Shown: positions 1 through 64,000 of the stretch, in pieces
Layout: each line of letters opens with the position of its first letter
Numbering within the stretch: position 1 is the stretch's first letter
Origin: Streptacidiphilus pinicola
Lineage (GTDB): Bacteria; Actinomycetota; Actinomycetes; Streptomycetales; Streptomycetaceae
DNA length: 64,000 bases
Assembly: GCF_003258295.1 (NCBI RefSeq)
Contig: NZ_QKYN01000008.1
Span: forward strand, 1-64,000
Reading direction: 5' to 3'
The notes under the pieces: model-generated
The model's input: the letters and a program-made list of their open reading frames with translations, nothing else
What the model was told of the DNA's origin: nothing
The model's database searches: none
Program-made: the position numbers and the translations under genes

Positions 1-713
1 CCCCGGAGGACACGCCCCCCTCCGACGCCGTCCCGCCGTCAGCCGCCCCGGCCGAACTCCCGCCCGCGGAGACCGCTCCGCGCGCGACCGCAGACCTGGG
101 GGACGCGGCACCTGAGGACGCCACTCCGCAGGACGCGGCCCCCGGGGACGCCGCCCCCGAGGCTGCGGCATCGGCCGACGCTGCGCGCGCGGCCGGGTCT
201 CCCGAAGACGCCGGGCGCGAGGACTCGGCACCCCAGGACACCGAACCTGAGGACGTGTCTTCCGAGGGCGCCGGGCGCGAGGAATCGGCTCCTGAGGACT
301 CGGCGCCGCAGGATGCCGGGGCTGAGGATGTGGCATCGGCGGACGCTGGGAGCGCGGCCGGGACTCCCGAGGACACCGCGCCCGAGGACGCCGCGCCGGA
401 AGGCTCCAAGCCGGTGGATGCCGTGGCGGAGGAGACCGTCCCCGAGGATGCCGCAAGCGAAGGCCCGGTCCCTCAGGACACCGTCCCCGAGGACGCGGCA
501 GGCGAGGGCGCGTCTGTCGATGACGACCCGCTGGAGGACGAGGACCCCGAGGACGCCCTCGCGCGCTCGCTCTCCGCCATGGACCGTCACCTCGCCCGCA
601 TACGCGGCGAGGTGTTCCCGGCGGAGGCCGCCGCAGGCGAGCACGACGCGCCTGCGGAGTCGATCAAGCCGGAGCCCGAGGACGGCAACGCCGCGTCCTC
701 CCAACCCTCCTGA
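1..713 (+). CDS. Acidic Pro-Glu-Asp repeat protein, C-terminal part (gene enters from the left)
   Basis: The reading frame is open from base 3 to the TGA at 711-713, so about 236 C-terminal residues are visible and the start lies outside the window. Nearly all of it is low complexity: short degenerate units of the type APEDAAPED, with Ala, Pro, Glu, Asp and Ser dominating. The last 60 residues are less repetitive and include a helical-looking stretch (ALARSLSAMDRHLARIRGEV). No catalytic motif, membrane segment or signal is visible, and I cannot assign a function. An acidic disordered tail of a larger protein is most likely. The opposite strand is also open here, but it reads as an Arg/Gly-rich shadow of the repeat. 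Confidence 0.6.
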   Translation, partial: PEDTPPSDAVPPSAAPAELPPAETAPRATADLGDAAPEDATPQDAAPGDAAPEAAASADAARAAGSPEDAGREDSAPQDTEPEDVSSEGAGREESAPEDSAPQDAGAEDVASADAGSAAGTPEDTAPEDAAPEGSKPVDAVAEETVPEDAASEGPVPQDTVPEDAAGEGASVDDDPLEDEDPEDALARSLSAMDRHLARIRGEVFPAEAAAGEHDAPAESIKPEPEDGNAASSQPS

Positions 714-749
714 CGTCCCGCCATATCAGGCGCCCCCAACATCACCGGC

Positions 750-1078
750 ATGTGCGCGACAAGCCCGCACGCCGTCAAAGGATTCACACTCCTCGGCACG
801 CTCGCCCTGCTGGTGGTGCAGACGCTCTGCTCGTTCTCGGTGATCGCCTACTTCCGCCGCAACCACCCCGAGTCGCGCCACTGGTTCCGCACGGCGGCCG
901 GGGCCGCGGACAAGGTGCTCTTCTTCCGCTTCATCCCGCCGATCGTCGGCCTGGTCTTCCTGGCCGGGATCGGCCTGGCCCCCTGTACATGCGGGCCAGG
1001 CATCCGGAGCGCTACGAGCTGATGGGCCGTCTGGTCGTCGCCGACACGCAGGAGCGCGCCGACGAGACGGGACGATGA
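750..1078 (+). pseudogene. C-terminal remnant of an APC-family amino-acid permease, frameshifted
   Basis: The frame from 750 encodes a hydrophobic helix (about residues 10-33), then a YFRRNHPESRHWFRT loop and a second helix (FIPPIVGLVFLAGIGLA). It then runs out of frame at a run of five C around 979-984. Adding one C restores the continuation LYMRARHPERYELMGR and a stop at 1078. The loop and the R-x-PERYE-x-MGR tail resemble the last part of amino acid/polyamine permeases. About ten upstream helices are missing and part of the stretch between the two helices seems shortened, so this is a dead fragment rather than a sequencing slip in an intact gene. The family call rests on pattern resemblance only. 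Confidence 0.5.
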
Positions 1079-1085
1079 CGGCACG

Positions 1086-2564
1086 TCACCACGGGTGCGG
1101 GCGGTAGTCCTTGAGGAAGATGCCGAACAGGTCCTCGCCCGCCTCGCCGCGAACGACCGGGTCGTAGACCCGCGCCGCGCCGTCGACCAGGTCCAGCGGG
1201 GCGTGGAAGCCGACGTCGTGGAGCCGCATCTTGTCCGGGTGCGGACGCTCGTCGGTGATCCAGCCGGTGTCCACGGCCGTCATCAGGATGCCGTCCTGCT
1301 CGAGCATCTCCTGCGCGCTGGTGCGCGTCAGCATGTTGAGGGCGGCCTTGGCCATGTTGGTGTGCGGGTGGCCGGGGCCCTTGTAGCCGCGGCCGAACTG
1401 GCCTTCCATCGCGGAGACGTTGACGACGTACTTGCGTCGGGCCGGGGCCGCGGCCATCGCCGCGCGCAAGCGGCTGACCAGGATGAACGGCGCGGTGACG
1501 TTGCAGAGCTGGACCTCGAGCAGCTCGATCGGGTCCACCTCCTGCACCTTCTGGCTCCAGCTGTTGGCATCGTCGAGGTCCGGCACCAGGCCGCCCGCGT
1601 CGATCGCGGTGCCCGCCTCGATCAGCGCGGGCGCGGCCGAGCCGGAGGTGAGCGCCAGCGCGGTCAGCGCCTCCGCGCTGAGCTTCTCGCGGCGCGGGCC
1701 GCCCTGCGCGGGCAGCATCGGCTGACGGCTGAGGTCGAAGCGGCCGAGCGTCGTCGCGGAGGGCAGCTCGCCGGCCGGCAGCGGCGCGTCCTCGGCGTCG
1801 ATCAGCTCCTTGTAGGCGCCGGGGGAGCGGCGCACCGTCTGCGCGGCGTTGTTGATCAGGATGTCCAGCGGGCCGGCCGCGCTCACCTCCTCCGCGAGCG
1901 CGATGACCTGCGACGGGTCGCGCAGGTCGATGCCGACGATGTGCAGGCGGTGCAGCCACTCGTGGCTGTCCGGCATCGCCTTGAAGCGGCGGATCGCGTC
2001 GTTCGGGAAACGCGTGGTGATCGTGGTGTGCGCGCCGTCGCGCAGCAGGCGCAGCGCGATGTACATCCCGATCTTCGCGCGGCCGCCGGTGAGCAGTGCC
2101 CGGCGGCCGGTCAGGTCCGTGCGGGCGTCGCGGCGGGCGCGGTTCTCGGCGGCGCAGTTCGGGCACAGCTGGTGGTAGAACGCGTCGACCTCGACGTAGC
2201 GGCCCTTGCAGACGTAGCAGGCACGCGGGCGCTCGAGTATGCCGGCGAGCGCGCCGGTGGCGCCGCTGGTCAGCTGCAGCCCCTGCGTCTCGTCGTCGAT
2301 CCGGGACGCCGCGCCGGTCGCGGTGCGTTCGGTGACCGCCTTGTCGTTCGCGGTCTTGGCCGCGCGGCGTTCCTGCCGTCGGCGCTGCTTGACCTCGCGG
2401 TAGACGCCGGAGGTGGCCTTGCGCAGCGCGATCGCCTGCGGGTGGTCCAGCGGCAGTTCGTTCAGCTCTGCGAGCGCCTCCAGCACGAGGCGCATGCGCT
2501 CGGGGTCGATCCCGGTCCCGGGGTGGGCCTCGGCGGAGTCGGTCACGTCGGGTCCTGCGTTCAT
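1086..2564 (-). CDS. Atypical SDR-fold protein with N-terminal zinc-ribbon motif
   Basis: The 492-residue protein has three parts. Residues 1-105 are charged and helical. Next come two CxxC pairs (C116/C119 and C134/C137), as in a zinc ribbon. From about residue 150 there is a Rossmann/SDR domain with TGGRAKIG (159-166) and NNAA (239-242). The catalytic pattern is unusual. Ser384 is in place, but the Tyr of YxxxK is a Thr (T402-N-M-A-K406), and the third glycine of TGxxxGxG is a Lys. The NAD(P) fold is clear; ordinary dehydrogenase activity is doubtful. The gene stands alone, converging on the permease remnant. The ATG at 2564 is used. Function is unknown beyond the fold. Confidence 0.8.
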   Translation of the reverse strand: MNAGPDVTDSAEAHPGTGIDPERMRLVLEALAELNELPLDHPQAIALRKATSGVYREVKQRRRQERRAAKTANDKAVTERTATGAASRIDDETQGLQLTSGATGALAGILERPRACYVCKGRYVEVDAFYHQLCPNCAAENRARRDARTDLTGRRALLTGGRAKIGMYIALRLLRDGAHTTITTRFPNDAIRRFKAMPDSHEWLHRLHIVGIDLRDPSQVIALAEEVSAAGPLDILINNAAQTVRRSPGAYKELIDAEDAPLPAGELPSATTLGRFDLSRQPMLPAQGGPRREKLSAEALTALALTSGSAAPALIEAGTAIDAGGLVPDLDDANSWSQKVQEVDPIELLEVQLCNVTAPFILVSRLRAAMAAAPARRKYVVNVSAMEGQFGRGYKGPGHPHTNMAKAALNMLTRTSAQEMLEQDGILMTAVDTGWITDERPHPDKMRLHDVGFHAPLDLVDGAARVYDPVVRGEAGEDLFGIFLKDYRPHPW

Positions 2565-2728
2565 CGCCTGCGGGTTCTCTTCTGGGCTCGGGACCGGGAG
2601 GTCGGGCGGCGCTGCCGGAGGGCAACCCGATCAACTCTACCGGTCCCGGGTGTGCGCCCACGGGGGTGAACCCATTGGACGGTCCACGCGTAACGTCCGG
2701 AGCAGGGTCCTCTCGTCAGGGAGCGGTC

Positions 2729-3238
2729 ATGAATCGTCTCTGGGGCGCGGTGCCGGTGGTGGTGGGGGCGGTGCTCGCCGTGAGCGGATGCGCGGTGGGA
2801 CTGGGCGCCTCCGCCTCGGTCCCGGCTCCCGCCCCGGCCGCTCGGCCGGCGGCTGCCGCCGCTGCGGCGGCCGCCTATCTGGCGATCGCGACTCCGGCCA
2901 ACCACCGCCTGGACGCGGACTTCGACCGTTTCGACGGAGCCGACCGGGGTGACCTCGCGGCGGCCCGCGCGGACCTGCGCGACATCGCCGCCACCGAGCA
3001 CGCCTTCGACCGCGACCTCGCCCGCCTCGCGCTGCCCCAGGCCGCCGCGGCGTGGGTGCGCCCGCTGATCAGCGCCAACGAGACCCGCGCGGACCTGACC
3101 GCCCGCGCCGCGACCAGCGGCTCACTGCCGTTGCTCAACGGCCTGCGTCCGAGGCTGACCGCGGCCAACGCCCCCGTCGAGCGCGCCGTGACCGGGATCC
3201 GGGCCGACCTCGGCCTGCCGCCGCCGGACACCCACTGA
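2729..3238 (+). CDS. Small putative lipoprotein of unknown function
   Basis: The start is set at the ATG at 2729, preceded by GGGAGCGG, because the signal peptide follows directly. An upstream ATG at 2666 would place 21 residues before it. The 169-residue product has a short hydrophobic N-terminus ending in a lipobox (AVSGC, Cys about residue 19). An Ala/Pro-rich linker follows, then a helical region (about residues 50-165) rich in Ala, Arg and Asp. This suggests a lipid-anchored helical-bundle protein outside the membrane. No family signature is recognised. It diverges from the SDR gene and has no operon partner. Confidence 0.7.
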   Translation: MNRLWGAVPVVVGAVLAVSGCAVGLGASASVPAPAPAARPAAAAAAAAAYLAIATPANHRLDADFDRFDGADRGDLAAARADLRDIAATEHAFDRDLARLALPQAAAAWVRPLISANETRADLTARAATSGSLPLLNGLRPRLTAANAPVERAVTGIRADLGLPPPDTH

Positions 3239-3253
3239 ACCCCAGGCGCGACC

Positions 3254-3325
3254 TCAGACGGAGGAAGCCCAGGCGTTGTAGCCGCCGGCGAGGTCGAGCA
3301 CGGCGGTGCGGTTGCCTCCGGCGCA
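3254..3325 (-). pseudogene. Rhodanese-domain C-terminal remnant, internally deleted
   Basis: On the minus strand a short frame ending at 3254 reads CAGGNRTA, like the CxxGxR active-site loop of rhodanese domains. It runs directly into VLDLAGGYNAWASSV, like the domain's last strand (LxGGxxAW). About 15 residues that normally separate these elements are missing, and nothing rhodanese-like lies upstream. I read it as a decayed fragment between the lipoprotein and methyltransferase genes. The match is short. Confidence 0.5.
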
Positions 3326-3349
3326 GGGAGGCCTCAGCCGCGCTGCCCC

Positions 3350-3970
3350 TCAAGCCTGGGCGGCGACCGGGCTCACGGCCGTGACGTGCAGGACCGCCAC
3401 GCCCCTCCCGGGGCGCCACTCCGCATGCGCGTCCGTGAAGCCGGCCGCGTCGAGCGCGGGCAGCAGCGAGGCGTCGTAGTGGGGCCCGGCGCTGCCGCCG
3501 TCGTGCAGCACCGCGTGTTCGAGCACCGACAGCGCCAGCCGACCCCCCGGACGCAGCACGCGCCGCACCTCGCTGAGGGAGGCGTCGAGCGGCTGCCAGA
3601 GCTGGACGCTGTTGGTCGCGCAGACCCCGTCGAAGGTGTCGTCGGGCCAGGGCAGTCGGTCGGCGGTGGCCCGGCGCAGCTCTATTCGGCCTTGCACGCC
3701 TGCTCCGACGCGGCGCGTGCGGCGGCGCGCCGACGCCAGCATGAGCTCGGACGGGTCGACGCCGGCGATCCGCAGCTCCGGTGCCGCGAGCGCGAGCGCG
3801 GCGATGCCCAGGCCCGGACCGAAGCCGATCTCGAGCACGTGCTCGCCCGCCGCCGGCGCGAGGTCGGCGACGCAGGCCCGGATCTGCGGCCCGTGCCGAC
3901 GCGCCATCAGCGCGCCGACGAGCGCGCCGCCGAGGCCGCGGGGGAGGGCGAACTGCCGGTCCAGGTCCAT
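3350..3970 (-). CDS. Class I SAM-dependent methyltransferase
   Basis: The 206-residue protein has the class I methyltransferase fold. Motif I is EIGFGPGLGI (about residues 46-55), an acidic residue ending strand 2 follows (GVDPSELML), then a DTFDGVCATNSV motif IV region and VLRPGGRLAL after it. It resembles UbiE/small-molecule methyltransferases. It begins 74 nt downstream of the marR gene on the same strand, so PKS, marR and this gene probably form one operon. In that setting, methylation of a phenolic polyketide is a reasonable but unproven role. Confidence 0.8.
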   Translation of the reverse strand: MDLDRQFALPRGLGGALVGALMARRHGPQIRACVADLAPAAGEHVLEIGFGPGLGIAALALAAPELRIAGVDPSELMLASARRRTRRVGAGVQGRIELRRATADRLPWPDDTFDGVCATNSVQLWQPLDASLSEVRRVLRPGGRLALSVLEHAVLHDGGSAGPHYDASLLPALDAAGFTDAHAEWRPGRGVAVLHVTAVSPVAAQA

Positions 3971-4044
3971 GCGGCCAGCGTGCCCGAGCCGGACGCGCGC
4001 CGCAGGCGTTCGGCTCGAACTCGGGGTCGATTCAGGGGCGCCCC

Positions 4045-4581
4045 TTACGGGCGTCCCGCTCCGGCACCCGACGCAGCCTGCGTGGCCGTGCCGCCCTGCG
4101 TGGCGGTCTGCGCGCCGCAGCGCTGCTCGGTGCGCAGGCGGCGGGTGACCTCGCCGAGGCCCTCCGCGAGGTGGGTGAGCTGCTCGGGGGTGAGCACGTC
4201 GATCAGCGCGTTCCGGACCGCCTCGACATGGCCGGGCGCGGCGAAACGCAGCACCTCCCGGCCCCGCTCGGTGATCTCGGCGAAGACTCCGCGCACGTCG
4301 CTGGGACAGGAGCGGCGTGAGACCAGCCCGGCGCGTTCCAGCTGGGTGATCTGGTAGGTCAGGCCGCTCTTGGAGGTGACCAGGCGGTCGGCGAGCTCGG
4401 TCATCCGCAGCGCGCCGTCCGCGGCGGCGTTGAGCTGCACCAGTACCTCGTACTGGGTGTGCGAGAGCCCCGCGTCGTCCTTGAGCTGCTGCTCCAGCTT
4501 GCGGTTGACCAGGTTGGTGGCGGTGAGGAAGGCGATCCAGGCGGCCCTCTCGCCCTCGTCCAGCCAGCGGGGTTCAGTCAT
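4045..4581 (-). CDS. MarR-family transcriptional regulator
   Basis: The 178-residue protein is a standard MarR winged helix. It has an N-terminal dimerisation helix, a recognition region (about 60-100, LRMTELADRLVTSKSGLTYQITQLERAGLV), a wing (RRSCPSDVRGVFAEITERG) and C-terminal helices. The tail is rich in Ala, Gly, Thr and Gln. The ATG at 4581 fits the family N-terminus, and the gene overlaps the end of the PKS gene by 8 nt. A GTTAAAATTTGAAC palindrome lies 20 nt upstream of the start, inside the PKS 3' end. Near copies lie in the PKS/ribA promoter and before the distant dioxygenase gene at 55457. Autoregulation and control of those genes is inferred, with a phenolic ligand plausible for this family. 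Confidence 0.88.
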   Translation of the reverse strand: MTEPRWLDEGERAAWIAFLTATNLVNRKLEQQLKDDAGLSHTQYEVLVQLNAAADGALRMTELADRLVTSKSGLTYQITQLERAGLVSRRSCPSDVRGVFAEITERGREVLRFAAPGHVEAVRNALIDVLTPEQLTHLAEGLGEVTRRLRTEQRCGAQTATQGGTATQAASGAGAGRP

Positions 4582-5716
4582 GCTTCGAGAATACTCCGTT
4601 GTTAAAATTTGAACCACCATCGACGGTCGCGGGCGCTTCCACGCACCGCAGCCGGGCGGCCTCGATCGTGACGCCGGGGCCGATCGAGAGCATCAGCCCC
4701 TCCTCGCCGGGCTGCGGCCCGGCCGGGTCGTCGAGCGTGCGGGCGAGTACGTCCAGGACGGAGACCGAGCTCATGTTGCCCCACTCGCGCAAGGAGTCCC
4801 AGGAGTGCCGCAGCGTCTCGCGGTCGCAGTCCAGCACGCTCGCGGTCCGCTCGAGGATGGCCGGACCGCCGTGGTGGGCGACGACGAAGGCCGGCGGCGT
4901 CGGGCGCCGTCCGAGCCAGGGAGAGAGGTGCGGGGCGGCCTTGAGGATCGCGTAGGGGGCCTCGGCGGTGGAGGTGAACCCGATGTGACCGGTCGGCTCG
5001 TCGACCGTCAGCCGGTAGTCCTCCGCGGTGTCGGGCACGAGCAGCTCCAGGGGATCGGACAGCTCCACGGCCGGGCCGGGCCGGACGTCGTCCGTGTCCG
5101 TGACGACCGCGGCGGCGACGCCGTCCCCGCCCAGGGCCTTGTAGATCATCGCGGGCATGCTGATGTTGCCCGGCTGGAAACTGATGCTGAACGCCTCGGC
5201 GGCCACGACCAGGATCCGGGCCCCGGGTTCGACCGCGATCTGCTCGCGCGCCCGGACCAGCCCGAAGAGGCCGCCGGCGCAGCCGATGGTCGCCACCGGC
5301 AGGCGCCGCACGGTCGGCCGCAGGCCCAGGCTGTGGATCAGCCGCGCGTCGACGCCCGGCATCACCCAGCCGGTGACGCTGGTGACGACCAGCGCGTCGA
5401 CGTCCTCCGGTGCCAATTGGGCGGCGGCCAGTGCGGACACCGCCGCGTCGTGCGCCAGGGCCGCCATCAGCTCGACGGTCTCCCGCCACAGGGCCGGGCC
5501 GGAGCCGACGGTGAACAGCTCCTTCGCGGGGCGCACGAAGGCGCGGGTCTCGACCCCGGTCGAGCGCATGACGCGCGCCGCGGCCTTCGGCACCAGGCCG
5601 GACTCGAACGCGGTGCCCGCGAGTTCGATCACCTCGTCGATGGTCGCGGTGTGCTGGGGCGCGCGGAAGACGGGCCGGTGCACCCGTACGGCGAAGTCTT
5701 CGGCTTCACGACGCAT
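4574..5716 (-). CDS. Type III polyketide synthase (chalcone/stilbene synthase-like)
   Basis: The 380-residue length is typical of the family. The catalytic triad is visible: Cys146 in ATIGCAGG, His281 in VAHHGGP (usually HPGG) and Asn314 in WGNMSSVS. Such homodimeric enzymes condense malonyl-CoA units on a CoA starter to make pyrones, resorcinols or tetrahydroxynaphthalene. Product cannot be read here. The ATG at 5716 is chosen because GAAAGGAC sits at good spacing; an in-frame TTG 24 nt upstream has none. The gene leads an apparent PKS-marR-methyltransferase operon and diverges from ribA across a promoter holding two operator palindromes. Confidence 0.9.
   Translation of the reverse strand: MRREAEDFAVRVHRPVFRAPQHTATIDEVIELAGTAFESGLVPKAAARVMRSTGVETRAFVRPAKELFTVGSGPALWRETVELMAALAHDAAVSALAAAQLAPEDVDALVVTSVTGWVMPGVDARLIHSLGLRPTVRRLPVATIGCAGGLFGLVRAREQIAVEPGARILVVAAEAFSISFQPGNISMPAMIYKALGGDGVAAAVVTDTDDVRPGPAVELSDPLELLVPDTAEDYRLTVDEPTGHIGFTSTAEAPYAILKAAPHLSPWLGRRPTPPAFVVAHHGGPAILERTASVLDCDRETLRHSWDSLREWGNMSSVSVLDVLARTLDDPAGPQPGEEGLMLSIGPGVTIEAARLRCVEAPATVDGGSNFNNGVFSKHD
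4601..4614. promoter_or_regulatory. Operator-like palindrome before marR, inside the PKS 3' end
   Basis: GTTAAAATTTGAAC is palindromic except for one base pair. On the minus strand a TATTCT -10-like hexamer (4589-4594) lies between it and the marR ATG, so the site would cover the upstream promoter half. It encodes the Ser-Asn-Phe-Asn-Asn end of the PKS, so it serves both coding and, probably, regulation. It matches the sites at 5901, 5942 and 55424. Confidence 0.6.
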
Positions 5717-5900
5717 GCTGTGTCCTTTCTCCCGCCGCAACCCTCTCCATGGTGACGGATGCTCGCGTTCCGGGTGCCCCGAACGCGGAATCGAGTGATC
5801 CGTTTCATCCCAAGTCCGGCTTCGCGGAATACCCCTGCCGCGGCGCGGGTTCCTGTCACCGTCTCGATCCGGGCGGGGACGACGGGGCGGAAAAGCCGTT

Positions 5901-5914
5901 GTTCAAATTTGAAG
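5901..5914. promoter_or_regulatory. Operator-like palindrome, upstream site of the PKS/ribA divergent promoter
   Basis: GTTCAAATTTGAAG is a perfect inverted repeat except for its outermost pair. It lies within a likely ribA promoter: TTGTTC at 5899-5904, a 17-nt spacer, and TAGTGT at 5922-5927. A bound regulator would cover the -35 and spacer. Its centre is 41 bp, about four helical turns, from the second copy. Confidence 0.65.
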
Positions 5915-5941
5915 CACGGTGTAGTGTCGGGACGTCGCTTG

Positions 5942-5955
5942 GTTCAAATTGGAAC
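5942..5955. promoter_or_regulatory. Operator-like palindrome, downstream site in the ribA leader
   Basis: GTTCAAATTGGAAC is palindromic but for one pair. It lies downstream of the proposed ribA -10 (5922-5927), near the transcription start and 26 nt before the ribA ATG. Together with the upstream copy it would bracket the start site, a layout suited to cooperative repression. Confidence 0.65.
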
Positions 5956-5980
5956 GAAGCCAGAACGAGCGGAGCCCCTC

Positions 5981-6619
5981 ATGACTGTGATCCCCGAGGC
6001 GACGGTCCGTACCCGCGTCCGCGTCCCGCTGCGGTTCGGCGACGGATACAGCGTCGACTCCGAGCTGGTCACCTTCCACGGCCTGGTCGACGGCCAGGAG
6101 CACCTCGCCGTCGTCCTCGGCGAGCCGCACGCCGCCGAGACCCCGCTGGTCCGGCTGCACTCCGAGTGCCTCACCGGCGACGTCTTCGGCTCCGCCCGCT
6201 GCGACTGCGGCCCCCAGCTGCGCGAGGCCGTCGAGCGCATCGCCCACCGCGGCGGCTACCTGCTCTACCTGCGCCAGGAGGGCCGCGGCATCGGCCTGTA
6301 CAACAAGCTCGACGCCTACGCGCTGCAGGACCAGGGCTACGACACCTACGAGGCGAACGCCGCCCTCGGCCTCCCGGAGGACGGCCGCGACTACACGGCC
6401 GCCGCCCAGATGCTCGCCGCCCTCGGCGTCGGCAGCGTCGACCTGCTCTCCAACAACCCGGACAAGGCCGAGCAGCTCCGCGAGCTGGGTGTCCCGATCC
6501 GCGACCGCGTCCCGACCGGCGTGCACGCCACCCGGCACAACCTCCGCTACCTCCGTGCCAAGGTCGAGCACACCCAGCACACCATCACCCTGGACTCCCT
6601 GACCGGGCTGGCCGGCTGA
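5981..6619 (+). CDS. ribA: GTP cyclohydrolase II
   Basis: The 212-residue protein matches the stand-alone GTP cyclohydrolase II family. It has the zinc ligands in HSECLTGD and FGSARCDCG (three Cys), the RQEGRGIG substrate loop, an AAQML-LGV region, and the SNNP-K end of the fold. It opens GTP to 2,5-diamino-6-ribosylamino-4-pyrimidinone 5'-phosphate and formate, the first riboflavin step. The ATG at 5981 follows a weak GGAG. It is not beside other rib genes; it diverges from the PKS-marR operon under operator-like sites. It may therefore be a regulated paralogue serving flavin demand or a GTP-derived product rather than the housekeeping copy. Confidence 0.92.
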   Translation: MTVIPEATVRTRVRVPLRFGDGYSVDSELVTFHGLVDGQEHLAVVLGEPHAAETPLVRLHSECLTGDVFGSARCDCGPQLREAVERIAHRGGYLLYLRQEGRGIGLYNKLDAYALQDQGYDTYEANAALGLPEDGRDYTAAAQMLAALGVGSVDLLSNNPDKAEQLRELGVPIRDRVPTGVHATRHNLRYLRAKVEHTQHTITLDSLTGLAG

Positions 6620-6860
6620 CGCGCAACCGGGTCGGTATCGCGGCCTCGGCGTGGGAGCGCGGCGGTTGTCGACCGTGAGGTCGTGAACGCCCAGGCAGAC
6701 CGCATGTGTGGCGCCGCCCGGAGCCGGGCATGCTCATCCGCACCTTGCGTCTCTCGCGCCCCGGAAGGCATTACGCATCTCTTACGGCGGCTTGCGCACC
6801 GCAGACCGCAACCCCCCTGCGGCAGCAGTCTGTTCCCCACCCGAGCGGAAGGGAGCAGAC

Positions 6861-8357
6861 ATGCCTGGCAAACGACTCACAGCCGTCAGGGCTCGATCGG
6901 AGCGGCGCAAGCACCGTCTCCTGTTCGGATTACCGCTGGCCCTGGCGGTGGTCGTCGCCGGAGGCCTGGCCTTCGCCGACGTCACCCCGAAGACCCCTCC
7001 CGTCACCGGCGTGGCGGCCACGCCCACGAACTGGGGCGCGGTCACCAGCCAGACGGGCACGAACGCGTCGTCGATGATGAACGCCAACGTCATCGCGGCG
7101 AACATCTCGGTGTCCACCATCAAACTGAGCAGCGCGTTCAGCTATCTCTCCCCGGACGGCACCGGGATGCCGCAGTGGACGCGCACGGTCACCGCCGTCG
7201 CCCCCGGCGGCATGCTGGACGTGGCCTGGCAGGCGGCGAACGGAATCCACGTCACCCACGTCGACCGTCGACTTCGGCGCGTCGGCCCGGACACCGTCCT
7301 CACCGGCGTCCGGGAGATCGGTGGCCTGGTGGCCTTCGACAACGGCTTCGCGCTGCTGACCCGTGTGGCGGACCACAACCGCTGGGGGGAGACAGCCGCC
7401 GCGCTGATCCGGGTACGCGACGGCCGTGTCGCGTTCGTCGTCAGACTGACCGGCGCCGCCAGCCACGACACCGCCCCCATGCTCGACGGCCAACTCGGCT
7501 GGAACGACGGCCGCTACGCCGCCGTCTTCACCGTGCACGGGGCCGGCGGCGCCCAGAACGGCCGCTGGGGCGACAAGATGGTCTACGTCAGCGACACCGG
7601 GCGGATCCTCCCCGGCGGGCGCGCGTGGGGGTGTCGGGGCGACACCGGTCGCACCCTCGGCTGGTCGGGCCCGTCGGCGGCGTACAACTGCTACGACGAC
7701 GGAACCGCCGCCGGTTCGGCGCTGACCAGCGGCGACGACATGGTCCGGACCGGCAACGGGAGTTGGGTGACCGCGCTGTCCTCCCGCGGTCCGGTCTCCC
7801 GTCGGAAGAACATCCTTACCTGGGACATCACGCCGCGCTGGCGCACTCACCAGACGGTGCTGTTCTTCGTCGACACCGGCTCGCGCACGGCGCGCTCCGT
7901 CGTCCTGACCAGCACGGCGGGAACCGAGAACGTCAACGTCCACCTGGCTCCGTACGGCAGGACGGGGTTGCTGGTCAGTTGGGAGTCCCTCCGGGACGGG
8001 GTCTTCACCGGCACCCACTTCCGGCTGGTCGACCTCGGCGGCCGGTTCCTCACCCCGGATCTCGTGCTCACGGTCCACCTCTCCAGCCCCATCGCCGTGC
8101 TGGCCAACGGTGACCTGGTCTGGGCGTTCGTGCGGGAGACCCCTGTCCACGGGCGCCGGATGAACCGGTGGCCGACGGTCACCTCGCTGTTCCTGGCACA
8201 CCTGCACGTGAGTCTCCTCGTGAGCGGCTCGGCCTCCCCCAGCCGGCCCCCCGTCCCCACGCCCACTCCGACGACGACGCCCATGCCCACCACGATGCCG
8301 ACGTCGGTGCCAAGCCTCCCCGCGGCACCGAGCACGGCGGTGGGCACGCACTTCTGA
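6861..8357 (+). CDS. Exported or membrane-anchored protein of unknown function with Pro/Thr-rich tail
   Basis: The ATG at 6861 follows AAGGGAG at good spacing and starts the signal sequence. The 498-residue protein has a basic N-terminus, a hydrophobic segment (about residues 18-36, ending LAFA) and a large soluble region. The latter has repeated strand-like blocks with Gly, Trp and Asp turns (for example DVAWQAANGIHVTHVDRRL and NGRWGDKMVYVSDTGRIL), which could form a beta-propeller. The last 45 residues are Pro/Thr/Ser-rich, like a wall linker, with no sortase motif. Codon 24 (6930-6932) is TTA, rare here and possibly bldA-dependent. It precedes another exported unknown of similar layout. 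No family recognised. Confidence 0.65.
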   Translation: MPGKRLTAVRARSERRKHRLLFGLPLALAVVVAGGLAFADVTPKTPPVTGVAATPTNWGAVTSQTGTNASSMMNANVIAANISVSTIKLSSAFSYLSPDGTGMPQWTRTVTAVAPGGMLDVAWQAANGIHVTHVDRRLRRVGPDTVLTGVREIGGLVAFDNGFALLTRVADHNRWGETAAALIRVRDGRVAFVVRLTGAASHDTAPMLDGQLGWNDGRYAAVFTVHGAGGAQNGRWGDKMVYVSDTGRILPGGRAWGCRGDTGRTLGWSGPSAAYNCYDDGTAAGSALTSGDDMVRTGNGSWVTALSSRGPVSRRKNILTWDITPRWRTHQTVLFFVDTGSRTARSVVLTSTAGTENVNVHLAPYGRTGLLVSWESLRDGVFTGTHFRLVDLGGRFLTPDLVLTVHLSSPIAVLANGDLVWAFVRETPVHGRRMNRWPTVTSLFLAHLHVSLLVSGSASPSRPPVPTPTPTTTPMPTTMPTSVPSLPAAPSTAVGTHF

Positions 8358-8368
8358 CCGTCCCCCAC

Positions 8369-8395
8369 CCTGGCCCCCGCACCACGGGGGCCAGG
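8369..8395. terminator. Strong hairpin after the first exported gene
   Basis: CCTGGCCCCCG and CGGGGGCCAGG form a perfect 11-bp stem around a 5-nt loop, 12 nt after the TGA of the preceding gene. There is no T tract, as is common in high-GC actinomycetes. Confidence 0.7.
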
Positions 8396-8461
8396 CTCTC
8401 CTGGAGCGGGGGAACGACCCGCGGTCGATCCCCCGGATCCGCCGCCCGGGCAGTCGCACGT

Positions 8462-8488
8462 ACACGGCACACACGGCACACACGGCCC
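8462..8488. repeat. Three tandem 9-bp units
   Basis: ACACGGCAC is present twice in direct succession, followed by a third copy with one change (ACACGGCCC), in the spacer between the two exported-protein genes. No function is evident; it could be a slippage product or a direct-repeat protein site. Confidence 0.5.
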
Positions 8489-8563
8489 TGAGCACCTCAC
8501 CGGCTCAGGAGCCGGGTGGATCGCGGCCCGCCGTCGGTGGGCCGGATTGGAGTTGACTCGCAC

Positions 8564-10234
8564 ATGCGCCATTCGGACACGTCCCGACGCTCGCGCCTCA
8601 CACCCGACCGGCGCCGCCGACGCCGCGGAAGGAAGCTCACCTGGATCGCCCTGCTCGTCGGACTGCCGCTCCTCGGCGGCGGGCTGGCCACCGCCCTGGC
8701 CGCGAACAACCAGCAGGCCGCCCCGGCCGCCAACCCCAACTGCACCCTGGTCGTGCCGCCGAACCCGCTCGGCGCGACGGGCCTGGCGACCCCGTACCAA
8801 CTGGTGGCCACCGACCCGGCCGCGGGCCCGTGCAACGAGGCCAACGCCAACCAGTCCGCTTTCGTGGAGGCCGCGATCCTCGCGCCCGGCGGGCAGCTGA
8901 CGCTGTACGACCCCCTGGTAATCGACCAGGGCACCCAGCCCGCCGCCCCCACCGCGCCGGCGACGGTGCCGGCCGGATCCACCGTAGGGATCTGGTTCGG
9001 CTTCAACGGCACCAACCTGACCCTGCGGAGCACCAACGGCACCAACTCCCTCGGCCAGGGCCGATGCGTGAACGGACTGCAGGGCTCGATCTTCGGTCAG
9101 TTCGCCGACTGCAACGCCCCGGCGTTCTTCCGTGGCGCGAACCGGCAGGTGGCGGCCAACCAACTGCAGATCCCCAATGTCGGCACCGCCAAGGACGGCC
9201 TGCCCTGCCCGACGACCCGCGACTTCTCCCTGGTGGACCAGGACCAGAGCGACAACGTGGTCACCCACTACCTGGCCACCGCGAACGGCCGGACCGCGCA
9301 GAACAACGCCGCGAACAAGGCCGCGTTGCAGAACCAGCAGCTGGTGGACCTGGCCAACGGCAGCGACAACCTCCTGCTGACCCAGTTCATCGACCCGGCC
9401 CTGGGCTGCACCCCCTGGACCCGTCCCGACCAGTCCAGCGACGGCGCGGCCGGCGCGGCGCTGCCCCTGGACGAGCTCTCCGCGGCCGCGAACCAGCAGG
9501 CACCGATCGCACTGGTCCCGCTGACCGATCCGATGACGCTGAACAACAAGAACGCCAACCGCACCAAGACCAACCTCTACCGCGCCGGCGTCGACATGAC
9601 CGCGATCGGCGCGGCGGACAACGGCAATGGCACTGCCTACTGCCAGAACCTGTTCGGCAACGCGACGGGCATCCAGCGGATCTTCAAGGACCAGGGCCTC
9701 TTCGTCAACAGCCCCTCGGTCGACGCGGCCATGGCGAACAACCTCTTCACCTTCCTGGCGATGCGCGCCAACCAGAGCTTCACCAATCTCAACTGCGGGG
9801 GGCTGCTCAATGCCGCCAATCCGATCACGCTGACCACGGACGGCAACGGCGTCGTGATCAACGCGACGTTCACTCCACTGGGCCAGACCCCGCCCGCTCC
9901 TACGGCCGGATCGGCGACTCCCAGCGCGACGTGCACCAGCGCCTCCCCGACCCCTACGGCCGGCGCCACCGCCTCCGCCGCGATGAACGGCCCGACCGCG
10001 TCGGTCGGGGCCTCGGCCCCCGGAGCCACACCCAGTGGCCAGATCGGGACCGTGACGCCCACGCCCACCGACGCCGCCACGCCGACTACGGCGGGCAGCC
10101 CCGCGGCATCCACCTCGGCACCTGGCTGCCCCACCCCGCCGCCCGTCGCGACCGACACGGCCGCCAACGGCTCCGCCATCCCCACGGCGTCCGCCACGAC
10201 GACCGGCAAGCACCGTCACCACATGAGGTGGTGA
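8564..10234 (+). CDS. Secreted Asn/Gln-rich protein of unknown function
   Basis: The start is placed at the ATG at 8564, with GGAG about 11 nt upstream. The 556-residue product opens with a strongly basic stretch (RRSRLTPDRRRRRRGRK) and one hydrophobic helix (about residues 28-48, LALLVGLPLLGGGLATALA-like). The extracytoplasmic region is rich in Asn, Gln, Ala and Thr and has scattered Cys residues that could pair. It includes a WFGFNGTNLTL-type strand region. From about residue 450 it becomes a Pro/Thr/Ala/Ser-rich low-complexity tail ending in KHRHHMRW, with no sortase signal. It follows a gene of similar design; together they may be envelope proteins. Function is not recognised. Confidence 0.65.
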   Translation: MRHSDTSRRSRLTPDRRRRRRGRKLTWIALLVGLPLLGGGLATALAANNQQAAPAANPNCTLVVPPNPLGATGLATPYQLVATDPAAGPCNEANANQSAFVEAAILAPGGQLTLYDPLVIDQGTQPAAPTAPATVPAGSTVGIWFGFNGTNLTLRSTNGTNSLGQGRCVNGLQGSIFGQFADCNAPAFFRGANRQVAANQLQIPNVGTAKDGLPCPTTRDFSLVDQDQSDNVVTHYLATANGRTAQNNAANKAALQNQQLVDLANGSDNLLLTQFIDPALGCTPWTRPDQSSDGAAGAALPLDELSAAANQQAPIALVPLTDPMTLNNKNANRTKTNLYRAGVDMTAIGAADNGNGTAYCQNLFGNATGIQRIFKDQGLFVNSPSVDAAMANNLFTFLAMRANQSFTNLNCGGLLNAANPITLTTDGNGVVINATFTPLGQTPPAPTAGSATPSATCTSASPTPTAGATASAAMNGPTASVGASAPGATPSGQIGTVTPTPTDAATPTTAGSPAASTSAPGCPTPPPVATDTAANGSAIPTASATTTGKHRHHMRW

Positions 10235-10282
10235 GCAGGTGAGGCGGACGTTGGGCGTCCCCCGGCACTCGACGCCTGAAAC

Positions 10283-10311
10283 GACGACCTGGCCGGCCGG
10301 CTGAGGTCGTC
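10283..10311. terminator. Hairpin between convergent genes
   Basis: GACGACCT and AGGTCGTC form an 8-bp outer stem around a GC-rich, self-complementary interior (GGCCGGCCGG). It lies between the end of the exported gene at 10234 and the end of the convergent methyltransferase gene at 10343, and could serve both. Confidence 0.5.
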
Positions 10312-10342
10312 CGCTTCGCTCAATCGCGTCCGTCCGGCGCGC

Positions 10343-11221
10343 TCAGGCGGGGCGGGTGGCGCGCAGGGCGAACATCAGGGGGAGTCGTGGCTGGTCGTCA
10401 GGAAGCCGCCACCAGCCGCTCCTCGGGTCGCGCTCCATCGCCGCGAAGCGCGGCCAAGGGAGGAGGTCGGTCTCGCGCAGGGTCTCCACCGTGAGGCCGG
10501 CTCCCACCAGGGCGGTGACGACCGCGCCGAGACCGTGCCGCCACTCGTAGCTGACGGTGTCGCGGTCCAGCGGGGGGCCGTCGGTGTAGGTGCGGCCCGA
10601 CTCGTGACGGTCCGGGCCGCGGCCGCCCAAGTAGTCGTTGCGCAGCCGGAGTTCGCCCTCCGTCTCGTCCGGGGCGGGCACCGGTCCGAGCGAGTTGAGC
10701 AGCGGGTGGAACTCCACGATGTACAGCAGGCCGCCGGGGGCCAGCAGGTCACGCACCACCGTGGCCCAGCAGGCGAGGTCGGGGAGGTAGCAAAGGGCGC
10801 CCTTGCCGGTGTAGACGACGTCGAAGCGCCGTCCACCCAGCGCCGCGACCGCGTCGTACACATCGGCCTGGACGAACTCGGCGTCCAGGCCCGCCCCCGC
10901 GGCCAGCTTCCTGGCCTCGGCGACCGAGGCCCCCGACAGGTCCAGCCCGACCACGGGCGCGGCGCCGCGCCCCGCGAACGCCTGTGTCTCGGTGCCCAGA
11001 TGGCACTGCAGGTGCACCACCGACCGCCCGCGCAGCTCGCCGAGATCCTCCCACTCGAACGGGGCGAACCAGTCGTCGGGCGCGCGACTGCCGTCCAGCC
11101 CGTAGAAGGCGCTGGCCGTGTGCACGGGGGTGCGGGCGTCCCAGTTCCGCTGGTTGGCGTCGATCATTTCGGGGATGGTCGGCATCGCGGAGACGGAGAG
11201 GTCACTGTCGTCATGGTCCAT
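10343..11221 (-). CDS. Class I SAM-dependent methyltransferase
   Basis: The 292-residue protein has methyltransferase landmarks: VVHLQCHLGTETQAFA (motif I variant), GLDLSGASVAEA, and DVVYTGKGALCYLPDL (motif IV region), then LLAPGGLLYIVEFHPL. Substrate cannot be inferred. The ATG at 11221 is chosen because GGTAGGAA precedes it; an internal ATG (MPTIPEMIDANQRNW) is an alternative. The gene lies 31 nt downstream of the dienelactone-hydrolase-like gene on the same strand, so the two are probably co-transcribed. Confidence 0.82.
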   Translation of the reverse strand: MDHDDSDLSVSAMPTIPEMIDANQRNWDARTPVHTASAFYGLDGSRAPDDWFAPFEWEDLGELRGRSVVHLQCHLGTETQAFAGRGAAPVVGLDLSGASVAEARKLAAGAGLDAEFVQADVYDAVAALGGRRFDVVYTGKGALCYLPDLACWATVVRDLLAPGGLLYIVEFHPLLNSLGPVPAPDETEGELRLRNDYLGGRGPDRHESGRTYTDGPPLDRDTVSYEWRHGLGAVVTALVGAGLTVETLRETDLLPWPRFAAMERDPRSGWWRLPDDQPRLPLMFALRATRPA

Positions 11222-11252
11222 ACCGGCGTTCCTACCCTGTGAGGTGGCGGCT

Positions 11253-12002
11253 TCAGGGACGTTCGTCCCGCCCCGCGGCCAGCTTCTCCTCGAAGAACGC
11301 AAGCACCCGGTCCACGCCCTCCTGCTGCCGGTGCTCGGTCAGCGTCGAGTGCTGCCGGCCGGGGAACTCGACGGCGATGAAGCCGTCGCCCAGTTCGCGG
11401 CGCAGGGTGTCGAAGCGGGTGCCGACCGCAGGGTCGCGGTCGTAGCGGAGGCCGAGCACCTGGCAGCCCGCGGCGACCTTGGCCTTCACCGACGTGAGGT
11501 CGGCCGGACTGAGCCCGAGGTCGGCGCGGCGCGCGCGGCCCAGGGGAGCGGGCGACGCGGGCTGGGCCAGCACGGGGGCCGCGACGGGCGCGTCGGCGAG
11601 CATCGCCAGCGCGAAGCCACCCGTGAAGCACATGCCGACGGCCCCCACGCCCGGCCCGCCGAGCTCGGCGTGCAGCTCCCGGGCCAGGGACCGCAGCCAC
11701 GGCGCGGCGCCGGTCGTCCGCCCGAGCGCGAACATGCTGAACTCCTTGCTGACGCAGATGCGCGCGATGCTGCGCAGCGACTCGCCGACGCTCGCCGGGC
11801 CCTCGGGGCGCCCGAAGAGCGACGGCAGCACCACGGTGAACCCGCGCGCCACGACCTCCTCGGCGAAGCCGATGACCCCGGGCGTGACGCCGGGGATCTC
11901 GTGGATGACGATCACCCCGGGCCCGCTGCCCTTGCGGTACGTCGGATGGACAACGCCGTCGGCCGTGTGACGGCCCTCGGTCCAAGAGTCAAGCAAGCCC
12001 AT
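11253..12002 (-). CDS. Dienelactone hydrolase family protein
   Basis: The 249-residue alpha/beta hydrolase has VIVIHEIPGVTP near the N-terminus. The nucleophile elbow GMCFTGG carries a Cys, as in dienelactone hydrolases. A late Asp (LRYDRDPAVGT) and a His (FPGRQHSTL) complete the triad. Such enzymes hydrolyse dienelactones or related carboxylic esters in aromatic degradation, and many homologues have unknown substrates. It is the first gene of a two-gene unit with the methyltransferase. The ATG at 12002 is used. Confidence 0.85.
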   Translation of the reverse strand: MGLLDSWTEGRHTADGVVHPTYRKGSGPGVIVIHEIPGVTPGVIGFAEEVVARGFTVVLPSLFGRPEGPASVGESLRSIARICVSKEFSMFALGRTTGAAPWLRSLARELHAELGGPGVGAVGMCFTGGFALAMLADAPVAAPVLAQPASPAPLGRARRADLGLSPADLTSVKAKVAAGCQVLGLRYDRDPAVGTRFDTLRRELGDGFIAVEFPGRQHSTLTEHRQQEGVDRVLAFFEEKLAAGRDERP

Positions 12003-12050
12003 GGCCCTGAAGATACGCCGGGTGAGGCGCCGACTCCATGGCGGGTCGCG

Positions 12051-14441
12051 TCACTCCGCCGGGAGGGGGTCGACGGCGGCCGGGGGGTGGCCGCCCTGGG
12101 TGTGGCGGCGGGTGGGTTCACGGCCCGGGGGTTGGACGCAGCGTTCGACCGGTTCGAGACGACGCGTCCTGCGGGTGGCCGGGCGGCCGGCCTCCACCAG
12201 AAGGCGCTCGCCGTCGTGCACCACCGGCACGGGATCGCCCTTGCGGACCTCGTAGGTGGTGGTGTCGTGGGTGATCTCCACCGTGAGCAGGCTGTCGCGG
12301 ACCCGGAGGGCGAAGGCGAGGCGGCTCAGGCCGGAGGGCAGGCGGGGGCGGAAGCTGAGGGCGTCGTCGTGGTCGCGCAGGCCGCCGAACCCGGCCACCA
12401 GGGCGATCGAGGCGCCCGCGAGGGAGGCCACGTGGAGGCCCTCGCGACTGTTGCCGCCCAGATCGTGCAGGTCCATCAGGGCGGCCTCGGCCGTGTAGTC
12501 GTAGGCGAGGTCCAACTGGCCGACCTCGGCGGCCATCACGGCCTGGGTGCAGGCGGAGAGCGAGGAGTCGCGGACGGTGATCCGCTCGTAGTAGGCGAAG
12601 TTGCGGGCCTTCTGCTCGTCGGTGAAGGCGTCCCCGCGGACCTGCATGGCCAGCACCAGATCGGCCTGTTTGACGACCTGTTTGCGGTACAGGTCGAAGT
12701 ACGGGTAGTGCAGCAGCAGCGGGTAGTTCTCGGGCGGGGTGGCGGCGAAGTCCCAGAACTGGTGGTCGGTGAAGCCGTCGGCCTGCGGGTGGACGCCGAG
12801 GCGTTCGTCGTAGGGGATGAACATCGCGGCCGCGGCGTCGCGCCAGGCCGCGGCCTCCTCCGGGTCGACGCCCAGTGCCGTGGCCTCCTGCATGTACCGC
12901 GTCGCGGCCTCTGCCGCGTGCCGCAGGTTGGACTGCGCCATCAGGTTGGTGAAGACGTTGTTGTCCACGATGGCGCTGTACTCGTCGGGGCCGGTCACCC
13001 CCTCGATCCGGAAGCGACCTGCCGGGTCGTGGTGGCCCAGCGAGCGCCACATCCGGGCGGTCTCCACCAGCAGCTCCAGCCCGATCGTGCGGTCGAACTC
13101 GCGGTCCCCGGTGGCGCGGACGTAGCGGACGACGGCGGCGGCGATGCCCGCGCCGATGTGGAAGGCCGCGGTGCCGGCCGGCCAGTAGCTGGAGCACTCC
13201 TCGCCGTGGATGGTCCTCCAGGGGAACACCGCTCCGGCCAGGCCGAGTTGGGCGGCCCGCTCGCGGGCGCTCGGCAGGGTGGCGTGCCGCCAGCGCAGCG
13301 CCTGGTTGACGGCCCCGGGCAGCGCGTAGGTGAGCACCGGCAGCACGTAGGCCTCGGTGTCCCAGAAGCTGTGCCCGTCGTAGCCGGTGCCGGTGAGCCC
13401 CTTGGCGGGGATGGCGCGCTCCTCGCTGCGCGCGCTCGCCTGCAGGACGTGGAAGAGCGCGAAGCGGACGGCCTGTTGCAGCTCCACGTCCCCGTCGACC
13501 TGGATGTCGCTGTGCTCCCAGAACTCCGCGAGGTACTCCCGCTGTTCGCGCACCAGGCCGTCCCAGCCGGTGAACCGCGCGGCGGTGAGGGCGGCGAGCA
13601 CCTGGTCACGGACGGCCGGCAGCGAGCGGACCTCCGACCAGCCGTAGGCGATGAACTTGACCAACCGCAGCCGCTCGCCCGGCTTCAGGGTCAGCGTGAC
13701 GCTGATCCGCGCGTTGTCCTCGCTGCTCTCCGCGGTGACGTCGTACGGCTCGGGCGCCTCGATGACGTGGTCCATTCCCGCGCCCACCCGCAGCCGGCTG
13801 TGGCGGGTGGAGTGCACCAGCGCGGCCTTGGTGCCCACGGCGATGTCGGCCTCCGCCACCAGCGGCGCCTCCAGCATCGCGGCCGCGCGGGGGTCGGCCT
13901 CGGCGGTGGGGAGCTGCTCGTTGGCGACGAGCGTGGACTGCAGCACGAGGCGGGCCGGGCCGTCCACCGCCTCCACGACGTACTCGATCGCCGCGATGGC
14001 CCGCTGCGTCAGCGAGACCAGCCGGGTCGAGGTGACCTTGACGGTCCGTCCGGCCGGGGAGGTCCACACGGCCTCGCGGCGTAGCAGACCGTCACGGAAG
14101 TCCAGGCGGCGCCGGTGGCTGCGGAGTTGGCCGTAGCGCACGTCGAACGGCTCGTCGTCGACGAGCATGCGGATGATCTTGCCGTTGGTGACGTTGATGA
14201 CGCTCTGGCCGGACTCGGGATAGCCGTAGCCGCTCTCCGCGTAGGGCAGCGGCCGGAGTTCGAAGACGCCGTTGAGGTAGGTGCCGGGCATGCCGTGCGG
14301 TTCCCCCTCGTCCAGGTTGCCGCGCATGCCGATGTGGCCGTTGGACAGGGTGAGGACGGACTCGGCCGCGGCCTGTCCGGGCAGGTCCAGCGTGTGCTCG
14401 ACCACGCCCCACGGGTCGATCGAGAAGGCCTCCGAGGTCAC
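12051..14441 (-). CDS. Glycoside hydrolase family 65 disaccharide phosphorylase
   Basis: The 796-residue length and the N-terminal SNGHIGMRGNLDEGEP block are typical of GH65 enzymes (maltose, trehalose or kojibiose phosphorylase). The catalytic acid lies in GVTGPDEY, and a GYDGHSFWDTEAYVLP substrate-site block lies upstream of it. The family splits an alpha-glucoside with phosphate to give beta-glucose 1-phosphate. The GTG start at 14441 overlaps the stop of the upstream beta-phosphoglucomutase gene (GTGA), and that pairing fits a beta-glucose-1-phosphate-forming enzyme. The specific disaccharide cannot be read from motifs. No sugar transporter is adjacent. Confidence 0.92.
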   Translation of the reverse strand: MTSEAFSIDPWGVVEHTLDLPGQAAAESVLTLSNGHIGMRGNLDEGEPHGMPGTYLNGVFELRPLPYAESGYGYPESGQSVINVTNGKIIRMLVDDEPFDVRYGQLRSHRRRLDFRDGLLRREAVWTSPAGRTVKVTSTRLVSLTQRAIAAIEYVVEAVDGPARLVLQSTLVANEQLPTAEADPRAAAMLEAPLVAEADIAVGTKAALVHSTRHSRLRVGAGMDHVIEAPEPYDVTAESSEDNARISVTLTLKPGERLRLVKFIAYGWSEVRSLPAVRDQVLAALTAARFTGWDGLVREQREYLAEFWEHSDIQVDGDVELQQAVRFALFHVLQASARSEERAIPAKGLTGTGYDGHSFWDTEAYVLPVLTYALPGAVNQALRWRHATLPSARERAAQLGLAGAVFPWRTIHGEECSSYWPAGTAAFHIGAGIAAAVVRYVRATGDREFDRTIGLELLVETARMWRSLGHHDPAGRFRIEGVTGPDEYSAIVDNNVFTNLMAQSNLRHAAEAATRYMQEATALGVDPEEAAAWRDAAAAMFIPYDERLGVHPQADGFTDHQFWDFAATPPENYPLLLHYPYFDLYRKQVVKQADLVLAMQVRGDAFTDEQKARNFAYYERITVRDSSLSACTQAVMAAEVGQLDLAYDYTAEAALMDLHDLGGNSREGLHVASLAGASIALVAGFGGLRDHDDALSFRPRLPSGLSRLAFALRVRDSLLTVEITHDTTTYEVRKGDPVPVVHDGERLLVEAGRPATRRTRRLEPVERCVQPPGREPTRRHTQGGHPPAAVDPLPAE

Positions 14442-15193
14442 TGCGGCTCCCCTTCGGTTCCGACCAGTTCGGACAGATCGCGGACCACCACGTCGGCGCC
14501 GTTCGCCCGTAGCTCGTCCGCCTGGCCCACCCGGTCCACGCCGACGACGGTGCCGAAGCCGCCGGCCCGCCCGGAGGCGACACCCGCCAGCGCGTCCTCG
14601 AAGACGGCGGCGTGCTCCGGCGCGGTGCCGAGGGCCCGGGCCGCGGCCAGGTAGGTGTCGGGCGCGGGCTTGCCGGCCAGGTGCTGCTCGGCGGCGACCA
14701 CGCCGTCCACGACCACGTCGAACAGCTCCGCGATGTCCGCCGCGCGCAGCACGTCGTGCGCGTTGGCGCTCGAGGAGACCACCGCGCGGGGCAGCCCGAG
14801 CGCGCGCAGCCGGTGCAGGTAGTCGACCGAGCCGGGGTAGGCGGCGACGCCGCGCTCCTTGATCATGTGCAGCACGATGTCGTTCTTGGCCGCGCTCAGG
14901 CCCTCGACGGTTCGCGTCCCCGGCGCGTCCTGCGGACCGCCCTCGGGGAGCTCGATGCCGCGCGAGGCCAGGAACGCCCGGGTGCCGTCGAGCCGGGGGC
15001 GGCCGTCGACGTAGCGGTCGTACTCCTCGACCTGGTCGAACGGCACGAACGCCGTTCCGGTCCGGGCGGCCTCCGCCCGCAGGAAGCCGTCGAACATCTC
15101 CTTCCAGGCGGCCGCGTGCACCTCGGCGGTCCGGGTCAGCACGCCGTCGAGGTCGAACAGGAAGGCATGGATGTGGTCCGGGAGCCCCAGCAT
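14438..15193 (-). CDS. Beta-phosphoglucomutase family HAD hydrolase
   Basis: The 251-residue protein has HAD motif I with both aspartates (FLFDLDGVLT), motif II (VVSSSAN), a Lys (GKPAPDTY) and motif III (VFEDALAGVASG). A helical cap lies between. The DLDGV form is typical of beta-phosphoglucomutases, which convert beta-glucose 1-phosphate to glucose 6-phosphate through a bisphosphate intermediate. It overlaps the GH65 gene by 4 nt, so the two are translationally coupled and form a disaccharide phosphorolysis module. The ATG at 15193 is used. Confidence 0.9.
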   Translation of the reverse strand: MLGLPDHIHAFLFDLDGVLTRTAEVHAAAWKEMFDGFLRAEAARTGTAFVPFDQVEEYDRYVDGRPRLDGTRAFLASRGIELPEGGPQDAPGTRTVEGLSAAKNDIVLHMIKERGVAAYPGSVDYLHRLRALGLPRAVVSSSANAHDVLRAADIAELFDVVVDGVVAAEQHLAGKPAPDTYLAAARALGTAPEHAAVFEDALAGVASGRAGGFGTVVGVDRVGQADELRANGADVVVRDLSELVGTEGEPQ

Positions 15194-15264
15194 GTCTGCC
15201 AGTCTCGCCCGCGAGCCGGCCCGGAACGGACATTGCCTCCCGGTGGGCGCGTCGCCGACCGGGA

Positions 15265-15490
15265 TCAGAGGTCACGCAGGGCGGCGGCGAGCAGGGAGAC
15301 GCCCTCGTCGATCGCGTGGGCCGGGTCCGCGGCGTAGCCGAGGACGAGGCCGGGCGGACCGCAGGCGCTCCGATAGCCAGGCCGTGCGGCCGCCGCGTGG
15401 GGCCTTGCCGATGTCCAGCTGCAGGAAGTCGGAGCCGGATGTTTTGGACCCCTCGAACGATGGCTCTGTGGACCCGCCCATGGGATCCAT
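15265..15490 (-). pseudogene. MocR/PdxR-family regulator reduced to its two ends by an internal deletion
   Basis: From the ATG at 15490 the frame reads FLQLDIGKAPRGGRTAWLSERLRSA, the usual start of a MocR GntR-type domain. The sequence then jumps, in another frame, to GPPGLVLGYAADP with LLAAALRDL before the stop at 15265. That is how the aminotransferase-like C-terminus of such proteins ends. Roughly 400 codons, covering most of the DNA-binding domain and nearly all the PLP domain, are absent. The junction is at about 15340-15365. It sits divergent to an EamA transporter gene, the usual arrangement for this family, and that gene is also broken. Confidence 0.7.
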
Positions 15491-15510
15491 TGTGCGCGCA
15501 GAGTGGACCC

Positions 15511-16461
15511 ATGGACCGACCCTCGTTCACGCAGCTCGTCCCCGGCATGGTCGGCATGATGCTGGTCGGCAGCAGCGTGACCGTCTCGCACTCACTCGTC
15601 GACGCCCCCCTCTTCACCACGCAGGCCCTGCGCTAGGCGGCCGCGACCGCGATCCTGCTCCTCTTCGCGCGGCTCGCCGGCGCGCGCGTCGTGCGGCCGC
15701 GCGGGCGGGAGTGGCTGTGGCTGGCCGGGCTCGCGGTCAGCGGGCTGGTGCTGTTCAACGTGGCGGTGGTCCGCGGCGTCGCGCACGCCGAGCCCGCGGT
15801 GATCGCCGTGGCCGTGGCGTGCGTGCCGCTCGTGCTGGGCCTGGTGGGCCCGCTGCTGGAGCGGCGCCGCCCGAGCCGCCAGGTGCTGCTGGCCGCGCCC
15901 GTCGTCATGCTGGGCGCGGTCCTGGTCGAGGGGACGGGCCGCACCGATGCCGTCGGCCTGGCGTGGGCGGCCCTGGCCCTGGGCTGCGAGGCCGCGTTCA
16001 CCCTCCTCGCGGTCCCGGTGCTGCCCCGGCACACCCCGTGGGGCGTCTCGGTGCACGCGACCTGGATGGGCGGGACGCTGTTCGCCGTCCTCGGCCTGAC
16101 CCGCGAAGGCCCCACGGCCGCAGGGAGGTTGTCCGGCACCGAGTGGGCGGCCGCGGGCTACCTCGCGCTGATGGTGACGGCGGTCGCCTTCGTCCTCTGG
16201 TACTCCACCGTCCGCTCCGCGGGCTCCGGCCGCGCCGGCCTGCTTACCGGCATCGCCCCGCTGACCGCGGCCCTGGTCGCCACCGCCACCGGCACCGGCA
16301 CGCCGGGCCTCTCCGTCTGGTCGGGTATCGCGGTCGTCGTCCTCGGCCTCGTCGCCGGCCTGCGCAGGCGCCCGGAGCCGGACACAACGGTCCGTCAGGC
16401 GGCTTTGGCCTCCTCGGACTTGGACCGTAGCCGGTGCTCGACGCCGGCCAGGCGCCAGTAG
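15511..16461 (+). pseudogene. EamA/DMT-family transporter with an in-frame amber stop
   Basis: The frame starting MDRPSFTQLVPGMVGMMLVG at 15511 encodes DMT helices but meets TAG at 15634-15636 (codon 42), in the context QALR-stop-AAAT. In this family a Tyr commonly follows ALR, so a TAC to TAG change is likely. Downstream the same frame stays open for some 270 codons of transporter sequence, with repeated helices and an RPSRQVLLAAPVVMLGAVLVEG repeat junction. The 3' end overlaps the convergent nickel/cobalt permease gene by 67 nt. It may be a recent pseudogene, or a base error if the stop is not confirmed. Confidence 0.72.
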
Positions 16462-17534
16462 CCGATGGCGCAGGCCCAGACGACGACGAAGAGGCCGACG
16501 ATGACGAAGCCGACGTTGTTGAGGTCGATGCCCGAGATCCAGGCCGTCACCGGGTCGGTGAGGTTCAGCTGGTCGTGCAGGATGCCGACGAGCTCGATGG
16601 TGCCGATCAGGAAGGCGACGGCGATCGACAGACCGGTGATGGTGAGGTTGTAGTAGACCTTGCGCACCGGGTTCGAGAAGGCCCAGTGGTAGGCGAAGTT
16701 CATGAATGTGCCGTCGAGCGTGTCGAACAGGCTCATGCCGGAGGCGAAGAGCAGCGGCAGGCAGACGATCGCGTACCAGGGCAGGCCTGAGGCCGCGCCG
16801 GAGCCCGCCATCACCATCAGGGTGACCTCGGTCGCGGTGTCGAAGCCGATGCCGAAGAGAAGGCCGATCGGGAACATCTGGCCGGGTCGGGTGATGGATT
16901 TGGTGAGCCGGCCCAGGATGCGGTTCATGAAACCGCGGCTGTCGAGGTGCTTCTCCAACTCGTGCTCGTCGAACTGGCCGGCGCGCATGGCCGTGAAGAC
17001 CTTCCAGATTCCCACCAGGGCCACCAGGTTGAGCGCGGCGATGAGGTAGAGGAAGCTGCCGGACGCCAACGTGCTGACGGTGCCGAGGTTGTGACGGGCA
17101 CTGGAGTTGTCGTTGGTCAGCGTCGTCGCGAGCCGCACGCCGCCGGCGATGCCGGCCGCGAGCAGGATCACGATCGAGGAGTGGCCGAGAGCGAACCAGA
17201 AACCGACCGAGATCGGGCGCTTGCCGTCGGCCATCAGCTTGCGGGTGGTGTTGTCGATCGCCGCGATGTGGTCGGCGTCGAAGGCATGGCGCATGCCGAG
17301 CGTGTAGGCCGTCACGCCGAGGCCGAGGCCGAACACCTGGGTGCCGACCTTGTAGTGGTGCGGCGCCACCATCACCGCGAGGATCCCGAAGCCGATCACG
17401 TGCATCGCCGCGATCACGGCCAGCAGTCCGCCGGTGCGCCACCAGTCCTTGCGTTCCCAGCGGACGGGCGGTGTCGTCGGTATCGCGCCGGGCAGGACGG
17501 CGGTCGACGAGGAAGAGTTTTCGGGCAGGGTCAT
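16395..17534 (-). CDS. NiCoT-family nickel/cobalt permease (HoxN/HupN/NixA type)
   Basis: The 379-residue membrane protein carries the family signature RHAFDADHIAAIDN in helix 2 and GFWFALGHSSIV in helix 3. A FGIGFDTATEV motif follows and a charged loop (DEHELEKHLDSRG) divides the halves; about eight helices are visible. These permeases take up Ni2+ and/or Co2+ with high affinity. The ATG at 17534 begins the conserved N-terminus; an ORF extension upstream would read through a riboswitch. The cobalamin riboswitch in the leader makes cobalt for B12 synthesis the likely substrate. A metal-type ArsR gene diverges from it. Confidence 0.92.
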   Translation of the reverse strand: MTLPENSSSSTAVLPGAIPTTPPVRWERKDWWRTGGLLAVIAAMHVIGFGILAVMVAPHHYKVGTQVFGLGLGVTAYTLGMRHAFDADHIAAIDNTTRKLMADGKRPISVGFWFALGHSSIVILLAAGIAGGVRLATTLTNDNSSARHNLGTVSTLASGSFLYLIAALNLVALVGIWKVFTAMRAGQFDEHELEKHLDSRGFMNRILGRLTKSITRPGQMFPIGLLFGIGFDTATEVTLMVMAGSGAASGLPWYAIVCLPLLFASGMSLFDTLDGTFMNFAYHWAFSNPVRKVYYNLTITGLSIAVAFLIGTIELVGILHDQLNLTDPVTAWISGIDLNNVGFVIVGLFVVVWACAIGYWRLAGVEHRLRSKSEEAKAA

Positions 17535-17583
17535 GGAAGGGCAGCCTCTCCAGCACCTCGTGGATAGTCTCGTGCGGTGCCGT

Positions 17584-17763
17584 GGCCGGTCTCCTGGCTG
17601 ACGGGGACTGACATCCCGGCCGCTGGCCTTCCCAGGCGCTGACGCGCCCAGTGGCCTCCCCGACCCGAGACGTGGGTCGTGGGAACGCGGCAAGGACTTC
17701 CCGATCACAGTGGCGAGGGCCGCTCCGGACTTGAACCGGTCTTCCCGAACACCACGGCAGCAG
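17584..17763 (-). ncRNA. Cobalamin riboswitch in the leader of the nickel/cobalt permease
   Basis: Read on the minus strand, the leader holds the B12 box CAGCCAGGAGACCGGCC (within 17584-17602). Before it come GATGTCAGTCCCC, a GGGAAGGC element, and two GCCACTG-type boxes, with an intervening variable hairpin. The order and spacing match the adenosylcobalamin aptamer. About 50 nt separate the B12 box from the ATG, room for occlusion of the ribosome site. Repression by high cobalamin is expected. Confidence 0.88.
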
Positions 17764-17853
17764 CCACCCTAGGGGTTCCGAGGAAACACCCACAAGCCTG
17801 CATGGATGCGCAGGTGTTGCGAATCACTTGCCGGGACGGGTGAGAATGTCGTC

Positions 17854-18219
17854 ATGCATCTGGTCCCCGCCGAACTCGCCCACCGCAAGGTCATCGACGA
17901 CCACACCGTGTGCGCCGCCATCGAAGGCATCGGCGACGCCGACCAGCTGCACGAATGGGCCGACTGTTTCGCGCTGCTCGGCGAGCACCACCGGCTGGCC
18001 GTCCTGCTGGCCGTCCACCACGCCGGGCCGATCGCCGTCACCGACCTGGCGACCGCCACCGGGATCGCGGACAGCGCGGTCTCACAGATCCTGCGGCTGC
18101 TGCGCGCCTCCGGAACGGTAGCCGCCGACAAGGACGGCCGGATCGTCCGTTACCGGCTCGCCGACGGCCGCGTGGCCGCGCTGCTCGACCGGATGCGGGA
18201 GCCCGCGGACCAGCGGTGA
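17854..18219 (+). CDS. ArsR/SmtB-family metal-responsive repressor
   Basis: The 121-residue winged-helix protein has the ArsR recognition region (TDLATATGIADSAVSQILRLLRASGTVAADKDGRIVRYRL). N-terminal His and Cys residues (MHLVPAELAH, DDHTVCAAIEG, LHEWADCFALLGEHH) are candidate metal ligands, as in nickel/cobalt sensors such as NmtR and KmtR. The ATG at 17854 lies directly after a GAGAAT -10-like hexamer, so the mRNA may be leaderless. The gene diverges from the nickel/cobalt permease, so metal-dependent control of uptake is a fair inference alongside the riboswitch. The exact metal is not determined. Confidence 0.82.
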   Translation: MHLVPAELAHRKVIDDHTVCAAIEGIGDADQLHEWADCFALLGEHHRLAVLLAVHHAGPIAVTDLATATGIADSAVSQILRLLRASGTVAADKDGRIVRYRLADGRVAALLDRMREPADQR

Positions 18220-18235
18220 CCGTCGCCGCGTCAGT

Positions 18236-18256
18236 TCTTCGAGCACCGCTCGAAGA
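18236..18256. terminator. Short hairpin after the ArsR gene
   Basis: TCTTCGAG and CTCGAAGA pair perfectly over 8 bp around a 5-nt loop, 17 nt after the ArsR stop and about 60 nt before mutA. It is a plausible terminator insulating mutA. Confidence 0.5.
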
Positions 18257-18316
18257 GGGATTCGTCACAGGCGAATGCGCTGCTGAAGGCCTGCCGGGCT
18301 GCAATAGCATCCCCTC

Positions 18317-20190
18317 ATGACGGTCCTGCCCGACGACGGGCTATCCCTTGCTGCCGATTTCCCGGAAGCCGACCACGCCCAGTGGCAGCGGCTCGTCGAG
18401 GGCGTCCTGCGCAAGTCCGGAAAGGACGTGTCGGGCGCCGAGGCCGAGCGGGCACTGGCGACCGCTCTCGACGACGGGCTGGTCGTCTCGCCCCTCTACA
18501 CGGCGCCGGAGACCGCCCAGGAGCTCGGCTACCCCGGCCTGGCGCCCTACGTGCGCGGCGCCCGCCCGGCGGCGGGCGGCTGGGACGTGCGCCAGCGCCA
18601 CGCGTTGCCCGACCCGGAGCGGGCCAACGAGGCGGTGCTCGGCGACCTGGAGAACGGCGTCACCTCCCTGTGGCTGGCCGTCGGCGACTCCGGCATCCCG
18701 GTCTCCGGTCTGGCCCGGGCCCTCGACGGCGTCTACCTCGACCTGGCGCCCGTCGCGCTGGACGCCGGCGCGCAGACCGGCGAGGCCGCGCGCGAGCTGC
18801 TGCGGATCTACGAGGCCCGTGGCGTCGCCAAGGACGCGGCGCGCGGCGGTCTCGGTGCGGACCCGCTCGGACACGAGGCCCGCACGGGCGCACAGCTCGC
18901 GAACGACGACGCCGTGGAGCTGGCCCGCACCTGCGCCGAGCAGTACCCGGGCCTCCGGGCGCTGACCGTCGACGCGCTGCCGTATCACGAGGCCGGTGCC
19001 TCGGCGGCGCAGGAGCTCGGCTGCTCGCTCGCCACCGGCGTCGCCTACCTGCGGCTGCTGACCGACGCGGGCCTGCCGGCGGACACGGCCGTGCGGCAGC
19101 TGGAGTTCCGCTACGCCGCCACCGCCGACCAGTTCCTGACGGTGGCGAAGCTGCGCGCCGCGCGGCGGCTGTGGTCGCGCGTCGCCGAGGCCTGCGGCGC
19201 CACGGCGACCGGCGCGGGAGCGCAGGTGCAGCACGCCGTCACCTCGCCGGTGATGATGACCCGCCGCGACCCCTACGTGAACATGCTCCGCACCACCATC
19301 GCGACCCTCGCCGCGGGCGTGGGCGGGGCGGACGCCGTCACCGTGCTGCCGTTCGACCACGAGCTCGGGCAGCCGGACGCGTTCGCGCGCCGGATCGCCC
19401 GCAACACCTCCTCGATCCTGCTGGAGGAGTCGCACCTGGGCCGGGTCGCCGACCCGGCGGGCGGCTCCTGGTACGTCGAGCAGCTGACCGACGAACTCGC
19501 CCACGCCGCTTGGGCGTTCTTCCAGGAGCTGGAGCGCGCGGGCGGTCAGGCGGAGGCGCTGCGCTCCGGGCTGGTGGGCGAGCGGATCGCCACCACCTGG
19601 GCGGCGCGGAGCAAGAAGCTCGCCAAGCGCAGCGAGCCGATCACCGGCGTCAGCGAGTTCCCGAACCTGGCGGAGAAGCCGGTCGTCCGCGAGGACGCGC
19701 CCGCTGTCCGCCCGCTGGGCCGCGCCTCCGGCGACTCCGGCGCGGGCCTGCCGCGCGTGCGCCGCGACGAGGCGTACGAGGCGCTGCGCGCCCGCTCGGA
19801 CGCGCACCTGGACGCCACCGGCGCCCGCCCGCGGATCTTCCTCGCCGCGCTCGGCCCGGCCGCCGCGCACACCGCACGGGCCACCTTCGCCGTCAACCTG
19901 TTCCAGGCAGGCGGCGTGGAGGCGGTGCACCAGCCCGCCTCCGTCGCCGCAGACACCGTCGCCGCGGCCTTCGCCGCCAGCGGCGCCACGATCGCCTGCC
20001 TCTGCTCCAGCGACGCGCTCTACGAGGAGCAGGCCGAGGCCGTCGCCGCCGCGCTCAAGGCGGCGGGCGCCGCCCAGGTCTACCTCGCGGGCCGCCCCGG
20101 CGAGCACCGCGACGTCGACGCGTACGTCTTCGCCGGCTGCGACGCGCCGGCCGTCCTCTCCTCCGTCCTCGACCTCATCGGAGCCCCGGC

Positions 20191-20194
<4 letters not shown>
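18317..20194 (+). CDS. mutA: Methylmalonyl-CoA mutase small (beta) subunit
   Basis: The 625-residue protein is homologous along its length to the mutase TIM-barrel subunit. It has [50 protein letters not shown], and a [30 protein letters not shown] block. The C-terminal domain lacks the DxHxxG cobalamin motif, so it is the non-catalytic subunit of the heterodimer. Its stop overlaps the GTG of mutB (GTGA), giving translational coupling. Together they interconvert methylmalonyl-CoA and succinyl-CoA. Confidence 0.95.
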
Positions 20195-22428
<2,234 letters not shown>

Positions 22429-22433
22429 CCGCG

Positions 22434-23429
22434 GTGGGCATCGACCTCGACGCCTACGTCAAGGGTGTGCTCGACGGGAAGCGGGCGTTCGTCGCCCGCG
22501 CCGTGACCCTCGTCGAGTCCACCCGGCCCGACCACCGGGCGCTCGCCCAGCAGCTGCTGACCGAGCTGCTGCCGCACACCGGACAGGCCCGCAGGATCGG
22601 CATCACCGGCGTGCCGGGGGTGGGCAAGTCCACCTTCATCGACGCCTTCGGCAGCATGCTGACGGGGCTCGGCCACCGGGTCGCGGTGCTCGCCGTCGAC
22701 CCGTCGTCCACCCGGACCGGCGGGTCGATCCTCGGCGACAAGACCCGCATGGAGCGCCTCGCCGTCGATCCGGCCGCGTTCGTGCGCCCCTCGCCGAGCG
22801 CCGGCACGCTCGGCGGGGTCGCCAAGGCCACGCGCGAGTCGATGGTCGTGATGGAGGCCGCGGGCTACGACGTGGTGCTGGTGGAGACCGTCGGCGTCGG
22901 CCAGTCGGAGACGACGGTCGCCGGCATGGTCGACTCCTTTCTGCTGCTCAGCCTGGCCCGCACCGGCGACCAGCTGCAGGGCATCAAGAAGGGCGTGCTG
23001 GAGCTCGCCGACGTCATCGCCGTCAACAAGGCCGACGGCCCGCACGAGCGCGAGGCGCGCGGCGCCGCGCGTGAACTGGCGGGCGCGCTGCGGCTGATGC
23101 ACCCCGCCGACCCCGCCTGGACCGTCCCCGTCCTCAGCTGCAGCGCCAGGGAGTCCACGGGCCTGGAGCAGGTCTGGGAGCGGCTCGAACAGCACCGCGC
23201 CCTGCTCGACGGCACCGGCCGCCTGACGGCCAAGCGCCGCGCCCAGCAGGTGGAGTGGGCCTGGTCCATGGTCACCGACGAGCTGCTCGGCCGGCTGCAC
23301 GGCGACCCGACGGTCCGCGCGCTCGCCCCCGAGCTCGAAGCCCAGGTCCGTGAGGGCGAGTTGACGGCGACGCTGGCCGCCCAGCGGATTCTGGCGGCGT
23401 TCGACCGGACCCGCTCCGCAACGTCCTGA
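22434..23429 (+). CDS. meaB: MeaB/ArgK-family GTPase, methylmalonyl-CoA mutase chaperone
   Basis: The 331-residue G3E GTPase has Walker A GVPGVGKST (about residues 60-68), the AVDPSSTRTGGSILGDKTRM switch region, a VETVGVGQSE motif and NKAD for guanine specificity. MeaB proteins gate cofactor loading and protect the mutase from inactivation. The GTG at 22434 lies 5 nt after the mutB stop, so it is the third gene of the mutA-mutB-meaB operon. Its TGA abuts the complement of the btuD stop, leaving no gap between convergent genes. Confidence 0.95.
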   Translation: MGIDLDAYVKGVLDGKRAFVARAVTLVESTRPDHRALAQQLLTELLPHTGQARRIGITGVPGVGKSTFIDAFGSMLTGLGHRVAVLAVDPSSTRTGGSILGDKTRMERLAVDPAAFVRPSPSAGTLGGVAKATRESMVVMEAAGYDVVLVETVGVGQSETTVAGMVDSFLLLSLARTGDQLQGIKKGVLELADVIAVNKADGPHEREARGAARELAGALRLMHPADPAWTVPVLSCSARESTGLEQVWERLEQHRALLDGTGRLTAKRRAQQVEWAWSMVTDELLGRLHGDPTVRALAPELEAQVREGELTATLAAQRILAAFDRTRSATS

Positions 23430-24239
23430 TCAGCGTCCTGAGGCGGGCGGTCCGCCGCGCAGCGGGGTGACGACGGGGCGGCCGTCGGGGTCCGACGTCA
23501 CCGTGACGCGCGCGTCGTAGACGCGGGCGATGACGTCCTGCGTCACCACCTCCGCGGGCGTGCCGCCCGCCTCGACGCGGCCCCGGTGGAGCAGGACCAG
23601 CCGGTCCGCGTACTGGGCGGCGGTGGTCAGGTCGTGCAGGGTGGTGACCACGGTCAGCCGCTCGGTGCGGCGCAGCCCGTCCACGAGGTCGAGGACGTGC
23701 TGCTGGTGGCCGAGGTCCAGCGCGGAGGTGGGCTCGTCGAGCAGCAGCAGTCGCGGCTCCTGGGCCAGCGCCCGGGCCAGTGCGGCGCGTTGGCGCTCGC
23801 CGCCGGAGAGCTGGGAGAGGCGGCGCTCGGCGAGGCGGCCGAGGTCGAGGGCGTCCAGGGTGCGGCGGGTGGCCGCGCGGTCGCGCTCGCCGGGGTTGGC
23901 CAGGTAGCCGAGGTGCGGAGTGCGGCCCAGCAGCACGTAGTCCTGGACCGTCATGTCCGGCGGCAGCAGCGGGGCCTGCGGCACGTAGCCGATCAGCCGG
24001 GCCCGCTCCCGGGCCCTGAGCCTGCCCACGTCGGTGCCGTCCACGACGACGGAGCCGCGGTGCGGGAGCAGACCGGCGAGGGCGCGCAGCAGCGTCGACT
24101 TGCCGGCCCCGTTGGGCCCGATCAGTGCCAGCCAGCCGCCCTGCGCGACGGTGCAGGAGACCTCGCGCACGACGGGCCTCCGTTCCAGGTCCACGTCCAC
24201 GCCGGAGACCTGCAGACCCGGCGCGGCCACGGCGGTCAT
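23430..24239 (-). CDS. btuD: ABC transporter ATP-binding protein for vitamin B12 (BtuD type)
   Basis: The 269-residue ATPase shows Walker A GPNGAGKST, a Q-loop (YVPQAPLLPPDMTVQDYVLLGRTPHLG), the LSGGERQRAALARAL signature and Walker B LLLLDEPTSALD, with H-switch TTLHD. This class serves iron-siderophore/B12 importers. It starts with an ATGA overlap on the permease gene. Cobalamin as substrate is inferred from the riboswitch at the head of the operon; by motif alone it could be a siderophore system. Confidence 0.9.
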   Translation of the reverse strand: MTAVAAPGLQVSGVDVDLERRPVVREVSCTVAQGGWLALIGPNGAGKSTLLRALAGLLPHRGSVVVDGTDVGRLRARERARLIGYVPQAPLLPPDMTVQDYVLLGRTPHLGYLANPGERDRAATRRTLDALDLGRLAERRLSQLSGGERQRAALARALAQEPRLLLLDEPTSALDLGHQQHVLDLVDGLRRTERLTVVTTLHDLTTAAQYADRLVLLHRGRVEAGGTPAEVVTQDVIARVYDARVTVTSDPDGRPVVTPLRGGPPASGR

Positions 24240-25267
24240 GTGCGCACCGACCGGGTGGAGCGCAGGATCCAGACGAAGGCGGGCGAGCCGATCAGTGCGG
24301 TGACCACCCCGATGGGCAGCTCGGCGGGCGCGGCGACGGTGCGGGCCACGGTGTCGGCCAGCACCAGGAACCCGGCGCCGAAGAGCAGCGAGAGCGGCAG
24401 GACCCGCCGGTAGGACGTCCCGGCCAGCCGGCGCACCGCGTGCGGCACGACGATCCCGACGAACCCGATCAGTCCGCTGACCGCCACGGCGCTCGCCGCG
24501 GCCAACGCGCAGCCGGCCACGACCACCAGCCGGATCCGGTGCGGGTGCAGGCCCAGCGAGCGCGCCTCCTCGTCGCCGACCGAGAGCACGTCCAGGTGCC
24601 GCCCGTGCAGCAGCACGGCGGTCACGGCGACCGCCAGATACGGCAGGATCTGCGTGGTCTGGTGCCAGGTCGCGGCCGAGAGCGAGCCCAGCAGCCACGA
24701 GTAGACCTGCTGGATGTCCTGGGTGGACCGCTGCAGCACGTAGGTCTGAACGGCCGTCAGGAACATCGACACCGCCAGCCCCGCCAGCAGCAGCGTCGAG
24801 GTGCCCGGCCCGCCCGCCGCGCCCGCCAGGTAGGCGACGGCCACACCGACCAGCGAGCCCACGAACGCGGCCACCGGCACGGCCGCGGGGGCGGAGGGGC
24901 CGAGATAGACGATGGCCAGCGTCGCGCCGAGCCCCGCGCCGGCGGAGGAGCCCAGCAGCGAGGAGTCGACCAGGGGGTTGCGGAACACGCCCTGGTACCC
25001 GGCGCCCGCCAGCGACAGCGCCCCGCCGACCAGCGCGCCGAGGACGACCCGCGGCAGCCGGATCTGGAACAGCACCGCCTGGTCCAACGGGCTCAGCCCG
25101 GAGGAGAGGTGGACCAGCGGCAGGCGGTTCAGCAGGGCGGTCGCCGTCGCCGACGGATTGAGGTCCGCCGCACCGGCCATGGCGCCCACCAGGACCGCGA
25201 CGGCCAGGAAGACCGCCGCGATCACGTAGGCCCGTGCCGCCCTGACCCGCGTTCCGGAGCGGCTCAC
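24236..25267 (-). CDS. btuC: FecCD-family ABC permease (BtuC type)
   Basis: The 343-residue permease has about ten helices. It carries the RLPRVVLGALVGGALSLAGAGYQGVFRNPL block that marks the FecCD/BtuC family, and the GLIGFVGIVVPHAVR coupling region near the C-terminus. The start is GTG at 25267, 19 nt after the binding-protein gene. It forms the membrane channel with btuD, fed by the lipoprotein btuF. Confidence 0.92.
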   Translation of the reverse strand: MSRSGTRVRAARAYVIAAVFLAVAVLVGAMAGAADLNPSATATALLNRLPLVHLSSGLSPLDQAVLFQIRLPRVVLGALVGGALSLAGAGYQGVFRNPLVDSSLLGSSAGAGLGATLAIVYLGPSAPAAVPVAAFVGSLVGVAVAYLAGAAGGPGTSTLLLAGLAVSMFLTAVQTYVLQRSTQDIQQVYSWLLGSLSAATWHQTTQILPYLAVAVTAVLLHGRHLDVLSVGDEEARSLGLHPHRIRLVVVAGCALAAASAVAVSGLIGFVGIVVPHAVRRLAGTSYRRVLPLSLLFGAGFLVLADTVARTVAAPAELPIGVVTALIGSPAFVWILRSTRSVRT

Positions 25268-25286
25268 GGCCGCGGCCCCCGGGGGC

Positions 25287-26288
25287 TCACTTGCCGGAGG
25301 CCTTCTCGACCGCCTGCGCGATCTGGGCGACCAGCTCCGGCAGGCGCGGGCCCCAGCGGGAGGCCTCGTCGTCGTTGAGGCCGACGATCTGCCGGGTCTT
25401 CACCGCCAGGATCCCGGACCAGCCCGGGCGCGCCGCGACGACCGCCGGGGACTGGCCGCCGTCGGAGGCCTCGTTGTCGGACAGGAAGACCAGCTGCGGC
25501 TGCGCCGCGACGATGTACTCCTGCGACAGCTGCGGGTAGCCGCCGTCCGCCGCCTTGTCCGCCTTGTCGGCGATGTTCTTCAGACCGAACAGCGAGGCGA
25601 TCTGGCCCACGAAGGTGGCCGAGGTCGCCGAGTAGTACGGGTTGGCGCTGATCTCCCAGTAGTAGCTGAGGTCCGCGTGGCTGTTCCCGGCCTGCTTCAC
25701 GGCGGCCGCGATCTTCGTCTTCATGCCGGAGACGGTCTGCGCAGCCTGGTCGGCGTGGCCGGTGGCCCGGCCGATCTGCTCGATCTGCGCGTAGGCGGCG
25801 TCCAGCGTGGCGGCGGCGGGCTCGATCAGCACCGGCACGCCCAGCTTTGTCAGGCCCGCCACCAGGCCGCCGGAGTCCTGGGAGGCGACGACCAGGTCGG
25901 GCTGGTACTTGACGATCGCCTCGAGGTTGGGCGTGAGCCCGCTCAGGCTGGTGACGGGCACACCGGACGGGTAGTTCGAGGTCTGGTCGACCGCGACGAC
26001 CTGCTTGCCCGCGCCGACGGCGTAGAGGTCCTCGGTCGCGGTCGGCGAGAGCGAGACGATGTGCTGCGGCGCGCTCTTGACGGTGACCTTGCCGTTCGAG
26101 GCGTTCACCGTGACCGGGAACGACGCGGCGGCGGCCGTCGTGGACGCGGCCACTGAGCTCGACGAAGACGGGCCGGAGGCGGAGGGCGAGGAGCTGCAGC
26201 CCGCGACGACCGTCACGGCGGCGAGCACGGCGGTCGCCGCCGAGACGGCACGGACGATCGGCCGGAGCCGGACAGGTGGGTGCGCCAT
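25287..26288 (-). CDS. btuF: Periplasmic-type binding lipoprotein for vitamin B12 (BtuF type)
   Basis: The ATG at 26288 begins a signal peptide ending in a lipobox (VVAGC), giving a 333-residue lipoprotein. A Ser/Ala-rich tether is followed by a class III binding-protein fold: PQHIVSLSPTATEDLYAVGAG, VPVTSLSGLTPNLEAIVKYQPDLVVAS, then a long helix and a second lobe. The longer open frame upstream would run into the riboswitch and is rejected. It is the first gene of btuFCD and is headed by a cobalamin riboswitch, which supports B12 or a corrinoid as the ligand. Confidence 0.9.
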   Translation of the reverse strand: MAHPPVRLRPIVRAVSAATAVLAAVTVVAGCSSSPSASGPSSSSSVAASTTAAAASFPVTVNASNGKVTVKSAPQHIVSLSPTATEDLYAVGAGKQVVAVDQTSNYPSGVPVTSLSGLTPNLEAIVKYQPDLVVASQDSGGLVAGLTKLGVPVLIEPAAATLDAAYAQIEQIGRATGHADQAAQTVSGMKTKIAAAVKQAGNSHADLSYYWEISANPYYSATSATFVGQIASLFGLKNIADKADKAADGGYPQLSQEYIVAAQPQLVFLSDNEASDGGQSPAVVAARPGWSGILAVKTRQIVGLNDDEASRWGPRLPELVAQIAQAVEKASGK

Positions 26289-26384
26289 GGGGTTGCTTCC
26301 TCCCGAGGGGCGGGAAGAAGCCAATCCGTCGACGGGCGGCGCAGGCGGATCGCGCGCCGACAGAAACGGACCGCCCCTTCCCAC

Positions 26385-26545
26385 GAGGGTCGATGTCGTC
26401 AACGCGGCAGGAGGCGACCTGGCTCGGGCCACGCTCGGGTGGGCCCTCACAGTTGCGGGACAGCGCCGGAATGGTCCGCCGGGCGGACGTCACCGGCTTC
26501 GCTGCCTGGCGCGCTGCCGGAAACCTGCATGGCTGTGCGGGTTTT
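26385..26545 (-). ncRNA. Cobalamin riboswitch upstream of btuFCD
   Basis: On the minus strand, in order, are AGCCGGTGACGTCCG (26484-26500), CCCGCAACTGTG (26448-26459), a variable stem, then GAGCCAGG with CTGCCG (26405-26425) and GTTGACGACATCGACC. These are the conserved parts of the B12 aptamer, including the CGCAACTGTG core and the closing B12 box. About 100 nt separate it from the btuF ATG, enough for an expression platform. Its boundaries are approximate. Confidence 0.85.
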
Positions 26546-26565
26546 CCGGCCCAGGCAGACTAGCA

Positions 26566-26860
26566 CCCCCGGCCCGGCCGCCCCTGGCCGGGTCGGGCAT
26601 GAGGCCTGGTCAGCGGAGGTCGGGGCGGTCCGGGGCAGACCGAACCAGGAGGCCCCACGCGGGCTGGCCGTTGGCGCGGGTGGGCAGCATCCGGGCCAAC
26701 GGGCAGGCCGGGTGCGACCCCTGCTCCGCGATCTTCGCCCCGTCCTGGCCCCATGGCGCGGCGAAGCAACTGGAGTGCGGCAACGCCGCGCTGCTGGAGG
26801 CGGCGCGCTGAGTGCTCGCCTGGGCCCGGCGGGTTCGACTCGGGCTTCAACTGACCCGCA
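26566..26860. other. Unexplained spacer, no gene recognised
   Basis: About 295 bases lie between the btuF leader and the end of the FUSC gene. A plus-strand frame ends at 26811 with GCDPCSAIFAPSWPHGAA followed by a short Ala-rich tail, but it lacks a start, ribosome site or family match. A GGTTCGACTC tract near 26830 resembles a tRNA T-loop but no tRNA fold can be drawn around it. Confidence 0.4.
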
Positions 26861-29218
26861 CTACGCCGATGTCGGGACCGGTGCCGGGGCGGCCTGGGAC
26901 GCGCCGTCGTGGGCGGCGTCGGCGAGGGAGGGTTGGAGGCGGCGGGCGACGTCCACGTGGTCGGCGGTCCAGATGACGCGGACCGCCGTCGCGGTGGCCA
27001 GGCCGGTGCGGTCGACCAGGTCGGTACGTACGGAGGCGACCAGGCGGGCCGCGGCCTCCGGACGCAGTGGCACGGGCGGGGGGACGGGCGTGTGTTCGTC
27101 CAGGCTCGCGGCCAGGCCGCGGTACCAGTCGGTGACGCGGGCCGCCGCGCCCAGGACCGCGCGGTGCGCCTCGGTCTGGTCGGCCGAGACGCGCGTCCGG
27201 GCGCAGTCGCGCCACAGCGACAGCACCGCGTCGGCGGCGAGGCGCAGGCCCACGACGCCGGTGACCAGGGTGGTCATGTCGGCCAGCGAGACCGGTTTGG
27301 CGCCGCGCTCGGCCAGGTAGCTGCGGAACGCGTCGTCGAGGCGGCGTGCGGAGGCCGCCGCCTCGCGGCTCTCCCGCTCCGGTTCCTGCTGCGCCGGTCC
27401 GGGCGCGGTCCCGGCGGTCTCGCAGTGGCCGAGCGCGTAGGAGACGGCCCCGGAGAGGTAGCGGGCGCTGTCGGTGTAGGCCTGGGCGAGCGCCCGGTCC
27501 ACGGCGGCCGCGGCGCCGCGCGGCCAGAAGAACAGGGCGACCACGACGCTCACCGCGCAGCCCAGGCCGATGTCCTGGAGCCGCAGCAGCACGATGTGCC
27601 AGTCCGGGTTCTGGCCGACGTTGAACAGCACCACCAGCGTGACGGTGAACGCGGCCTGCCCGGCGGTGAAGGAGATCGCCGCCGGGGCGATCCCCGCGAA
27701 CAGGACGGCGACCGGCAGCAGCAGCCACAGCACGTTGCCGTGATGGCCGATCAGCTGCAGCAGCCCGGCGCCCAGGATCGAGCCGACCACCGTGCCCAGC
27801 ACCGCGCGCATCGCGTTCTGCCCGGTGTTGAGCGCGTTGGAGCGCAGCACCGAGATGGTGCCGAGCAGCACCCAGAACGAGTGCTGAACGCTGGTCAGGT
27901 TCGCGAGCAGCACCGCCAGGCCCAGACCGACCCCGCCGCGCAGGCTGTTGTGCAGCCACACCGAGCCGCTGCCGAGGTGCGCGGCGGCCCGCTCGCGGGC
28001 GGAGGCCAGCGGCGCCGTCAGGGTGCCGGGCTCGTGGCCCAGCAGCCGCTCGTGCCAGCCGCGCTGCCAGGCGGTGGCCGCCAGGTCGACGTTGCCCGCG
28101 ATCTGCAGCACGGCGAAGCCGAGCTCGTGGGCGCGGAAGGAGAAGTCGAGCGTGGAGATGAAGCCGTAGACCTCCGCCGCGCCCTCCCCGAGGGGGCGCT
28201 CGACGGGCAGCCGGACGGTGGAGCTGTCCTCCATCGCGGACATGGCCACCCGCAGGCCCTTCATGCCGTCCCGCAGCCCGCCGACGTCGCCGCGCAGGTC
28301 GGTCAGCAGATCGGCGGCGCCGTCCAGGACCTCGGCGGCGGCCAGCCGTACGTCCCGGGCCGCCGGATCGCAGGACGGGGGCCGGCGGTCGGCGTAGGCG
28401 GGGCGGTCGGCGAGGATCGCGCTCAGCCAGGTGAGTTCGTCGACCAGGCGCACCAGCAGCCGCGAGCTCGTCGACAGGCCGGTGGGGCGGTACGGGGTGG
28501 CGTCGAACGCCCGGCGCAGCTCCGCGCCCGCGGCCGCCGCCCGCTCGGCCACGGCGTGGCAGTGGTCGGCGTCCGCCCGTCCGTCGCCCCGCGAGTGGGC
28601 GACGTCCGTGCGCAGTCGCTCGGCCGCCGCCCGGCAGACCCGGGCCGCGGGTCCGCTCAGCGGATCGGCGACGGGACGCGGCCACAGCAGCGCGACGGCC
28701 GGCAGCGCCACCGCCGCCGCCAGGCCCGCGCCCGCGAGCCGGTCCGGCAGCTGGGACAGCGGCACGGGCGTCGCGACCGGCAGCACGAAAGCGAGCAGCA
28801 GCGCCGTCGCACTGCCGGCCAGCACCGAGCTGACGACGCCGGAGAAGAGCACGACGAAGGCCACGACGACGGTGGCCAGCACCGAGAGCCAGAGCTGGCG
28901 CGCGGCCAGCGTCCCGACGCAGATCAGCACGGCCCACGCGAGCGCCAGCCCCGCCTGGGCGCGCAGCCGCTCCACCATCGGGCCGCCGTAGTCGACCAGC
29001 AGCAGCATCGAGAAGGATCCGAACGCGGCGAAGCTCGCCATCGTGGGGGAGTGCAGCACCTGGGTGCAGAGCGCGAACAGCGCCGGCATCACCAGCGCCG
29101 TCCGCGCGGCCCGCCGGGTGGCCGCGAGCCCCGGGTCGTGCGCCCGCAGCCACCCGACCAGCCGCCGCCCGGTCCGCTCCGCCGTCACGTCGGTACGCTC
29201 CACTTCCGCTTCGGTCAC
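26861..29218 (-). CDS. FUSC-family membrane protein
   Basis: The 785-residue protein has two helix bundles (about residues 38-180 and 400-540) separated by a long soluble helical region, followed by a soluble C-terminal domain. This is the layout of FUSC/aromatic-acid-exporter-like proteins. The second bundle carries SVQHSFWVLLGTISVLRSNALNTGQNAMRAVLGTVVGS, a strong family block. A role in export of organic acids or toxic compounds is only inferred. The GTG start at 29218 lies 13 nt after the acyl-CoA ligase stop, so the two are probably co-transcribed. Confidence 0.85.
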   Translation of the reverse strand: MTEAEVERTDVTAERTGRRLVGWLRAHDPGLAATRRAARTALVMPALFALCTQVLHSPTMASFAAFGSFSMLLLVDYGGPMVERLRAQAGLALAWAVLICVGTLAARQLWLSVLATVVVAFVVLFSGVVSSVLAGSATALLLAFVLPVATPVPLSQLPDRLAGAGLAAAVALPAVALLWPRPVADPLSGPAARVCRAAAERLRTDVAHSRGDGRADADHCHAVAERAAAAGAELRRAFDATPYRPTGLSTSSRLLVRLVDELTWLSAILADRPAYADRRPPSCDPAARDVRLAAAEVLDGAADLLTDLRGDVGGLRDGMKGLRVAMSAMEDSSTVRLPVERPLGEGAAEVYGFISTLDFSFRAHELGFAVLQIAGNVDLAATAWQRGWHERLLGHEPGTLTAPLASARERAAAHLGSGSVWLHNSLRGGVGLGLAVLLANLTSVQHSFWVLLGTISVLRSNALNTGQNAMRAVLGTVVGSILGAGLLQLIGHHGNVLWLLLPVAVLFAGIAPAAISFTAGQAAFTVTLVVLFNVGQNPDWHIVLLRLQDIGLGCAVSVVVALFFWPRGAAAAVDRALAQAYTDSARYLSGAVSYALGHCETAGTAPGPAQQEPERESREAAASARRLDDAFRSYLAERGAKPVSLADMTTLVTGVVGLRLAADAVLSLWRDCARTRVSADQTEAHRAVLGAAARVTDWYRGLAASLDEHTPVPPPVPLRPEAAARLVASVRTDLVDRTGLATATAVRVIWTADHVDVARRLQPSLADAAHDGASQAAPAPVPTSA

Positions 29219-29231
29219 GTGAGCACTCCGG

Positions 29232-30779
29232 TCAGGTGAGCTCGCGCTTGAGGATCTTGCCGGTGGCCGTCATCGGCAGCGAGTCGACGATCTCCACGAT
29301 CCGCGGGTACTTGTGCCCGGCCATCTGCTCCCGGCCCCAGGCGACGAGCTCCTCCGACGGGGCCTCGGCGCCGGGCCGCAGGATGACGAAGGCCTTGACC
29401 TCCTCGCCGTGGGTCGGGTGCGGCACCCCGACGACGGCGGCCAGGCTGATCTGGGGATGCGTCATCAGCACCTCCTCGATCTCGCGCGGGTACACGTTGA
29501 AGCCGCCACGGATGATCATGTCCTTGGAGCGGTCCACGACGTAGTAGAAGCCGTCCTCGTCCCGGCGGGCCAGGTCGCCGGTGCGGAACCAGCCGTCCCG
29601 GAACACCTCGGCCGTGGCCTCGGGGCGGTTGTAGTAGCCCTTCATCACGTTGTGGCCCTTGACGGCGATCTCGCCGACCGCGCCCGGCTCGGTCACCTCG
29701 GACCAGTCGTCGTTGATCAGCTTCAGTGCGACACCCCACACCGGGACGCCGATGGAGCCGGGTCGCGGCTCCCGGTCCGGGTCGCTGAAGGTGGCGACCG
29801 GGCTGGTCTCGGAGAGCCCGTAGCCCTCGAGGATCTGCACCCCCAGCCGGTCCCGCACCTGGTGGATGATCTCCACCGGCAGACTCGCGCCGCCGGAGAC
29901 GCCGATCCGCAGGTTCCGCGCTATCCGGTCCACGTCGACCTCGTCGGTGAGTGCGGAGAGCAGCGCCCACCACATGGTGGGGACGCCCGCGAAGAAGGTG
30001 ATCTCCTCCGTCGCCATCAGCCGCACCGCCTCCTTCGGGTCGAACCGCGGCATCAGGTGGAGCGTGGCCGCCATCGAGAAGCCCGCGTGCATCTGGATGG
30101 TCGCGCCGTAGGTGTGGAACAGCGGCAGGCAGAGCAGGTGGCTGTCGGTCGCCGGGAGGCTGCGGAACATCCGGTGGCAGGCGACCACGTTCAGCATGGT
30201 GTTCGCGTGGGACAGCTCGGCGCCCTTGGCCTGGCCGGTGGTGCCCGAGGTGTAGAGGATGATCGCGGTGTCGTCGGGCGCGGTCGCCACGGGGTCGAAC
30301 ACGGTGCTGCGGCCCGCGACCGCGGCCCCCAGCGTCTCCGCGCCCTCGATCGGGCTCGGCGCCGCCGGGTCGGCGGTGATCAGGAAGAACTGCTCGACCG
30401 CCGCGACCTCCTGGAACGCCGCCCAGCCGGCGGCACCCATCGGCAGCTCGGGCGTGCCCTCGAAGCAGAAGTAGGCGGAGACGTCCGCGTCCCGCAGGTG
30501 GTAGGCGATCTCGCGGGTCTTGAGCAGCACGTTCAGCGGCACGACGACCGCGCCCGCCTTGAGCACGCCGAAGTAGACGATCGGGAACCACGGCAGGTTC
30601 GGGCAGCTCAGCGCGATCCGGTCGCCGGGCCGGACGCCGCGCTCCACCAGGAGGTCGGCGACCTGGTTCGCGGCCGCCTCGACCTCGGCGTAGGTGAGCC
30701 GCGTCGAGCCGAGGACCAGCGCCTCACGGTCGGGATGGGAGCGAGCGGAGTCCTCGAGCAGGACCGACAGGTTCAGCAT
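29232..30779 (-). CDS. Long-chain fatty-acid-CoA ligase-like AMP-forming enzyme
   Basis: The 515-residue protein has the full ANL set: TSGTTGQAKGAELSH (P-loop), EGYGLSETSPV (A5), GWFRTGDLARRDEDGFYYVVDRSKDMIIRGGFNVYPREIEE (A7-A8) and the C-terminal Lys in TATGKILKREL (A10). It activates a carboxylate as an acyl adenylate and transfers it to CoA. The closest pattern is medium/long-chain fatty acid ligases. The ATG at 30779 follows GGAAGG. With the downstream FUSC gene it may handle an exported or imported organic acid, but this is speculative. Confidence 0.9.
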   Translation of the reverse strand: MLNLSVLLEDSARSHPDREALVLGSTRLTYAEVEAAANQVADLLVERGVRPGDRIALSCPNLPWFPIVYFGVLKAGAVVVPLNVLLKTREIAYHLRDADVSAYFCFEGTPELPMGAAGWAAFQEVAAVEQFFLITADPAAPSPIEGAETLGAAVAGRSTVFDPVATAPDDTAIILYTSGTTGQAKGAELSHANTMLNVVACHRMFRSLPATDSHLLCLPLFHTYGATIQMHAGFSMAATLHLMPRFDPKEAVRLMATEEITFFAGVPTMWWALLSALTDEVDVDRIARNLRIGVSGGASLPVEIIHQVRDRLGVQILEGYGLSETSPVATFSDPDREPRPGSIGVPVWGVALKLINDDWSEVTEPGAVGEIAVKGHNVMKGYYNRPEATAEVFRDGWFRTGDLARRDEDGFYYVVDRSKDMIIRGGFNVYPREIEEVLMTHPQISLAAVVGVPHPTHGEEVKAFVILRPGAEAPSEELVAWGREQMAGHKYPRIVEIVDSLPMTATGKILKRELT

Positions 30780-30912
30780 GACGCCTTCCGGAGGGCGGTG
30801 TGGAGGGGCTGGCCTCAGCGCTCTTCCCGCGGACGGCCCCGATCACACTCTGCCCCCAACCCTTGACCACCGCACTCGAGCCGTTCCCGACCGCCGTGGC
30901 AGCGAAAACCGT

Positions 30913-30941
30913 TTGGCCGTCGGGCCGGAGCTTGCTAACGT
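30913..30941 (+). promoter_or_regulatory. Candidate sigma-70-type promoter for the leader ORF, GNAT and infA
   Basis: TTGGCC (30913-30918) and TAACGT (30936-30941) are separated by exactly 17 nt and lie 37 nt before the GTG of the leader ORF. The match is moderate, but spacing and position are good. Confidence 0.45.
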
Positions 30942-30978
30942 GCTGGACACCGTGACCACACGCGAGGAGGTGAGACCC

Positions 30979-31032
30979 GTGAACAACGTTTCCACGAGGG
31001 TGCTCCCCCTTGCTTTCACGGTGCACGAGTGA
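30979..31032 (+). CDS. Candidate 17-residue leader peptide before GNAT-infA
   Basis: A GTG at 30979 is preceded by AGGAGGTGAG at ideal spacing, the strongest ribosome site I see in this window. It encodes 17 codons (NNVSTRVLPLAFTVHE after the start) ending in TGA. The 52-nt gap to the GNAT gene contains a hairpin, GGGAGTGCC with GGCACCCC (about 31040-31066), which would sit just before the GNAT ribosome site. This suggests translation-coupled control. The peptide is not one I recognise, and it has no run of one amino acid that would name the sensed signal. Confidence 0.5.
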   Translation: MNNVSTRVLPLAFTVHE

Positions 31033-31084
31033 CGTAGGCGTCCTCGGGAGTGCCCTCTCTCAGGCACCCCGAAAGGACAGACCT

Positions 31085-31900
31085 ATGAGCGCTTCGGATG
31101 ACCCGAATTCCCCGGATTCCCGGGACGCGGTGGCCCGTGTCGGAGAGACGCGGTGGCTCGCCCTCGACGGCGGCCGCGAGGCCGGGCGCGGTGACGCGTG
31201 CCGACGGCCCGACGGGCGGATGTTCGTCAGCGTCGACGCGTGGGAGAGCCCGGTCTTCGACCGGCTCGCCGCCGCGATCGTGGCCGACCTGCCCGCGCCC
31301 CTGCACGCCGTCGTCGACGCGGACGACCCGGACACCGTCGCCGCCTGGCAGCGGGCGGGCCTCGTGATCGGCCGCCGGGAACGGGAGTACGTCGTGCCCA
31401 CCGACCCGCGGGTCACCGGGCTCGACGCGGTCCGCGCGCCCGAGGGCGTGACGATCGTGCCCCTCGGCCAGGCCCGGGAGGCGCCGCTGCGGGCGCTGGA
31501 CCGCGCGATCCGCGCGGAGGTCGAGGCAGGAGTCGGCTGGCGGACCATGCCCGCCGAGGTGCTGCCCCGACCGGAGGGGGTCACCGTCGTCGACCCCGCC
31601 AAGTACGCCGTCGCCGACGCGGACGGGCGCTACGTCGGCCTGGTCCGGGTGGCGCCCGTCACCCGCCGGCCCCGGATCGGACTGATCGCCGTCCTGGCCG
31701 AGCAGCAGCGCCGGGGCATCGCCCGGGCGCTGCTCGCCGAGGTGCTGGGCTCGCTGCACGACGCCGGGACCGAGACGGTCTGGGCCGAGGCGGACGAGTC
31801 CAACATCGCCGCCCGGACCCTGATGGAACGTGTGAACGCCCGCTGCTCGGGCGGAATTCTCGAAATGGTTTCAGCTACGGAAAAGAGTCAGTGTGACTAA
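31085..31900 (+). CDS. GNAT-family N-acetyltransferase
   Basis: The ATG at 31085 follows AAAGGACAG and gives 271 residues. The C-terminal half is a GNAT domain: [32 protein letters not shown] contains the acetyl-CoA pyrophosphate loop (QQRRGIA), followed by [19 protein letters not shown], the family's Asn/Leu motif. The N-terminal half is a degenerate GNAT-like region, so a tandem fold is possible. The acceptor is unknown. Its TAA overlaps the infA start by 8 nt; co-expression with a translation factor could hint at a ribosomal or tRNA-linked target, which is speculative. Confidence 0.82.
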
Positions 31901-32117
31901 GTCGGCCAACGGTCTCCTCGTGGAGGGAACCGTCCTGGAATGCCTGCGCAACGCCACCTTCACGGTGGAGTTGGAGAACGGGCACAAGGTGCTCGCGCAC
32001 ATCAGCGGGAAGATCCGGAAGAACTACATCAAGATCCTGCCGTTCGACCGGGTGTCGGTGGAGCTCAGCCCCTACGACCTGACCCGGGGTCGGATCATGT
32101 ACCGCTACCGGACGTGA
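31893..32117 (+). CDS. infA: Translation initiation factor IF-1 (likely paralogue)
   Basis: The 74-residue OB-fold protein keeps the IF-1 core: [44 protein letters not shown] and the [10 protein letters not shown] end. It binds the 30S A site during initiation. The start is GTG, inside the end of the GNAT gene. The housekeeping infA of actinomycetes lies in the ribosomal-protein cluster, which is not seen here. This is therefore probably a second copy, expressed with the acetyltransferase under the leader described above. N-terminal and C-terminal residues (for example RIMYRYRT) fit the usual length. Confidence 0.93.
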
Positions 32118-32174
32118 GAGCAATCACCCCACCCCGGTGAAGATCGGGTCAAACCGGGCGTCTAGTCTGGGTTG

Positions 32175-32372
32175 ATGCGCTTGACAACCATCTTCCGTCG
32201 ACCCGAGAAGCTCCCCGTCACGCCCGAGATGGCCCGGCTCAAGGCCCGGGCCGCGCATCTGCGCGGGGAGATCTTCTACCTCCGCCCGGCCCACACCCAG
32301 CACCTGCGCTGGGAGTTGGCCGGGCTGGAGCGTCGGATGCAGGAGCTCGAGGCGACAGGTGCTCGCTGCTAG
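32175..32372 (+). CDS. Small charged protein of unknown function
   Basis: The 65-residue product is basic at the N-terminus (MRLTTIFRRPEKL), then mostly helical, with heptad-like leucines (ARLKARAAHLRGEIFYL and LRWELAGLERRMQELEA). This suggests a short coiled coil. The ATG at 32175 has no ribosome site. A TAGTCT hexamer lies 7 nt before it, so a leaderless transcript is likely. No family is recognised. Confidence 0.55.
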   Translation: MRLTTIFRRPEKLPVTPEMARLKARAAHLRGEIFYLRPAHTQHLRWELAGLERRMQELEATGARC

Positions 32373-32513
32373 GACGCGTGTCCGCACCCGCGCCGCACCC
32401 ACGTGGTGAGCCTTGTAACAGTCCATCTACAAGCCCGCCCCAGGAGCGGAACGCTCCCCGAGGTCACATACGATCTCCATTGCTTCCGATTCGTCCACCT
32501 CTCTGGGGAGATC

Positions 32514-34199
32514 ATGCAGCGTGACCTCGACATGCCCACGTGGTCGGGGAACGGGAACGACCCCACGCCCGAGCCGCGGTGGAACCGGAAGTGGCTGATC
32601 GCGGCGGTGGCCGGGGTGACCGTCGTGGGGGCGGGCGGCGTCGCCGTCTACGCCTCCACGGGCTCCGGCAAGTCGGGCGGTAACAAGCCCGCGACCGCGA
32701 CGGCCCACGTGCCCGTGATCACCACGCCGACCGCGGCCCAGGCGACCGCCGCGACGCAGGGCTTCCTCGCCTCCTGGGCGGGATCGAACCTGAGCGCCGC
32801 CGCGCAGGCCACCGACCAGCCGGCGGCCGCGCAGTCCTCGCTGCAGTCCTACGCGACCGGCCTGCACGCCTCCAAGGTCGCGTTCACCGGCGTCGCCGCG
32901 GGCGCCGCCGACCCGGCCGTGGCGCACGCGGTGCGGACCACCTTCCACACCACGGCCACCCTCGGCAGCGCCGCGTTCGCCTACGCGGGCACCGCCGACG
33001 TCGTGGTGATAGACGGCAAGCCGGTGGTCCACTGGGAGCCGTCCGTGCTCTACCCGGGGCTGCAGAACGGGCAGACGCTGGACTACGGCAAGATCCCGGC
33101 CACCACCGCGAAGATCGTGGACCGGCACGGCGCCGTGCTCACCGCCAAGGCGTACCCGTCGCTCGCCGGCGTCATCAGCGCGCTGCAGAGCCGCTACGCG
33201 GGCAAGCAGACCCACGCCCAGGGCGAGGGCGTCGAGATCGCCGACCAGAGCGGCAAGACCGTCAAGGTGCTGCACGTCGTCCACCCGGCCGTGTCCGGCA
33301 CGATCGGGACCACGATCGACGCCGGCCTGCAGGGCGCGGCCGAGAAGGCGGTCAAGGACTCGCACATCGGCACGATGCCCTCCGACGTGGTGGCGATCGA
33401 CTACACCAGCGGCGAGATCCGCGCGATGGCATTCCGCGGCGGCGACGCCGCGTTCAACGGCGCTGCGGCGCCCGGCTCGACCATGAAGATGATCACCTCG
33501 GCGGCGCTCTTCGACAAGGCCGGGATGCGGCCGTCCGACAAGTCCGCGTGCGTGAAGCAGACCGTGATCAACGGTCAGACCTTCCACAACTTCCAGAACG
33601 AACAGGACCCGAACGCGGACATCGCCAAGGACTTCGCGATCTCCTGCAACACCGGGTTCATCGACGCGGCCACGGCCAAGCTGCACTCGGGCGACCTGCG
33701 CGAGGAGGCCAAGGACGTCTTCGGCATCGGCGACTGGAACATCGGCGTGCCCACCACCGACGGCAACGTGCCGGACGAGAACGGCAGCACCAACCAGGTC
33801 GCCGCGCAGTCGATCGGCCAGGGTCAGGTGACGATGAACACCCTCGCCATGGCCTCGGTGGCGGCCACCATCGCCGACACCGCGTTCCACCAGCCGATCC
33901 TCGTCCCCGGCCTGCCGCAGCAGGCGGCCGCCCGCCCGATCTCGGCGACCACGGCCGCCGAGCTCCGCCAGATGATGGTCACCACGGCCACCGCCTCCTA
34001 CGGCACCGCCGAGCCCCGGATGACCGGCATCAACGGCGGCGCCAAGACCGGCACGGCCGAGACCGCGACCAGCACCAACGGCTGGTTCGCGGCCTACGAC
34101 ACCAGCAACCACCTCGCCGTCGACGCCCTCGTCATCGGCGGCAAGGAGGGCGTCCTCTCCGCGGGTTACGTCGCCCGCGACGTCCTCACCGCGGGCTGA
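32514..34199 (+). CDS. Penicillin-binding protein with MecA-type N-terminal domain
   Basis: The 561-residue protein has one N-terminal membrane anchor (about residues 27-47) and an NTF2-like MecA_N region (about 70-190). A class B PBP dimer-type region and a transpeptidase domain follow. The active-site triads are visible: SxxK in PGSTMKM, SxN in ISCNTGF and KTG in GAKTGTAE. Class B enzymes crosslink peptidoglycan during elongation or division. The ATG at 32514 is just after GGGGAG; an ATG 18 nt later is an alternative. It stands alone rather than in a division cluster, so a developmental or auxiliary role is possible. Confidence 0.88.
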   Translation: MQRDLDMPTWSGNGNDPTPEPRWNRKWLIAAVAGVTVVGAGGVAVYASTGSGKSGGNKPATATAHVPVITTPTAAQATAATQGFLASWAGSNLSAAAQATDQPAAAQSSLQSYATGLHASKVAFTGVAAGAADPAVAHAVRTTFHTTATLGSAAFAYAGTADVVVIDGKPVVHWEPSVLYPGLQNGQTLDYGKIPATTAKIVDRHGAVLTAKAYPSLAGVISALQSRYAGKQTHAQGEGVEIADQSGKTVKVLHVVHPAVSGTIGTTIDAGLQGAAEKAVKDSHIGTMPSDVVAIDYTSGEIRAMAFRGGDAAFNGAAAPGSTMKMITSAALFDKAGMRPSDKSACVKQTVINGQTFHNFQNEQDPNADIAKDFAISCNTGFIDAATAKLHSGDLREEAKDVFGIGDWNIGVPTTDGNVPDENGSTNQVAAQSIGQGQVTMNTLAMASVAATIADTAFHQPILVPGLPQQAAARPISATTAAELRQMMVTTATASYGTAEPRMTGINGGAKTGTAETATSTNGWFAAYDTSNHLAVDALVIGGKEGVLSAGYVARDVLTAG

Positions 34200-34365
34200 C
34201 GCGGACCGTCAAGAGGTTCGGCCGGCAAGGCCGACCGATGGGATCAGCGTTCGAGTCCTGATGGCAGAGAGCGTTCTCTGATATCCGGTCAGGGCTCTTG
34301 ACGTTGACATGACTTCAAGAGTTCAATCGGCCGCACCCCCACCGGTACGGCCGAAAGGTCTCGTC

Positions 34366-36510
34366 ATGTTGTCTTCCCGCGGGCGGCCCTGGCTCCTCGT
34401 CTCCGCCGCAGCAGTGCTGATACAACTCCCGCTCGGTCTGGGCGCGACGGCCCACGCCGCCACCGCTGCCGGCGCCGTCGGTCAGGTGACGGGGTACGGG
34501 GGTCTGTGTCTGGACGACCGGTCGGCGTCGACGGCCAACTTCAATCCGGTGCAGGTGTACACGTGCAACGGGTCGGCCGCGCAGCAGTGGACCGTCGGCG
34601 GTGACGGCACGCTGCGGGTGCTGGGCAAGTGTCTGGACATCAACGGCGGTGGGACCGCGAACGGCACGGCCGTGGACCTGTACGACTGCAACGGGACCGG
34701 CGCCCAGGTGTGGCAGCCGCAGTCCAACGGCTCGCTGCTGAACCCGCAGTCGGGCAAGTGCCTGGACGACACCAACTGGTCCACCACGCCCGGCACCCAG
34801 GCCCAGATCTGGGCCTGCTCCGGCAACGCCAACCAGCAGTGGACTCTGCCCAGCACGACGCCGACGACCAACCCGTTCGGGCCGAACGTGCTGGTCTTCG
34901 ACCCGTCCATGTCGGCCGCCTCGATCCAGAGTCAGATCAACTCCGTCTACAGTCAGCAGCAGTCCAACCAGTTCGGCACCAGCCGCTACGCGGTGCTGTT
35001 CAAGCCCGGCAGCTACAACGTCGACGTCCCGGTCGGCTTCTACACCCAGGTCCTCGGCCTCGGACAGTCGCCCGACGACACCACCATCACGGGCGGCGGC
35101 GTGCACGCCGACGCGCAGTGGAACGGCGGCAACGCCACCGAGAACTTCTGGCGCGGCGTGGAGAACCTGAACATCGCGCCCAGCTCCGGCAGCACCAAGT
35201 GGGCCGTCTCCCAGGCCTCGCCGATGCGGCGCGTGCACATCCAGGGCAACGTGGTGCTCGACGACAACGGCGGCTGGTCCAGCGGCGGGTTCCTCGGCGA
35301 TGCCAAGGTGGACGGCCAGGTCAACTCCGGCAGCCAGCAGCAGTGGCTCTCCCGGAACGACGAGTTCGGCAGCTGGACCGGCTCCAACTGGAACATGGTC
35401 TTCGTCGGCGACACCGGCGCGCCCGCGCAGAGCTTCCCCAACCCGCCCTACACGACCGTCGGCCAGACCCCGACCAGCGTGGAGAAGCCCAGCCTCTACG
35501 TCGACGGTTCGGGCAACTACAACGTCTTCGTGCCGTCGGCGCGCAGCAACTCCACCGGTGCGGACTGGACCAACGGCCAGACCCCGCCCGGCAGCTCGCT
35601 GCCGCTGAGCGCCTTCTACATCGCCACCCCGTCCGACACCTCGGCGACGCTGAACGCGGCGCTGGCCGCCGGCAAGAACCTCGTCTTCACCCCCGGCGTC
35701 TACCAGCTGAGCGACACCCTGCACGTCACCCGCGCCGACACGGTCATCCTGGGTCTGGGTCTGGCCACCCTGGTCGCGAACAACGGCTCGACCGCGATCG
35801 CCACCGACGACGTCGGCGGCGTCCGCATCGCCGGGCTCATCGTCGACGCCGGCACCACGGACTCGGCCTCGCTGATGCAGATCGGCCCGTCCGGCGCCTC
35901 GGCCGACCACGCGGCCGACCCGAACGTGCTCTCCGACGTGTACTTCCGGGTCGGCGGCGCCACCTTGGGCAAGGCCGACCACACGCTCGACGTCAACGCG
36001 AACAACACCATCGGCGACGACCTGTGGCTCTGGCGCGCCGACCACGGCAACGGCGTCGGCTGGACCAGCAACACGGCGAACAACGGCCTGGTCGTCAACG
36101 GCAACGACGTGACCATGTACGGGCTCGCCGTCGAGCACTACCAGCAGTACCAGACGCAGTGGAACGGCAACGGCGGACGGACCTACTTCTACCAGTCCGA
36201 GATGCCCTACGACCCGCCGAACCAGGCGGCGTGGATGAACGGCAACAGCAACGGCTGGGCCTCCTACGAGGTGGCGCCCGGGGTCACCGACCACCAGGCC
36301 TACGGCCTGGGCGTCTACTGCTACTTCAGCTCCAATCCGGGCGAGGTGGCCGACCACGCCGTCGAGGTGCCGAACACCTCGGGGGTGTCACTGCACGACG
36401 TCATGGACGTCTCGCTCGGCGGCACCGGCACGATCGACCACATCGTCAACAGCACCGGCGCGACGGTGTCGAGCGGGTCGACGGTGGCGGACCTCACCTC
36501 GTATCCCTGA
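34366..36510 (+). CDS. Secreted ricin-lectin/right-handed beta-helix protein, probably carbohydrate-active
   Basis: The ATG at 34366 follows GAAAGG and opens a clean signal peptide (cleavage near ATAHA/ATAAG), giving 714 residues. Residues about 35-165 form a ricin-type beta-trefoil (CBM13) with repeated QQW and CLDD motifs. The rest begins NVLVFDPSMSAASIQSQINSV, then GFYTQVLGLGQSPDDTTITGGG, and continues as strand-rich repeats with many Asn and Asp turns, as in a parallel beta-helix. This region resembles a secreted family often mislabelled adenylyl cyclase, and GH55/GH87-like glycanases. Substrate is unknown; a polysaccharide is likely. A perfect terminator follows. Confidence 0.75.
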   Translation: MLSSRGRPWLLVSAAAVLIQLPLGLGATAHAATAAGAVGQVTGYGGLCLDDRSASTANFNPVQVYTCNGSAAQQWTVGGDGTLRVLGKCLDINGGGTANGTAVDLYDCNGTGAQVWQPQSNGSLLNPQSGKCLDDTNWSTTPGTQAQIWACSGNANQQWTLPSTTPTTNPFGPNVLVFDPSMSAASIQSQINSVYSQQQSNQFGTSRYAVLFKPGSYNVDVPVGFYTQVLGLGQSPDDTTITGGGVHADAQWNGGNATENFWRGVENLNIAPSSGSTKWAVSQASPMRRVHIQGNVVLDDNGGWSSGGFLGDAKVDGQVNSGSQQQWLSRNDEFGSWTGSNWNMVFVGDTGAPAQSFPNPPYTTVGQTPTSVEKPSLYVDGSGNYNVFVPSARSNSTGADWTNGQTPPGSSLPLSAFYIATPSDTSATLNAALAAGKNLVFTPGVYQLSDTLHVTRADTVILGLGLATLVANNGSTAIATDDVGGVRIAGLIVDAGTTDSASLMQIGPSGASADHAADPNVLSDVYFRVGGATLGKADHTLDVNANNTIGDDLWLWRADHGNGVGWTSNTANNGLVVNGNDVTMYGLAVEHYQQYQTQWNGNGGRTYFYQSEMPYDPPNQAAWMNGNSNGWASYEVAPGVTDHQAYGLGVYCYFSSNPGEVADHAVEVPNTSGVSLHDVMDVSLGGTGTIDHIVNSTGATVSSGSTVADLTSYP

Positions 36511-36530
36511 GCTGCGCTCGAACTGCTGAA

Positions 36531-36567
36531 CGCCACCCCACTGGGCACACCACCCAGTGGGGTGGCG
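36531..36567 (+). terminator. Perfect 15-bp stem terminator after the lectin/beta-helix gene
   Basis: CGCCACCCCACTGGG pairs without mismatch with CCCAGTGGGGTGGCG around a 7-nt loop and is followed by TTTCGTC. It lies 20 nt after the stop codon. Confidence 0.88.
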
Positions 36568-36573
36568 TTTCGT

Positions 36574-36732
36574 CACATTATCCTCACAGGCGAACTGCCT
36601 AGTAGCAGGCAGGATATGACGGAGCCCCCGCAGCCGGGGTGGAATACGGAATCGTCCGTGTGATGTGATGGACGTGTCATATGTTGTGTTTGTTTCGAAT
36701 GCGCATGCTGCTGCGCCGAACTGTGGGGATAC
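36574..36732 (+). promoter_or_regulatory. AT-richer promoter region of the conservon operon
   Basis: This 160-bp stretch between the terminator and cvnA is locally AT-rich (for example TGTGATGTGATGG and GTCATATGTTGTGTTTG), unlike its surroundings. It contains an inverted CGTCC/GGACG pair 12 nt apart. I cannot name exact promoter hexamers. Confidence 0.4.
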
Positions 36733-37995
36733 GTGTCCACACCGAACGCCCCTGAGGCCATAGCCGGCGGAGCCGCGCTGCTGGTGCTGGTCCTGCTGAT
36801 CTGGGCGCTACGTTCGCGCGGCACCAACCGGCGCGAGCGGGCGGCCCGCGACCAGGCGATGGACGGGCTGCGACGGGCTTATGACGACCTGGAGCGCGCC
36901 TTCGGACAGGCGCAGGAGCACAACGCGCGGATGACCCAGGAGCTGGACGACGCGGCCGACGAGCTGCGCCGCAGCCGCAGCGAGGGCGGCGAGGTGCTCG
37001 CCAACCTCGCGCTGCGTTCGCTCGCCCTGGTGGAGCGCCAGCTCGGCAGCCTGGAGGGCCTGGAGGAGATGGAATCCGACTCGGTGCGGCTGGAGCAGCT
37101 CTACCAGCTGGACCACCTGGCCACCCGGATGCGCCGCAACAGCGAGAACATGATGCTGCTCGCCGGTGCGGAGCAGCACCGCGCCGGACGCCCTGGTACG
37201 CCCGCCTCCCTGCTCGACGTGCTGCGCGCGGCGCTCTCGGAGATCGAGCGGTACGAGCGCGTGCACCTGACGGCGCTTCCGCCGGTCCACCTGCGCCCCG
37301 AGGTGGCCGACGACCTCAGCCACGTCTTCGCCGAGCTGCTCGACAACGGCACCGCCTTCTCCCCGCCCACCGAGGCCGTCACCGTCACCGCCTGGCACCT
37401 CGACAGCGGCGAGGTCATGGTCTCCATCGCGGACCGCGGCATCGGCATGACCGACGCGATGCTGCGTCAGGCCAACTTCGCCCTCGCCGAGCAGGCCGAG
37501 ACCCACGAGGTCGGCCACGGCAGCGGTCGCTCGCTCGGCCTGCGCGTGGTGACCCTGCTCTCGCGCCGTCTCCACCTGCGCGTCCAGCTGCGCGCGAGTG
37601 CCGGCGGCGACGGGACCACCGCGCTGGTGGCGCTTCCCGCGATGCTGCTCACCGAGGCCCCTGCCCCGGCCCTGCAGGCCCCCGCCGGCCTCCCGGTGCC
37701 GGCGTCCGCCGAACCGCCCCCGGCCTCGACCCGGCTGCGCGGCCCCGGCCTCTCCGCCGTCCCGCAGCCCGTCGGCGCGGCCTCCCGCACCGCCGAGCGC
37801 GCCCCCGCCAACGGGCTGCCCAAGCGGGTCCCCGGCGAGAGCGGCCAGTTGGCGCAGCTCACCGACCCGAGCCCCGAGAGCGCGCGGACGGAGGACGCCG
37901 GTTCCTCCGCCGACGACCTCCGCCGCCGCCTCGGCGGCTTCCAGAACGGACTGCGCGCGGCCGCAGCCCCGCGCGAGGAGGACGACAAGGCATGA
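36733..37995 (+). CDS. cvnA: Conservon sensor-kinase-like protein CvnA
   Basis: The 420-residue protein has one N-terminal transmembrane helix (about residues 8-26) and a long coiled-coil-like stretch. A histidine-kinase-type ATPase domain follows, with N box FAELLDNGTAFSPP and G1 box ADRGIGM. It lacks extracytoplasmic sensing sequence and a clear phospho-acceptor His in a DHp motif. The C-terminal 120 residues are Pro/Ala-rich and disordered. It heads cvnABCD, a membrane-associated complex known from Streptomyces that resembles eukaryotic G-protein signalling. The start is GTG; its stop overlaps cvnB by 4 nt. Confidence 0.88.
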   Translation: MSTPNAPEAIAGGAALLVLVLLIWALRSRGTNRRERAARDQAMDGLRRAYDDLERAFGQAQEHNARMTQELDDAADELRRSRSEGGEVLANLALRSLALVERQLGSLEGLEEMESDSVRLEQLYQLDHLATRMRRNSENMMLLAGAEQHRAGRPGTPASLLDVLRAALSEIERYERVHLTALPPVHLRPEVADDLSHVFAELLDNGTAFSPPTEAVTVTAWHLDSGEVMVSIADRGIGMTDAMLRQANFALAEQAETHEVGHGSGRSLGLRVVTLLSRRLHLRVQLRASAGGDGTTALVALPAMLLTEAPAPALQAPAGLPVPASAEPPPASTRLRGPGLSAVPQPVGAASRTAERAPANGLPKRVPGESGQLAQLTDPSPESARTEDAGSSADDLRRRLGGFQNGLRAAAAPREEDDKA

Positions 37996-38402
37996 CCCAG
38001 GCGAACCCGCAGCTCCGGCTGCGCTGGCTGCTCGGCGATGTGCTGATGGGCACACCGGGCCTGCGAGCGCTCGCGCTGGTCTCGACCGACGGGCTGCCGC
38101 TGGTCGCGGTCGACGAGCACTGCCCGGCCGAGGAACTGGCGACCTTCGTGGCCGGCATCAACGGCCTTGCCGCCGGCCTGACCACGCTGCTCGACTACGG
38201 CACGCTCAAGCGCACCGTGGTGACCCTGGCCGAGGGCACGCTGATTCTGATGTGCGTCGACCGGACCGCCTGCCTCGCCGCCTACACCACCCGCGACTGC
38301 GACCTGAGCGTCGCGGCGTTCCAGATGGCCCGGCTCGTCGAGCAGGCCGGTCACGTGCTCACCGCGCACGTCCGCACAGACGTCCAGGAGGCGTTCCGGT
38401 GA
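37992..38402 (+). CDS. cvnB: Conservon roadblock/LC7 protein CvnB
   Basis: The 136-residue protein has the roadblock/LC7 fold: LGDVLMGTPGLRALALVSTDGLPLVAV, a central helix (LATFVAGINGLAAGL) and a C-terminal strand pair. Such proteins act as regulators of the partner small GTPase. It is coupled to both neighbours by 4-nt overlaps (ATGA in, GTGA out), which indicates stoichiometric expression. Confidence 0.9.
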   Translation: MTQANPQLRLRWLLGDVLMGTPGLRALALVSTDGLPLVAVDEHCPAEELATFVAGINGLAAGLTTLLDYGTLKRTVVTLAEGTLILMCVDRTACLAAYTTRDCDLSVAAFQMARLVEQAGHVLTAHVRTDVQEAFR

Positions 38403-38806
38403 CTGTCCCCGCGCGCTCGCTCCGCGTGCGCCCCTACGCGCTCACCGGCGGCCGCACCCGCTTCGGTCAGGTGCTGCTCGTCGAGACCCTGATCTCGGCG
38501 GTCGAGCAGCACTCGGGGCTCGGGTCCTGGCCGGGCCGGCCGCCCGCGTCCGCGATGCCGGAGCTGGAGCGGATCTGCGCGCTGTGCGAGGGTCAGATGC
38601 GGTCCATCGCCGAGGTCTCCGCCCTGCTGACGCTGCCGCTGGGCGTCGTCCGCGTCTGGGTCAGTGACCTCGTCGACGCGGGCCGGATCCGCGTGCACGG
38701 CAGCACCGTCAGCGTCGGCGCCTCCGGCTCGCCGATCGGCGTCCCGGGCCGTCCGGGCCGTGTGGTGCTCGAAAGAATCCTCGGAGGCCTTCGTGACCTG
38801 GCCTGA
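38399..38806 (+). CDS. cvnC: Conservon DUF742 protein CvnC
   Basis: The GTG at 38399 gives 135 residues. It has the DUF742 pattern: RVRPYALTGGRTR at the N-terminus, ERICALCEGQMRSIAEVSALLTLPLGVVRVWVSDLVDAGRIRVH in the middle (winged-helix-like) and the VLERILGGLRDL end. The family is found only in such operons, and its biochemical role is unclear. The gene overlaps cvnD by 14 nt. Confidence 0.9.
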   Translation: MTVPARSLRVRPYALTGGRTRFGQVLLVETLISAVEQHSGLGSWPGRPPASAMPELERICALCEGQMRSIAEVSALLTLPLGVVRVWVSDLVDAGRIRVHGSTVSVGASGSPIGVPGRPGRVVLERILGGLRDLA

Positions 38807-39431
38807 CACCCGCACCGACCGGGCCGCCGGCCGTGCGGTGCCCGGCGGCGGGGCGGTGACGCCCGGCATCCCGCTCACCGAACTGCCGGTGACCTCCGCG
38901 AAGATCGTGATCGCGGGTGGCTTCGGCGTCGGCAAGACCACCATGGTCGCGTCCGTCTCCGAGATCACCCCGCTGCGCACCGAGGCGATCATGACGGACG
39001 CCGGAAGCGGCACCGACGAGCTGACTCCCGGCTCCGGCAAGACCACCACCACCGTGGCGATGGACTTCGGCCGGCTGCACATCGCGGACGACCTGATCCT
39101 CTACCTCTTCGGCGCACCGGGCCAGCGGCGCTTCTGGTTCATGTGGGACGACCTGGCCCGCGGCGCGGTGGGCGCGGTGGTGCTGCTCGACACCCGGCGC
39201 CTGGAGGACGCGTTCCCCGCGGTCGACTACTTCGAGAGCAGCGGGCTGCCCTTCGTCGTGGCCGTCAACGAGTTCGAGGGCTCGCCCTTCTACGAGGAGG
39301 CGGACATCCGCGACGCGCTCAGCCTGCACGCGGGCGTGCCGTTGCTGCACTGCGACGCCCGCTCCCGCGCCTCCTCGGCACGGACGCTGGCGGCGCTGGT
39401 GCAGCACACCCTTGCCGTCACGGCCGTCTGA
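38793..39431 (+). CDS. cvnD: Conservon Ras-like GTPase CvnD
   Basis: The 212-residue GTPase has Walker A AGGFGVGKTTMV, a FGAPGQRRFWFMWDDLARGAVG switch II region with the APGQ motif, and a VAVNEFEG motif in place of NKxD. The GTG at 38793 follows GGAGG. It is the G-protein of the complex, with CvnB as likely regulator. The next gene is a flavoprotein rather than the P450 (CvnE) often found in this position. Confidence 0.9.
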   Translation: MTWPDTRTDRAAGRAVPGGGAVTPGIPLTELPVTSAKIVIAGGFGVGKTTMVASVSEITPLRTEAIMTDAGSGTDELTPGSGKTTTTVAMDFGRLHIADDLILYLFGAPGQRRFWFMWDDLARGAVGAVVLLDTRRLEDAFPAVDYFESSGLPFVVAVNEFEGSPFYEEADIRDALSLHAGVPLLHCDARSRASSARTLAALVQHTLAVTAV

Positions 39432-39460
39432 CCAGTCACCACCAACACCTGGAGCACAAC

Positions 39461-40696
39461 TTGGCGAGAATACTCGTCGTCGGCGCCGGCCAGTCCGGTA
39501 TGCAGACCGCCCTCGGCCTGCAGAACGACGGCCACGACGTCACGGTGATGACCGACCGCACCCCGGACGAGGTCCGCGCGGGCCGCGTGATGTCGACCCA
39601 GTGCATGTTCCGCACCTCGCTCGGGCACGAGCGTGACCTCGGCATCAACCTGTGGGAGGCGGAGGCCCCCAAGGCCCTCGGCCTCGGCGTCTCGGTGAGC
39701 GGCCCCGAGGCCGCCCGCGTCATCGACTGGGTCGGCCACCTCGACGACTTCGCCCAGTCCGTCGACCAGCGCGTCAAGATGCCCGGCTGGCTGGAGCTGT
39801 TCGCGCAGCGCGGCGGCAAGGTCGTCGTCAACGGCGTCACCGTCTCCGACCTCGACTACCTCGTGCGCGGCTACGACCTGACCCTGGTCGCCGCCGGCAA
39901 GGGCGAGCTGGTCTCGATGTTCGCCCGCGACCCGGAGCGTTCGCCCTACAGCACGCCGCAGCGCGCGCTCGCCGTCTCCTACGTGCACGGCCTCGCCCCG
40001 CGCCCGGAGCACGACTTCCCCGCGGTGCGCTGCAATCTGGTGCCGGGCGTCGGCGAGCTCTTCGTCATCCCCGCCTACACGCTCTCCGGCCCGTGCGACA
40101 TCCTCTTCTGGGAGGGCATCCCGGGCGGCCCGCTCGACGTGTTCGAGCCGGCGCTGGACCCCGAGGAGCACCTGCACCGCACGCTGGACCTGATGCGCAC
40201 CTACACCCCGTGGGAGTACGAGCGCACCCGCGGCGTCGAGCTGACCGACGCCCGCGCCACGCTGGCCGGCCGCTACGCGCCGACCGTGCGCAAGCCCGTG
40301 GGCGAGCTGCCGGGCGGCGGCGTGGTGATGGGCGTCGCGGACGTCGTCGTCGCCAACGACCCGATCACCGGCCAGGGCTCCAACACCGCGTCCAAGTGCG
40401 CCGCGCACTACATCGAGGCGATCCGCGCCCAGGGTGACGGTCCGTTCGACCGCGCCTTCATGGAGCGCACCTTCGAGTCCTTCTGGGCGAGCGCCGCGGG
40501 CGACGTCACGGCGTGGACGAACGCGATGCTGGCCCCGCCGCCGGAGCACGTGCTCAACCTGATCGGGGCCGCGGGCCAGATCCAGCCGGTCGCCGACCGT
40601 TTCGCCAACGGCTTCGACAACCCCTCGGACTTCCCGAACTGGTTCTTCACGCCGGACGCGGCCGACGCCTACCTGGGCTCCTTCAGCCAGGGCTGA
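39461..40696 (+). CDS. Styrene/indole monooxygenase (StyA)-like FAD protein
   Basis: The TTG at 39461 follows CTGGAGC at good spacing, 29 nt after cvnD, and gives 411 residues. The FAD site GAGQSGMQTALGL lies near the N-terminus. A DLTLVAAGKGELVSMF block and a C-terminal DPITGQGSNTASKCA flavin-ribityl motif match StyA-type single-component oxygenases. These use reduced FAD from a separate reductase to epoxidise vinyl aromatics or indole. No StyB reductase is nearby. Its place at the end of the conservon suggests it is the oxygenase output of that complex, in the role a P450 plays elsewhere; this is inference. Confidence 0.82.
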   Translation: MARILVVGAGQSGMQTALGLQNDGHDVTVMTDRTPDEVRAGRVMSTQCMFRTSLGHERDLGINLWEAEAPKALGLGVSVSGPEAARVIDWVGHLDDFAQSVDQRVKMPGWLELFAQRGGKVVVNGVTVSDLDYLVRGYDLTLVAAGKGELVSMFARDPERSPYSTPQRALAVSYVHGLAPRPEHDFPAVRCNLVPGVGELFVIPAYTLSGPCDILFWEGIPGGPLDVFEPALDPEEHLHRTLDLMRTYTPWEYERTRGVELTDARATLAGRYAPTVRKPVGELPGGGVVMGVADVVVANDPITGQGSNTASKCAAHYIEAIRAQGDGPFDRAFMERTFESFWASAAGDVTAWTNAMLAPPPEHVLNLIGAAGQIQPVADRFANGFDNPSDFPNWFFTPDAADAYLGSFSQG

Positions 40697-40724
40697 GCGG
40701 GCCTCCCCGCCGCTGACGCCGGAT

Positions 40725-40767
40725 CAGCCCGGTCCGACCCCGCCCTCGGGCGGCGTCGGGCCGGGCT
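40725..40767 (+). terminator. Long stem terminator after the conservon operon
   Basis: CAGCCCGGTCCGACCCCGCC can pair with GGCGGCGTCGGGCCGGGCTG with one G-U and one mismatch around a tiny loop. It starts 29 nt after the stop of the flavoprotein gene. Confidence 0.8.
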
Positions 40768-40831
40768 GTCGGCGTTGTGCGGCGAGGACCTCGGCCGGGA
40801 GAGTCGTCGCCATGCGGGGATAGTGCATCCT

Positions 40832-40842
40832 GTGTAGTACAC
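40832..40842. promoter_or_regulatory. Perfect 11-bp palindrome upstream of the phosphodiesterase gene
   Basis: GTGTAGTACAC is a perfect odd-length palindrome, followed 6 nt later by a second GTAGTA. It lies about 120 bp before the GTG at 40960 and could be an operator. No regulator can be named. Confidence 0.35.
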
Positions 40843-40959
40843 GCCGCGTAGTAATCGAGCTGAATCGTCGTCATGCGTTCACCGGGACGTGGCCCTACGG
40901 CCCACTCGATCGACTGTTCTGTGACGGCACGTTCCGCACTACCCACCCACGGAGTTGTC

Positions 40960-42627
40960 GTGACCAAGAAGACCATCAGGCTGACCACCGCGATCGGCGC
41001 GGCCGGCGTCCTGGTCGGCGTGATCGCCTCCCAGGCGACCGCGCAGGCGTCCACCGCCGCAGCGCAGCGCCCGGCAGCCGCCGCGAAGCACGTGCTGCTG
41101 CTCTCCGTGGACGGTCTCCACCAGACGGACCTCGCCTGGTACGTCGCGCAGCACCCGAAGTCCGCGCTGGCGCGCCTGGTGCACGGCGGTACGGAGTTCA
41201 CCCACGCCCAGACCACCATCCCGTCGGACTCGTTCCCCGGCATGGTGGCCCAGGTGACGGGTGGCACGCCCGGCACCACCGGCGTCTACTACGACGACAC
41301 CTACAGCTCCGCGCTGTTCCCGGTCGGCACCACGAACTGCAAGACCGCCAAGCTGGGCGCCGAGGTCGACCTCACCGAGGACATCGACAAGAACAAGAAC
41401 TCGATCGACGCCGGCCAGGGCCTGAAGAACCTGCCGCAGAACATCCTGGCGATGTCCGGCAACCCGCTGACCAACATCGACCGGTCCAAGCTGCCGGTCG
41501 ACCCGAAGACCTGCAAGCCGATCCTGCCCAGCTCCTACCTGCGCGCCAACACGGTCTTCAGCGTCGCCCAGAAGGCGGGCCTGCGCACGGCCTGGTCCGA
41601 CAAGCACATCGCGTACCAGATCCTGGACGGCGCCTCCGGCTCCGGCATCGACGACATGTTCTCCCCGGAGATCAACAGCCAGGCCATCGGCTACCCGGCC
41701 GGCACCGACTGGACGCAGACCAACTCGGCGACCGAGAAGTACGACACGTACAAGGTGGACGCGGTCCTCAACGAGATCGACGGCAAGGACCACTCCGGCG
41801 CCAAGCACGTCGGGACCCCCGCCATCTTCGGCATGAACTTCCAGTCGGTCTCCACCGCCCAGAAGCTGCCCACCTCCGACAGCCTCACCGGCGGCTACAG
41901 CAAGGCCGGTACCCCGGGCCCGCTGGTGGCGAAGAACCTGGCGTTCGTCGACGCCCAGGTCGGCCGGCTGCTCGCCGAGCTGAAGAAGGACGGCCTGGCC
42001 AGGACCACCACCGTCATCCTCTCCGCCAAGCACGGCCAGTCGCCGACCAAGCCGGCCGCGCTGACCCGGATCGACGACGGCAAGCTGATCGACGGCCTCA
42101 ACGCCGCCTGGAAGAAGGCTCACCCGAAGGCCACCGCGGACCTGGTCGCCCACGCCGTGGACGACGACGGCGTGCTGATGTGGCTGAGCGACCGCTCGCA
42201 GGCCGCGGCCGACTTCGCCAAGCACTACCTGCTCGCGCAGTCCGGCTTCGGCACCGACATCAACAAGGCGCCCAAGGCCTTCACCCGCGGCGGCCTGCAG
42301 ACGGTCTACGCGGGCGCGGCGGCCGCCACGTACTTCGGCACCACCGTCAACGACGACCGGGTCCCGCAGATCTTCGGCATCTCGCAGTACGGCGTCGTCT
42401 ACACCGGCGGCACCGGCAAGATCGCCGAGCACGGCGGCGCCCACGCCGACGACCTCGACGTCCCGCTGGTCGTCTCCGGCGCCGGCGCCACCCAGGGCGC
42501 GGTCTTCGGCGGCGGCGTGCACACGACCTCGATCGCCCCGACGATCCTTCAGCTGCTGGGCCTCGACCCCCAGTCGCTGACGGCCGTCCGCGCGGACCGC
42601 ACCCCGGTCCTCCCGCTCAAGCGCTGA
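40960..42627 (+). CDS. Secreted type I phosphodiesterase/nucleotide pyrophosphatase family protein
   Basis: The GTG at 40960 follows GGAG and gives 555 residues with a signal peptide (about residues 1-35). The alkaline phosphatase superfamily metal and nucleophile sites are visible: LLSVDGLHQTDL, then the THAQTTIPSDSFPGMVAQVTGG region with the catalytic Thr/Ser, and late His ligands in SAKHGQSP and EHGGAHADD. These enzymes cleave phosphodiesters or nucleotide pyrophosphates outside the cell. A two-way terminator separates it from the convergent hydrolase gene. Phosphate control is possible, but no PHO box was identified. Confidence 0.85.
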   Translation: MTKKTIRLTTAIGAAGVLVGVIASQATAQASTAAAQRPAAAAKHVLLLSVDGLHQTDLAWYVAQHPKSALARLVHGGTEFTHAQTTIPSDSFPGMVAQVTGGTPGTTGVYYDDTYSSALFPVGTTNCKTAKLGAEVDLTEDIDKNKNSIDAGQGLKNLPQNILAMSGNPLTNIDRSKLPVDPKTCKPILPSSYLRANTVFSVAQKAGLRTAWSDKHIAYQILDGASGSGIDDMFSPEINSQAIGYPAGTDWTQTNSATEKYDTYKVDAVLNEIDGKDHSGAKHVGTPAIFGMNFQSVSTAQKLPTSDSLTGGYSKAGTPGPLVAKNLAFVDAQVGRLLAELKKDGLARTTTVILSAKHGQSPTKPAALTRIDDGKLIDGLNAAWKKAHPKATADLVAHAVDDDGVLMWLSDRSQAAADFAKHYLLAQSGFGTDINKAPKAFTRGGLQTVYAGAAAATYFGTTVNDDRVPQIFGISQYGVVYTGGTGKIAEHGGAHADDLDVPLVVSGAGATQGAVFGGGVHTTSIAPTILQLLGLDPQSLTAVRADRTPVLPLKR

Positions 42628-42641
42628 CACGCTGACGCGCT

Positions 42642-42688
42642 GAGCCCCGTCGGGTCCGGACCCTCAAGGTCCGGACCCGACGGGGCTC
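42642..42688. terminator. Perfect 21-bp stem, bidirectional terminator
   Basis: The left arm (42642-42662, GAGCCCCGTCGGGTCCGGACC reading inward) and right arm (42668-42688) are exact reverse complements around the loop CTCAA. It lies 15 nt after the phosphodiesterase stop and 34 nt beyond the end of the convergent hydrolase gene, so it serves both strands. Confidence 0.9.
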
Positions 42689-42721
42689 GCTGTCGTCAAG
42701 GAGTCCGCTTCGGACGGACGG

Positions 42722-43753
42722 TCAGGACGCGGCGACGGCGTCCGTCTCGGGGGAGTCGTCCGTCTCGGCTGCCGTCAGCGGCTGCCGGTCCAGCCAGGCG
42801 CCCATCTCCGCGTAGGCGCGCTCGCGCGCGTCACGCTCGGAGAGCACCACGTCGTGGCGGGCGCCCGGGATCGGGACGACGGTGGTCTCGCCGCCCAGGC
42901 AGCCCGACCAGCGGGCGATCTGCTCGACGTCCAGGACGGTGTCGGCCCGGTCGGCCTGCTTGGACCAGGTGCGGGCCCAGTGGCTCCGGTCCGAGCGCAG
43001 CACCAGCGAGGGAACGCCGACGTCCAGGCCCTTGTGCAGACGGGCGTGGCCGCGCCGGACGGCGTTGAGCCAGCCGTGCGTGACCGGGAAGCCGCTCAGC
43101 GGCTTGAGCTCGGTGTCGAAGTCCCACTCGCCCTGCGCGCCGACGTGGACCGAGTCGCCGTAGACCGTGCTCGGCGGCAGGGAGAGCGGACGCAGCGGCG
43201 CGACGCGGGCGAGCACCCGCAGCGCCTGGGTGAGCGGCCCGCGCTGGAACGGCTTGCCCTGCAGGTCGAACCACGGGCTGTTCAGCACCAGGCCCGCGAC
43301 CGGCGCGACGCGCCCGGCGGCCCGGCGGCGGTCCAGCCACAGTGGCAGCACCAGGCCGCCGGTGGAGTGCGCCATCAGCACCACCGGCAGCCCGGGGTGC
43401 TCCTCGGCGACGACCGCCAGCGACCGCTCCAGCTCGGCGTCGTAGAGCGCGAGGTCGGAGACGTAGTGCGCGGTCTGCCCCGCGCGCCGGGCCCGGCCGC
43501 ACTTGCGCAGGTCGAGCGCGTAGAAGGCGAGGCCGCGCGCGGCGGCGAAGTCCGCCAGCTCCGTCTGGAAGAAGTAGTCCGAGAACCCGTGCACGTAGAG
43601 CAGCGCGCCGCGCACGGACTCGTCCGGCCGAGGCTCACGCCGTACCAGCACGGCGGCGACGGACCCCTCGCCGTCCGGGTCGGTGCCCAGGTCGATGGTG
43701 TGCTGGACGTAGCCGTCGCCGAGGATGTCCGGCTGCCAGTCGGGCTCGTGCAT
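42722..43753 (-). CDS. Alpha/beta hydrolase, monoacylglycerol-lipase-like
   Basis: The 343-residue protein has YVHGFSDYFFQ (oxyanion region), the nucleophile elbow MAHSTGGLV and a late catalytic His in PGARHDVVLSE. The pattern is that of lysophospholipase/monoglyceride lipase type hydrolases. It is the third gene of an operon after a Baeyer-Villiger monooxygenase and an SDR, with a 30-nt gap. Hydrolysis of esters made by the monooxygenase is a sensible pathway role, but is inferred. The ATG at 43753 follows GGAAGGACC. Confidence 0.85.
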   Translation of the reverse strand: MHEPDWQPDILGDGYVQHTIDLGTDPDGEGSVAAVLVRREPRPDESVRGALLYVHGFSDYFFQTELADFAAARGLAFYALDLRKCGRARRAGQTAHYVSDLALYDAELERSLAVVAEEHPGLPVVLMAHSTGGLVLPLWLDRRRAAGRVAPVAGLVLNSPWFDLQGKPFQRGPLTQALRVLARVAPLRPLSLPPSTVYGDSVHVGAQGEWDFDTELKPLSGFPVTHGWLNAVRRGHARLHKGLDVGVPSLVLRSDRSHWARTWSKQADRADTVLDVEQIARWSGCLGGETTVVPIPGARHDVVLSERDARERAYAEMGAWLDRQPLTAAETDDSPETDAVAAS

Positions 43754-43783
43754 GGAGGTCCTTCCGGGGAGTTGAATCTGGGT

Positions 43784-44617
43784 TCACTTTGACCGACGGG
43801 CCGCCCTCATCACAAGGCCCAGCAGCGTCGTGTAGTGCGCCGGTGCGATCCGCGCGAGCAGGTCGGGCACTTTCGCGCTCAGCGCGATCAGCAGCCGCGG
43901 CCGACGCCGTTCGACGGCGTCGACGATCTCCGCGGCGGCCTTCTCGGGCGGGTAGCTCAGCAGCCGGTCGAACGCGGCCTTCTCCGAGGCCTCCTCGCCG
44001 GCCGACACGCTCGCGGCCACCCGGCTGCTCTGCGCGATCCGGGTCCGGATGCCGCCCGGGTGCACCACCGTCACCCCGACCTGCCCGGCCAGCTCCGCGC
44101 GCAGCGCCTCGGTGAAGCCGCGCACGGCGAACTTGCTGGTGGCGTAGGCGACCTGACCAGGCGGGGCGATCAGCCCGAACAGGCTGGAGAGATTGACCAG
44201 GTGCGAGCCGGGGTTGGCCCGCAGCACCGGCAGCAGCGCCCGCGTCAGCGTGACGACGGCCCGGTAGTTGATCGCCATCAGCCAGTCGAACTCCTCCTCG
44301 CTGACCTGCTCGAAGGTGCCGCCCAGTGCCACGCCCGCGTTGTTGACCAGCAGCGTCGTGTCCGGGTGCGCGGCCGCCAGGGTCGCGCCGAGCGCATGGG
44401 CGGCCGCGTCGTCGCCCAGGTCGGCGACGTAGGTCGTGACCGGCCGTGTGCCGTCGGCGCGGACCGCCTCGGCCACCCGTTCCAGTCCCTCGGCGTCCCG
44501 GTCCACCAGGGCCAGCGCGCTGCCGCGCCGGGCCAGGACGTGCGCGAGCTGCTCGCCGATGCCGCTCGCCGCGCCGGTGACGACGGCGGTGCCGCGGGTG
44601 AAGTCGAAACGGTCCAT
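43784..44617 (-). CDS. Classical short-chain dehydrogenase/reductase
   Basis: The 277-residue SDR is complete: TGAASGIGEQLA (cofactor), a NNAGVAL motif, Ser in LVNLSSLFG and YATSK for the catalytic Tyr/Lys. A hydrophobic C-terminal tail follows. ALVDRD after the second strand suggests NAD(H) preference. It overlaps the upstream monooxygenase stop by one base (TGATG), so the two are translationally coupled. It may oxidise an alcohol to the ketone that the monooxygenase uses. Confidence 0.9.
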   Translation of the reverse strand: MDRFDFTRGTAVVTGAASGIGEQLAHVLARRGSALALVDRDAEGLERVAEAVRADGTRPVTTYVADLGDDAAAHALGATLAAAHPDTTLLVNNAGVALGGTFEQVSEEEFDWLMAINYRAVVTLTRALLPVLRANPGSHLVNLSSLFGLIAPPGQVAYATSKFAVRGFTEALRAELAGQVGVTVVHPGGIRTRIAQSSRVAASVSAGEEASEKAAFDRLLSYPPEKAAAEIVDAVERRRPRLLIALSAKVPDLLARIAPAHYTTLLGLVMRAARRSK

Positions 44618-46167
44618 CAGGCGGAGACCTCCGCGGCGGCGGGGGAGTGGGCGGTCGAGGTCCCCGGACTGACGCTCAGACGCAGCTCAGGGTCGGTCAC
44701 CGGCAGGTGCCGCAGCAGCTTCACGTCGTCGGGGTAGCTCATCGAGGTCAGCCACGGTGCCCGCTCGCCCTGCTGGGGGAGCTTGTCGATCGCGCGCTGG
44801 ATGTAGCCCGCCCCGAAGTCGAGCAGCGGCCGCGTGGGCATGGCCGGATCGGCCGGGACGGGGACGGCGGTGTCGAGGCCAAGGCCGTCCATGTGGGCCA
44901 GCAGCCGGCAGAAGTGCTCGCAGAGCAGGCCGACCTTGAGCGTCCAGGAGGAGTTGGTGTAGCCGATGGAGTAGGCGAAGTTCGGCACGCCGGAGAGCAT
45001 CATGCCCTTGTAGGCGACGGTGTCGGCGAGCCGCACCGCCCGCCCGTCCACGCTCAGCCCGATGCCGCCCATCGCCTGCACGTTGAGCCCCGTCGCGGTC
45101 ACGATCACGTCTGCTTCGAGCTCCCGGCCGGACTCCAGCCGCACGCCCTGCTCGGTGAAGGTCGCGATCCGGTCGGTGACCACCGACGCCCGGCCGGCCC
45201 GGATCTCCCGGAACAGGTCGCCGTTCGGGACGGCGCACAGACGCTGGTCCCACGGGTCGTATGGCGGGTTGAAGTGCTCGTCGACGGGATAACCCTCGGG
45301 CAACTGCTTGATGTTGACCCGTCGGATCAGCTTCCGCGCGGTCTTGGGGTACTTCTGGAAGAGCCGCCAGATCGCCTGCGAGCGGGCGATGTTCTTGCGC
45401 CGCGCCAGCGCGTAGCCGCGGTCCTCGCCGAGCAGGCGCTGCAGCAGGTTGGCCACCTTGTCCTGGGCCGGCACCGGCATGATGTACGTCGGGGTGCGCT
45501 GCAGCATCGTCACGTGGGCGGCGTCCCCGGCCAGCGCCGGAACGAGGGTGACGGCGGTCGCGCCGCTGCCGACGACGAGCACCCGCCGGCCGCTGACGTC
45601 CAGGTCCTCCGGCCAGTGCTGCGGGTGGACGATCGTGCCCCCGAACCGTTCGCGGCCGGTGAATCCCGGCGTGTAGCCCTCGTCGTAGCGGTAGTAGCCG
45701 GCGGCGGCGAAGACCCAGTTGCAGGTCCAGCGGGCCCGCTCACCGGTGTCGGTGCGCTCCGTCTCCACCGTCCAGCGGGCGTCGGCGGAGCTCCACGAGG
45801 CGGCGAGCACCCGGGTGCGGTAGTGGATCCTGCGGTCGATGTCGTGCTCGGCCGCGGTCTCGCGCAGGTAGGCAAGGATCTTGTCGGCGCTCGCGATCGC
45901 GTCCTTGTCCCGCCACGGCTTGAACTCGTAGCCGAAGGTGTGCAGGTCGGAGTCGGAGCGGATGCCGGGGTAGCGGAACAGGTCCCAGGTGCCGCCGGAG
46001 GCCTCGCGGGCCTCCAGGATCGCGTAGCTGCGTCCCGGGTGCTCGCGCTGCAGGTAGTAGGCCGCGCCGATGCCGGAGATCCCGGCGCCGACGATGAGCA
46101 CGTCGACGGACCTCGCCGCACCCGTCGCCGTGTCGTCCCCGGTCGGGGTACCGTCTGTCGCGGCCAT
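44617..46167 (-). CDS. Baeyer-Villiger-type flavin monooxygenase (EthA-like)
   Basis: The 516-residue protein carries GAGISGIGAAYYL for FAD, GSGATAVTLVPAL for NADPH and, between them, FGGTIVHPQHW. The last fits the FxGxxxHxxxW Baeyer-Villiger fingerprint. It is close in layout to EthA and MymA of mycobacteria. Such enzymes insert oxygen into ketones to give esters or lactones. It leads an operon with an SDR and an alpha/beta hydrolase, like part of the mycobacterial mymA cluster. A PucR-type regulator diverges from it across a region with inverted repeats. Confidence 0.9.
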   Translation of the reverse strand: MAATDGTPTGDDTATGAARSVDVLIVGAGISGIGAAYYLQREHPGRSYAILEAREASGGTWDLFRYPGIRSDSDLHTFGYEFKPWRDKDAIASADKILAYLRETAAEHDIDRRIHYRTRVLAASWSSADARWTVETERTDTGERARWTCNWVFAAAGYYRYDEGYTPGFTGRERFGGTIVHPQHWPEDLDVSGRRVLVVGSGATAVTLVPALAGDAAHVTMLQRTPTYIMPVPAQDKVANLLQRLLGEDRGYALARRKNIARSQAIWRLFQKYPKTARKLIRRVNIKQLPEGYPVDEHFNPPYDPWDQRLCAVPNGDLFREIRAGRASVVTDRIATFTEQGVRLESGRELEADVIVTATGLNVQAMGGIGLSVDGRAVRLADTVAYKGMMLSGVPNFAYSIGYTNSSWTLKVGLLCEHFCRLLAHMDGLGLDTAVPVPADPAMPTRPLLDFGAGYIQRAIDKLPQQGERAPWLTSMSYPDDVKLLRHLPVTDPELRLSVSPGTSTAHSPAAAEVSA

Positions 46168-46237
46168 CGTGAGCTCCCGTCGCGCGTGTGGACCTGGTTG
46201 CCGATCATCGTCGCCGCGCGCGGCCGCCCCGGCCTAT

Positions 46238-46292
46238 GGGCAGGTTGCACCGATCTCGGGCTGCTGTGCAGCAGAGTGCACCATACCTGCCC
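46238..46292. promoter_or_regulatory. Nested inverted repeats between the monooxygenase and PucR genes
   Basis: Outer arms GGGCAGGT (46238-46245) and ACCTGCCC (46285-46292) are exact reverse complements. Just inside lie TGCAC (46246-46250) and GTGCA (46276-46280). The centre CTGCTGTGCAGCAG (46261-46274) is nearly palindromic. A TACGCT hexamer (46293-46298) follows, 6 nt before the regulator ATG, so the arms would cover that promoter. It is the most likely operator for the divergent pair. Confidence 0.55.
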
Positions 46293-46304
46293 TACGCTGG
46301 ACGC

Positions 46305-47522
46305 ATGCTGTGGGAACCACCGTCGCCCCGGGTGCGGGAGCTGATCCGGCAGGGCGCCGAGCTGGCCGTCCGCGCACCGGAGGAGTGGCTGCGGGAGATC
46401 GACGTGGCCACGCTCTCCGGCCCGCACAACAAGGAGCTCGCCGACGATCCCGCGCTCGCCGCCGCCACCCGCCGGGCCAACCGCTCCAACCTGCTCTTCT
46501 GGGCCGCCGCCAACGTGCAGGCCCCTGGGCTGCGGGTCCCGCCCAACGTCGGCCCGCCGCAGGTCGACATCGCCCGCGACCTGGTCCGGCGCGGCCTGAA
46601 CGAGACCGCGCTCGACGCCTACCGCGCCGGGCAGGCGGTGGCGCTGCGGCTGTGGACCGAGATCTGCTTCGGCCTCACCTCCGACCTGGCGGAGCTGCGC
46701 GAACTGCTGCTCGTCACCACCCACTCGATCGCCGCCTTCGTCGACGACACCATCGCCGGCGTCGCCGAGCAGATCGCCAGGGAACGCGAGGAGCTCACCT
46801 CCGGCAGCCACGCGGAACGCCTGGAGACCGTCAGCCTGCTGCTCGACGGCGCCCCGATCCCCGCTGCCCGCGCCGAACAGCGCCTGGGCTACCGGCTCGC
46901 GGGCGAGCACACCGCGGCCGTGGTCTGGAGCGACGGCGCGGAGACCGACCTCGCCGCGCTGGACCGCTCGGCCGAGCTGGTCGCCGCGGCGGCTGCGGAC
47001 TCGCGCCCGCTCGTCGTCCTCGCAGGCGCCGCGACGCGCTGGGTCTGGGTGCACGGCCGCCCCGATCCCGAGGAGCTGCGCGCGCGGGCCGGGGCCGCCG
47101 CGGGTGTGCGGATCGCCGTCGGCTCGACCGGCGCGGGCGTGGGCGGCTTCCGGCGCGGCCACCTCGACGCGCTCGCGGTGCAGCGCATGCTCGCACGCCT
47201 CGCCTCCCCGCAGCGCGTCGCCACCCACGACGAGGTCGAGCTCGTCGCCCTGCTGACGGCGGAGCCGAAGGACGCCGAGCACTTCGTCCGACGCGTCCTC
47301 GGGGCGCTGGAGGGCGCCGAACCGGAGGTCGCCGAGGCGGTCCGGGTCTTCATCGCCGCCCAGTGCAACGCCTCCCACGCGGCGGCGCGGCTCTACGTCC
47401 ACCGCAACACCCTGCTGCGCCGCCTCGCCCGCGCCGACCGGCTGCTGCCGCGCCCGCTCGCCGAGAACGTCGTGGAGGTCGCCGCCGCCCTGGAGGTCCT
47501 TCGCTGGCGACCCCACGGCTGA
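46305..47522 (+). CDS. PucR/CdaR-type helix-turn-helix regulator
   Basis: The 405-residue protein has an N-terminal helical domain (RsbT co-antagonist-like), a central GGDEF-like region (residues about 200-300) and a C-terminal HTH of the PucR type. The HTH reads FIAAQCNASHAAARLYVHRNTLLRRLARADRLL. The ATG at 46305 is just after a TACGCT hexamer, suggesting a leaderless mRNA. It is divergent from the monooxygenase operon and is its likely local regulator, probably sensing a metabolite. Confidence 0.85.
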   Translation: MLWEPPSPRVRELIRQGAELAVRAPEEWLREIDVATLSGPHNKELADDPALAAATRRANRSNLLFWAAANVQAPGLRVPPNVGPPQVDIARDLVRRGLNETALDAYRAGQAVALRLWTEICFGLTSDLAELRELLLVTTHSIAAFVDDTIAGVAEQIAREREELTSGSHAERLETVSLLLDGAPIPAARAEQRLGYRLAGEHTAAVVWSDGAETDLAALDRSAELVAAAAADSRPLVVLAGAATRWVWVHGRPDPEELRARAGAAAGVRIAVGSTGAGVGGFRRGHLDALAVQRMLARLASPQRVATHDEVELVALLTAEPKDAEHFVRRVLGALEGAEPEVAEAVRVFIAAQCNASHAAARLYVHRNTLLRRLARADRLLPRPLAENVVEVAAALEVLRWRPHG

Positions 47523-47649
47523 GGCCGCGCGCCGGCGCCGCCCCGGTGGCGACCCGGCAGCGCATCGGTGACCCTGGAGGCGCGGCCGGCCGCAGGACAC
47601 GGGCGCCGACGGCGGCCGGTTAGAGGGCTCCGACGAGGCGAGGACTCCC

Positions 47650-49080
47650 ATGAGCGACGCAGGGGCAGGAAGTCCCGTCGAACCGGCCCTGCGTCCCGGG
47701 CTACTGACCTTCCTCGGCGGCGTCGGCACCGTCACCGGCAGCAAGTACCTCGTCGAGACCGACCACGCGCGGGTGATGGTCGACTGCGGCATGTTCCAGG
47801 GCCAGGCCGAGCTGCGCCGCCGCAACTGGCGTCCGCTGCCGCTGGACCCGCGCGACGTCCGCGCCGTCGTGGTCACGCACGCCCACCTCGACCACACCGG
47901 CTACCTGCCGCGGATCGTGCGCGAGGGCTTCCGCGGCCCGATCTTCTGCACGCCCGACACCGCCCGCCTGGCGGAGCTGGTCCTGCGCGACAGCGCCCAC
48001 CTGCAGGAGGAGCAGGCCGAGCACGCCAACCGCGAGGGCTGGTCCAAGCACCGCCCGGCCGAGCCCTTCTACACGCAGGCGGACGTCGAGGAGGTGCTGG
48101 CGCTGCTGCGGCCCACCGAACTCGGCCTGTTCACCGAGATCGCGCCCGGCACCATGCTGCGCCTGCACCACGCCGGCCACATCCTCGGCTCCAGCTGGGC
48201 CCACCTGACCCTGGAGGACGGCGGCACCGTCGCCTTCAGCGGCGACCTCGGCCGTCCCGTCCACCCGCTGCTGCGCCCGCCCGACCCGTTCACCGGCGCG
48301 GACGTGCTGCTCGTCGAGTCCACCTATGGCAACCGCGGCCACGACGACGCGCAGAGCCGCGAGCACTTCGCCCAGGCGATCACCCGCACGCTCGCGCGCG
48401 GCGGCACTGTGCTGATCCCCTCCTTCGCCGTGGACCGGACCGAGGTGGTGCTGCACGAGCTCGCCGAGCTGCGCCGCAGCGGGCGTCTCTCCGCCGCCGT
48501 TCCCGTCTACGTCGACAGCCCCATGGCGCTGGCCGCCCTGAAGATCTACCAGGACGCCGCCGACCGCGGCTCGGACCAGTTCCGGCCGCGGGCCGAGGCG
48601 GACCTGGACTCTTCGCTGGACCCCGCGCCGTTCAAGGCCGCCCGCAGCGTCCAGGAGTCGATGGCGATCCAGAACAGCCCGCTGCCCGCCGTCATCGTCT
48701 CCGCCTCCGGCATGGCCACCGGTGGCCGCGTCGTGCACCACCTGCGCCGGCTGCTGCCCGACCCGCGCAACACCGTGCTCGTCGTGGGCTTCGCGGCCAA
48801 GGGCACCCGCGCCCGCGACCTGCTCGAAGGCGCGCGCTCGCTGAAGATGTACGGCACCTACGTGCCCGTCCGCGCCGAGGTCGTCGACATCGGCGGCTTC
48901 TCCGCCCACGCCGACGCGGAGGAGGTGATCGCCTGGCTGCGCGACGCCCCCGCGCCGAAGACCGTCTACGTCGTCCACGGCGAGCCGGAGTCCTCCGCCG
49001 CGCTGCGCGACAGGATCGAGCGCGAGCTCGGCTGGTGCGCGGTCGTGCCGCGCTCCGGCGAACACGTCCTGATCCGGTGA
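47650..49080 (+). CDS. MBL-fold beta-CASP protein, RNA-processing-exonuclease type
   Basis: The 476-residue protein has the metallo-beta-lactamase zinc motif THAHLDHTG, further ligands in [10 protein letters not shown] and FSGDLGRP, then beta-CASP blocks ([38 protein letters not shown]). The C-terminal [11 protein letters not shown] and VHGEPES motifs close the second metal site. This is the layout of RNA endo/exonucleases of the Ysh1/CPSF type. The ATG at 47650 follows GGCGAGGAC. RNA cleavage is the best-supported activity. Confidence 0.88.
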
Positions 49081-49108
49081 GAGCCTGATCCGCTGAGAGG
49101 GAGCCGAG

Positions 49109-49762
49109 TTGACCAGTCACGCGCCCCCGGCCGGCCGCACCGTCCACGAGATCATGAGCACCCAGGTGGTGACCGCGACCAGCCGCACCCCGTTCAAGGA
49201 GCTGGCCCTGCTGATGGACGAGCACCGGATCAGCGCGCTCCCGGTGCTGGACGCCCGCGGCCGCGTGATCGGCGTCGTCTCCGAGGCCGACCTGCTGCTC
49301 AAGGAGGCGGGCCGGCAGCAGAAGCTCGGCATGCGCGCCGCTCTCCTCGACCCCGACCAGGCCGCCCGCCTCGCGGCCCTGGTCGCCGACGACCTGATGA
49401 CCGCCCCCGCCGTCACCGTCCCACCGGAGGAGACCGTCGCCGGCGCGGCCCGCATCATGCTGGAACGCCGGGTCAAGCGGCTCCCGGTGGTGGACGAGGA
49501 GGGCGAACTCATCGGCATCGTCAGCCGCGCGGACGTCCTCAAGGTCTTCCTCGCGGAGGACGCGGCCCTCGCGGACGAGGTCCGCGCGGCCCTCGCTCGC
49601 ACCCTCGGCGCGGAGGTCGCCGCCGGTCTGACGGTCACGCTGGCCCAAGGCGTCGTCACCGTCGGCGGGGCGCTGGGCGACTCGTCCCGCATTCCCGCGG
49701 TGGCCCTCGCGGTGGGCGCCGTCGACGGCGTGGTGGATGTGAACTTCGCGCTGGGCAGTTGA
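49109..49762 (+). CDS. CBS-domain pair with C-terminal BON domain
   Basis: The TTG at 49109 follows AGAGGGAG and gives 217 residues. Two CBS motifs (about 12-68 and 90-150; TVHEIMSTQVVTATSRTPFKEL, then DDLMTAPAVTVPPEETV) are followed by a BON domain (about 155-215; DEVRAALARTL and VDGVVDVNFAL). CBS pairs bind adenine nucleotides and BON domains often bind membranes or surfaces. Such proteins are common in actinomycetes with unknown targets. The TGA lies inside the -35 box of the rho promoter. Confidence 0.85.
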   Translation: MTSHAPPAGRTVHEIMSTQVVTATSRTPFKELALLMDEHRISALPVLDARGRVIGVVSEADLLLKEAGRQQKLGMRAALLDPDQAARLAALVADDLMTAPAVTVPPEETVAGAARIMLERRVKRLPVVDEEGELIGIVSRADVLKVFLAEDAALADEVRAALARTLGAEVAAGLTVTLAQGVVTVGGALGDSSRIPAVALAVGAVDGVVDVNFALGS

Positions 49763-49790
49763 CAAACCACCGATCCGTACCTGTTACTAT
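49759..49790 (+). promoter_or_regulatory. Extended -10 promoter of the short rho gene
   Basis: TTGACA (49759-49764) and TGTTACTAT, an extended -10 with TACTAT at 49785-49790, mark a strong promoter. The spacer is 20 nt, longer than ideal, but the TGn extension compensates. Transcription from here gives a leader of about 230 nt before rho. Confidence 0.65.
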
Positions 49791-49797
49791 GGGGTGC

Positions 49798-50024
49798 AGC
49801 GGAAGGCTGAGCCTCCGCCGCTCCCGCGATTTCTTCGCGGTCGAGCCGTCGGCTTGACGTTCATCGTCGCCGGATCCCAGCACCACCTCGGTACACCGCA
49901 CGTGCAACGCACCACCGCAGTCCTTCCACCGATCCATCGCGTGACGACCATGCCGCGATGGCGACGTCCTCGGCGTGCCCGCCGGGACCTCACCCCACCA
50001 CCTCCTGAAGAGGACCCGAATTTC
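49798..50024 (+). promoter_or_regulatory. Long structured, C-rich leader of rho, possible autoregulatory region
   Basis: The first 60 nt can form consecutive hairpins (AGCGG with CCGCT arms, CGCG-ATTTCTT-CGCG, and AGCC-GTC-GGCT). From about 49875 to 50000 the RNA is rich in C and A (for example CACCACCTCGGTACACCG and CACCCCACCACCTCC), as expected for a Rho loading site. Rho autoregulates by attenuation in several bacteria, so this is a plausible rut region. An in-frame ATG at 49950 would add 25 residues (MPRWRRPRRARRD...) if used. Confidence 0.45.
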
Positions 50025-51215
50025 ATGACCACCACACTCGAACCTCCCATCACCCGCACCACCAGCACCACACCCGACGTCGACCTCGACCTGGTCCAGG
50101 TCTCCGGCGTCCTCGAGCTCCGCGACGGCCACGCCGTCCTGCACACCTCCGGCTACCAGCCCGGCCCCGGCGACCTGTCGGTGCCGGCGGGTCAGGTCCG
50201 CAGCCTCGGGCTGCGCAACGGTGACCACCTCACCGGAGTCACCCGTCCCACCGCGAAGGGCAAGGGCGGCGAACGCCGCCCGGCCCTGGCCCGGGTCGAC
50301 GCCGTGAACGGCCTCGCGCCCGAACGGGCGTGCAAGCGCCCCGAGTTCGGCGACCTGACGCCGCTGCACCCGCAGCAGCAGCTGCGGCTGGAGACCGGAC
50401 CCGGCGTGCTCAGCACCCGCGTGATCGACCTGGTCGCGCCGATCGGCAAGGGCCAGCGCGGCCTGATCGTCGCGCCCCCGAAGACCGGCAAGACGGTGAT
50501 CATGCAGCAGCTCGCGGCCGCGCTCGCCCAGAACCACCCCGAGGCGCACCTGATGGTCGTCCTCGTCGACGAGCGCCCCGAGGAGGTCACCGACATGCGG
50601 CGCTCCGTGCGCGGCGAGGTGCTCGCCTCCACCTTCGACCGGCCCGCCCGCGAGCACATCGCGCTCGCCGAGCTCGCCATCGAGCGCGCCAAGCGGCTGG
50701 TCGAGCTCGGGCAGGACGTGGTCGTGCTGCTCGACTCGATCACCCGGCTCGCCCGCGCCTACAACACGGCCGCGCCCGCCTCGGGGCGCGTCCTGACCGG
50801 CGGTATCGACGCCGCTGCGCTGCACAAGCCGAAGCGCTTCTTCGGCGCCGCCCGCAACATCGAGGACGGCGGCTCGCTGACCATCGTCGCGACCGCGCTG
50901 GTCGACACCGGCTCCCGGATGGACGACCTGATCTTCGAGGAGTTCAAGAGCACCGGCAACATGGAGCTGCGGCTGGACCGCAGGCTCGCCGACAAGCGGA
51001 TCTTCCCCGCCGTCGACCCCAAGGCCTCCGGCACCCGCCGCGAGGAACTGCTGCTCGGCCCCGAGCGCACCGCCGCCACTTGGACGCTGCGCCGCGTGCT
51101 GAACGCGCTGGACACGCAGGCCGCCACCGAACTGCTGTTGGACCGGCTGAAGCAGTCTCCGAGCAACACCGACTTCCTCCGCAAGGTCGTCACGAGCCGG
51201 CCCGACGCCTCGTAG
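50025..51215 (+). CDS. rho: Transcription termination factor Rho, short form
   Basis: The 396-residue protein has an OB-fold RNA-binding part (SGVLELRDGHAVLHTSGYQPGPGD), Walker A APPKTGKTV, LVDERPEEVTDM, Walker B VVLLDSITRLARAYN, and the R-loop/Q-loop region with a NIEDGGSLTIVATAL arginine-containing segment. It lacks the long Arg/Gly/Asp-rich N-terminal insertion typical of the main actinobacterial Rho. It is therefore probably a second, accessory Rho. Its own strong promoter and long C-rich leader suggest autoregulation. The ATG at 50025 starts the conserved region. Confidence 0.93.
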   Translation: MTTTLEPPITRTTSTTPDVDLDLVQVSGVLELRDGHAVLHTSGYQPGPGDLSVPAGQVRSLGLRNGDHLTGVTRPTAKGKGGERRPALARVDAVNGLAPERACKRPEFGDLTPLHPQQQLRLETGPGVLSTRVIDLVAPIGKGQRGLIVAPPKTGKTVIMQQLAAALAQNHPEAHLMVVLVDERPEEVTDMRRSVRGEVLASTFDRPAREHIALAELAIERAKRLVELGQDVVVLLDSITRLARAYNTAAPASGRVLTGGIDAAALHKPKRFFGAARNIEDGGSLTIVATALVDTGSRMDDLIFEEFKSTGNMELRLDRRLADKRIFPAVDPKASGTRREELLLGPERTAATWTLRRVLNALDTQAATELLLDRLKQSPSNTDFLRKVVTSRPDAS

Positions 51216-51473
51216 CCTCCGGGCCCCGACGCTCGCCGGCGGAGCCGTGTCCGGCCCGGCGGGTGGTGCCCGCGAGAGCGGCGATGACCAGGGCGGCGAC
51301 GGGGAGAACGCCCAGCGCGGCCGCGAGCCCGACGGCCGTGGCCAGCCCCCCGACGATCGGGGAGACCAGCAACCAGCCCGCGTTCCCGGCGAAGCTCACC
51401 TGGGCCATCGCGGTCGCGGAGTTCGGCAGGTTCGTCGTCGGCGGAGCGCCCCGCGCTCCAGCCGTAGGAGGGT
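51190..51473 (-). pseudogene. C-terminal remnant of an MFS transporter
   Basis: A minus-strand frame, bounded upstream by an in-frame stop at 51474, reads NLPNSATAMAQVSFAGNAGW, then LLVSPIVGGLATAVGLAAAL and LGVLPVAALVIAALAG. These match the last two helices of major facilitator transporters. The other ten helices are absent. It converges on the end of rho, which it overlaps by 26 nt. Confidence 0.6.
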
Positions 51474-51474
51474 C

Positions 51475-51798
51475 TCAGTCGGCGAGGCGGCGCTCCTGCA
51501 GCACGATCCACCGTGCGGGCACGAACGCCGCCCACAGGGCCATCGGCCAGATCGGCTGCGGGTGGCAGACGAAGCCGACCAGGGTGTCCCGCTCGGTGAC
51601 CGAGAAACCGCACTCGGGGCTCTTGCGCCGGCCCTTGCCGCGCAGCACCAGGGTGTGCCGTCCCGCCTCGACCTGCAGCTCCAGGCGCCCGTTGACCTGG
51701 ATCGTCGCGACCTCCTCGGCGTCGAGGAACACCCTCCAGGGTCCGCGGTCCCACACGGCCGACGGAAACGTGCGCTGCACCCTCAACGTAGCGGTCAT
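51475..51798 (-). CDS. Small PEGA-like protein with a C-terminal hydrophobic segment, unknown function
   Basis: The ATG at 51798 gives 107 residues. The middle (RVFLDAEEVATIQVNGRLELQVEAGRHTLVLRGKGRRKS) has the strand-turn pattern of PEGA-type domains. A hydrophobic region (PIWPMALWAAFVPARWIVLQE) close to the C-terminus could be a membrane anchor. It diverges from the DUF1905 gene, and its end meets the MFS remnant. The role is unknown. Confidence 0.55.
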   Translation of the reverse strand: MTATLRVQRTFPSAVWDRGPWRVFLDAEEVATIQVNGRLELQVEAGRHTLVLRGKGRRKSPECGFSVTERDTLVGFVCHPQPIWPMALWAAFVPARWIVLQERRLAD

Positions 51799-51922
51799 GT
51801 GTCCTGCGGTGCCTCTCGTGGTCGGCGTGAGGGCACCAGTCTGCGCGCTCCCCAGCGCCGACCCGCCGCGCCGCGCCGGTACGCTGGGCCGGTCCTCGCC
51901 CTCGTCGGGAACGGAACGCCCC

Positions 51923-52210
51923 ATGGACCTCGTCTTCTCCGGCACCGTGATCGAGTGGCGCGGCCCGGCGCCCTACTACTTCGTGCCCGTCCCCGAGCAG
52001 CAGTGTGCCGACATCCACGAGGTGGCCACGCAGGCCAGCTACGGGTGGGGCGTCATCCCCGTCGAGGCCCGCGTCGGGGGCGACGCCTTCACCACGTCCC
52101 TCTTCCCCAAGGACGGCGGATATCTGCTGCCCCTGAAGGCGGCGGTCCGCCTGCCCCAGCGCCTCACCACCGGCGACCCGGTCCGCGTGGAGCTGACGGT
52201 CCGTCTCTAG
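51923..52210 (+). CDS. DUF1905 domain protein
   Basis: The ATG at 51923 gives 95 residues: FSGTVIEWRGPAPYYFVPVPE, GWGVIPVEARVGGDAFTTSLFPKDGGYLLPLKAAVR and VRVELTVRL. This is the complete single-domain DUF1905 pattern, a small beta-rich fold often linked to bacteriocin-protection (OmdA-like) proteins. No partner gene is adjacent, so function is open. Confidence 0.8.
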   Translation: MDLVFSGTVIEWRGPAPYYFVPVPEQQCADIHEVATQASYGWGVIPVEARVGGDAFTTSLFPKDGGYLLPLKAAVRLPQRLTTGDPVRVELTVRL

Positions 52211-52295
52211 CCGCCGACCCGCCCGCTGCCCCGCCTGGGTGAGCGCGACGGCGTCCCGGCAGGTGAGGCCTCGTCAATGCTGGTTGGATCGGCAC

Positions 52296-53714
52296 ATGAT
52301 CGGACGAACGGCTGCGCACGCCCTCGCCGCCGCGCTGCTCGCGGGCACGGCGGGCCTCGGCGCGGCCGGCTGCCCGAGTGGCGCCCCCGTCGCGAACGTC
52401 GCGGACGTTGCGATCGGACGCGCCGTCCTCGCGCCGCTGCCCGCCGGGCTGGTGGGCCTCTCCTTCGAGAGCGACTCCGCCACGGGCGGACTCGACAGCG
52501 GGCGCTTCGACGCCGGCGGCAACCTCCCCGCGCTGCTGCGCACGCTCGGGCCCGGCACGATGCGGTTCGGCGGCAACTCCGTCGACCTGGGCTTCCACGG
52601 CGCGAGCCGGGCCGCGCTCGCCGGAGTGCGCCGGCTCGCCGACGAGAGCGGCTGGCAGGTGCGCTACAGCGAGAACCTCGGCCACTACGACGCGGCCGCG
52701 ACGGCTGCCGACGCCGCGGCGGCCGCTGCCGCCCTGGGGCCCCGGTTGCGGGCGCTGGCCTGCGGGAACGAGCCCAACCTCTACCCGGGCGTGTTGCGCC
52801 GGGAAGACTTCGACATCGTCGCGTACCTCGCCGAGGCCATGCCCTGTTGGCGCGTGCTGCACCGGGCCGCCCCCGGCGTGCCCGTCGCCGGGCCCGACGC
52901 CGCCCCGCCGGTCTGGCAGGCTGCGGCCGCCTTCGCGCCGTCCCGGCCGCTGGCGCAGCTCACGGCGCACTACTACCCGCTCACCCACTGCGGTCGGCAC
53001 CCCGGCAACGGCGGCACGCTGCTCAGCGCCGCCACCCGGGACCGGCAGGGGCAGTACTTCGCGAGTGTGGGGGCCACCGCCCGCGCCGCACGGCTGCCCT
53101 GGGCGCTGACCGAGACCAACTCGGCGTCCTGCTCCGGCATCCCCGGCACCAGCAACACCTTCGCCGCCGCGCTCTGGTCGGTGGACTACGCGCTCCAGGC
53201 GGCCGAGCACGGGGCACAGGAGGTCGACTTCCACACCTCCGTCAGCCCGCGTTGCGTCCCCTACACGGCGCTGTGTCCGACGGCGCCGCGGCACTTCGCG
53301 CCCCGACCCCTCTACTACGGACTGCTGCTGCTCCGTCTCCTCGGGCCCGGCGAGTTGCTGCCTGCCACCCTGACCGACTTCCGGGGGCCGGTCACCGTCC
53401 ACGCGCTGCGCTCCGCGGACGGAGCGCAGCGCCTGGTGCTGGAGAACCTCGGACCGGACCCGGTCGGGATACGGACGCCCGCCCCGGCGGCGGGCCGGAC
53501 CGCTCTCGGCTGGCGCCTCGCTGCACCCGGTGGACCGACGGCGACCACGGGCGTCACCGTCAACGGCCGCACGGTCGCGGCGGACGGGACTTTCGCGGCG
53601 CCGCCGCCGCTGCGGGTGGCGTGCGCGGCCGACGCATGCCGGCTGCCCCTGCCGGGCTACTCCGCGACGGTGTTGGTCCTCCCCGCGGGTGCGGCCGGCC
53701 AGTCGAAGCGGTAG
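52296..53714 (+). CDS. GH79-like glycoside hydrolase lipoprotein
   Basis: The ATG at 52296 opens a lipoprotein signal (lipobox GAAGC), giving 472 residues. The barrel shows GLSFESDSATGG, RFGGNSVDLGF, a probable acid/base Glu in CGNEPNLY and a probable nucleophile Glu in ALTETNSASCSG. Spacing and context match beta-glucuronidase/heparanase-like GH79 enzymes. A C-terminal beta-sandwich follows (VLENLGPDPVGIRTPAP and later). It probably acts on glucuronides at the cell surface. The 3' end overlaps the convergent arylsulfotransferase gene by 58 nt. Confidence 0.78.
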   Translation: MIGRTAAHALAAALLAGTAGLGAAGCPSGAPVANVADVAIGRAVLAPLPAGLVGLSFESDSATGGLDSGRFDAGGNLPALLRTLGPGTMRFGGNSVDLGFHGASRAALAGVRRLADESGWQVRYSENLGHYDAAATAADAAAAAAALGPRLRALACGNEPNLYPGVLRREDFDIVAYLAEAMPCWRVLHRAAPGVPVAGPDAAPPVWQAAAAFAPSRPLAQLTAHYYPLTHCGRHPGNGGTLLSAATRDRQGQYFASVGATARAARLPWALTETNSASCSGIPGTSNTFAAALWSVDYALQAAEHGAQEVDFHTSVSPRCVPYTALCPTAPRHFAPRPLYYGLLLLRLLGPGELLPATLTDFRGPVTVHALRSADGAQRLVLENLGPDPVGIRTPAPAAGRTALGWRLAAPGGPTATTGVTVNGRTVAADGTFAAPPPLRVACAADACRLPLPGYSATVLVLPAGAAGQSKR

Positions 53715-54922
53715 GCGCGGTAGCTGTTGACCCCGGACGGGAACGACGCGTTGAAGACGAGCTTGCCCGAGCGGTCGAACTCGGAGACGTACGGCAGCGC
53801 GCCCCAGCCGACGAGCAGACCGCCGTCGCGCAGCGGCTGCGCGTCGCCCTGGGAGGTGGCGCTGAGGCCGGAGGGCTGGTCGTCCGCGTGCTCGAGGGTC
53901 GCGGTGCGGGTGCGGAAGTCGAGCCGGACGGTGACGGCCCGGCTGTAGGGCAGTTCGGCGACCGCGCCGGAACCGGTGTTGGCCTGGCCCGCGGCCTCGT
54001 TGTCGAAGAAGGTGTAGCGGCCGTCGCCGAGCGGCTCCGGGTCGTGCTGCCAGGCGAAGATCCGTCCGGCGCTGTTCAGGGCCTCCCCGTGAGCGGCCGT
54101 CAGCTTGAACGTGCTGGCCTTGCCGCCCAGCTGCCACAGGATCCGGCCGGTGCGGTGCGAGATCTCGTAGGCGGTCCAGGTGTTGCGTGCGTCGACCAGC
54201 AGCCTGCCCTGACCGTCCACCTTGACGGCGTTGATGTGGAACCAGTCCCACGGCGTGTCGGGGGAGGCGGGCAGCGGCTGCTCGCTCTGGGCGTAGGGCA
54301 CGTGGTCCGCGCTGTTCCACTCGAACAGCACCTTGCCGGTGCGGATGTCGACCTCCTGGACGATGCCGTCGAGCACCTTCTGGTGCGCCGAGCCGCCGAG
54401 GGAGCGCAGGTCCGCGGTGCGCACGGTGTAGGCCGGGATCAGCGCGGTGTTCCACGGGGTGATCAGGAACTCGTGGCCGTCGGCCGCATAGCCGTGACCG
54501 GCGCGGACGGTCGCGATGCGGCGGTAGTGGTCGTCGTAGACGTAGTCGACGCCCTTCGCGGCGCCGCCGAGGCCCGTGCCCTGCCACCAGGTCAGCACCG
54601 GCCGCCCGTGGTAGGTCTGCTGGCGGAAGTCGGCCGCCTCCTGCCGGGCGGGCGCGGCGTGCGACCAGACGACCTTGCGGCCGTCCGGGCTGAGGATCTC
54701 CACACCGCTGCCGTAGCGGGAGTTGGCGGAGCTGGGGGCGACGAAGAGGTCGCCGTGTTCGGCGCCGGGCTTCTCGGTCAGCACGGACAGGGTCGGCAAC
54801 GGTGGGGTGGCGGTGGCCGGCGCGGTCGGCGTGGCCGAGGCGGTGGTGGGCAGCAGTGTCACGAGCGCGGCGCTCGCGGCGAGGGCCGCGGCGTGGGTGC
54901 GTGCAGGGGTGAAGGTGCGCAT
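53657..54922 (-). CDS. Secreted arylsulfotransferase (ASST)-family protein
   Basis: The 421-residue protein has a signal peptide (cleaved near TTASA) and a six-bladed propeller-type sequence. Histidine motifs are present: DGHEFLITPWNTAL, WDWFHINAVKVD and AWQHDPEPLGDG, then FDNEAAG. ASST enzymes move sulfate between phenols through a sulfo-histidine, without PAPS. The ATG at 54922 follows AAAGGAG. A Cys-rich leader peptide 150 nt upstream on the same strand suggests control by cysteine or sulfur supply. This type of propeller has varied substrates, so activity is probable but not certain. Confidence 0.8.
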   Translation of the reverse strand: MRTFTPARTHAAALAASAALVTLLPTTASATPTAPATATPPLPTLSVLTEKPGAEHGDLFVAPSSANSRYGSGVEILSPDGRKVVWSHAAPARQEAADFRQQTYHGRPVLTWWQGTGLGGAAKGVDYVYDDHYRRIATVRAGHGYAADGHEFLITPWNTALIPAYTVRTADLRSLGGSAHQKVLDGIVQEVDIRTGKVLFEWNSADHVPYAQSEQPLPASPDTPWDWFHINAVKVDGQGRLLVDARNTWTAYEISHRTGRILWQLGGKASTFKLTAAHGEALNSAGRIFAWQHDPEPLGDGRYTFFDNEAAGQANTGSGAVAELPYSRAVTVRLDFRTRTATLEHADDQPSGLSATSQGDAQPLRDGGLLVGWGALPYVSEFDRSGKLVFNASFPSGVNSYRAYRFDWPAAPAGRTNTVAE

Positions 54923-55072
54923 GATGCTCCTTTGTGAGGCGTCGGAGCGCGCGTCGGCGACCGCCCCCGGGCACGCCGGAGACGCCGTCTCGGTGGGGAT
55001 GACGGCAGGGCGGAGCGGGGGGCGGTTCAGGTCCGGGCCGACGCGGGGCTCAGAGAGGGAGTGGTCGCGTCC

Positions 55073-55156
55073 TCAGCACGGACGACAGGCAGCGGAACAG
55101 ACGCGCAGCAGGTCGATGTGACCGCGCTTCGTCAGAGAGATGAGGTTCCGCCGCAT
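55073..55156 (-). CDS. Cysteine-rich leader peptide upstream of the arylsulfotransferase
   Basis: A 27-codon ORF on the minus strand reads MRRNLISLTKRGHIDLLR and then VCSAACRPC before the TGA. The SLTKRxHIDLLRV...C core matches the short leader peptides found before sulfur-metabolism genes in streptomycetes. Three of the last eight codons are Cys, suited to attenuation by charged Cys-tRNA. There is no ribosome site. A TAGCCT hexamer lies 7 nt before the ATG, so the message is probably leaderless. The first downstream gene is the arylsulfotransferase. Confidence 0.8.
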   Translation of the reverse strand: MRRNLISLTKRGHIDLLRVCSAACRPC

Positions 55157-55163
55157 GGCACGG

Positions 55164-55193
55164 AGGCTAGCCAGGCCGCCGGACGGCCGTCAA
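55164..55193 (-). promoter_or_regulatory. Promoter of the cysteine leader peptide
   Basis: On the minus strand TTGACG (55188-55193) and TAGCCT (55164-55169) are 18 nt apart, and the leader ATG begins 7 nt after the -10. Transcription would start at or next to the ATG. Confidence 0.6.
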
Positions 55194-55266
55194 CGGACGT
55201 CCGGATGGTGATCACCGCGGCGCCTCTCCGGACCGTCAGCGGCTGTGCGCCGCCGACGGGTTGGGG

Positions 55267-55395
55267 CTACTTGGGGGCGAGGCCCTGCTCACGCAGCCAG
55301 GCGAGCCGGCGCGGGGCGGTCGAGCCGCAGCCGCCGCCCTGGCTGGTGCCGGTGACGATCACCCGCTCCGGATCGACCTGCGGCAGCGCGCGGGC
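55267..55395 (-). pseudogene. Fragment of an acetylxylan-esterase/deacetylase-like hydrolase
   Basis: A minus-strand frame ending at 55267 reads RALPQVDPERVIVTGTSQGGG, the nucleophile elbow region of cephalosporin-C deacetylase/acetylxylan esterases, then an unrelated-looking RRLAWLREQGLAPK tail. Neither the rest of the hydrolase fold nor a start is present. It is a decayed fragment between the leader peptide and the dioxygenase promoter. Confidence 0.5.
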
Positions 55396-55423
55396 GGGGG
55401 TTCGGTGGAGTAGTCTGGAAGTA

Positions 55424-55437
55424 GTTCAGATTTGAAC
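55424..55437. promoter_or_regulatory. MarR-type operator palindrome before the DODA dioxygenase gene
   Basis: GTTCAGATTTGAAC is palindromic except for one pair, and differs by one base from the consensus of the three sites near marR. It lies 20 nt before the dioxygenase ATG and just downstream of a TAGTCT -10-like hexamer (55411-55416), so binding would cover the transcription start. Confidence 0.6.
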
Positions 55438-55456
55438 CAATGGGAGTGAGGAAGCC

Positions 55457-56239
55457 ATGACGACCGCCACGCCGGGGAGGATGCCGGCCCTCTACCTGGG
55501 CCACGGCGCTCCGCCGCTCGCCGACGACGCCCTGTGGACGGGCCAGCTCGCCGACTGGTCGGCGGGCCTGCCCAAGCCCAAGGCGGTCCTGATGATCTCC
55601 GCCCACTGGGAGGAGGCGCCGCTCGCCCTCGGCGCCACCACGACCGTCCCGCTGGTCTACGACTTCTGGGGCTTCCCGCAGCACTACTACGAGGTCACCT
55701 ACGCCGCCCCCGGCGCATCCGAGCTCGCCGAGTCCGTCCGCAAGCTGCTGCGCGGCGCCGGCACGCCCGTCCAGGACATCCCGGACCGCGGCCTCGACCA
55801 CGGCGCCTACGTCCCGCTCGTCGAGATGTACCCCGACGCCGACGTTCCGGTGCTCCAGGTCTCCATGCCGACGCTCGACCCGACCGAGCTGATGCGGATC
55901 GGCCGCAAGCTCGCACCGCTGCGCGACGAGGGCGTGCTGATCGTCGGCAGCGGGTTCTTCACGCACAACCTGCGCGCCCTCACCCAGGACGGCAGCGTCC
56001 ACTCGATCATGGCCGAGTTCGACGACTGGGGCCGCCGCGCCCTCGAGGCCCAGGACATCGACGCGCTGCTCGACTTCGAGCAAAAGGCGCCGGCCGGTCA
56101 CCTCGCCCACCCGCGCACGGAGCACTTCGCCCCGCTCTTCGTCACCCTCGGCGCCTCCGAGAACGAGCTCGGCAGCGGCCGCAGCGTCATCGACGGCTTC
56201 TGGATGGGCCTGTCCAAGCGCTCCCTCCAGTTCGGCTGA
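55457..56239 (+). CDS. DODA-type extradiol aromatic ring-opening dioxygenase
   Basis: The 260-residue protein has the LigB-superfamily histidines: LGHGAPP near the N-terminus, ISAHWEE, GLDHGAYVPL and a late RTEHFAPLF. The family opens catechol-type rings with Fe(II) or Zn. The ATG at 55457 follows GAGGAAG. A palindrome at 55424 matches the operators near the marR gene about 50 kb away, suggesting induction by a phenolic or quinone compound. The neighbouring genes show no complete aromatic pathway. Confidence 0.88.
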   Translation: MTTATPGRMPALYLGHGAPPLADDALWTGQLADWSAGLPKPKAVLMISAHWEEAPLALGATTTVPLVYDFWGFPQHYYEVTYAAPGASELAESVRKLLRGAGTPVQDIPDRGLDHGAYVPLVEMYPDADVPVLQVSMPTLDPTELMRIGRKLAPLRDEGVLIVGSGFFTHNLRALTQDGSVHSIMAEFDDWGRRALEAQDIDALLDFEQKAPAGHLAHPRTEHFAPLFVTLGASENELGSGRSVIDGFWMGLSKRSLQFG

Positions 56240-56288
56240 CGGCAGATTCGGGTGACGCCGGGCCCGTCGGACGCACAGACTCCTCGAC

Positions 56289-57335
56289 ATGAGACTTCTC
56301 GTGATCGGTGGATCGGTGTTCGTCGGGCGGGCCTTCGCCGAGGAGGGCGTGCGCCGCGGCTGGGAGGTGACGGTCTTCAACCGCGGCCGCAGCCAGCAGG
56401 ACCCGGCGGGCGCCCGCGTGCTGCGCGGCGACCGCACCGACGAGGGGGACCTGGCGGCGCTCGCCGCCGCCGGGCCCTACGACGCGGTGGTGGACACCTG
56501 CGGCTACGTGCCGACCGAGGTCACCAAGTCCGTGAAGGCGCTCGCGGGCAGTGCGGACGCCTACCTGTTCGTGTCGACCATCAACGTCTACCCCGGCTAT
56601 CCGGGCGAGCCCACGGACGAATCCTCCCCACGCCACGGCGGCCGCGCCGACGGGGGAGCGGACGACGGCGAGTACGGCTGGCTCAAGGACGGCTGCGAGA
56701 AGGCCGTCCGCGCCGCCTTCCCCGGACGCGTCGTCGTGCTGCAGCCGGGCATCATCGTCGGCCCGCACGACCGGGCCCGCCGCACCACCGCCTGGCTGCG
56801 CCGCGCCGCGCAGGGCGGCCGCATGGCTGTGCCCGGTATGCCCGACCGCGCGCTGCGGCTGATCGACGTCCGCGACCTGGCCGCCTTCGGCCTGGACCTG
56901 CTCGCCGGCCCGCGGCGCGACGAGGTGGAGGACTACCTGCTCCCCGGCGCGCCCGACAACGGCAGCTGGGGCGACTTCCTCGACGCGTGCGTCGCGGCGA
57001 CCGGCGACAAGGCGGAGCTCACCTACGTCGACGACGAGCTCTTCGTCGAGCACGAGGTCGAGCCCTGGACGGAGCTCCCGCTGTGGCTCCCGGCGGGCCG
57101 CGACGAGTTCGCCGCCACCTGGGACGCCTCCTGCGCCAAGGCCCTCGCGGCCGGCCTGCGCTGCCGCCCGGTCACCGACTCCGTCCGCGAGACCGCGGCG
57201 TGGCTCTTCGGCCCGGGCGGGGAGCAGGTCGCCTTCGAGGACTACCGCCAATTCGGCACCTGGACGCCGTTCTTGTCGGCGGAGAAGGAGCAGGCGATCC
57301 TGGCGGAGCACGACGCCCGTGGGCAGGCCTCGTGA
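56289..57335 (+). CDS. NAD-dependent epimerase/dehydratase-family reductase
   Basis: The 348-residue extended-SDR-like protein begins with LVIGGSVFVGRAFAEE (NAD(P) site), then GDRTDEGDLAAL, FVSTINVYPG in place of the usual Ser motif, and GWLKDGCEKAV, where a Tyr-x-x-x-Lys would be expected. The catalytic Tyr is not in the canonical place. The overall pattern matches plant/bacterial atypical SDRs of the isoflavone-reductase/epimerase group. Substrate is unknown. It follows the dioxygenase gene by 49 nt and may share its transcript. A terminator follows. Confidence 0.82.
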   Translation: MRLLVIGGSVFVGRAFAEEGVRRGWEVTVFNRGRSQQDPAGARVLRGDRTDEGDLAALAAAGPYDAVVDTCGYVPTEVTKSVKALAGSADAYLFVSTINVYPGYPGEPTDESSPRHGGRADGGADDGEYGWLKDGCEKAVRAAFPGRVVVLQPGIIVGPHDRARRTTAWLRRAAQGGRMAVPGMPDRALRLIDVRDLAAFGLDLLAGPRRDEVEDYLLPGAPDNGSWGDFLDACVAATGDKAELTYVDDELFVEHEVEPWTELPLWLPAGRDEFAATWDASCAKALAAGLRCRPVTDSVRETAAWLFGPGGEQVAFEDYRQFGTWTPFLSAEKEQAILAEHDARGQAS

Positions 57336-57349
57336 CGCTCCGAGCTCGG

Positions 57350-57375
57350 CGCGGACCTCGCCGCTGAGGTCCGCG
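57350..57375. terminator. Perfect hairpin between convergent genes
   Basis: CGCGGACCTC and GAGGTCCGCG pair over 10 bp around GCCGCT, 14 nt after the epimerase stop and just before the end of the convergent small membrane-protein gene. It can serve both. Confidence 0.75.
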
Positions 57376-57382
57376 GGCGGGG

Positions 57383-57628
57383 CTACGCGGTGAAGACGCC
57401 GGCCTTGGCCCGGTTCAGCTCGTTCGCTATCGCGACGAACGCCCGGCGTTCCGCGCGCGACAGCGAGACCTGCTCGGCCGGGTCGAGGCCCACCCCGCTG
57501 CCGCCGACCGCCCAGGGGCGGAAGGTGGCGAGCCAGACGGCGCGCACGCCCATCAAGGTCCACAGGCCCGCGAGGGCGAGCAGCGTGTACAGGGCGACCG
57601 CGTGGATGGGCGTCAGTTGCTGATGCAT
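57383..57628 (-). CDS. Small single-pass membrane protein of unknown function
   Basis: The ATG at 57628 gives 81 residues with one N-terminal membrane helix (about residues 9-30, AVALYTLLALAGLWTLMGVRAVWLA). A soluble, charged C-terminal half follows (SLSRAERRAFVAIANELNRAKAGVF), rich in helix formers. No family is recognised. Confidence 0.55.
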   Translation of the reverse strand: MHQQLTPIHAVALYTLLALAGLWTLMGVRAVWLATFRPWAVGGSGVGLDPAEQVSLSRAERRAFVAIANELNRAKAGVFTA

Positions 57629-57764
57629 ACCCGGGACCGTCCTAACGAAGCGGGACATGAGCGCGCTGGACACGCGCGTGACAGGGAGGGCTTGCCCGTG
57701 CTTCCGGCCTAGTTAACACCCCGTTCCGGGATCTTGGATACCGGGGTGGCACGTCAGGTCGCGA

Positions 57765-58676
57765 TCAGGTCGCGCTCAGGTCCCGGTTCGGCGCGGCGCC
57801 GGTGTCCGTCGCGGTCCAGCTGGCCAGCAGCCGCAGGGCCTCCGCTGAGGGGGAGCCGGGCTCGGCGGCGTAGGTGACCAGCATCTGGTCGGCGTCGGCA
57901 GGCAGCATCAGCGACTCGAACGCGAGGCTGAGCCGGCCGACCACCGGGTGGTGCAGTTCCTTCGCGCACGGGCCGGTGCTGCGCACGTCGTGGGCGGCCC
58001 ACCACTGGCGGAACTCGGGGCTCTTCACCGACAGCTCGCCGATCAGCGCGGCCAGCCGCGGGTCGTCGGGGGAGCGGCCGGCGTCCATCCGCAGGCCCGC
58101 CACCACGTCCTGGGCCTTGCCCTCCCAGTCGTCGTAGAGCTCGTGCGAGGCCGGGTCCATGAAGATGATCCAGGCCATGTTGCGCTGCTCCGGCGGACGC
58201 GCCCCGAAGTCACCGAGCAGCGCGCAGGCCATCCGGTTCCAGGCCAGCACGTCACAGCGGCGGCCGAGCACGTAGGCGGGGACGGAGTCCATCGCGTCCA
58301 GCAGGTGCTGCAGTTGCGGGCGCACCCGCTGCGGGCGCACGGCGGCCGTCCGGCCGCGGCGCGGGGCGGGCTTGGCGAGGTGCTCCAGGTGCTCGCGCTC
58401 CGCGCGGTTCAGCCGCAGCGCGTCGGCGATCGCCTCCAGCACGGCGGCCGACACGTTGTGCGCGTTGCCCTGCTCCAGCCGCGTGTAGTAGGCGACGCTG
58501 ACCCCGGCCAGCTGCGCCAGCTCCTCGCGGCGCAGCCCCGGCACCCGCCGGCGCACGCCGAAGTACGGCAGACCCACGTCCTCCGGCTGCAGCCGCGCGC
58601 GCCGAGTCCGCAGGAACTCGCTCAGCTCGTTGCGCGGGTCGATCGGGGCGGGGACGTGCTGCGGGTCGGGGCTCAT
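57765..58676 (-). CDS. XRE-family regulator with MmyB-like ligand-binding domain
   Basis: The 303-residue protein starts with an XRE helix-turn-helix ([44 protein letters not shown]) and continues with the MmyB-type PAS-like ligand domain ([43 protein letters not shown]). These regulators often control a nearby oxidoreductase and bind fatty-acid-like ligands. It diverges from the alcohol dehydrogenase gene with about 120 bp between. The ATG at 58676 is preferred over an upstream TTG. Confidence 0.9.
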
Positions 58677-58795
58677 GCCAGCCAAGTATGACGGCGTTCC
58701 TTCGTACCAGGGTGATCCTGCCAGTGGTAGGAACCGCAGGCGTACGTTCGAGGAGGATCTGGCTGCACCCCCGCCGGCGCGGCAGGCTGGGCATC

Positions 58796-59848
58796 ATGAC
58801 TACGAGCACGATCCCCGCGTACGCCGCCCCGGCCGCCAAGGCGCCGCTGGAGCCCACCACCGTCCCGCGCCGCGAGCTCGGCCCGCACGACATCCTGATC
58901 GACATCGCCTACGCAGGTATCTGCCACTCGGACATCCACCAGGTCAACGAGGAGTGGGGCCCGGCCATCTTCCCGATGGTCCCCGGCCACGAGATCGCCG
59001 GCACCGTCGCCGCGGTCGGCTCTGCCGTCACCCGGCATGAGGTCGGCGACCGGGTCGGCGTCGGCTGCCTGGTCGACTCCTGTGGTGAGTGCGAGCAGTG
59101 CCAGGGGGGCTTCGAGCAGTTCTGCTCCGGCCCCGGCGGTGCCACCGGCACCTACAACGACACCGGCCGCGACGGCCTGCCCACCTACGGCGGGTACGCC
59201 AAGCAGGTCGTGGTCACCGAGCGTTTCGCGCTCAAGATCCCCGAGGGCATCCCGCTGGACGCGGCCGCGCCGCTGCTCTGCGCCGGCATCACCACCTACT
59301 CCCCGCTGGACCGCTTCGGCGCCGGCCCTGGCAAGAAGGTGGCCGTCGTCGGCCTCGGCGGCCTCGGGCACATGGGCGTCAAGATCGCCCACGCCAAGGG
59401 CGCCGAGGTGACGGTGCTCTCCCAGTCGCTGCGCAAGCGCGAGGAGGGCCTCAAGCTGGGCGCGGACCACTACTACGCCACCAGCGACCCGGCCACCTTC
59501 GAGGAGCTGGCCGGCAGCTTCGACCTGATCGTCAACACGGTCTCGGCCGAACTCGACCTCAACGCCTACCTCGCCCTGCTCAAGCCGAACGGCGCGATGG
59601 TCCAGGTCGGTGCGCCGCCGGTGCCCGTACCGGTCCAGGTCTTCTCCCTCATCGGCGGGAACAAGACCCTGGCGGGTTCCATGATCGGCGGAATCCCGCA
59701 GACCCAGGAGATGTTGGACTTCTGCGCGGAGCACGGCATCGGAGCGGAGGTCGAGGTGATCCGGGCGGACCAGATCAACGAGGCCTACGAGCGCGTCCTC
59801 AAGAGCGACGTACGCTACCGCTTCGTGATCGACACCGCGACGATCTGA
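58796..59848 (+). CDS. Zinc-dependent alcohol dehydrogenase (CAD/YahK type)
   Basis: The 350-residue medium-chain dehydrogenase has the catalytic zinc ligands ([15 protein letters not shown]), the structural zinc cysteines ([20 protein letters not shown]) and the cofactor site [20 protein letters not shown]. The form resembles NADP-linked cinnamyl-alcohol/aldehyde reductases. It reduces aldehydes or oxidises primary alcohols. It is divergent from an XRE-MmyB gene, its probable regulator, and is followed 36 nt later by an old-yellow-enzyme gene, likely in the same operon. Confidence 0.92.
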
Positions 59849-59884
59849 CGTTCCTTCACCCCTGGATCCTGGAGCACTGCCCCG

Positions 59885-60973
59885 ATGAGCCTGCTGTTCG
59901 AGCCCCTCGCCCTGCGCGACGTCACCGCCCCCAACCGGATCTGGATGGCGCCGATGTGCCAGTACTCGGCCCCGGCCGAGGGGCCGAACAATGAAGGCGT
60001 GGGAGTGCCGGGGCCATGGCACTTCCAGCACCTCGCCTCCCGCGCGGTGGGCGGTACGGGCCTGATCCTCACCGAGGCGACGGCGGTGACCCCGGAGGGC
60101 CGGATCAGCCCGTGGGACCTGGGCATCTGGAACGACGACCAGGTCGCCGCGTTCCGCAGGATCACCGCGTTCCTGCGCGAGCTGGGTACCGTCCCCGGCA
60201 TCCAGCTCGCGCACGCGGGCCGCAAGGCCTCGTCGGCGCGCCCGTGGGACACCCCGGGCGGCTCGCTCCCCGTCGGCCACGCGTTGGCGTGGCCGACGGT
60301 CGGGCCGAGCGACGTCGCCTTCGGCGCGATGACGGCTCCGGCGGAGCTGACGGTGGAGCAGATCGGGCTCGTGGTGCGCCGCTTCGCCGAGGCCGCGCAG
60401 CGGGCGCTGGCGGCGGGCTTCCAGGTCGCCGAGGTGCACGGCGCACACGGGTATCTCGTGCACGAGTTCCTCTCGCCCTACTCCAACCACCGCACCGACG
60501 CCTACGGCGGGCCGGTGCAGAACCGGATGCGCTTCGCGCTGGAGGTCACCGAGGCGGTCCGGGCGGTGTGGCCGGACGAACTGCCGGTCTTCTTCCGCGT
60601 CTCCGCGACGGACTGGCTGGACGTGGGCGGCTGGACGGCCGACGACTCGGTCCTGCTGGCCAAGGAGCTGGCGGCGCGCGGCGTCGACCTGGTGGACGTC
60701 TCGACGGGCGGCAACGTCCCGGACGCCCGGATCCCGGTCGGGCCCGACTACCAGGTCCCCTTCGCCGCCCGCATCCGCAACGAGGCGGGCCTCGCCTCCG
60801 CCGCGGTCGGCTTGATCACCGACCCCCACCAGGCGGAGTCCATCCTCGCCTCCGGCGACGCCGACGCCGTCCTGCTGGGCCGCGAACTCCTCCGCGACCC
60901 GTACTGGGCCCGCCACGCCGCGGCCACCCTCGGCCACGAGCTCCCGAAGCTGGACCAGTACGCGCGGGCCTGA
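59885..60973 (+). CDS. Old yellow enzyme family NADH:flavin oxidoreductase (YqjM-like)
   Basis: The 362-residue TIM barrel has NRIWMAPMCQYSA with the YqjM-type Cys, IQLAHAGRKAS, the EVHGAHGYLVHEFLSPYSNHRTDAYGG substrate-site block with both His residues, and a C-terminal FMN-phosphate region (GDADAVLLGRELLRDPYW). Such ene-reductases reduce activated C=C bonds of enals, enones or quinones. The ATG at 59885 is used. With the upstream alcohol dehydrogenase it would reduce unsaturated aldehydes to saturated alcohols, a plausible reactive-electrophile response. Confidence 0.93.
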   Translation: MSLLFEPLALRDVTAPNRIWMAPMCQYSAPAEGPNNEGVGVPGPWHFQHLASRAVGGTGLILTEATAVTPEGRISPWDLGIWNDDQVAAFRRITAFLRELGTVPGIQLAHAGRKASSARPWDTPGGSLPVGHALAWPTVGPSDVAFGAMTAPAELTVEQIGLVVRRFAEAAQRALAAGFQVAEVHGAHGYLVHEFLSPYSNHRTDAYGGPVQNRMRFALEVTEAVRAVWPDELPVFFRVSATDWLDVGGWTADDSVLLAKELAARGVDLVDVSTGGNVPDARIPVGPDYQVPFAARIRNEAGLASAAVGLITDPHQAESILASGDADAVLLGRELLRDPYWARHAAATLGHELPKLDQYARA

Positions 60974-61076
60974 CCAAGGAAGGACGCCTGCCTGCGTAGA
61001 TGTCCCGAATTGCGTGGCCGGCTGGGCAGGCTAGCCTGACAGCTGTTACTGCTCTCGGCTGAACGGGGGTGGTCGG

Positions 61077-62849
61077 ATGGCCACCTTGGTGTCGGTGAAC
61101 GTCGGCCTGCCCCAAGACGTGGCATGGCAGGGCAGGACCGTGCATACCGGTGTCTGGAAGCATCCCGTGGCCGGCCCTCGTCTGGTGCGCAGACTCAATA
61201 TCGAGGGGGATGGACAGGGCGACCTGGCCGGACACGGAGGCGAGCAGCGGGCCGTGATGGTGTACCAGCTGGATTCCTACCGCTACTGGCAGGAGCAGCT
61301 GGGACGCGACGACTTCGTGATGGGTCAGTTCGGCGAGAACTTCACCGTGGACGGGCTCCCCGACGACGAGGTGTGCATCGGGGACCGGTACCGCATCGGT
61401 GGCGCGGTGTTCGAGGTCACGCAGCCGAGGGTCACCTGCTACCGCGTCGGGCTCCGGATGCAGGAGCCGCGCATGGCCGCACTGTTGGTGTCCCACGGCA
61501 GGCCCGGCTTCTATTTCCGAGTCCTGACCGAGGGCACCGTGCAGGCCGGGGACGAGATCGTCCGGCTCGGGACAGGGCCCGAGACGATGACCGTCGCGGA
61601 GATCGACGCCCTGCTCTACCTGCCCGGTCATCCCAAGGACCAGGTGGAGCGGGCGCTACGGATCGAGGCGCTCAGCCCCGGATGGAAAGGCTCGTTCGAG
61701 GCCCTGCTGGAGAGCGCTCAAAGCGCTGCAGGCGGCGGGAACGTAGGGCTCACGGCGGCCGCGGCCAGTCCAGCGCCGGCGTGGACCGGGTTCCAGCGAT
61801 TGCGCGTCTCCCGGGTCCAGGCCGAGAGCGACACCGTGTCCTCGTACACGCTGCAGACGTTGGACGGTGCAGCGCTGCCCGCCGCGTTGGCCGGGCAGTT
61901 CATCACGCTGCGTCTTCCCCGGGAGGACGCGGACGGGCCCCTGATCCGGACCTATTCCCTCTCCGGCGCGCCCGGCTCCGCCGACTACCGCATCAGCGTG
62001 AAGCGGGAACCCCGGGGCGCGGCAAGTGGCTGGCTGCACCACCACGCGATCGCGGGTCTCGAACTGGAGGTCGCGGCGCCCCGAGGCGTGTTCACCTTGG
62101 CCGAGGGCCCCGGACCGGTGGTCCTGGTATCTGCCGGGGTGGGTATCACACCGGTCCTGGCGATGCTCCACCGACTTGCGGCGCTGCAGACGCAACGCCG
62201 CGTGTGGTGGCTGCACGGGGCGCGCAACAGCGACGACGTGCTGTTCGCCGGAGAGGTGCGGGATCTGCTGGGGACGCTCTCCGACGCCCGGGTCCGTGTC
62301 TGCTTCAGCCGGCCACTGCCCACCGACCGCATCGGCGAGGACTACACCGATGCGGGACGGCTGTCCGCGGACCTGATCAGGACGCTCGACCTACCCTCGG
62401 ACGCCACCGCGTACGTGTGTGGGCCGGCGGCCTTCATGGACGACATGGTGCAGGTCCTGACGGACAGCGGCCTGGACGCGGCGCGTGTGCGCACGGAGGC
62501 CTTCGGTGCGGCCGCCGGCATGACTCCCGGTGTCGTGGCCGGTGGCTCGGAGCGCGCGCCGCACCTGCCCGACCGTCAGGGTGACGGTCCTGTGCGGGCA
62601 ACGGTGTCGTTCAGCCGCAGCGGGCTGACCGTGCCGTGGAGGGCCGACGGGCCGACGTTGCTGGAGTTGGCCGAGGCCTGTGACGTTCCGGTGCGGTGGT
62701 CGTGCCGGACCGGGGTCTGCCACAACTGCGAGACGGCGACCCTGTCCGGCACGGTGGTCTACAGCCCGGAACCGGTGGAGGAACCGGCACCGGGCAACGT
62801 GCTGCTGTGCTGCTCGCGGCCGCGGACTGATGTGGTGCTGGACCTGTGA
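61077..62849 (+). CDS. MOSC domain fused to an FNR-type reductase and 2Fe-2S ferredoxin domain
   Basis: The 590-residue protein has three parts. Residues about 1-225 are a YiiM-type MOSC domain (NIEGDGQGDLAGHGGEQRAVMVY, FGENFTVDGL, TQPRVTCYRVGLRM). Residues 240-480 are a ferredoxin-reductase domain, with RTYSLSGAP for flavin, a VSAGVGITPVLAML NAD site and a CGPAAFMDDM end. Residues 510-590 are a plant-type [2Fe-2S] domain with SCRTGVCHNCETATL and a final LLCCSRP Cys. The MOSC part suggests handling of molybdenum cofactor, N-hydroxylated bases or sulfur. The fused electron chain would deliver NADH electrons to it. The partner is unknown. Confidence 0.88.
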   Translation: MATLVSVNVGLPQDVAWQGRTVHTGVWKHPVAGPRLVRRLNIEGDGQGDLAGHGGEQRAVMVYQLDSYRYWQEQLGRDDFVMGQFGENFTVDGLPDDEVCIGDRYRIGGAVFEVTQPRVTCYRVGLRMQEPRMAALLVSHGRPGFYFRVLTEGTVQAGDEIVRLGTGPETMTVAEIDALLYLPGHPKDQVERALRIEALSPGWKGSFEALLESAQSAAGGGNVGLTAAAASPAPAWTGFQRLRVSRVQAESDTVSSYTLQTLDGAALPAALAGQFITLRLPREDADGPLIRTYSLSGAPGSADYRISVKREPRGAASGWLHHHAIAGLELEVAAPRGVFTLAEGPGPVVLVSAGVGITPVLAMLHRLAALQTQRRVWWLHGARNSDDVLFAGEVRDLLGTLSDARVRVCFSRPLPTDRIGEDYTDAGRLSADLIRTLDLPSDATAYVCGPAAFMDDMVQVLTDSGLDAARVRTEAFGAAAGMTPGVVAGGSERAPHLPDRQGDGPVRATVSFSRSGLTVPWRADGPTLLELAEACDVPVRWSCRTGVCHNCETATLSGTVVYSPEPVEEPAPGNVLLCCSRPRTDVVLDL

Positions 62850-62916
62850 GGCGTCACAGCCGGTGCGGAAGATCCACGGCGCGACCGGCGGCGCGGGGGA
62901 TTTCAAGTTAAGAACC

Positions 62917-62945
62917 TTGACCAGACCTCGAACTCATCCTATCTT
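62917..62945 (+). promoter_or_regulatory. Promoter of the alginate-lyase-like gene
   Basis: TTGACC (62917-62922) and TATCTT (62940-62945) are 17 nt apart in a locally AT-rich stretch (for example TTTCAAGTTAAGAACC), about 90 nt before the ATG. The gene has an AGGGGAGG ribosome site. Confidence 0.6.
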
Positions 62946-63036
62946 CATGCCAGTTTCCTTGCGCCATCGGAGGGCAAAGCGGATCAAATCCAACTCGGGC
63001 ATCCGATGAAACGGATGCCAAGGGGAGGCAGGCATC

Positions 63037-64000
63037 ATGATCAGGCAAGTGTGCTCAAGGCCCAGGCTCTCGCTGGTACTCGCGGGTGGGACGGCCGCCC
63101 TGCTTGCCTCGGCGGGCACCGTGGCTGCGGCGCCGGGGCCGGGGCCGGGGTCGGCGTCGGCAAGGCCGTTAGCCGCGGCCGCGGCTGACCCGGTGTCACT
63201 CTCCGGCTGGAACCTGGCGGTTCCCGTCGACTCGTCGGGAGGGACGTCGGGCGACGCGATGACGATCTCGCCGGCCACCCTCTATCCGCCGTACCTGACG
63301 CAGGACAGCGGTGGCGCGCTGCACTTATGGGCGCCCGCGAACGGAGCCCGGCTCGGCATCTCGCTGCACGCCCGGACCGAACTGCGGGGCCCCGGCACCT
63401 TCGTCCTCGGCCAGGGCTCCGCGGGCCTCGAGGAGACGGCGGCCGTCACGCAACTGCCGGACAACAGCCACGACATCATCATCGGGCAGATGTTCCCCAC
63501 GGGAACGACACCCTTCGCGATGCTCCACTACCAGTCGGGCAAGGTCTACGGATACATCCACGGCCAGTCCCAGGAGTACGTCCTGATGAGTGGCATCCCG
63601 CTGGGAGCCACCTTCCAGGACAGCATCGAGGCCAACGGCGACACGGTGACCTTCTCGGTCACCTACAACGGCCAGACCTCCAGCCTCGACGCCACGAACA
63701 TCGACTCCTTCATCGGCGACACCATGCACTTCCAGGCGGGCGACTACCAGCAGGACCTCTCGGACAACCCCTCCACGGACGGCGGCGCGGTCACCTTCTC
63801 CGCGCTGGACCAGTATGGCGTCCCCGGCGGCTCCTCGGGACCGGGCGGTGGCGGCGGTGGCGGCGGCACCGGCTTCCCGACCGGCTACCACCAACTCGTG
63901 GTGCAGAACAGCGGCCTGTGCGCGGACGTGAACAACAACAGCACCGCGGACAACGCCGTGATCGACCAGTGGACGTGCAAGACCTCCGGCACGGCGAACC
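63037..64000 (+). CDS. Secreted PL7-type alginate-lyase-like protein with ricin lectin (runs off the right end)
   Basis: The ATG at 63037 follows AGGGGAGGC and opens a signal peptide. Residues about 55-265 show an alginate_lyase2 pattern: HARTELRG (Arg113-Arg117) and FQAGDYQQ (Tyr237). The normally conserved QI/VH motif, whose His is catalytic, is instead Q151-M-F. A Gly-rich linker (about 268-283) leads to a ricin-type beta-trefoil that continues past base 64000. Codons 45 and 97 (63169 and 63325) are TTA, rare in this genome type and often bldA-dependent. Either the lyase chemistry has changed or the substrate is not alginate. Confidence 0.82.
   Translation, partial: MIRQVCSRPRLSLVLAGGTAALLASAGTVAAAPGPGPGSASARPLAAAAADPVSLSGWNLAVPVDSSGGTSGDAMTISPATLYPPYLTQDSGGALHLWAPANGARLGISLHARTELRGPGTFVLGQGSAGLEETAAVTQLPDNSHDIIIGQMFPTGTTPFAMLHYQSGKVYGYIHGQSQEYVLMSGIPLGATFQDSIEANGDTVTFSVTYNGQTSSLDATNIDSFIGDTMHFQAGDYQQDLSDNPSTDGGAVTFSALDQYGVPGGSSGPGGGGGGGGTGFPTGYHQLVVQNSGLCADVNNNSTADNAVIDQWTCKTSGTAN

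Follow-up and report, generated by a model that had tools for sequence, protein, structure and literature searches.

The 14-mer GTTCAGATTTGAAC at positions 55424–55437 is, with a probability that we put at roughly three in four, an operator of the MarR protein encoded at 4045–4581. On this reading the extradiol dioxygenase gene that follows it, dodA, has been split from its ancestral neighbour and would be repressed together with marR and ribA until an aromatic or quinone-like inducer is present. The window referred to below is the whole stretch of Streptacidiphilus pinicola DNA that was analysed, 64,000 nucleotides long. That marR, ribA and dodA make up a single MarR regulon, as the preliminary description of this DNA proposed, is strongly supported by comparative genomics.

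The dodA operator was identified by a motif scan of the genome and by its invariance in promoters of the genus. It has no assigned strand, differs by one base from the consensus GTTCAAATTTGAAC in the window sequence, and is separated by 19 nt from the ATG of dodA. This gene (55457–56239, plus strand) encodes P0002, a LigB-family extradiol dioxygenase of 260 residues (PF02900, E = 1.2e-30). The position of the site, as first described, is confirmed. A candidate −10 hexamer, TAGTCT, was predicted by eye at 55411–55416 on the plus strand. It aligns with TA..CT hexamers in four of the five sister dodA promoters, the exception being that of G074, and it places the start of transcription plausibly, again by eye, at about 55422–55424. 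Since only 7 nt separate the hexamer from the operator, the operator may cover the transcription start; the earlier statement that it does so is therefore plausible as a prediction by eye rather than a mapping.

All 14 bases of the dodA operator are invariant in the six genus dodA promoters that could be aligned, our own included, and the non-coding sequence around it is poorly conserved. A second, inverted copy lies upstream of dodA in three of the six (G042, G046 and G074), and a single copy is found in the window, G054 and G062. The remaining two dodA genes of the genus, in G002 and G030, stand behind ribA. Directly upstream of the dodA promoter in the window is a short open frame on the minus strand (55271–55400, ending ...VIVTGTSQGGGCGSTAPRRLAWLREQGLAPK), which may be the tail of a gene broken at a rearrangement point, and an arylsulfotransferase (ASST)-family gene is also found upstream of dodA (53657–54922, minus strand).

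The window contains four places that match the motif with three mismatches or fewer, corresponding to eight rows on the two strands. Shuffled windows are expected to give 0.56 rows, and none of 100 shuffles reached eight. In the complete 8.43-Mb genome there are likewise four places within one mismatch of GTTCAAATTTGAAC, and all of them are in the window: one before marR (4601), two before ribA (5901 and 5942) and one before dodA (55424). A fifth place, with two mismatches, is at C269:13491 before a VOC gene. The looser core TTCRAATYYGAA, at one mismatch or fewer, gave additional scattered matches elsewhere in the genome, mostly of TTCG type. The dodA palindrome is short and imperfect, and we identified no gene for a regulator beside dodA in the window, as would be expected if it were a chance match or an element unconnected with MarR. 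This is nevertheless very improbable: a reversed control pattern has no match in the 8.43-Mb genome, against the four sites found with the true one, and together with the shuffles and the retention of all 14 bases in six genomes this led us to reject a chance match.

The other three sites are clustered at one locus. The marR gene (4045–4581, minus strand) encodes the regulator P0001, of 178 residues, which was matched to PF01047 in a scan from an in-frame start further upstream. Its operator, GTTAAAATTTGAAC (4601–4614, no strand), lies 19 nt before the marR start and, as a correction to the preliminary description, also within the last codons of a type III polyketide synthase (PKS) gene; an identical 14-mer is present in G054, G062 and G042. 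The PKS gene (4574–5716, minus strand) overlaps marR by 8 nt and encodes P0003, of 380 residues (PF00195/PF02797), whose nearest solved structure is 1u0m. Two operators located by the genome scan lie between it and ribA. The first, GTTCAAATTTGAAG (5901–5914, no strand), overlaps a candidate −35 element, TTGTTC, at 5899–5904, and the second, GTTCAAATTGGAAC (5942–5955, no strand), is downstream of a candidate −10 element, TAGTGT, at 5922–5927 and 25 nt before ribA, both promoter elements having been picked out by eye. The ribA gene (5981–6619, plus strand) encodes P0004, a GTP cyclohydrolase II of 212 residues, which passes the family models PF00925 (E = 3.7e-58; 196.2 bits, cut-off 23.3) and NF001591 (277.5 bits, cut-off 148) and scores 202.1, just below the cut-off of 205.85, against TIGR00505.

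The products of marR, ribA, dodA and the PKS gene were each used as queries against 200 genomes of the family, and the motif was looked for in 14 genomes of the genus and 25 chosen other genomes. Sites within one mismatch are present in ten of the 14 genus genomes, our own included. In the same ten, marR is matched closely (E no higher than 1e-74) and ribA at E 1e-70, and eight have dodA. In the other four there is no site within one mismatch and no such ribA or dodA, and the MarR matches are all distant (E 3e-29 to 3e-31). This bears on the possibility that the reader of the dodA site is not P0001 but a different protein of the same genome, of MarR or AbsC-like type. Such proteins are plentiful: the MarR family model has at least 81 matches there, 150 of 304 candidates having been scored, and genome G037 retains a related operator before a VOC gene without having a P0001 orthologue. 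The joint absence of P0001 and of the sites from four genus genomes speaks against this explanation, as does the recognition helix: 30 of the 81 loci were examined, 14 of them align with the helix of P0001 (E < 1e-3), and P0001 is the only one of Tyr type, the next best own-genome MarR (L029, 33% identity) having His at that place. We therefore consider another reader unlikely.

Sites were counted in 31 genomes, namely the ten of the genus and 21 of the 25 others; G022 and G166 were outside this census, and the scan of the 25 gave no motif sites in G111 and G051. Within the census, 82 of 108 sites fall in the 450 bp that precede marR, ribA or dodA. A site precedes ribA in all 31 genomes, marR in 28 of 31 and dodA in 19 of 23. 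The three marR genes with no site within one mismatch are those of G074, where there is one at two mismatches only, G119 and G150. Three of the four dodA genes that have no site (in G002, G030 and G131) are behind ribA. The fourth is in G119, which has both marR and dodA and no site within one mismatch before either, a looser pattern finding one before its marR.

The arrangement of the three genes varies much more than their association with operators. Many g14 genomes have marR and dodA side by side in divergent orientation, with 89–151 bp between them in 18 such loci, and ribA is in many of these genomes on another contig or megabases from marR, accompanied by operators. A ribA-dodA pair stands opposite marR in G002, G030 and G131, while in G054, G062, G042 and G046 marR faces ribA, and dodA is elsewhere with an operator of its own. 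In G074 the three genes are separated (231 kb) along a single contig, again with operators that go with the genes. Thus where the genes lie apart in relatives, the operators mostly travel with them, and it is well supported by these sequence comparisons that the regulon is older than the gene layout of the window. The dodA 14-mer recurs between neighbouring marR and dodA genes in Streptacidiphilus sp. ASG 303 (L240). Given this, and the adjacency of the two genes in relatives, the 50-kb gap in the window is best read as a neighbour pair that has been split. It is worth adding that G051, which belongs to another genus and has no operator within one mismatch anywhere, contains a ribA 89% identical to that of the window (L201; G051:C21:123498–124130); transfer without the regulator is possible.

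The remaining 26 of the 108 sites are away from marR, ribA and dodA. Many of them precede VOC, DoxX, MDMPI/TIGR03086, YceI or TIGR01777-type genes, of whose products ten were checked with Pfam and the others named by resemblance. A YceI gene is downstream of a site in G089; we take the polyisoprenoid-binding type represented by SCO5533, discussed below, to be YceI. In L145, L150, L192 and L193, divergent genes that look like DoxX and MDMPI/TIGR03086 have a pair of operators between them, and in L145 a hemerythrin-domain gene is behind the MDMPI/TIGR03086-like gene; the Pfam checks of this pair cover L183 and L145. No candidate gene was found for the site at G162:C1:118944.

Membership of the VOC gene is less certain. 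Its upstream operator has two mismatches in six of the 14 genus genomes and three in G074, and is absent in seven. G037 is among the six, yet it lacks this MarR: locus L285 has GTTCAAATTCGAAT 83 bp before the start region of the VOC gene, and close marR, ribA and dodA matches are absent from the genome. Another regulator may read related sites there, or the operator may be a relic. The mismatches, the case of G037 and the seven absences weaken the VOC gene as a firm member of the regulon. The seven genus genomes with no MarR operator upstream of the VOC gene (L289 and L291–L296) share another palindrome-like element before it, noted by eye as GAATA(C/G)TTTCC(TG/CA)GGAAG, as if the gene there were under another regulator.

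The position of the PKS gene raises the question of whether the regulator serves a polyketide pathway, with a phenolic PKS intermediate as inducer and the product cleaved by the dioxygenase. The overlap of the PKS gene with marR and the presence of the operators at 5901 and 5942 upstream of its start would fit such an arrangement. The distribution of the PKS does not. At E 1e-60 it has relatives in seven of the 200 family genomes (our own, G074 with 72% identity, and five others with 39–45%), it is found at the marR locus in our own genome only, and none of the other six is on a contig on which the marR of that genome or an operator was found. The operators of marR, ribA and dodA and the pairing of the genes persist without a PKS from Streptacidiphilus to Nocardia and Glycomyces. 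We therefore reject the view that the system centres on the PKS, and judge a polyketide-centred regulator improbable, slightly more so than a second MarR protein acting at dodA. The original proposal that one regulator links synthesis of a phenolic polyketide to ring cleavage is accordingly unsupported as the purpose of the system, and that the PKS product is phenolic is in any case an assumption.

The PKS gene is probably not a fresh insertion in our own genome alone. Short matches to its 3′ end are present between the marR and ribA operators in G054 (L113, score 34) and G042 (L117, score 29), and none of 2000 dinucleotide shuffles reached the score in either genome. In G062, 1439 of 2000 such shuffles reached the score, and no relic is recognised. 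With single-letter shuffles of the whole spacer the score of G054 exceeds the maximum of 300 shuffles (31), that of G042 is below the corresponding value (33), and G062 and G046 give nothing. These relics suggest that the PKS predates the split of the clade and was lost in sister genomes, and hence that it was probably present before our own genome split off. Here it may be under the control of this MarR, as a clade-specific passenger rather than what the regulon is about.

The MarR protein proposed to act on marR, ribA and dodA has relatives of solved structure. The best PDB hits of P0001 are 3zpl (E = 1.7e-34) and 3zmd (E = 4.8e-32), which are respectively SCO3205 and AbsC (SCO5405) of S. 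coelicolor (PMC3737563). By sequence P0001 is a member of the SCO3205/AbsC subfamily and not an orthologue proper of SCO3205: it is 44–46% identical to four SCO3205-type proteins, and it lacks the tail DLPW(L/T)R in which the SCO3205-type proteins examined end. The SCO3205 account (PMC3737563) describes in vitro binding to two operators in the interval between SCO3205 and the gene SCO3204, which encodes a class III extradiol dioxygenase; the KD values are 1.3 and 2.4 nM. It gives the operator consensus as TTnAAnnnTCAA and proposes autoregulation; the function of the protein was left unassigned by its authors in 2013. Another SCO3205 site is at SCO5533, which resembles a polyisoprenoid-binding periplasmic protein (PMC3737563). 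SCO3205 and P0001 are alike in having operators before an extradiol dioxygenase gene (the divergent SCO3204, and dodA) and the same Trp and His residues in the salicylate pocket. They differ in that SCO3205 has a TTG-type operator and His77, and P0001 a TTC-type operator and Tyr76. In the window, moreover, 50 kb separate marR from dodA, and the regulator is shared with ribA, a gene that is not named in the available text of that account. AbsC also has the salicylate pocket residues conserved, is linked to zinc-dependent antibiotic production and has a known site that matches the O3204 motif (PMC3737563). It has His in its SKSRLSHQ helix where P0001 has Tyr, and an operator before an extradiol dioxygenase gene is a feature of SCO3205 and P0001 that is not known for AbsC. 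The view that the present gene grouping is undescribed thus needs qualifying: operators shared by a MarR gene and an extradiol dioxygenase gene have been published (SCO3205/SCO3204, PMC3737563), while no paper on a regulon containing ribA was found in the part of the open-licence literature that was searched.

A working analogy is provided by MhqR of Bacillus subtilis and Staphylococcus aureus, a MarR repressor whose regulon includes ring-cleavage dioxygenases. The available accounts (PMC6798810, PMC12893000) report that its palindrome has TCGAA as the core, that Tyr69 is one of the residues predicted to contact bases, and that quinones release it without a thiol switch. By eye, Tyr69 matches Tyr76 of P0001. 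The MhqR targets named there include azoreductases, nitroreductases and other dioxygenases, with no LigB or RibA gene among them. LigB, VOC and DoxX genes follow our sites, and no quinone reductase gene was identified at the sites examined. In P0001 the salicylate-pocket pair corresponds to Trp15 and His118, which are kept in 136 and 137, respectively, of 137 MarR loci. Cys92 is kept in 127, and a thiol switch at this residue is disfavoured by the ten loci without Cys. For P0002 the nearest solved structures are a 4,5-DOPA dioxygenase (8in2) and E. coli YgiD (2pw6); its His16, His50, His115, His170 and His223 align with His residues of YgiD. Its score of 176.9 bits against NF007914 (4,5-DOPA extradiol dioxygenase/YgiD) is below the cut-off of 233, so that DOPA cleavage is not implied, and we assign it to the LigB family.

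The difference between His77 and Tyr76 is of interest because His77 of SCO3205 contacts the G of TTGA (PMC3737563), and P0001 has Tyr at this position and TTCA in its operators. We compared the residue with operator spelling in 137 MarR loci (131 distinct sequences), made up of 57 loci and a further 80 taken from at least 560 confirmed relatives; the two sets share some genomes (G042 and L203 are an example). The 260 bp upstream of each marR were scanned for palindromes of TTC type (TTCA....TGAA or TTCRA..TYGAA) and TTG type (TTGA....TCAA or TTGRA..TYCAA). The motifs were chosen on the first 57 loci, the 80 being fetched later, and the patterns were then widened to admit TTCGA and TTGGA. Of the 101 Tyr loci, 90 have a TTC-type site, none a TTG-type site and 11 neither; the marR of the window is one of the 11, its site at 4601 being changed by one base and its other sites lying beyond the PKS gene. 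The 36 His loci comprise 24 with TTG-type sites alone, two with both types, one with a TTC-type site alone (L279) and nine with neither. In a hand count with the strict patterns, TTCA....TGAA occurs at 68 of 101 Tyr loci (32/37 and 36/64 in the two sets), where TTGA....TCAA never does, and TTGA....TCAA occurs at 26 of 36 His loci (15/20 and 11/16), where TTCA....TGAA is found once (L279). The adjacent residue does not explain the pattern, as four of four Ser-Tyr loci have TTC and the sole Thr-His locus has TTG. G111 fits the same code, with a His-type MarR and no TTC-type site.

A Fisher test of Tyr/His against operator type ignores relatedness, and excludes the 20 loci without sites and the two with both. 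On a quick tree, in which 25 of 128 inner branches are starred, there are two changes of residue and three of operator. The correlation, which is possibly new, amounts to about two independent switches only, and these are too few independent pairs for a formal test. We consider the chances about even that this single helix residue (SCO3205 His77/P0001 Tyr76) sets TTGA....TCAA against TTCA....TGAA, in which case the kinds of target (dodA, ribA, YceI) would have been carried across and the regulon rewired by a matched change of protein residue and half-site base. A third type of MarR was seen in five g9 genomes (L194–L198), with its gene immediately before ribA and in the same orientation. It combines the ITRSR stretch of SCO3205-type proteins with Tyr, and the palindrome TTCAAGTTTGAA precedes marR in four of the five.

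On the basis of these observations we propose the following mechanism. In an ancestor marR would have stood beside its targets, whether dodA, ribA or a ribA-dodA pair, and a rearrangement, whose direction is a matter of inference, would have separated dodA, together with its operator, from marR by about 50 kb. When no inducer is present, a MarR dimer on the palindrome over the predicted dodA start would block transcription, and the same protein would repress marR and ribA as well. MarR would be released by an inducer of aromatic or quinone-like nature, most likely a phenolic acid bound in the conserved Trp15/His118 pocket, and this would induce the ring-opening dioxygenase and GTP cyclohydrolase II, through which the supply of flavin may rise. 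Here or in related genomes, VOC, DoxX, mycothiol-dependent-type and YceI proteins would be induced at the same time, and the outcome would be a response that detoxifies aromatic compounds or electrophiles.

The marR and dodA genes of the window look like the split relic of a repressor-enzyme module that is widespread in actinobacteria. What was a lone palindrome thereby becomes part of a conserved and testable actinobacterial regulon that includes a gene for a flavin precursor, and a comparative set of targets is on offer for SCO3205. The correlation of Tyr or His with C or G in the operator is directly testable on a protein whose complex with DNA has been solved (3ZPL).
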